Shown here: piece after piece, positions 1 to 25,833 of the stretch | How the letters are laid out: the number at the start of each line of letters is the position of its first letter | Numbering within the stretch: position 1 is the first letter of the stretch | Source: Chromera velia | Taxonomy: Eukaryota; Sar; Chromeraceae | DNA: 25,833 bases | Reading direction: 5' to 3' | NCBI GenBank assembly: GCA_018398765.1 | Contig: JAHBMJ010003647.1 | Location: 61,369-87,201 of the forward strand | The notes under the pieces: generated by a model | Database searches by the model: none | What the model saw: only the letters and a program-made list of their open reading frames with translations | Told to the model about the DNA's origin: nothing | Translations under genes and position numbers: made by a program

Positions 1-18
1 GGGGGGGGGGGGGGGGGG
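1..18. repeat. G homopolymer at window start
   Basis: Eighteen consecutive G. Together with the C run that closes the window this is more likely a contig edge or assembly limit than biology. The following 240 bases are pyrimidine-rich and read as the end of an intron. Confidence 0.9.
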
Positions 19-269
19 CGGGAGGGGATGTTTGTGCGCGTTTGCCTTCCTCTAGCTTATGGTCGCCGTCTTTTTCTCTTCTTTTTCTCTCCTTCTGTCT
101 TTGTCCTTCTCAGAGTTTCTCCTCTCTTTTCTCTTACCCCGCCTACCCTTCCCTCTCTCTTTCTCCCTCTTTTGTTGGGACTGGCTGGGCCTACTGTGTA
201 TTTTCTGGATCGAAGGCTTTCTAACCAACTGGCTCAATCATCTTGACGCACTCACTTTTTGTTGTGCAG

Positions 270-1578
270 ACTCGAGAACAAAGAAGCCAAGCAGGTGCTA
301 ATAAAGAAGAACACCGAACTGGAGAGCAGGTGGGGGATGCAATGCCAATCTTGCCTGCGTGAGGTCGACGTGAAACGCGTAAGACTGGCGGTGCATATGT
401 GTGTGCCTGCGTGAGGTTAACGTAAAACGTATGAGACTGGCAGTGCATGTGTGTATGTCTGCGTGAGGTCGGCGTGAAACATGTGAGACTGGCGGTACAT
501 GTGTGTATGCCTATGTGAAGTCGGTGTGAAATGTATGAGACTGGCGGTGCATATATGTGTGCCTACATGAGGTCGACGTAAAACGCGTGAGACTGGCGGC
601 GCATGTGTGTGTGCCTACATGAGGTCGACGTAAAACGCGTGAGACTGGCGGCGCATGTGTGTGTGCCTACGTGAGGTCGGCGTGAAACGCGTGAGACTGG
701 CGGTACATGTATGTGTGCTTGCGTGAGGTCGGCATCAAACGCATGAGACTGGCGGTGCATGTGTGTGTGCCTGCGTGAGGTTGGCGTGAAACGCGTGAGA
801 CTGGCGGCGTATGTGTGTGTGCCTGGCAGTGCGTGAGGTCGGCGTGCACGCGTGAGACCGGCAAAGCAGAGAGGCTTTTGTGTACCCCCACACATATCTA
901 AATTATGTGCAGGACGGCTTCCGGTCCATTGACTACTGCGGCTGCCAGCATACTGTTGGTCTTTGGTCGTGCAAGTGAGAGGGACTCTGAGAGGAAACGG
1001 CAGAAGTCCAGTCAAAAGGACAGCCCCTCAGCCACTGAGCGCGAGAAAAAGCTACTCGAGAAGGGAAAAGCAGAGGTCCAAAAGATCATCACATGTCTGG
1101 TAGTCTCCTCAGAGGATGCCAAAACGGTGGGGATCATAAGAGAAGACAAGTACATGATCTCTTTCACAGCGGGGAGGGGGAGAAACGGTGGCTCCACTCC
1201 GGTTCCTCTTCGCTTCAGGGACGAGATTATGGTTAGTACATATGTGCATGCAGGATCTGATGCTGACGATCGAGGCTCAGTCTGAATGTGACTTTGAAAT
1301 CGTAGATACCGTTCACTGTGCTCGATCTCTCTGATAAGAATCGTACAATCAAAGAGGATGGCATTGCTCCACATCTCTATCTGTACTATTTTACCACGAC
1401 TGTACATCATCTGCTAGCTATTGTGTATTGAATTAATTTTTGTATGGAAGGAAGGAAGCCGTTGGTGGCAACACAACTTTATTTTCGCTTCCTTTCTTCA
1501 TTGCAGAGCTTCGCGAAGATAACTCTAGAGGCACGGGCCCAGCAGCTGAAGGAGGAGGAGGCTGTTCTCGGGGATTGA
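270..1578 (+). CDS. 3' part of a coiled-coil protein gene (three exons seen)
   Basis: Exons are 270-329, 913-1231 and 1507-1578. The upstream intron ends in TTGTTGTGCAG at 269. Intron 330-912 starts GTGGGG and ends TATGTGCAG; intron 1232-1506 starts GTTAGT and ends CATTGCAG. Phases match at both junctions: AG+G makes one Arg codon, and the second junction falls between codons. The first exon reads as a Lys/Glu-rich heptad-like stretch (LENKEAKQVL...), the second is highly charged with Ser/Arg/Lys, and the last ends in LKEEEAVLGD before TGA. No named domain is recognised. The charge pattern suggests a coiled-coil structural protein. The 5' end lies outside the window. The gene model rests on splice signals and phase, not on homology. 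Confidence 0.6.
345..870. repeat. 52-bp minisatellite inside an intron
   Basis: About ten head-to-tail units. The anchor GAGACTGGC recurs at about 381, 433, 485, 537, 589, 641, 693, 745, 797 and 854, so the period is 52 bp except for one 5-bp expansion in the last unit. Each unit also holds GTGAGGT, TGAAACGCG-like and TGTGTGTGCCT blocks. Units differ mainly by C/T and G/A changes. The array lies wholly within intron 330-912. It leaves one minus-strand frame open (563-1015), which I regard as an accident of the repeat. Confidence 0.9.
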
Positions 1579-1612
1579 TAGATGGATGGAGGAGACTGAT
1601 GGCGACTGATGG

Positions 1613-1894
1613 ATGAACTCGGATAGCGATATGAAGTACGATAATCTTGATCTTGAAGCCCTGAAGGGAAGCGTGAAGAAGGCCAAAAGAGTCATGAAGC
1701 AGGAAAAGGCAGACTACAGAGCTAAGACTATCAATAAGAACAGGAAGGCTCCCATCAGTTTCATCAGCCAGATCGAAGACAGGAAAGAGAGAGCGGCCCC
1801 AAAGCACATGATCGCGAAGGCACCCCTAAGACAGAGAGGAATGCCCATCATCTCTATAGAGCGTTCCGTCGAGTACGGCTTGAAGAAGGCATAA
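1613..1894 (+). CDS. small basic hypothetical protein, possibly a terminal exon
   Basis: An open frame of 93 aa begins 34 bases after the stop of the upstream coiled-coil gene. It is rich in Lys and Arg (VKKAKRVMKQEKADY...) with acidic residues near the N-terminus, predicts helix, and ends EYGLKKA before TAA. All three frames carry stops between 1576 and 1616, so it is not a simple read-on of the upstream gene. It could be a separate short gene, or a last exon reached by alternative splicing of the preceding gene. An A-rich stretch follows. No family is recognised. Confidence 0.4.
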   Translation: MNSDSDMKYDNLDLEALKGSVKKAKRVMKQEKADYRAKTINKNRKAPISFISQIEDRKERAAPKHMIAKAPLRQRGMPIISIERSVEYGLKKA

Positions 1895-3319
1895 GCGCCG
1901 CATGGGGTTTTGAAGAAAAAATTTTGAGTTTAATCAACCGCATAGGTGCAAAACTGTATTTCAGTTTGAGTTTTCACTTTTTAAAAAAAAAAACTTTCCT
2001 CTCCGCACAACTGCTAGCATGCAACTGACTTGCACACGTCTTGAAATGCATGTATCTTTTGACTTATCGCCTCATGCACCGCATCTTAATTGTATGATCC
2101 GCCGCGCACGCATGCATGGTTGTATCACTTTACGTATGTACCGTATACACGCTGCAGCCGGCCGCATGCACGCAGACATGCATAGAATAATTTTATGATC
2201 GATTGATTGTATGGAGGAACGTCCGTGACAAGGGATCGATTTTGATGGAAGCTGACCACGCGCTGCCGCTGCCCGTATGTAAGGCTCTAATGCAATCACC
2301 GCAGACTTAAATTCTTAATCGGTACTATAACGTTCATGTAACAGTTATAAACAGAAGCGAATGCTATACACTGATATGAATTGTTAGTTTTTTTCTGATA
2401 TCAAATTGGTAGTTTTACACGCATTATCATAGACTGTAAAGAATTTGTAGTTTTAATTGAACGTGGAATCTTAATTAATCTTAGAAAGCGGCGAATGCTA
2501 TATGCTGCTAAAAAGAAAAAGAAATAAAATGTTTAAATCATTCTTTTATATACCTTATATGTTGAAGCAAAGTATAAATGAAATGAAGGTTGCCTCTTGT
2601 AGCTTAGAGGTTAACATATAAGATCATGGACCGAATGACCCCGATTCAAGCCCCCATTTAAGTCCCCGAGCATCGCGTTTTAAAAGTCTTAATGTTATAT
2701 CAAAGTAGCATAGCAAACTACACGGAAAGAACCGATTACCATAAGAATTGCCGAATAATTGTACGGTATTAAAGACTTTTGAAAGTCTTTCTAGAAGACT
2801 GCAGAACATGAAATCGGATCAAGAAAATCAGAACACATGCGAGCAAAATATCTGGGAAATGAAGTAAATTAAAAAGTCACACAACTCTTAAGCTGAGCGG
2901 CCTGGACCAGATCAACCTCACCAAGACTTTTGAATACCTCTGCGAGTACTCATTAATGCCTACTCCAACAAGTGGACTTTAACAAATAAAAAACTTTAAT
3001 GACTCACGGATTGAAATTGATGATTGATCATCATCTCAATAGCTAGGTTTTTAGTCATGCAGTCAATACGATGCTCAGCTAGCACTTTTTAAACCATCAT
3101 AGCTTGAGCTGCTTAATTTTACCACTGAGGTTTATCATACCTGGGCCGCTCACGTACGCGGCAACAGCGGGCGGCGGCGTCATGCCAGCATCTGAACCAG
3201 ATTCCGCTCACTCGGCTATGTTAACATCTTCGATTTTAATTAGACTTCAATCTCATTTCATGGATCGAAAAAGGTTAGCAGCATTAGCTTAGGTTTGATA
3301 ATTAAGTTGCTTTGCGTCA
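1895..3319. other. AT-rich intergenic region without supported genes
   Basis: Contains short A/T runs, several GCATGC/TGCATG motifs between about 2015 and 2185, and one tRNA-like element near 2600. Open frames here are short and without coding character. It separates the small plus-strand ORF from the 3' end of the minus-strand KH gene. Confidence 0.7.
2592..2665 (+). other. tRNA-like sequence with pol III A and B boxes
   Basis: TAGCTTAGAGG at 2600-2610 fits the A box and GATTCAAGCCC at 2643-2653 fits the B box, 43 bases apart as in a tRNA. TCAT...ATGA can form an anticodon-like stem with a 7-nt loop. The acceptor and T stems do not pair and U33 is missing, so it is not a working tRNA. It may be a tRNA pseudogene or the head of a tRNA-derived SINE. 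Confidence 0.35.
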
Positions 3320-4666
3320 TCAATTGATGTTCGCCTCCCATTCGTCCACTAGTTTCTCTATCTCGTTGCATGCGTGTGTAACCCTCTCCATTTTCCTCCT
3401 TATTCTTAGAGTGATTTCCTTGTCATCTGTTTGATCTTCCGGCGAGGAACAGATCCTCACACCGAACTTTGAACCCCATTTTTTTTTACCACTCTTCTCA
3501 GTCAAATTCCATGATGACTTTTTCTTCCCTTTTTTCCCACTGAGCTCGCTTGCACAGCTCAGGGGAACGCAAACGTCTTCAAAGACCCAAGTGTCCGAAA
3601 TCATCTGAACCGCTGCGGTCAGTTGGGATCCTTCAAGAGCCCGAATCTCAACCTCAGCACATTCTGAGTCATCTGTATCGGATATTTCGATGGCGGTGCC
3701 CGTTTTTTGAATGATGTCTTTGATGTTGGCACCTTTCTTCCCGATGACAAAACCAACATAGTTGTCCGCGACCAACAACCGAGTAACAAGCACATTTGGG
3801 ATGCAACGCACAATGGGTGACTGAGGGGGATCGAGGTAAAGATTTCGGAAGTTTCCAACAACGAGGAGCATATAGTCTCCCTCAGGGTCCTTCAGTCTCT
3901 CTGCCTGCCTCACTGATGGAGCCGCCCCCCGACACCCTCTCCATCGCGTTTTCACTTCCACCCGCCCCCTCCCGATGCTCCCTTCTTCCACAACACACTC
4001 AATGTCGTGGTCTTTTTGCATCTCCCCGCCTTCGTTCAACCATAGAACCTCCCGAACCCAGGACTGCCGCAACAGCCACTGTACGGCGTACTCCTCCCCC
4101 AATGCGCTTAGATTGGACGGAGGGAGGGACTCCGGCTCGACCAAATGAGTTTCTGACGCGTCCGACCCACTGTCTATGTCGTCTTCGACAATAAGCCAAC
4201 TTGGCGTGTCGTGCGACGTACGTGGCGCTGTGCTCGTGTGACTGTTGACACTCTTCACCTCTCCCCATAAGAGAACGCACTCGGGGACAAGGCTGTCAGA
4301 GAGAGCAGGAAGGTCTCGGGCCACTTGTGTCTGTTGTCCGGTTTTTCCTTTACCGGAAGAATGCTGTGTAGCATAAATTGCTACAGGACGGGTCGAGGGA
4401 TCGTGCGGATGGTCAACGCCAAGCTCTTCAAGCGCAACCTGAGCAGCGTTCTGCCTGGCAGGCTTCAAGGCCGAATGCCAAGGTGACCATGCACCCCATG
4501 AGACGAACAGGGCCTTCGCGAACGTTGAGAAGCTTGATGCGAGCACGGAACTTGGGGGAATGCACGCAATTGTTTCGTTGTTCTTCGATCTGATATTAAT
4601 ACATCTCCTCAGGGCGGCACCCCAGCATTGGCGCAAGCTGCTGGAGATGCTCCTGGAGCATGCCAA
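3320..4666 (-). CDS. DUF3883/NO VEIN-like plus KH domain protein
   Basis: Uninterrupted frame of 448 aa. Residues about 187-285 match the pattern of DUF3883 (NO VEIN C-terminal domain): GEEYAVQWLL, then NEGGE, KDHDIE (218-223) and VEVKT (236-240). The spaced Asp and E-x-K resemble a PD-(D/E)xK nuclease core. Residues about 296-358 are a KH domain with the GXXG loop GKKG at 309-312, which binds single-stranded RNA or DNA. Lys-rich stretches follow (370-400), then a charged helical tail. The N-terminus is rich in Ser and Arg with few acidic residues, so an organelle presequence is possible. The start at 4666 is the first ATG of the open frame; an upstream exon cannot be excluded. Diverges from the dehydrogenase gene across 885 bp. 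The cellular role is not known; a role in RNA or DNA handling is inference. Confidence 0.75.
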   Translation of the reverse strand: MACSRSISSSLRQCWGAALRRCINIRSKNNETIACIPPSSVLASSFSTFAKALFVSWGAWSPWHSALKPARQNAAQVALEELGVDHPHDPSTRPVAIYATQHSSGKGKTGQQTQVARDLPALSDSLVPECVLLWGEVKSVNSHTSTAPRTSHDTPSWLIVEDDIDSGSDASETHLVEPESLPPSNLSALGEEYAVQWLLRQSWVREVLWLNEGGEMQKDHDIECVVEEGSIGRGRVEVKTRWRGCRGAAPSVRQAERLKDPEGDYMLLVVGNFRNLYLDPPQSPIVRCIPNVLVTRLLVADNYVGFVIGKKGANIKDIIQKTGTAIEISDTDDSECAEVEIRALEGSQLTAAVQMISDTWVFEDVCVPLSCASELSGKKGKKKSSWNLTEKSGKKKWGSKFGVRICSSPEDQTDDKEITLRIRRKMERVTHACNEIEKLVDEWEANIN

Positions 4667-5049
4667 TATAATTGGCCATCCTCAAAAGTTTGGCACGAAA
4701 TATGTATTCCTTTCGATGTGCCTTTTCCACCCACGTGTAGGCGTGCACGGCTCTTTCAGTTTAATACGGGTGCTCCCTCGATGGAATCGGCAACTACCCT
4801 CACACGTTTCTTACATACAAATTCTGATCTCAAGGTCTCCACACGATTCTGTAGCTATACCAGATAGTATATAATTGTCCCCACACGGCGGGCTCGAGAC
4901 AGGTCGGAAGGAGCACATCTGCCATACATCTGCCAACCGTCTGCCTGCGTGGCCGGATGATCTCGGATCCACCGTCATGCATGGCGCAATCCTTCAGAAT
5001 TAACTCGGGACGCGAACACAGACAGTCTGTGCAACAGGCATACAGGTGT

Positions 5050-5240
5050 TTGCAACACATGCATATATATATATATACGTATATATAAGCTGCATCATTC
5101 GCTTGAGCAACATGTGAGCATGCATGCATGCAACACGTCGAAGTGTTGCATGCAACTGCAACTTGCCTGAGCTGCTCGCATGCATGCACATGCATGCACG
5201 CGGCTGCATGCATGACCTCGCTGCATGCGCGCGATCTCAT
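5050..5240. promoter_or_regulatory. TGCATG motif cluster in a divergent promoter region
   Basis: About eight TGCATG/GCATGC hexamers lie in the 885-bp space between two divergent genes (starts at 4666 minus and 5551 plus), most between 5117 and 5228, next to an alternating TA tract at about 5064-5088. In apicomplexans the same core is a known ApiAP2 factor site; that this host uses it so is inference. TGCATG also appears by chance at splice acceptors here (TGCATGCAG). Confidence 0.4.
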
Positions 5241-5550
5241 ATGTACGCGTCGTCGGATCAGACTCATGAAGGTCAGACGTTTGAAGAACTATTCATTCAT
5301 AGCACGGAAAAGTCCCCTTGGTACACACGAACTCATTCTCAGAAGCCATAGTACACTGCAAAGCACGCTTCTCTACGCAGAAACTGTGAACCCAAAACAG
5401 CCACGCAAGGAAACGGTTGAGCAATTGTCTTACCTTCGGAGATTGAAGACAAGTGTTGCTTGTGACCCTCGTTGGTCGTTGTACCTGCCGGCGCAACAGT
5501 TGTGCCGACTGTCTTCTGCACCTCTCCAAACCTGTCAAATAGCTTGGCAG

Positions 5551-8474
5551 ATGAAGTGCGTCCGCCTGTTGTTTTCCATTCTCTTGGGGGCCACCCTGGG
5601 TTCCTGTGAGATTAAGTGCAGCAACCCGAAATGCCTTGGGGAGGTGGCCGCTGTCGGCACCCCGGACAACTTCGACTACGACCCTGAGAAGAACAGCCTG
5701 CACCATGACCTCACAGGTGCTCACATTTTGATTTTGGGGGACTCCAGGGGGTCGGGGAGGGCAACAGTCTTGCAGATGCTGGAGGTTGTCGGGAGCACCG
5801 GAAAGGTTCTTGGAGGCTCCCGAACTCCAGTGTCTGATTTGGACGAGACGCTAAAAGATTTGAATGACAATGACAGTCGGTACGTTCATTTCCAGTTCGA
5901 CATGACAAAAACCCCGTCTTATGAGTATTTCAAGAACGTCACGTTGGAGAATACTGAAGTCGTCATTCCTGGAGACCTGGGGGCTGATTACACAGAGCTG
6001 AAGAACCAAATCGAAACTTTCCTCGGGGGGAAAATCGACCACGTCATCGCTAACGCAGGCCTTCTTGCTGCAGGTGCAATTGCAGACGTTCCATGGTCAG
6101 TGGGACCCCGCCTCGTCTAATTCTCTGCTCTTCCTTTTTGTATTTCCCCGTTCCAGCTCCATCGCTGGCTACCCTTGCGTGTCATAAATCTCTCTCGTCT
6201 GGGGGCACGTAACCGAACGCCTCCCTCATTCAGCACGTCGTGTCGTACTTGTCATGGATTCCTCCTCCTCCATCCCCTCTTGCTTTCATCTTGCTGCTTA
6301 GCCCTTTCTCCAAACAACACTCCACCCAGTTCTCCTCATCTCCCGCGTCGATTTTTCCACTTAATTTTTCACTTATTCTCGAAGCTCTTCGCTTTCTTTG
6401 ACCGCCGCCGCTCCTCTCTCTTTCTTTGTGTGGTTGTGTGCATCGTCACCACTTTTTCCTTTATTAAGACCTCCAAGCGTTCTTGATGGGACAACAAAAG
6501 TCGTACAATCCCCTGCACCCACCTCATGCACCGTCTGATGCCCGCTCTTGCAGGTATCACTTCAACGCCAGGGCTCGTGCAGACCTTGCAGACCACGCTG
6601 TTTGGGACACCGTGAAAGAGTACATGAATACAGAGTACGGCACATGGATCTCTCTGGCGACTCTCGACACACGCATCCACCTCGACGTCACCGTGCCGGG
6701 GTATCATTCATCGAAGGCCTACAGGGCCCTCTGGGCTCTCGACATGCACGTCCGTCCGTCCGTCCGTCCGTCCGTTGGTTGGCTTGTTGCACGTCCGGTC
6801 CTCTGTTCGTTGGTTGGTTGCACGTCCAAAGTTCTGCTCGTTGGTTTCCCTTCCGTACCCGCCAGGCACACATGGACTATCTGCATTGTTCTGGTGGTAG
6901 TGGTAGCATCCATTAGATGGCTGTCCAAACGTCACAGAAAAAAAATGAAACGAGTCTACTGAATGAGATTTCAGTAGAGTGGATCTTCTTTTGCCTCCTC
7001 TTTTTTTTTTTGCCTTCTCGGCAGTCACTTTTGACCCGCGTGAAGCATTGGTTGCGGTGATTTTCATGTCCACGAAGCATCACGGGACCAACCCACCTCT
7101 TGCCCAGAGAAGTCCTCCTCCGTTGGCATGACGAGAATCATCCACGCTGCTGTCTCCCTGCCCGCCTGCAGGCGACGACTCGAGACCACCCTAAGTGGAA
7201 GGGTATCCGTTTTGTGTCCCTGGAGCCTTCCTACGTAGATTCCCCCATCAGTTTTCCTCAACACATCGTGATCCCCCCAGAGGAAGACTTTGACTGTCCT
7301 AACACAGTCAACAGAACGATCCTCCTTGCGCAGCTGCTTCTGAACTCCCCCCAAATTATCCCCGTTCTGCCATCTGAAGTCGGTGCAATGATCTTTGAGG
7401 TCATCGCAAGGAAGGACATCGGAAAACCGTTCCCCGACCTTAAGGGTGGCGCTGTACCGAATAGGATCTCTGTTTGGCCTTCGCGAGAGAGAGCTCGAGG
7501 TGCTCTGGGAAGTCTGCCCAGAGTGATTGGAGAGGGAGGCAAAATCGATTTGGACAACCTGTACAGAAACACGCCGTATTCTACCATCGAGGCCCTTCCA
7601 GGATCCGAGCTGGCGTTTGGTCTGATTGGAGTTCGGTGTCGTGACCAGACTCTAGATGATGTCTGGAAGGAATTCGGGATCGAACCTGAGGGAGTGAACA
7701 GAGCCAGGGTGGAGGGGTCCGTGCTGGGAGAAGTGTTCTTTGATGCGCTGCAGACTGACAGAGAAAAAATTCTGCGGTCAGCCGCGGGACGGATCGAAAG
7801 AAGATCCTTTGTGATTCCTTTGTGTGTCAACACGTATCCTTTTGAGAATTTTCTGTGCGTCCTATTTGAGACAGAGCGCCCATCATGTTGGCTGACTCAA
7901 AATTGGCGAAAGTCTTACTTGCTCTCTTCTTTCTTCCCTGCTGTTTCGGTGCTAAAAATTCCTCCCTGACTCCGATCACTCCCTCCCTCCTTGTTTGTGC
8001 TTCTTTCTGCATGCATGCAGTTGGTATGCCCAAAAGGGCCTCGCAGATGAGGACGACTACGAGGAGGCCCTCGCAAAATTGGGGATTGACTCTGAGAAGG
8101 TAGACCAGAAGGTGTTCGAAGCCAACGAGGCTTTCTGGCCTCCTGCAGTGGCACTCGCAGAGGACCTCAACAGGTTGAATCTGAAATTTGGAAAGGGGGT
8201 GGCGGCTCCAGAGGAGGGGGACGGAACCCAAGCGACCCCCGAGGCGATCGAGGGTCTGGAGAACAATCCGAATGCGAAGCTGTATCCTCTCTTCCAAGAT
8301 TTCAAATTCGCTGCAGAGAAACCGTTGGAGTCGAAAGAGCCAGTGAAGGGCCAGTGGAATCCGTACGAAATGGGGGGAAAGGACTCACGAAGTGGAAATT
8401 TAGCCACGCCATCGGGAGTCAGAATTGCTGCCGATCGCCTCACGGGAGGGAAGGGCGAGAACAAGGATGAGTAA
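5551..8474 (+). CDS. secreted/ER-targeted short-chain dehydrogenase/reductase-like protein
   Basis: Four exons: 5551-6095, 6554-6749, 7172-7821, 8021-8474. They sum to 1845 nt, i.e. 614 aa plus TAA, with matching phases at all three junctions (for example TG+G gives Trp across intron 1). Residues 1-19 form a signal peptide (MKCVRLLFSILLGATLGSC). The Rossmann glycine motif GDSRGSG is at 63-69, NAG at 168-170, the catalytic YxxxK as YHSSK at 232-236, and the following PSYVDSP near 265 fits the SDR 'PG' motif. These support NAD(P)-dependent oxidoreduction; the substrate is unknown. At 614 aa it is about twice the length of a classical SDR. The C-terminal ~340 residues show no domain I know and end in a charged Gly/Lys/Glu tail. 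The start was chosen because the signal peptide begins there; the open frame runs further upstream without coding character. Confidence 0.8.
6749..6775 (+). repeat. (GTCC)n microsatellite at a 5' splice site
   Basis: Six GTCC units begin exactly at the donor of intron 2 of the dehydrogenase gene (exon ends at 6749). GTTG-rich and CACGTCC-containing repeats follow to about 6850. Any of several in-register GT dinucleotides could serve as donor; only the first keeps phase 0 with the acceptor at 7171 without adding residues. Confidence 0.7.
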
Positions 8475-9898
8475 ATAGATTTATTTATTTACTGAAGCAT
8501 CTTCTCGTCCAGCCAGTCAGTGTCAAAGTTTGTCCCCATCCATCTGTCTCTGCTTTGATCGGATATAAGAAAGCAAAAAGTCAAATACGAGAATGGAAAT
8601 CTGCAGCATTGACCCCCATAAGTCTTCCTTCTGTTTATTCTCGGTAAGGCAGAATTAGAAAGGGGCACATGCAAGGAGGAAGAAAGGAAAGTCTCATTGT
8701 ACATGAAGAAGAAGCAGGAAGACATGTTGGTTGAGAGCTAGACTGCAGGCAGGCAGTCAAAGAGACAGACAGACGGATGGTTCCAATGGCAGAAAACCAG
8801 AACAGGGCTGTCGCCCGGGTTGGAAGTTGGAGCAACAGCTCCGATTGATTCAATGCGACCTGTATGTGGTGTTTCATTCAAGTGGAGTGTCCACGCAGTG
8901 CCACTTGCGGCAGAGCAAGGATAGACAGAAAACATGCCTGTTCATGTGGCCTATATGTAGAATTGAAAAGAGTTGTACGCATTAAACGCATTGTTTTATA
9001 ATACAACCGCATGCCTTTTCTGAGGCTTTTCATACAATTTGAACTGAGAACGCGCCGCTTTCAATTATGATGCGTACGTAAGCAACTGAATGACAACTAA
9101 TAGACATTATACGTGCATATAAGTATCTAAATTACCAGCTAAATTATTAAGTTCAAATATAGAAAGAAAAAATATAAAATCAATATGAATAACTTACTAT
9201 TGAAATAATACCATACGCAGTGAACATGCAATTAGTATTTTTTTTTTAATCCTATAGTTTGAATCTTTGATTGATTGATTGATTGATTGAGGGTTAAAGC
9301 CTAAATCCAGCGATGCCAGACCCTAAGCCACTAACAAGGCTTTGAGGACAACCCCATGTTATGTAAAACGCTCACTCAACTAAGGTTCTATGGGGCATTT
9401 GAACGCTTGTAAAACTATGCGTCCCCTTCGCTTTATCTATAGTTTTGAATGCATGCGGGCCATGAAAAGCTAGGCTGACCGCTAGGCTGACCGTTTTTAG
9501 TCTCGTTCTAGGTGACGCACAGTGGTAAAAAAAAAAAAAAATAGACATATCGAGATTTTTTTTTTCTTTTTTTTTTTTCTGGTGGTCAAAGATCTAAGCA
9601 AACTTAGCAAAAGTATAGGTTTTGTAGGTAGATGTGTTTTTGTTATATGTTTGGCACTTCCAATTAATAAAATAATTAAAAAAAAAAAAAAAGATTAGGG
9701 TTCTCGAGATTTTTTTTTTCTTTTTTTTTATCACTATGCGTCGCCTAGGTCTCGTTAGAGTTCATCGATTCTTGAACAATAAATCGAACAATAGTATACC
9801 AACTATTACCAAGTATAACATACATGATACATCTTGACGGTGCAAGTTGATACTCAGCAGTGGGCCACGGGAAAATCGATCTGGAATATTGACCCTCA
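8475..9898. other. gene-poor region with microsatellites and A/T runs
   Basis: After the dehydrogenase stop come a likely 3' UTR and AT-rich DNA. It holds a TTGA microsatellite (9267-9290), a short tandem duplication of GCTAGGCTGACC near 9472-9493, and two similar blocks (about 9525-9580 and 9676-9730). Each block has an A run of about 15, then TCGAGA, then a long T run broken by one C. I see no gene. Confidence 0.65.
9267..9290. repeat. (TTGA)n microsatellite
   Basis: About six TTGA units. The same unit reappears inside the Rep remnant at 11331-11358. Confidence 0.85.
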
Positions 9899-9989
9899 AC
9901 TCCTGTAGTCGCTCTTCTGTAGTCACCCCTCACCGCCGCCTAGCATTGCCACCCCCAACCGCCCGGGGCGCTTCCCCGCCAAGCATTAC
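9899..9989 (+). repeat. GC-rich repeat copy L with CRESS-origin-like end
   Basis: About 90 bp, nearly identical (mostly transitions apart) to two inverted copies at 14893-15056. It contains two TGTAGTC words, a block GCCTAGCATTGCC, a C/G-rich core CCCGGGGCGCTTCCCC, and ends in AAGCATTAC (9981-9989). That ending is one base from AAGTATTAC, a nonamer form found at rolling-circle origins of circular ssDNA viruses. It starts 22 bases beyond the stop of the Rep remnant, so it may be that replicon's non-coding region. That link is inference. Confidence 0.6.
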
Positions 9990-10521
9990 AAAAAAAAGAA
10001 GTATCATTTATCAAATTCTCCCAGTTACTTGTTGTTTGGTATGATCCATTGTTACATCAAGGCGACAAAGCAGCTGGATGTTGCATTCATTAGAAACTCT
10101 GTGGTAAACCATCTCTGGATGAAACGCTGATGTTACAATAATGACCCACGGTCAAAACTGTCTGGAACCTCCTTTGAATTCAACTTTTATCTCATAGTGA
10201 TCAAGTAGATCCAAGGTATCAGTAAAAGACCACCAAAATTTATGAAAATCATCAAGAATGACTCCTTGGTGAGCATCATAACCGTCCTATCATCTCGTTC
10301 CATGCAATTTGCGATAATAATCGTCACCAACTAGGTCACCAAACAAGAACTGCATCACCAAATCAGCTGTCCAACTTTTTGCAGTACCAGTCGCCCCATA
10401 AAACCAAAGAATAATGAGTTTCCATTTCCTGGGAGGTTCATGATAGTTAAGAAAACGTTCGGCAACCTTGATCTGCTGATGGTTCCCTATCCGCGAGACT
10501 GTACGCAAACCACCATCCTAG

Positions 10522-11092
10522 GGGGCAGCACTTCTGGTGTATATACTAGATTTTAGAGCTAATATCACCAAAAAAAGTGAAAATTTCATTTGGTTTTTTA
10601 GTAACAAAATATTTTTCAGGTGTGGCTTGACGAGTTACTCCCAAAAAATATAAAATTTTGGTGTGAGTTATTTGTTGTATTATTATAGGTTACAGGGGTT
10701 AAATACATGTCGCTTCGTGATGTTACGGGTTACTCGGTTAGAGGTCATTTTAGGTCAGTAACCATCATTCAAAGTCCATCTTAAAAAGTGTTTACAAGTT
10801 GTTTAAAACATGTTTAAAGACCTTATAGTGGACGGTTACTCACTTTTTATCAGGGGTAAAAAATGGTTACGGGTTACTCGGTTAGAGGCCTTTTTATCAA
10901 ATATTGAAGCGATACATCAAAATTATGCAATTATTCAAGAACCATAAAGTGTTTTAACCTTTTTGAGATGTTTTTAGAAGTAACTTAAGCTAAACAATCG
11001 ATTGGCACCACTTTTAAAGTGCTAGGTGATTGATATATACGGGAAGGGGGTACTAAAATCACTAAAAAAAAAATAGTAACCATCCTGGAGTG
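10522..11092. mobile_element. insertion of unknown type inside the Rep remnant
   Basis: About 570 bp of AT-rich non-coding DNA separates the endonuclease and helicase halves of Rep. It is flanked by two imperfect copies of a 22-23 bp stretch (10499-10521 and 11093-11114) sharing CTGTAC, CCACCATC and TAG. Inside is an exact 23-bp direct repeat (10722-10744 and 10866-10888) containing GTTACTCGGTTAG. Near the ends, TAGATTTTAG and the complement of ACTAAAATCAC form a weak inverted pair. It could be a non-autonomous transposon. An intron is the alternative, since a GTGAGA donor-like word lies at its Rep 5' side. Confidence 0.4.
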
Positions 11093-11330
11093 CTGTACTC
11101 TAGCCACCATCTAGAGCAAGCTGTTAATTGTGGTCTAAATCTCACCGGTTTCTTTGTTTGGAAGAATCTCCTTGCTTCACGAAGTGACCCAACTTCTTGC
11201 AGTACTGGATAACCTGTTGTGCTGTGCCTGCTCTGCGTTCAATGTGGGTAGAGTTGGCGAGACATCTCTTCAGGCTTTCAAACTTGCTTAGATGTTTCAA
11301 CATAGCGGGAAGGCCCTAGGGCGGAACATA

Positions 11331-11358
11331 TCAATCAATCAATCAATCAATCAATCAA
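11331..11358. repeat. (TCAA)n microsatellite within Rep coding DNA
   Basis: Seven TCAA units. On the Rep strand they read TTGA repeats right after motif II, and they change the frame between motifs II and III. Confidence 0.9.
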
Positions 11359-11511
11359 CTCGCAGTACCCTTGTAAATGAGGCGTTCTACGATCAGAAAT
11401 CTCCTTTCCAAAGACAATGTAAGAGAACGGAAGGTTCTGTAGCCGCTTAACATCCTTGTCTGTCCAGTTATTAATGGTGAAACAGAAGTTTCGGAGTTGA
11501 GGTTGTGGCAT

Positions 11512-12026
11512 TGTTGCGATAGTTTTTTTTTATAAGGAGACGGCTTCTCTTTATATTAAGCTGATTTGATGCATAAGTCATGCGGCATGCAATGGAACAT
11601 GCAGGATACCCCCTTCAGGGGTATGCCGGGGCTCTGAAGAGAGAATTCTATACGTGTGTCGATTTCAATACTTCAAGTTGAGTTAGAGGGGATGCAAGTA
11701 AACTAGATCGACCCATACGTATCCATCCGTGCAAACAGAGTGAGTGACATAAACAGAAATAAAACAGCGTTCTTATATCGTTATCATACCACGAAGATTA
11801 AAGAAGAGCTTTGTCATTTAGTTTTATCAATTCGATTGTAGTTTACATCAAATGTTTTTATTGTAATTAAAAGTTATAGTTTTGCTGATTAGAAGAAAAA
11901 AAAGATAAAAAATGATAAACAAAATATTTAATTTTTGACTAGTTATAGTATGACGATGTGACCAATTTAGTATTACTCGAATTATGTAGAATGATAGGTC
12001 ATGCTATCTATGTTTTGCCAATGTAA
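11512..12026. other. AT-rich spacer upstream of the Rep remnant
   Basis: No gene seen. It contains a T run, a perfect 7-bp stem with 5-nt loop (ATACCCC...GGGGTAT, 11606-11624), and AT-rich sequence up to the start of the ATPase remnant. Confidence 0.6.
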
Positions 12027-13433
12027 ATGGGATCAAAAAAGGAGGGTGTTGTAGCTTACATGAATTGTAAAGTTGTATGGCAATGGTCCCCCAGGAGAGA
12101 ACACTGTGTTCCTCGCCACTCTGTTTCTCGGACAGTATCTCCACTTTCCTTGCATGCAGTGGGTGAAGAGGGCGCCTCCAATCTGAGAAGATGGAAGGGC
12201 ACCCCGAGACTTCCTTACCTCAACCATCTGAGGTACAGGAATGACACAAATCAGTATGTGAACGAAGAGCCGTCCGATTCCGTATTCATGGTATACGGGC
12301 CAAAGTCGGTCGGCAAGATGCGGACCTTGGAAGAACTGAGAGATCAGTGGAGAAACGAAAGTCGACTGGTCATCGACCTAGATCTGAAAGACGAGGCGTA
12401 CCAGGTGGCAGATATTGGCCGCTTGTTGTGGGAGGTCTTGAGAGAGGAAGGAGACCGGCTGGATTTGAATTTCTGACAAATAGCAGGGGAGGAGGCAGTA
12501 AAGCATTTGAAAGAAGGGAGTACATGCACCCTTACGTGTCTCCAACATTGACGCGTCACAAATCTTTCAGGCACTGACTGAGGTCGCGAAAGCGTTCTGT
12601 GAGGGAAATAGGTGGAAGGAGGTGGGGCTTGACACTCTCCAGGACTATATCCGCCAGACGCAATTGCCCCGACAGACCGAATGCCAGGTTTTTCTGGGGG
12701 TTTTGCTAGGGTTTTGGAGAGCCTCCATAAGAAGAAGCTCTGCCGTCCCATTTTGATGATTCAGGAAGCGCAGAATTTGGCGAGTGAAGAGGGTAAAGAG
12801 TTTGCTCTGGAGCTTTTCAATGCTCTACTGGCGAGCTTCAAATCGCAAAAGCAGGGAAACTCCAATGTCCCTGTCATCTTTGAGACTTTCGAATTTCTGT
12901 GGGCCAAGTTGTTGGAAGTCATGGTGGCTTCCGAGCAGTCATTCGAAGGGTACGAAGTGAAAGAGTGGTGGAAGAATGAAGGTCGGAAGGTGCTGGTCCC
13001 GAATATTTTTACAGAAGAGGAGTTTCAGAAGGTGTGGGATCTAGTGGGGGGGCATGCAGGGGAGCTATTTGAGCTCCACAGGCTGCTCAGAAGAGGGGCG
13101 ACCCTGGACGAGGCAATCCAGGGGAGGCTGGCTGCCAAGAGGGAATATTTGAGTGCACAGCTGCAGGCTGCGAAAGGGCGCGATTTTGAGGAGATGAAAG
13201 AGAAGAACGGGACCTTGACGGTGGCGGCTCTGAAGAGCACTGTCGAGGAGAGGCGAGTGAGTCTGCTCCACCAGCTGAGAAAGCATGACTGGTCCCTTCC
13301 TCTAAGTGTTGCGAAGAAGAAGGAGCTTCAGGATTCTGCCGACTACTTGTGCAAGGCCAACGTGCTCTGGCAGCGGCAGGATCCGAATGTTGTCGTTCCT
13401 GTTCACAGCACCATGAGAAACGTGCTCATTTGA
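12027..13433 (+). pseudogene. P-loop ATPase gene remnant
   Basis: Coding character is spread over two frames. The first (to 12476) has a Walker A-like GPKSVGKM at 12297-12320 followed by an acidic strand VIDLDL. The part from 12681 has a Walker B-like ILMIQEAQNL near 12747-12776, then a helical Glu/Lys-rich region ending at TGA 13431. This order resembles the ATPase_2/STAND-like P-loop families. A likely splice acceptor TTGCATGCAG ends at 12159, so the true first exon may lie upstream. Breaks: in-frame TGA 12474-12476, a frameshift near 12510-12530, and another near 12685-12700. Walker A ends in Met where Thr or Ser binds magnesium; ACG to ATG is one CpG transition. Function, if any, is lost. 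Its 3' end overlaps the minus-strand chromodomain remnant by 8 bp. Confidence 0.6.
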
Positions 13434-14454
13434 CATCTTGACGAGAATCCCGAGGTCGAAAGCCCTCGAGGTGACTGACGAGTTGGACGGTGTGTGAATC
13501 AGGTAAGTGAAGTGTGAGAGTGATGTCCACCCTCATTGACGTATGATTTTTATCCACCCGTCTGCATGGCAAGTGTACGAACCTTTTTGTTGCGTGTTGT
13601 CTCGTCTGGTGTGGTGTGTATTCGCCTCGAGGGGACGATGGACGTTGCTGTGCTGGTGGCAGTCGCTCGACTTGTTCAATCTGCTGCATGAGAGGCATTT
13701 CTCTTGTATTGCATTCTTCCATACTTTCTGCTTGAGATTTCTTGGTGCTGGATGCAAGTGCATCTCGCAGGATCAGTGACTGTTTTTCGCTTTCATGAGG
13801 CTCATCATCATCCATGATGTCGATGATCTTTTCCGGAAGGATTTCATCTCCTCCTTTTGCGTGGTGTGATGAATGGAACTTAGCAAGAAGATCTGGTGGA
13901 AGATTCGCTTCTGGTTCCCATGTGTCTCCTTCGGGACCGTATCCATTCCACCTCACTCTGTACTCCCTTCCCAGCACTCCCTCATGTATTTACAGAATTT
14001 TGTCAATCTTGAAAGGTGCATTTTCCATCTCCACGTCAGCGGACTGTACGGTCACATGAGCATCGAGTGAGACAGCAGCATCTGAAGTATGCGCAGACTT
14101 CCGTAAATCATGCAGTATTTCAAGGACTCCATCACATGGTTTGAATCCGAATCCCGTATGCCATTCAACCTCCTGTGGTGTCATCTTGCTCAGTTGCTGT
14201 TGTGCCCTCTTGCGAATCCTGTAGACGGCCACCTGGTTTCTCTGGAGCTCGACCGACGATAGACTGACTGAGAGCGGAACACAGTGGTCATCAATGAATT
14301 TTCGGTCCCGTCTCTGTTGATCCGTGAACTTGATGGTAAAATATGTGGTCATTTGGTAGTCCGGAGAGAAATGGATGTCGGAGTACAGGACATAACTCTC
14401 AAACCCAAATTTTGCATGGACAAGTGTTTTGAGCTCAAAAAATGATTGCAACAC
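13426..14454 (-). pseudogene. chromodomain protein remnant with unknown N-terminal part
   Basis: The frame runs from about 14454 to TGA 13426, with one in-frame TAA at 13990-13992. After the stop comes a chromodomain, about 13977-13870 ([11 protein letters not shown], then DTWEPEANL), which reads methylated histone tails in its family. The C-terminal tail is charged and unassigned. The ~155 residues before the stop (containing FSPDYQMTTYFTIKF and EVEWHTGFGF) match no integrase or other domain I recognise. There is no clear ATG at the 5' side. A CACGTCAG acceptor-like word just upstream allows a lost exon. It may be the tail of a chromovirus-like element or a captured host gene. Confidence 0.5.
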
Positions 14455-14892
14455 TAACTGACGTGAGTAGTTGGCAATCTACTCTTGTCGTCGAAGTGAG
14501 CTGTGTATTAGGGTGTTGAGTCGATATTTAAAGGGCACACTAGCAAAGAATGTATGTTCCACCAGCCTTAGTGTTCGGTATGGGAAATCTTGCGGAAAAA
14601 CAAGAAGACAAATCATATTAACGCCCCAAAGATAAGTCAAATGATACTGATTTAAGCGTTGTTCCGCCTTAGTAGCAATTCCCAGCTTAAATTATAGTTT
14701 GGGTTTTCTTATTAAAGACAATTGAAAAGCGTATAAACTAGGCCTTTCGACAGTTTGTAAACAAGATAAAGCTCCACCCACTGGCATTTTATAATTTTCC
14801 TTCTAATTTTCTGTTTATAAATTGTTATATATTTTTAGTCTAAAAATTTTGATCAACGTTCATTCAATTCAAATTAATTGTAAAAGCGAGTG
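14455..14892. other. AT-rich non-coding spacer
   Basis: No ORF of coding character. A TATA-like ATATTTAAAG lies near 14524. AT content rises toward the GC-rich repeat. Confidence 0.55.
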
Positions 14893-15056
14893 CCCCGGGC
14901 GGTCGGGGACGGCAATGCTAGGCGGTGGTGAGGGGCGACTACAGAAGTGCAACTATAGAAGTCAAGGGTAATACTTGGCGGGGAAGCGCCCCGGATGGTC
15001 GGGGGCGGCAATGCTAGGCGGCGGTGAGGGGTGACTACAGAAGTATGACTATAGAA
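14893..15056 (-). repeat. GC-rich repeat copies R1 and R2 with nonamer hairpin
   Basis: Two tandem units of about 97 bp, inverted relative to copy L at 9899. R1 (14968-15056) is almost full length and on the minus strand ends in AAGTATTAC (14976-14968). There GCCAAG and CTTGAC can pair as a 6-bp stem (one G-T) with loop TATTACC, the layout of a rolling-circle origin. R2 (14893-14960) lacks the nonamer end. A 14-bp perfect palindrome TACTACTAGTAGTA follows at 15057-15070. Function is inferred from form only. Confidence 0.6.
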
Positions 15057-15283
15057 TACTACTAGTAGTAATCTCACACTAGTAACACTGCAGTGCGGCA
15101 TATTTTTCTGAGAAATTTTTTGTAGGCATATGTAGCTATTAGCTATATAAAATTAGAAATTTAAATTATCAATCTATAGTAGTAATATATATTATATATA
15201 ATAGTACATGCATTTAAAAAAGATAGCCTGTATATCTTTAATACTAAGTTACTAGTAATTAATACTGAATTAGTTTAGCTCCG

Positions 15284-15596
15284 TGTAGCGTAGTGGCTAG
15301 CTATACATTAGCAGACGAGGGCTCATCGAGACAGAGACAGTTAGTCAGATGGAAGGTCTGTCATGCTAGGCGTTTATTGTTATTCGCTCGTTCATTCTGT
15401 TTCTGTCAGTCTGACTCTCATGCGACAGAAATACGACTGTTGATTCATATGGCTAAATCGCATGTAATGACGCATGCGCTTACTTCGATCACGGCCCCGG
15501 AACGATATGCACACTCATGGGCCGGTTCCATCACAATCAACACGCAAAGGCGGGGCGCTCGCTGACGCTTACACCACGATGGGCATACACGTCACA
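15284..15596 (-). repeat. 3' LTR of element B
   Basis: 313 bp, aligned without gaps to 17707-18019. By my count they differ at 26 positions, all transitions. Confidence 0.8.
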
Positions 15597-15609
15597 CATG
15601 CCCCTCCCC
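15597..15609 (-). other. polypurine tract of element B
   Basis: Minus strand GGGGAGGGGCATG abuts the 3' LTR, the expected primer site for plus-strand DNA synthesis. Element A has a similar tract ending GGCA. Confidence 0.65.
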
Positions 15610-16242
15610 AGAATGATTGTCCCCGATCATTTCCTTTCCTTCATGCAAGCATCGTTCATCCTTGATCATGCTTTATTCATTCCTGCCTATACCTGAATGA
15701 ACTCACATAATGAAATAAGAAGCGAACGGATGCATATCGATCCTCGTAAGACTGACATCGCAGAATTAAGAAATCAATTGCATCTGCATGAGGATGAAAA
15801 ATTTTGTTTCACATCCACACACACGCTTTGATCGATCGTCTGGCTCATGAATACATGACATAAAAGCTGTGGTCGCAACTGGACCTGCATGAGCTTGCTC
15901 GCTTTGTGCATGCGCGCATAACTTCTGGTGGTAACCATGCCAATCTCTGTAGGGTCAGACTCGCCAACTCTGTAGCCTCCCTCTCCCCTCTTTCTGGTGG
16001 CAATGCATCTGTGCACGCTCGTTGCACTATCAACATGAACGACTGATGCTGCTCATCAATCGTCCACACTTTGAGTACCGCTGCACAAACACACTGCAAG
16101 CTGGTCTTTCTAAGTTTTTTTATAGCTGCTGGTCGGAAGAATTGTCAGCCTTCTCCTTTCTTCTGTCAGACGCAATCTGACATACTCTTCTAGCACACTC
16201 TTGCTTCCTCCCCTTCCCTTTACTTCACTCAGTACACAAACT
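15610..16242 (-). other. non-coding interior of element B
   Basis: Lies between the gag stop and the PPT. Short frames only; nothing resembling pol. Presumed 3' untranslated part or residue of a pol deletion. Confidence 0.5.
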
Positions 16243-17655
16243 CTAACGAGATTGACCTAGGGTGGGGTCTGCCTCCACTTCCTGCAGCTTATGTAGGAGG
16301 GCACCACAGGTTGTCTCCTCTGTCTCCTCTTTCTTACTCTCCGTCTCCTCCTCCTTCTCTGCCTGTCTGGCAGCGAATACGCTTTCGATTTCTATGATCT
16401 GCTGCTCTGTCAACTCCTCCTCCCTCTCCACTCTTCTGGGGCCTGGTATACGACTTTTGACTCCTGTCTGGATCGGTCTTTCTATTTGACGGCGGTTGGG
16501 GGAATTGGCGAACTCATCTTCCTCTTTGCCGTCTCCGTCCCGTCCCTCACTGCACTCACACCCTTCGATGTGATACATGCCTGAGGGGCGGTGTACCCAC
16601 TCGTCATCAGACCTCTCTCCTGTGGTACGGACCATCTTCGGCTGCCCCTCTGGCCTCTAAATGTCGCTGGTCTCATCGGAGTTATGACTAAACAACAGGT
16701 GTTTTGGCCTTCTGCCATCTGCCCTCTCTCTCGGCTTCTGAATGATGATGATGTCGCGGTCAGGACAGTCTTTTACACCATGACCTGCGTGCAATGTCCT
16801 GCAGAGGAAACACCCGTGGAACTCCCTGAGGATCTCTTTCTCTTTGTCAGTCAGGGGTGGCAGCTTTCGGATGTTGTGTTCTCTGCTTCTGTTCGTCTGC
16901 TCCAGTGCACCGATGTCCATGGGTGCTGGACCAGTGGGATCATGTGTCATATGACTTCCACCAACGGTCATAGGGGGTGCTTCTGTTGAGGGAAGTGTTC
17001 TGGGGTGGGTTGCTGCTGCAGCAAATGAAACAGATAGGTGGGGAATGATCGAGAGTGCTTCAAATGCTGCTCCTACTGCTGCCTCGAGGTTTGCGGGTTT
17101 CTTTCTCTTCACCTCTTTCTGGACGTCTTCGGGAAGACCCTTCTCGTACTGATATACTTTGTCGCTCATACTCATGTCAGGGATGAAGAGCATCTTAGAG
17201 ATGAAGTTGCTCGTGTACGTCTTAAGATCTGTGCCCGACACTCCCACACACTTCATCCTGTCCAGTTCATCTCGGTGATCATCACGAGTCCGTCTGTCCT
17301 AAAAATATGTCAGCAGGACAGTCTGGAGCTCTAACCACGTCGCAGGCGTGTGCCTATTCTTTTCTGCGAGCTTCACAGCCTTGACCGCATCGCCTTTGAG
17401 GTGGCTATCGGCTACATTGAGCAGCTGCGCATCGGTTATACCATGGAAGTCGCGGTACTTCTCGCACACCCAGACCCAATCTTCGAATTCCTCAACTGTT
17501 CCAGCATAATCGTAGATTGGTTTGATCGTCTTCGCAAAAGCACTGGAAGAAGTGGAATGCAAGTGGCCGAGGATCGCTCTCAGCTCAGCAATCTCTGCAG
17601 CCTAAGCTTGGTACAAGGCTTTCAACTCTTCGAATTCTCTGGTGAAACCTTCCAT
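16243..17655 (-). pseudogene. gag: Ty3/gypsy-type gag remnant of element B
   Basis: ATG at 17655 is 52 bases past the 5' LTR. One frame runs 470 codons to the stop at 16243 with three internal TAG codons (17602-17604, 17299-17301, 16657-16659), each one C-to-T change from CAG. The N-terminus is a short coiled coil, followed by a Retrotrans_gag-like capsid region (FEDWVWVCEKY through LPEDVQKEV). A zinc knuckle CFLCRTLHAGHGVKDC has CX2CX6HX4C spacing, two residues wider than the usual CX2CX4HX4C, although an earlier His also exists. A long acidic Glu/Lys tail follows. Gag would package element RNA in particles. The uniform TAGs could suggest readthrough, but the same decay appears in unrelated genes here. 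Confidence 0.75.
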
Positions 17656-17691
17656 CCTGACAGAACAAAATTTTAATTTGGTCGCAACAAA

Positions 17692-17704
17692 GCTCCTGCT
17701 ATCA
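17692..17704 (-). other. primer binding site of element B
   Basis: TGATAGCAGGAGC lies two bases after the 5' LTR. It differs from element A's PBS (TGGTAGTAAGAGC) only by transitions, so both probably used the same tRNA primer. Confidence 0.55.
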
Positions 17705-17706
17705 TG

Positions 17707-18019
17707 TGTAGCGTAGTGGCTAGCTATACGTTAGCAGACGAGGGCTTATCGAGACAGAGACAGTTAGTCAGACGGAAGGTCTGTCATGCTAGGCATTTGT
17801 TATTATTTGCTCGTTCATTCTGTTTCTGTCAGTCTGACTCTCATGCAACAGAAATACGACTGTTGATTCATGTAGCTAAATTGCATGCAATGACGCGCGC
17901 GCTTACTTTGATCACGGCCCTGGAACGACGTGCACACTCACGGGCCGGTTCCATCACAATCGACACGCGAAGGCGGGGCACTCGCTGACGCTCGCACCAT
18001 GACGGGCATACACGTCACA
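17707..18019 (-). repeat. 5' LTR of element B
   Basis: 313 bp partner of 15284-15596. Its minus-strand 3' end CTACA is followed by CA and the PBS. Confidence 0.8.
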
Positions 18020-18222
18020 CTCAGGCTGGTTATTACAGTGGCTAAAAACTTGAAAGGTTTAGTGTATTACTGTTACAAGTAGTTGTACAAACCTGAGTAT
18101 AGTTTGACAAACAACCTGTATGTTTCTAGTACAACTTTTTAGCATTGAACGTTTCAGATTCACTGCTGCTATGCCTACAGGGGTAAACTTTCAAGGAAAG
18201 TGCGCAGTGGTGAGTCTTCCGG

Positions 18223-18946
18223 TCATGCTCCGGGCGTAGTAAGTTGCGCATAATGAAGCGCCGTGAAACCCTCATTGTCCACAACATGTGCGTCGATCCC
18301 GTGGGACACAAGCATCTGAGCGATGCGGAACTTCTTGTGCTGATCCACCCCGATCCCTGATAGGTGTGTATTATACATAGCAGCCCACTAAAGGGGCGTC
18401 TTTCCGTCATCGTCTACCTCATGAACGTTGGCACCCGCTTCCAGGAGAAGCTCTGCAACATCCGCAGACCTAAACAAAGCTGCCGCAACAAGAACTAAAG
18501 TCTGATTTTCAGTTATCCCATTTGGGTCTGCCCCCTGGGAGAGCAGCAGCTCTGCGACGTCTCTGTAGTCAGAGAGACTCAGTCTGCTTTTGCCGCATGG
18601 AAGCACGGCAGCGTGCAAGGGGGAATGTCCCATCTTGTTCCTGTTATTCACCAGGGCCCCGAGGTCAAAAAGCCTTTCAGCAACCTCTCTCTGACCTCTG
18701 CCCACAGCTGCGTGAGGAGCGATATTCCCTTGAGCTGTTTTTGCGTTCAGCTCAGCCTTGCGCGCAAGAAGGGGAACGAACAGATCTACTAAACCAACCC
18801 TGGCTGCACAGTGAAGGGGTCTATATCCCAGGTTATTTTCTGCGTTTGGATTCGCCCCCCTCGAAAAGAGGAACCTTGCAATCGCGCCCTGACGCCTCAG
18901 ACAGGCTTCATGAAGAGCAGTGCCACCGCCGGCCTTAAAGAGATTG
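18223..18946 (-). pseudogene. ankyrin-repeat gene, C-terminal part (split by element A)
   Basis: About 240 codons read without gap from the target duplication at 18946 to TGA 18223-18225. Successive ankyrin repeats are clear: GTALHEACLRRQGAIARFL, GYRPLHCAARVGLVDLFV, GHSPLHAAVLP, DVAELLLSQGADPN, DVAELLLEAGANVHEVD, GFTALHYAQL. Ankyrin repeats mediate protein binding; the partner is unknown. An in-frame TAG at 18388-18390 sits inside the conserved TPL-x-WAA position, one transition from CAG. The first part of the gene continues at 23643-23925 on the far side of the retrotransposon. Confidence 0.85.
18942..18946. other. target-site duplication, left copy
   Basis: GATTG, repeated at 23643-23647. 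Counting one copy only restores the ankyrin frame across the insertion. Confidence 0.85.
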
Positions 18947-19781
<835 letters not shown>

Positions 19782-19797
<16 letters not shown>

Positions 19798-19847
19798 TGC
19801 CTCCTCGGTAGGGAACCCTTTCCATTGCACATGGTACTCTCTCCCTC
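19782..19847 (-). repeat. 66-bp inverted repeat, left arm (chromodomain)
   Basis: The reverse complement matches 22930-22995 without gaps with three differences, all A here against G there on the coding strand. One of these turns a Trp codon into the TGA that ends pol. Confidence 0.85.
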
Positions 19848-22800
19848 CTCCCCTGCCCCGCACGGCGACAACTCGCTCAACTTCGAACTCCTCCTCAGCC
19901 CAAGCGGGCATGCGGACTGACGGGGGACGGACGACTGTCCCTCCCCCTGACTGACAATAGGGCTTGCAGAGAGATCGGTGAATAACGGGGTGCTTTCGGC
20001 ATCCCGCAGGCAAGACGACCTCCAGATTGTCCCTCGGTAGAACCGCTTCAACCTCAAACGGTCCAAACCAGACAGAATCGAGCTTCCTTGCATACTCCTT
20101 CCCTTTCTTCACTAGCTGAGGCCACCACGATCGGTGCACCAAAACATACTGCCCCACCTGAATGCCATCGGTGGGACGCCGGTGCCGGTTCGCATACCTT
20201 GTTATGATCCCCTGTGCTGCCCTCAAAGACTCAGTTGCTGCTGCGACCATCTGTCGGTGTCCCTCCAGGAAGTCCTCAGCATCGAAAGACTGTTCGACCA
20301 AGGAAGGAAGGGAAAGGGAGGGAGGGGCTACTGCTTGTCGGCCTGTATCGAGAGTGAAAGGGGAAAAGGACGTCCCCTCATGGACTGAGGAGTTGTAGGC
20401 AAACTCCACGTCACAGAGAAATTCGGACCAGCGAGTCTGTTTCGTCTCAACCAGGCATCGGAGGGCCTCCTCAATCGTTCGATTCATTCTCTCAGCCTGC
20501 CCTACTGTGTCATGGTGACCGGAGGTGGAGAAATCGAGCTGAGTGCCCGAGAGGGCATGAAGAGTCTGCCAAAATTTCGAAACAAAACGGGGGTCTCGAT
20601 CGGAGACAATCTGCCTCTGATACCCCTTCTTGCACGTGACAAAGCGCCGATAGAGACGGGCAGTCTCTTCAGCACTTGCAATTCGATGGGTGGGGACGAG
20701 AATGGCTGCCTTGATCAGCCTGCACACCACCACCATGATGGTGTCGTATCGTTCATCCCCTGAAGGAGGGAGGTCGGTGAGAAAGTCCAGGCAGACTGAC
20801 TCCCATGGCTGCGAAGGAACGGACAGAGGGTGAAGCAAACCAGGGGGCAATGCGTTCGGACCCTTGCTGCGCTGGCACGGGTCGCAGGCCCGAATGTACA
20901 CCCCAACATCCCTCCACATCTTCGGCCAGTAATAGAGGGACGCCATCTTCTTGTAGGTTTTGTTGATGCCCAGGTGTGCGGAGTGGGGAGACGCATGGTT
21001 CTCTCCAATCACTTGCTTGTGCAGGGATCTTGGGACACACAGCCTGTCCCCACCATAATAGAGGAGACCGTCCCTGAATGTGATGTCTCGCATGCGAAGA
21101 GCGAGCTCGGGGGATGGGGTGGGAGGGCGGAGGGCAGACAGATTCCACACGATCGGGGAGAAGAAAGGGTCATGCGCGTAACCCTCTCTGCACTTCCGTA
21201 GAAATTCGCGAGACGGAACCGCAGAAACCTGCAGGACACGAAGCTCCTGCTCAGGGGCAGACGGTTCCTGCCGAGGGGCAGACGGTTCCTGTTGAGGGGC
21301 AGACGGTGGGGGGTTTCGGGAAAGAGCATCGGCAACTATGTTTGCCTTCCCCGGGATGTACTTCGGTTGAATCCCAAGCTCCTGCATGAACTCGATCCAA
21401 CGGCGGACTCGGGGGGAACAATGCTCAAACGAGCGGTGGTTGAAGTTTGTCAGGCTCTGGTGGTCTGTCCAGATCTCGGAATCTGCCGCCAAAAAGTGTC
21501 TCCACACTTTTGCAAAGTGAATAATTGCCAGAAACTCTAGCTCTCTGACCGGGTAATTCACTTCTGCCCCCGTAAGGCGACGGGAACCGAACGCGAGAGG
21601 ACGGAACCTCCCAGAGGCACAGTCTCTCTGCATAGCTACTGCCCCGATCGCTTGAGCGGACAGAGACGCGTCTGGGACCAGAACGACCGGCTGTTTGGGG
21701 TCTGGGAGTGCGAGCGTGGCGTGATCGAGCACAGCCTTTTTCAACAGGGGGAAAGCGAGGGAATGCTCGGCCTTCCAGTTGAAGGGAACGGTGGTGCGCA
21801 GGAGAGACAGAAGGGGTGCTGCGATGTGAGAAAAGCGGGGGACAAACCTGCGAAACCAGTTCGCAAGCCCCAAGAACTGACGCAGTCCTGTGCGGTCCTT
21901 GGGCTCCGGAAATTCCTGCAACCCCTGCAATTTCTCAGGAGCGGGACGAACGCCCCCCTCGTCGATCACGAGACCCAAAAACTTCGCCCACTTCTTCATC
22001 CAAGTGCACTTTGTCACTTTGACGTAGAGGTCGTGCTCCCGCAAGAGGGAGAGAACCCGGTGGATGTGCTCGACGTGTTCCTCTGGAGTGCGACTGAAAA
22101 CAAGAACATCATCAATGAACACAACGATACAGGAGTCAAGTAGGGGCCTGAGAACGTGCGTGATGAGGCGTATGCTGATGGAGAGGGCATTGCTCAAACC
22201 AAACGGCATAACTAGCCATTCGAAGCTTCCGTACCTGGTTACAAAAGCCGTCTTCTCCTCGTCGCCCTCTCGGATCCTCAGTTGGTGAAAATACTGGCGC
22301 AAATCGAGAGAGGAGAAGATCTTCGCCCCATGCAGGCAATTCAGCAAACCTTCTGGGTGAGGCAGGGGGAACTTGTCCTTGATCGTGATCTTGTTTAGAC
22401 CAGTGAAGTCAATGCACATTCGTTAGGTGCCGTCGGCTTTCTGAACGAACAAGACAGGGGCTGCGTAGGGGCTGCTGGACGGTCTGATGTGACCTTTCTC
22501 CAAATACGAGTCCAATTGCTTCCTCAGCTCGTCAAGCTGACCGAAGGACAGGCGGTATGGGGCCCTGGCAGGCGGCGTGTGCCCCGCCTCGAGTTTGATT
22601 TCGCATTCGATGGGTTGGTGGGGCGGGAGCCCTGGGAGTTCATCTGGGAAACGGTCGTAGTGCTTTTTAAGCACGGCACGGACACGGGGGTCCACCTCCC
22701 CCCCCTACAGATGCTTGCGGAGGCCTGCAAAGGAGGGAGAGTTGATCGGATGGTTGGGAGGGATGGAAGAGAGAGGCGGCGGGCCTCCTTGTTTCCCCCC

Positions 22801-22929
22801 CGTCGCGATTGAATGGAGATGTACAGTCGCCTCACACCCCCTGGAAATCCCCTTCAAACGGAAAAGGTGCAGCTTTGTACTCTGCTTCTTCATCAGCCTA
22901 CGCAACTCCCTCCTACCGAAAAATTCATA
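19792..22929 (-). pseudogene. pol: inverted Ty3/gypsy pol: RT, RNase H, integrase, chromodomain
   Basis: One frame covers the segment, broken by TAG 22705-22707, TAA 22423-22425 and TGA 19792-19794. Order: a connector after the missing protease (EFFGRRELRRLMKK), RT with FIDD catalytic site (22119-22108), RNase H (PDASL, about 21672), integrase zinc finger (HASPHSAH...CDPC, about 20990-20880), then the D, D, E core (DFLTDL, SDRDPRF, AERMN; about 20790-20490), and a chromodomain start (REYHVQWKGFP) that is cut off. A threefold QEPSAP linker repeat lies between RNase H and integrase. RT copies RNA to DNA and integrase inserts it. The TAA falls in the conserved stretch just before RMCIDF. It is on the opposite strand to the LTRs, PBS and gag that enclose it. 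Confidence 0.85.
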
Positions 22930-22995
22930 GAGGGAGAGAGTACCGTGTGCAATGGAAAGGGTTCCCTGCCGAGGAGGCAACCTGGGAGCCTCTCT
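22930..22995 (+). repeat. 66-bp inverted repeat, right arm (chromodomain)
   Basis: Pairs with 19782-19847. Sequence to its left is minus-strand pol connector; sequence to its right continues the plus-strand chromodomain. Confidence 0.85.
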
Positions 22996-23060
22996 CGAAC
23001 CTGAAGAATGCGAAGGCCATGATTGCTGCCTTCCATGCGTCTGTCCGTCGTTCTGTTTGA
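22930..23060 (+). pseudogene. plus-strand 3' end of pol: chromodomain tail
   Basis: Reads REYRVQWKGFPAEEATWEP, then LSNLKNAKAMIAAFHASVRR before TGA 23058-23060: the complete C-terminal half of a chromovirus chromodomain. It lacks the rest of pol upstream on this strand. If the 19782-22995 segment were turned round, minus-strand pol would run into it, which identifies it as the element's own original 3' coding end. Confidence 0.75.
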
Positions 23061-23249
23061 GGTTGCTGATTGAGGGCATTGCAAGTCCGTTATCTTTGAA
23101 ATTCTTGTTTTCTCCGTTTGATCTATCTCTGAAGACCTCTTTTCCCTCTCTCCTTGAACCTGTCCTTTTTGCCTTTTCATCTAGTCTGTCTGAAAACGAA
23201 ACTTGTCTTCTCTTCAAATGAAGCATGTCTGTGTGGGAACACAGACTTC

Positions 23250-23264
23250 GGGGGGGAGGTGGCA
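23250..23264 (+). other. polypurine tract of element A
   Basis: GGGGGGGAGGTGGCA directly before the 3' LTR, in the orientation that fits the PBS at 19322. Confidence 0.75.
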
Positions 23265-23642
23265 CGTTACATTGCGATATGTACTAGTTGTTCGCTCTAA
23301 CCGGAGTTGATCGCCCGAGCTAATCATGCTATAATAAATTAAGTCAAAGAGTAAGATCATCCTGAAAGCGTCTTTCCAGTCATGCACTAAGTCGAGTACT
23401 AAGCTTGCATTCAAGTCCGTCCATGCCTATGTCATTCTATGGGCACGCCCCTAATGTTGTATCTGTATTGGAATTAATATCAAAATTAATTCCACTCATG
23501 TGCATGCTCGTCTTGTCTGTGTAACTGTCCTGACTGATAGCTTTAGTACTACAAGACTCCCGAACTGACAGTTCTTATGCAGTAACCAGTCATACTAAGT
23601 CTAGGTCTGTAGCGCTCCACAGACACTAGGCTTTTCCTTATG
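23265..23642 (+). repeat. 3' LTR of element A
   Basis: 378 bp, begins CGTTACATTGCG and ends TTCCTTATG. Partner of 18947-19321. Its last bases place a stop three codons into the interrupted ankyrin frame. Confidence 0.9.
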
Positions 23643-23647
23643 GATTG
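23643..23647. other. target-site duplication, right copy
   Basis: GATTG, matching 18942-18946. Confidence 0.85.
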
Positions 23648-23925
23648 TCTCTCAACGCCTTTTGCTTGATCTCAAGTCCTGCACCCGCCCGTTCGAGCCT
23701 AATTACAGCCCTCATATTCCCCGCTCTCACCGCCTTCACCAACGTGGTCTGTCCATTGACGAAGCCGTCTATGTGGGTACCAACAAACAAAAGGGTGCGG
23801 ATATCATCTTTCTCACCCATTTCTATGAAGGTGTTCAGAGCACCTTGCAGTGCCTCAGGTGCTATGGGTTGAAAAGAGCGGATGATTGTGCCAACAGAGG
23901 AGGCAAAGAGACCAGAAAGGTCCAT
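23643..23925 (-). pseudogene. ankyrin-repeat gene, N-terminal part (split by element A)
   Basis: ATG 23925 opens MDLSGLFASSVGTIIRSFQP, followed by a first ankyrin-like unit (TTLVKAVRAGNMRAVIRL). The frame reaches the element boundary at 23643. Joined in concept to 18941-18223 it gives 334 codons including stop, in frame. The same frame is open for about 30 codons above 23925 (containing LACLRSRLRDLKKSF), and an in-frame ATG at 24201 begins a helical stretch (MAIEADLVLRELKALEGHF) broken by TGA 24079-24081 and two further stops. So the ancestral start may be 24201. That extension is less certain. Confidence 0.75.
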
Positions 23926-25690
23926 GGTGTAATTATAGGAGGTGATCTGATCAAGTTCCGCGTGGAAACTTTTTTTTAGGTCACGAAGTCGACTTCGGAG
24001 ACACGCAAGAGCCGCGAGCTCTCAGAGGTACAGTTAGGCACTGTCTGACTCAGTGGCAGAAGCGGAAAGGGGGGTGTTTCAGTTTCGAAGTTTAATTTTC
24101 TTTAAGACCTTTCTTTTGTCGCGGAAAGTTTCTACAAATTTAAGAAAGTGTCCTTCCAAAGCCTTCAGCTCTCGGAGGACAAGGTCTGCTTCGATCGCCA
24201 TCGCTATCAAATTTTTGGAAGGGCAAAAACTTACTCAAGTGCTTTGAAAAAATGCAGGTGCGAGACAAAATCTAAAAACTTGCGAGCCAGAAGAAGAATC
24301 GATCTGGGCAAGAATCAGCTTTGACCTTGAGGTGCAACATGAGGTGTCAAACAGAGTGGACTCCAAAGTAGGACTTAGTGGAATTCAAAGTGACTTTTAA
24401 ATTTACTATATTCTAGCTTCATTATAAAGTAAAACTAGGTTATTTAAAGCAATCTAAAGTTTTTTAGAGCATTTGAAATCGTTACTTCTGTGCGAATCTG
24501 CTCAAATGTGCTCAAAAGACTGGTTGATTAGCTAGGGAAAAATTATGATCACTGCGGCACGTGGAAGTTAGTGAATGTTACCTGTAAAGAAATACACAGG
24601 CACAACACTAATGGATACGTTCAAAAGCAACGTTTAGCACCGCCAATCAAGTACAAAGAATTGCTTCTTCTGCAAGGAAAACAGTGCAGGAAGGAGGGGT
24701 TCACAGCTAGGCTGGACAGACCAGACAGGAGACGGTCAGCAGGGGTCGGAGAGGATTCCTAAGAACAGAGCACAGAGACGACATAATTCTATTTACAAAG
24801 AACTCACAGTACACGGCGTAAAAGCTTGCAAATCGTTCTGCATGTGTCAATGAGAAACTGTAAAAAAGAAGGACAGGTTTTTAGGTAGATCCAGATGTTT
24901 AAAGGGAGACCAGTACGGAGTGCCACAAATGAGAAAGGATGAGCGAGTAAGTAGCACTTGCGTCGGGACAGTATGCACCGCTTTGAAAGACTGACACACA
25001 CGGAGCAAGTGGAAGACATTCAAATGCATAAAAGCTGAGTGATTGGTCTGGGTGGAAAAGTGTCTGGCACGACTGAGAGCTGTGCAAAGCTTCAGAAGAG
25101 GCGGTCAAAAAATGGAGACTCTCCATCAACCCTCTCTCAGTGACCTCCCTTGTGCGTTTTCGTCAAGCTCCTAGCAGGACAAAGAAGCTGGATGCTAAAC
25201 AAATCATCATACAAAGCGAGAGAGCAAGCCATGCTTCCTTAACTGACCTGCAGGTGTTCCCAAGTCTCCGTCCACCAACACCTACAAACACGGAGGGACA
25301 GGCGTTCATGCTTTATGCAGTCAAGGAAGCACTTCTGTCCACAAGGTTCCAAGGACAAAACCAAGGGCCTAAGAAGCAGCAGGTCCAGACAGGCTGACCT
25401 GGGGGTTAACCCCGGGGCTCCCACGACTGTGACCTGCAGGGAAAGAGTAAGGAGAGCGATGAGGGCAGCAGTACTTTAATACCTAGATAAGGCAGCTAGC
25501 AGCCCTTCCCCGCTTGAACAGGAGGAGAAGCAGCAAGCAAAAAGACGTTAGAAACAAGACTAAGACGGCTGGTATCCACTGGACCCACCTCCAAGTTCCA
25601 CTTCGTGCCGACCCGAGGGGACTCAGCAACACCCGTTTCCTCCAGAGCCCCGAAAGTGCACTCCCAAAAAAAAAGTCAAAACCGAGAAAA

Positions 25691-25739
25691 CGCTCTGTCA
25701 GACATCTTTAAAAACCGTCAGAAGACATCTGACAGAGCG
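25691..25739. repeat. 12-bp perfect inverted repeat followed by a T run
   Basis: CGCTCTGTCAGA (25691-25702) and TCTGACAGAGCG (25728-25739) can form a stem with a 25-nt loop; CTTTTT follows. It could be a structured RNA end or a transposon terminus. No flanking gene explains it. Confidence 0.6.
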
Positions 25740-25819
25740 CTTTTTGTGGCAACATTTATGTGGGAAAAGTCTGTTTGCTCAGAGTGTTTGGGGTCAGGGA
25801 CCTCGAGTTGGGTCGGACA

Positions 25820-25833
25820 CCCCCCCCCCCCCC
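25820..25833. repeat. C homopolymer at window end
   Basis: Fourteen C close the window, the counterpart of the opening G run; a likely contig edge. Confidence 0.9.

What the first reader, a model, noticed from the sequence alone, without database searches (positions are those of the whole stretch)
10011..11511. CRESS-type Rep gene fossil in a eukaryotic nuclear genome
All diagnostic Rep motifs occur in order on one strand: FTINN, HLQGY, YCKK, then Walker A, Walker B and motif C of an SF3 helicase. The gene is broken by several stops, a microsatellite and an insertion, so it has been resident for some time. Endogenous Reps are known in other eukaryotes; one in an alveolate-like alga would extend the host range of circular ssDNA replicons.
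Basis: partly seen in the sequence, partly recalled or inferred. Interest (0 to 1): 0.9.

Follow-up and report, generated by a model that had tools for sequence, protein, structure and literature searches.

The report
Viral Rep gene inside algal transposon
A broken replication gene, once taken from a small circular DNA virus, appears to be part of a jumping element in the alga Chromera velia, and many ends of that element lie where such viral enzymes cut DNA, so the alga may hold the remains of a transposon that used a virus's copying enzyme.

Summary
In detail: window 10011-11511 (minus strand) holds a broken CRESS-type Rep with its motifs in order. The host is Chromera velia CCMP2878, where draupnirvirus-like Rep fossils were already reported (Kinsella 2023), so the host-range claim is not new. 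What I found beyond that is the context. Rep is one gene of a mobile element (window 9892-15056): end array - Rep - ATPase gene - chromodomain gene - inverted end array. Four Rep copies were found; two keep this order, a third keeps the parts but is rearranged. The ends are 96-102-bp units whose junctions spell AAGTATT^ACCC, the CRESS origin motif, and elements tend to stop at its cut point (12 of 22 ends in an 8-bp window, chance 3e-8). A related Rep-less element has empty sites without target duplication. Two Rep lineages diverged under purifying selection (dN/dS 0.13-0.18), apparently after one capture. Best reading: a transposon that took up a viral Rep and probably used it to nick its own ends. 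Rep's active role is inferred: most elements with these ends show no Rep, the viral-type hairpin is missing, and the chromodomain gene belongs to a far larger family. All four Rep copies are broken.

The parts
9892..15056 (.). whole mobile element (window copy), Rep-side end to chromodomain-side end
   Evidence: inverted end arrays at both sides; colinear with other copies; end read
9892..9989 (-). Rep-side end: one 96-102-bp unit, taken to start with ACCCTC at 9892 (aligner runs to 9887)
10011..11511 (-). broken CRESS-type Rep gene (HUH endonuclease + SF3 helicase), five open pieces
10518..11103 (.). 586-bp hAT-like insertion in Rep, 8-bp target duplication CCACCATC at 10510-10517 and 11104-11111
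11330..11358 (.). ATCA microsatellite inside a short insertion in Rep, absent from the C3527 copy
12126..13433 (+). broken P-loop ATPase gene (ATPase_2 / AAA-like, below Pfam cut-offs)
13426..14808 (-). broken chromodomain gene ('gene 3'), with a very weak T5orf172/GIY-YIG-like N-terminal region in another copy
14889..15056 (+). other end: about two units in inverted orientation, outermost bases missing

Best explanation
The Rep gene is one gene of a DNA transposon family of Chromera velia. An ancestor of this family took up a Rep gene from a CRESS DNA virus, apparently once. The element carries, between inverted ends, Rep, a P-loop ATPase and a chromodomain protein. Each end is one or more 96-102-bp units; where two units meet they spell AAGTATT^ACCC, the CRESS origin motif, and seven bases past the cut stand two 14-bp direct repeats that could be Rep-binding iterons. 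Proposed working: Rep bound these repeats, cut TATT^AC in the end units, stayed linked to the 5'-AC end, and passed that end to a new site by single-strand transfer, with the SF3 helicase opening the DNA. That would explain ends at the cut point, the lack of target duplication, and growth of the arrays by cutting and rejoining at one unit or the next. Shown: the Rep remains, the element, its copies, its preferred end point, empty sites of one related element, purifying selection in the past. Inferred: that Rep did the cutting and joining; the part played by the ATPase and the chromodomain protein; that elements without Rep were moved in trans. All four Rep copies found are broken.
For: Four Rep loci; the same array lies just beyond the Rep stop in all four, and inverted at the far side in three. 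In C2348 the Rep stop ends two bases before the array. Rep, ATPase and gene 3 keep their order in C3426 and C3521 (in C3521 gene 3 is split by about 7.4 kb); C2348 holds all three but is rearranged. Ends: 12 of 22 independent ends at unit positions 95-6 by aligner, P 3e-8 for a window chosen after seeing the data; 14 of 22 with two read by eye, 11 of these at the exact base and three 1-2 bases short. GTAATA (complement of TATTAC) is unvaried in the 70 scored junctions; chance of this motif with its cut exactly at the junction 1e-5 to 1e-4. Eleven of 11 fetched unoccupied copies of the C3596 site have just AC between the flanks, so no duplication, and the element begins AC there; C297 also sits at target ^AC. 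Rep lineages A and B: dS 0.91-1.08, dN/dS 0.13-0.18; within lineages 0.60 and 0.50. The ATPase splits likewise in the three elements that have both genes. The four Reps are one clade, support 1.0, among 120 Rep relatives.
Against: Rep is recognised at only 4 loci, while array units lie on 20 contigs and gene 3 has at least 102 matches; the cleanest insertion (C3596) shows no Rep. The unit has no long hairpin with the motif in its loop. Inverted ends are not the layout of classical rolling-circle elements (recalled). By aligner 10 of 22 ends, by eye 8 of 22, do not stop at the cut point; among them is the window element's own far end. Of four target sites readable on unoccupied relatives, two have AC at the cut, C3521 has AG (with about 10 unlike bases at its other end), and C1188 has TC in 4, CC in 2 and CT in 1 of 7 relatives. 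Decayed junctions exist outside the 70 scored (e.g. C1710 innermost, C3432). C2348 carries its ATPase remnant inverted and some 11 kb of other sequence. Two captures from sister viruses, with selection acting in the virus, are not strictly excluded.
Confidence: 0.57

Rival explanations
1. Passenger: the element was moved by the products of gene 3 and the ATPase (or by an unseen transposase); Rep was picked up by one subfamily and did not act on the ends. The likeness of the junction to a viral origin is chance or reflects a captured viral origin.
For: Gene 3 has at least 102 matches genome-wide, Rep four. The ATPase lies beside gene 3 and convergent with it on 7 of 12 contigs with an ATPase match, and beside it but inverted on an eighth. 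Elements without a recognised Rep share the ends (C1710, which has a 5-kb gap of Ns, and C3596).
Against: Past purifying selection on Rep in one clade; ends at the cut point; no target duplication, which cut-and-paste DDE transposases normally leave (recalled). The one distant gene-3 copy looked at (C1391, 5 kb around it) shows no tandem array, no long inverted ends and no array-like junction; one chance-like motif match.
Confidence: 0.29
2. Plain endogenous viral elements: CRESS genomes integrated by their own Rep and were later copied with flanking host repeats by segmental duplication.
For: CRESS Rep and Cap fossils of C. velia are in print (PMC10193959); such integrations are described in Entamoeba and Giardia (PMC7493932, passages).
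Against: Copies share ends and the neighbours ATPase and gene 3 rather than host flanks; the ends are inverted and recur at unrelated sites. No capsid family appeared in the Pfam scans made, though a capsid gene was not searched for as such.
Confidence: 0.08
3. A complete linear replicon or DNA virus of C. velia with inverted ends and Rep-primed replication, of which these are integrated remains.
For: Inverted ends with a Rep cut site recall rolling-hairpin replicons (recalled, not tested).
Against: No capsid or polymerase family appeared in the Pfam scans made of element ORFs; not searched for further.
Confidence: 0.06

Closest known systems
Draupnirvirus-like endogenous Reps of Chromera velia (Kinsella et al. 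2023, PMC10193959; passages and section 7 read)
   Same: Same host, same kind of Rep fossil; very probably these loci, since only four were found in the genome (inference).
   Different: The word 'transpos' does not occur in its main text; end arrays, partner genes and empty sites are not described in the section read.
Geminivirus-like transposon of Tuber melanosporum (Liu et al. 2011, PMC3198968; passages read)
   Same: Rep-bearing repeated element with terminal inverted repeats and no obvious target duplication.
   Different: Geminivirus-like Rep with two transposase ORFs and 37-bp ends; here a Rep of the Viral_Rep (circovirus-like) kind, an ATPase and a chromodomain gene, and ends built of origin-like tandem units.
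Helitrons (recalled)
   Same: HUH endonuclease, no target duplication, precise empty sites.
   Different: Here the helicase is of the Rep SF3 kind and the ends are inverted.
Replitrons (recalled; the paper was not held)
   Same: Eukaryotic transposons with an HUH endonuclease.
   Different: Not comparable here; no sequence or paper at hand.
PDB 7lar, 'ATP-dependent helicase Rep' (that it is porcine circovirus 2 Rep is recalled)
   Same: Best solved match, E 6e-17 over residues 2-188 of a 189-residue open stretch of one copy.
   Different: Intact viral gene.

Membership tests
CRESS-type Rep | Viral_Rep endonuclease domain | tested here: met
   27.6 bits on piece 1, cut-off 26; 59.1 and 54.8 bits in two other copies, 23.5 (below cut-off) in the fourth
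CRESS-type Rep | HUH motifs I, II and III with one tyrosine | tested here: met
   FTINN, HLQGY and YCKK in the window; motif II reads YLQGY in two copies
CRESS-type Rep | SF3 helicase with Walker A, B and motif C | tested here: met
   pieces align to five Rep relatives at E 5e-17, 2e-21 and 8e-7; no viral helicase model hit by the pieces in Pfam; Walker A of the window copy departs from GxxxxGK[ST]
Draupnirviridae | Branches with named draupnirvirus Reps | not tested
   no named references at hand; the assignment is that of PMC10193959
CRESS origin of replication | Nonanucleotide NANTATTAC | tested here: met
   AAGTATTAC at array junctions
CRESS origin of replication | Motif in the loop of a 9-11-bp hairpin (stem length as in PMC7826260, passages) | tested here: not met
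   two small hairpins flank the motif; z-scores -0.69 and -1.49 for one array stretch
CRESS origin of replication | Rep-binding iterons beside the motif | tested here: inconclusive
   two 14-bp direct repeats at unit 64-77 and 78-91, seven bases from the cut; binding untested
Rep-bearing TIR transposon (Liu 2011 kind) | Repeated, with inverted ends and Rep inside | tested here: met
   three of four Rep copies have both ends, one of them rearranged
Rep-bearing TIR transposon (Liu 2011 kind) | No target-site duplication | tested here: met
   Rep-bearing C3521: none seen, about 10 bp unlike at one end; clean test on Rep-less C3596
Rep-bearing TIR transposon (Liu 2011 kind) | Separate transposase ORF | tested here: inconclusive
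   no DDE transposase family among the element ORFs scanned with Pfam; not all ORFs were scanned
Helitron | SF1 (Pif1-like) helicase fused to the HUH domain (recalled) | tested here: not met
   the helicase pieces match Rep helicases
Replitron | Sequence relation to Replitron HUH proteins | not testable with these tools
   paper not held, no reference sequences

The most novel reading that the evidence does not exclude
A distinct kind of eukaryotic transposon in which a captured CRESS-virus Rep moved the element by nicking viral-type origins that make up its inverted ends, i.e. a virus replication system turned into a transposition system, with arrays that grow by cutting and rejoining at successive origin units.
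Probability: 0.43. Interest if true: 0.85.

Novelty: new variant of a known kind. Interest (0 to 1): 0.68.

Why it matters
How single-stranded DNA viruses and HUH transposons give rise to one another is an old question. Here one genome holds a Rep apparently captured once, kept under selection, sitting in a mobile element whose ends favour the enzyme's cut point, with readable empty sites of a related element. That makes the idea 'virus replication protein becomes transposase' testable in one alga, and it warns that some 'endogenous viral elements' may be transposon genes whose copy number and age say little about infection.

Tried and rejected
Contaminant join: rejected (four copies on four contigs; unoccupied site). 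tRNA or RNA-family explanations: no match. Canonical TAGTATTAC at window 11968 as the origin: not used; three NANTATTAC matches in the 25.8 kb of this contig held, one of them in the array, is about what chance gives, and the spot folds no better than shuffles. Free viral relatives in IMG/VR: one distant locus, L038, 31% identity; two further scans found none. GIY-YIG identity of gene 3: only a sub-threshold T5orf172 hit (13.7 bits, cut-off 20), none in a distant copy; not claimed. C2348/C3432 flank as an empty-site test: 4 matches, no empty site. Target preference for AC: 2 of 4, not claimed as a rule.

Full report
WHAT WAS CHECKED. The minus strand of window 10011-11511 carries five open pieces that together show the Rep motifs in order. 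Read separately, the first reaches the Pfam Viral_Rep cut-off (27.6 bits, E 3.6e-6); the second hits zf-H2C2 first (21.8 bits, below cut-off) and Viral_Rep weakly (16 bits, E 0.015); the third hits only Torsin below cut-off; the last two hit nothing. The helicase pieces match five Rep relatives at short-BLAST E 5e-17, 2e-21 and 8e-7 (small target set). The gene is interrupted by stops, by a microsatellite-bearing short insertion, and by a 586-bp insertion with an 8-bp target duplication and related ends, as in hAT elements.

HOST. The window is the end of an 87-kb contig in a 177.8-Mb, 4040-contig assembly. The third gene of the element (copy in C3114) is 100% identical over 64% of its length to a UniRef protein of Chromera velia CCMP2878, so this is the chromerid alga C. 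velia. The published assembly is 193.6 Mb in 5953 scaffolds with about 30 Mb of transposable elements (PMC4501334, passages); its transposable-element table is a supplement that I could not read.

COPIES. Protein searches with the N-terminal and with the Walker A piece each found four loci: C3426 (the window), C3527, C3521, C2348; the Viral_Rep model found the same four, one below cut-off, and rang in 0 of 14 control genomes. All four are broken.

THE ELEMENT. Homology between copies goes on past the Rep stop into a tandem repeat of 96-102 bp. A genome search with one unit gave 97 matches on 20 contigs. The repeat lies in one orientation beside Rep and in the opposite orientation on the far side: window 9887-9989 and 14889-15056, and likewise in C3521 and C2348; C1710 (with a 5-kb gap of Ns) and C3596, where no Rep was recognised, have the same inverted arrangement. 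Between the ends, C3426 and C3521 share, in the same order and orientation, Rep, a P-loop ATPase gene and a chromodomain gene, the last split in C3521 by about 7.4 kb. C2348 holds all three, but a 61-residue ATPase remnant lies inverted beside gene 3, about 11 kb of other sequence precede Rep, and a further Rep-side end piece lies at 1614-1765: a rearranged copy. C3117, C3114 and C1710 share the ATPase and the chromodomain gene. C3527 has Rep and its array but no partner within the 30 kb held. The ATPase matches ATPase_2, AAA_16 and AAA_22 near or below cut-off (27.3 bits against 27 for AAA_22); the chromodomain is clear (40.1 bits), and the region before it resembles T5orf172 only very weakly (13.7 bits). 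Of 12 contigs with an ATPase match, 7 have the chromodomain gene convergent beside it and C2348 has it beside but inverted. The chromodomain gene is a large family: at least 102 matches, with 100 of 241 candidates scored, mostly 30-40% identical.

THE ENDS. Reading outwards, arrays often stop after ...GAAGTCGAGGGT. Against a unit template 27 ends were read (24; C479, C1667 and C3597). Five were dropped: C3117 (contig end), C3432 (flank shared with C2348), two in C2003 (satellite-like surroundings), and C3114 (same locus as C3700). Of the 22 left, 12 end at unit positions 95-6 by aligner; chance 3e-8 for 8 positions in 96, a window set after the pattern was seen. Two more (C3596+, C3498+) read so by eye, 14 of 22; 11 of these end at the exact base and three are one or two bases short. 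Eight (by aligner ten) do not, among them the far end of the window element. On the other strand the end is 5'-ACCCTCG, and where units meet the sequence is AAGTATT^ACCCTCG, which fits the CRESS nonanucleotide NANTATTAC. PMC7826260 (passages) states that Rep cuts between positions -1 and +1 of this motif; that this is TATT^AC is my reading of those passages and general knowledge. Over 70 scored unit junctions from 12 arrays the six bases GTAATA are unvaried, and two 14-bp direct repeats lie seven bases from the cut; the chance that the motif falls exactly with its cut on the junction is 1.2e-5 (unit composition) to 1.2e-4 (equal composition). Decayed junctions exist outside the 70. The motif is only a little more conserved than other non-CpG positions (0.994 against 0.970), so conservation alone is weak evidence. 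There is no long hairpin, unlike the distant free relative L038, where TAGTATTACC sits in a good stem-loop (read by eye).

EMPTY SITES. The C3596 element, in which no Rep was recognised, lies in a high-copy repeat. Eleven unoccupied copies, picked among those where both flanks lie side by side, were fetched; all eleven read ...AATCA-AC-(flank), and the occupied site reads ...TTTTCAATCA|ACTCTCG...GAGGGT|TTCTTTG.... So there is no target duplication, and the element's AC lies on the target's AC. C297: flank ...CCAAAGA|ACCCTCG, unoccupied relative (C3521) ...CTACAGA^ACTAAC. C3521: unoccupied relative (C198) GTGATGG^AGATC, no duplication, some 10 bp unlike at the other end. C1188, whose end is one base short: TC in 4, CC in 2, CT in 1 of 7 relatives. 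AC at the cut holds in two of four, so it is not a rule.

HISTORY. Rep falls into lineages A (C3426, C3527) and B (C3521, C2348). Between them, on 169-268 codons, dS is 0.91-1.08 and dN/dS 0.13-0.18; within them dS 0.19 and 0.23 with dN/dS 0.60 and 0.50. The ATPase splits alike (C3426, C3114, C3117, C1710 against C3521, C2348; dS above 1 or saturated), while the chromodomain gene is similar in all six (dS 0.17-0.38). The match of Rep and ATPase lineages rests on the three elements that have both. It suggests that the two travelled together for long and that the chromodomain side was exchanged between lineages. In a 103-column tree of the endonuclease pieces with 120 Rep relatives, the four C. 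velia Reps form one clade (support 1.0); its nearest neighbours are weakly supported (0.74, 0.70). The relatives lie on contigs of 0.9-4.3 kb, and the best share 49% identity over the whole query (391 hits, 120 listed). This fits one capture from a CRESS virus, then use, then decay.

READING. That Rep is an integral and once selected gene of a mobile element I hold at about 0.80. That Rep itself made the ends and moved the element is the best explanation of end point, lack of duplication and origin-like units, but is inferred. Against it stand the few Rep copies, the many relatives without Rep, the missing hairpin, the inverted layout, the deviating ends and the mixed targets.

PRIOR WORK. C. 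velia Rep and Cap fossils: PMC10193959 (section 7 read; 'transpos' absent from the main text). A Rep-bearing transposon with inverted ends and no obvious target duplication in truffle: PMC3198968 (passages). In the rows listed by searches for C. velia with CRESS or Rep (20 of 7,534 rows, 15 of 62) and for Rep with transposons and inverted repeats (15 of 18, 2 of 2, 7 of 7) I saw nothing closer; the Replitron paper is not held, and most subscription journals are missing from the library.

Noticed in passing
window 19795-22419 (-): Ty3-type retrotransposon ORF with reverse transcriptase, RNase H, integrase and chromodomain matches.
   Followed up: no
window 352-825: Minisatellite of nine 52-bp units.
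   Followed up: no
window 9508-9748: Short element-like stretch with 34-bp inverted ends (CTAGGTGACGCACAGTGG...) just outside the Rep element.
   Followed up: no
window 18391-18705: Ankyrin-repeat ORF (Ank_2, 43.5 bits).
   Followed up: no
window 3323-4666: Probable host gene with a KH domain and a weak NOV_C match.
   Followed up: no
L026 (C3596) 3681-7440: Element with the same ends and no recognised Rep; two of its ORFs (216 and 230 aa) match no Pfam family above cut-off. From memory they recall NTPase-plus-nuclease proteins of the Crinkler/RHS kind; untested.
   Followed up: partly
genome G000: The chromodomain gene is a large C. velia family (at least 102 matches, many broken). I did not search for earlier descriptions of it.
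   Followed up: partly
C3521 20693-24299, C297, C198: Another repeat family into which the Rep-bearing element and related arrays have inserted.
   Followed up: partly
L015 (C2348) about 1614-4691: Rearranged element: ATPase remnant inverted beside gene 3, and an extra Rep-side end piece outside the array.
   Followed up: partly
L027 639-1718: Tyrosine-recombinase-like ORF (Phage_integrase, 21.1 bits, cut-off 27.1) beside an element copy.
   Followed up: no
window 11968-11976: Canonical TAGTATTAC 5' of Rep; such matches occur at about the chance rate.
   Followed up: yes
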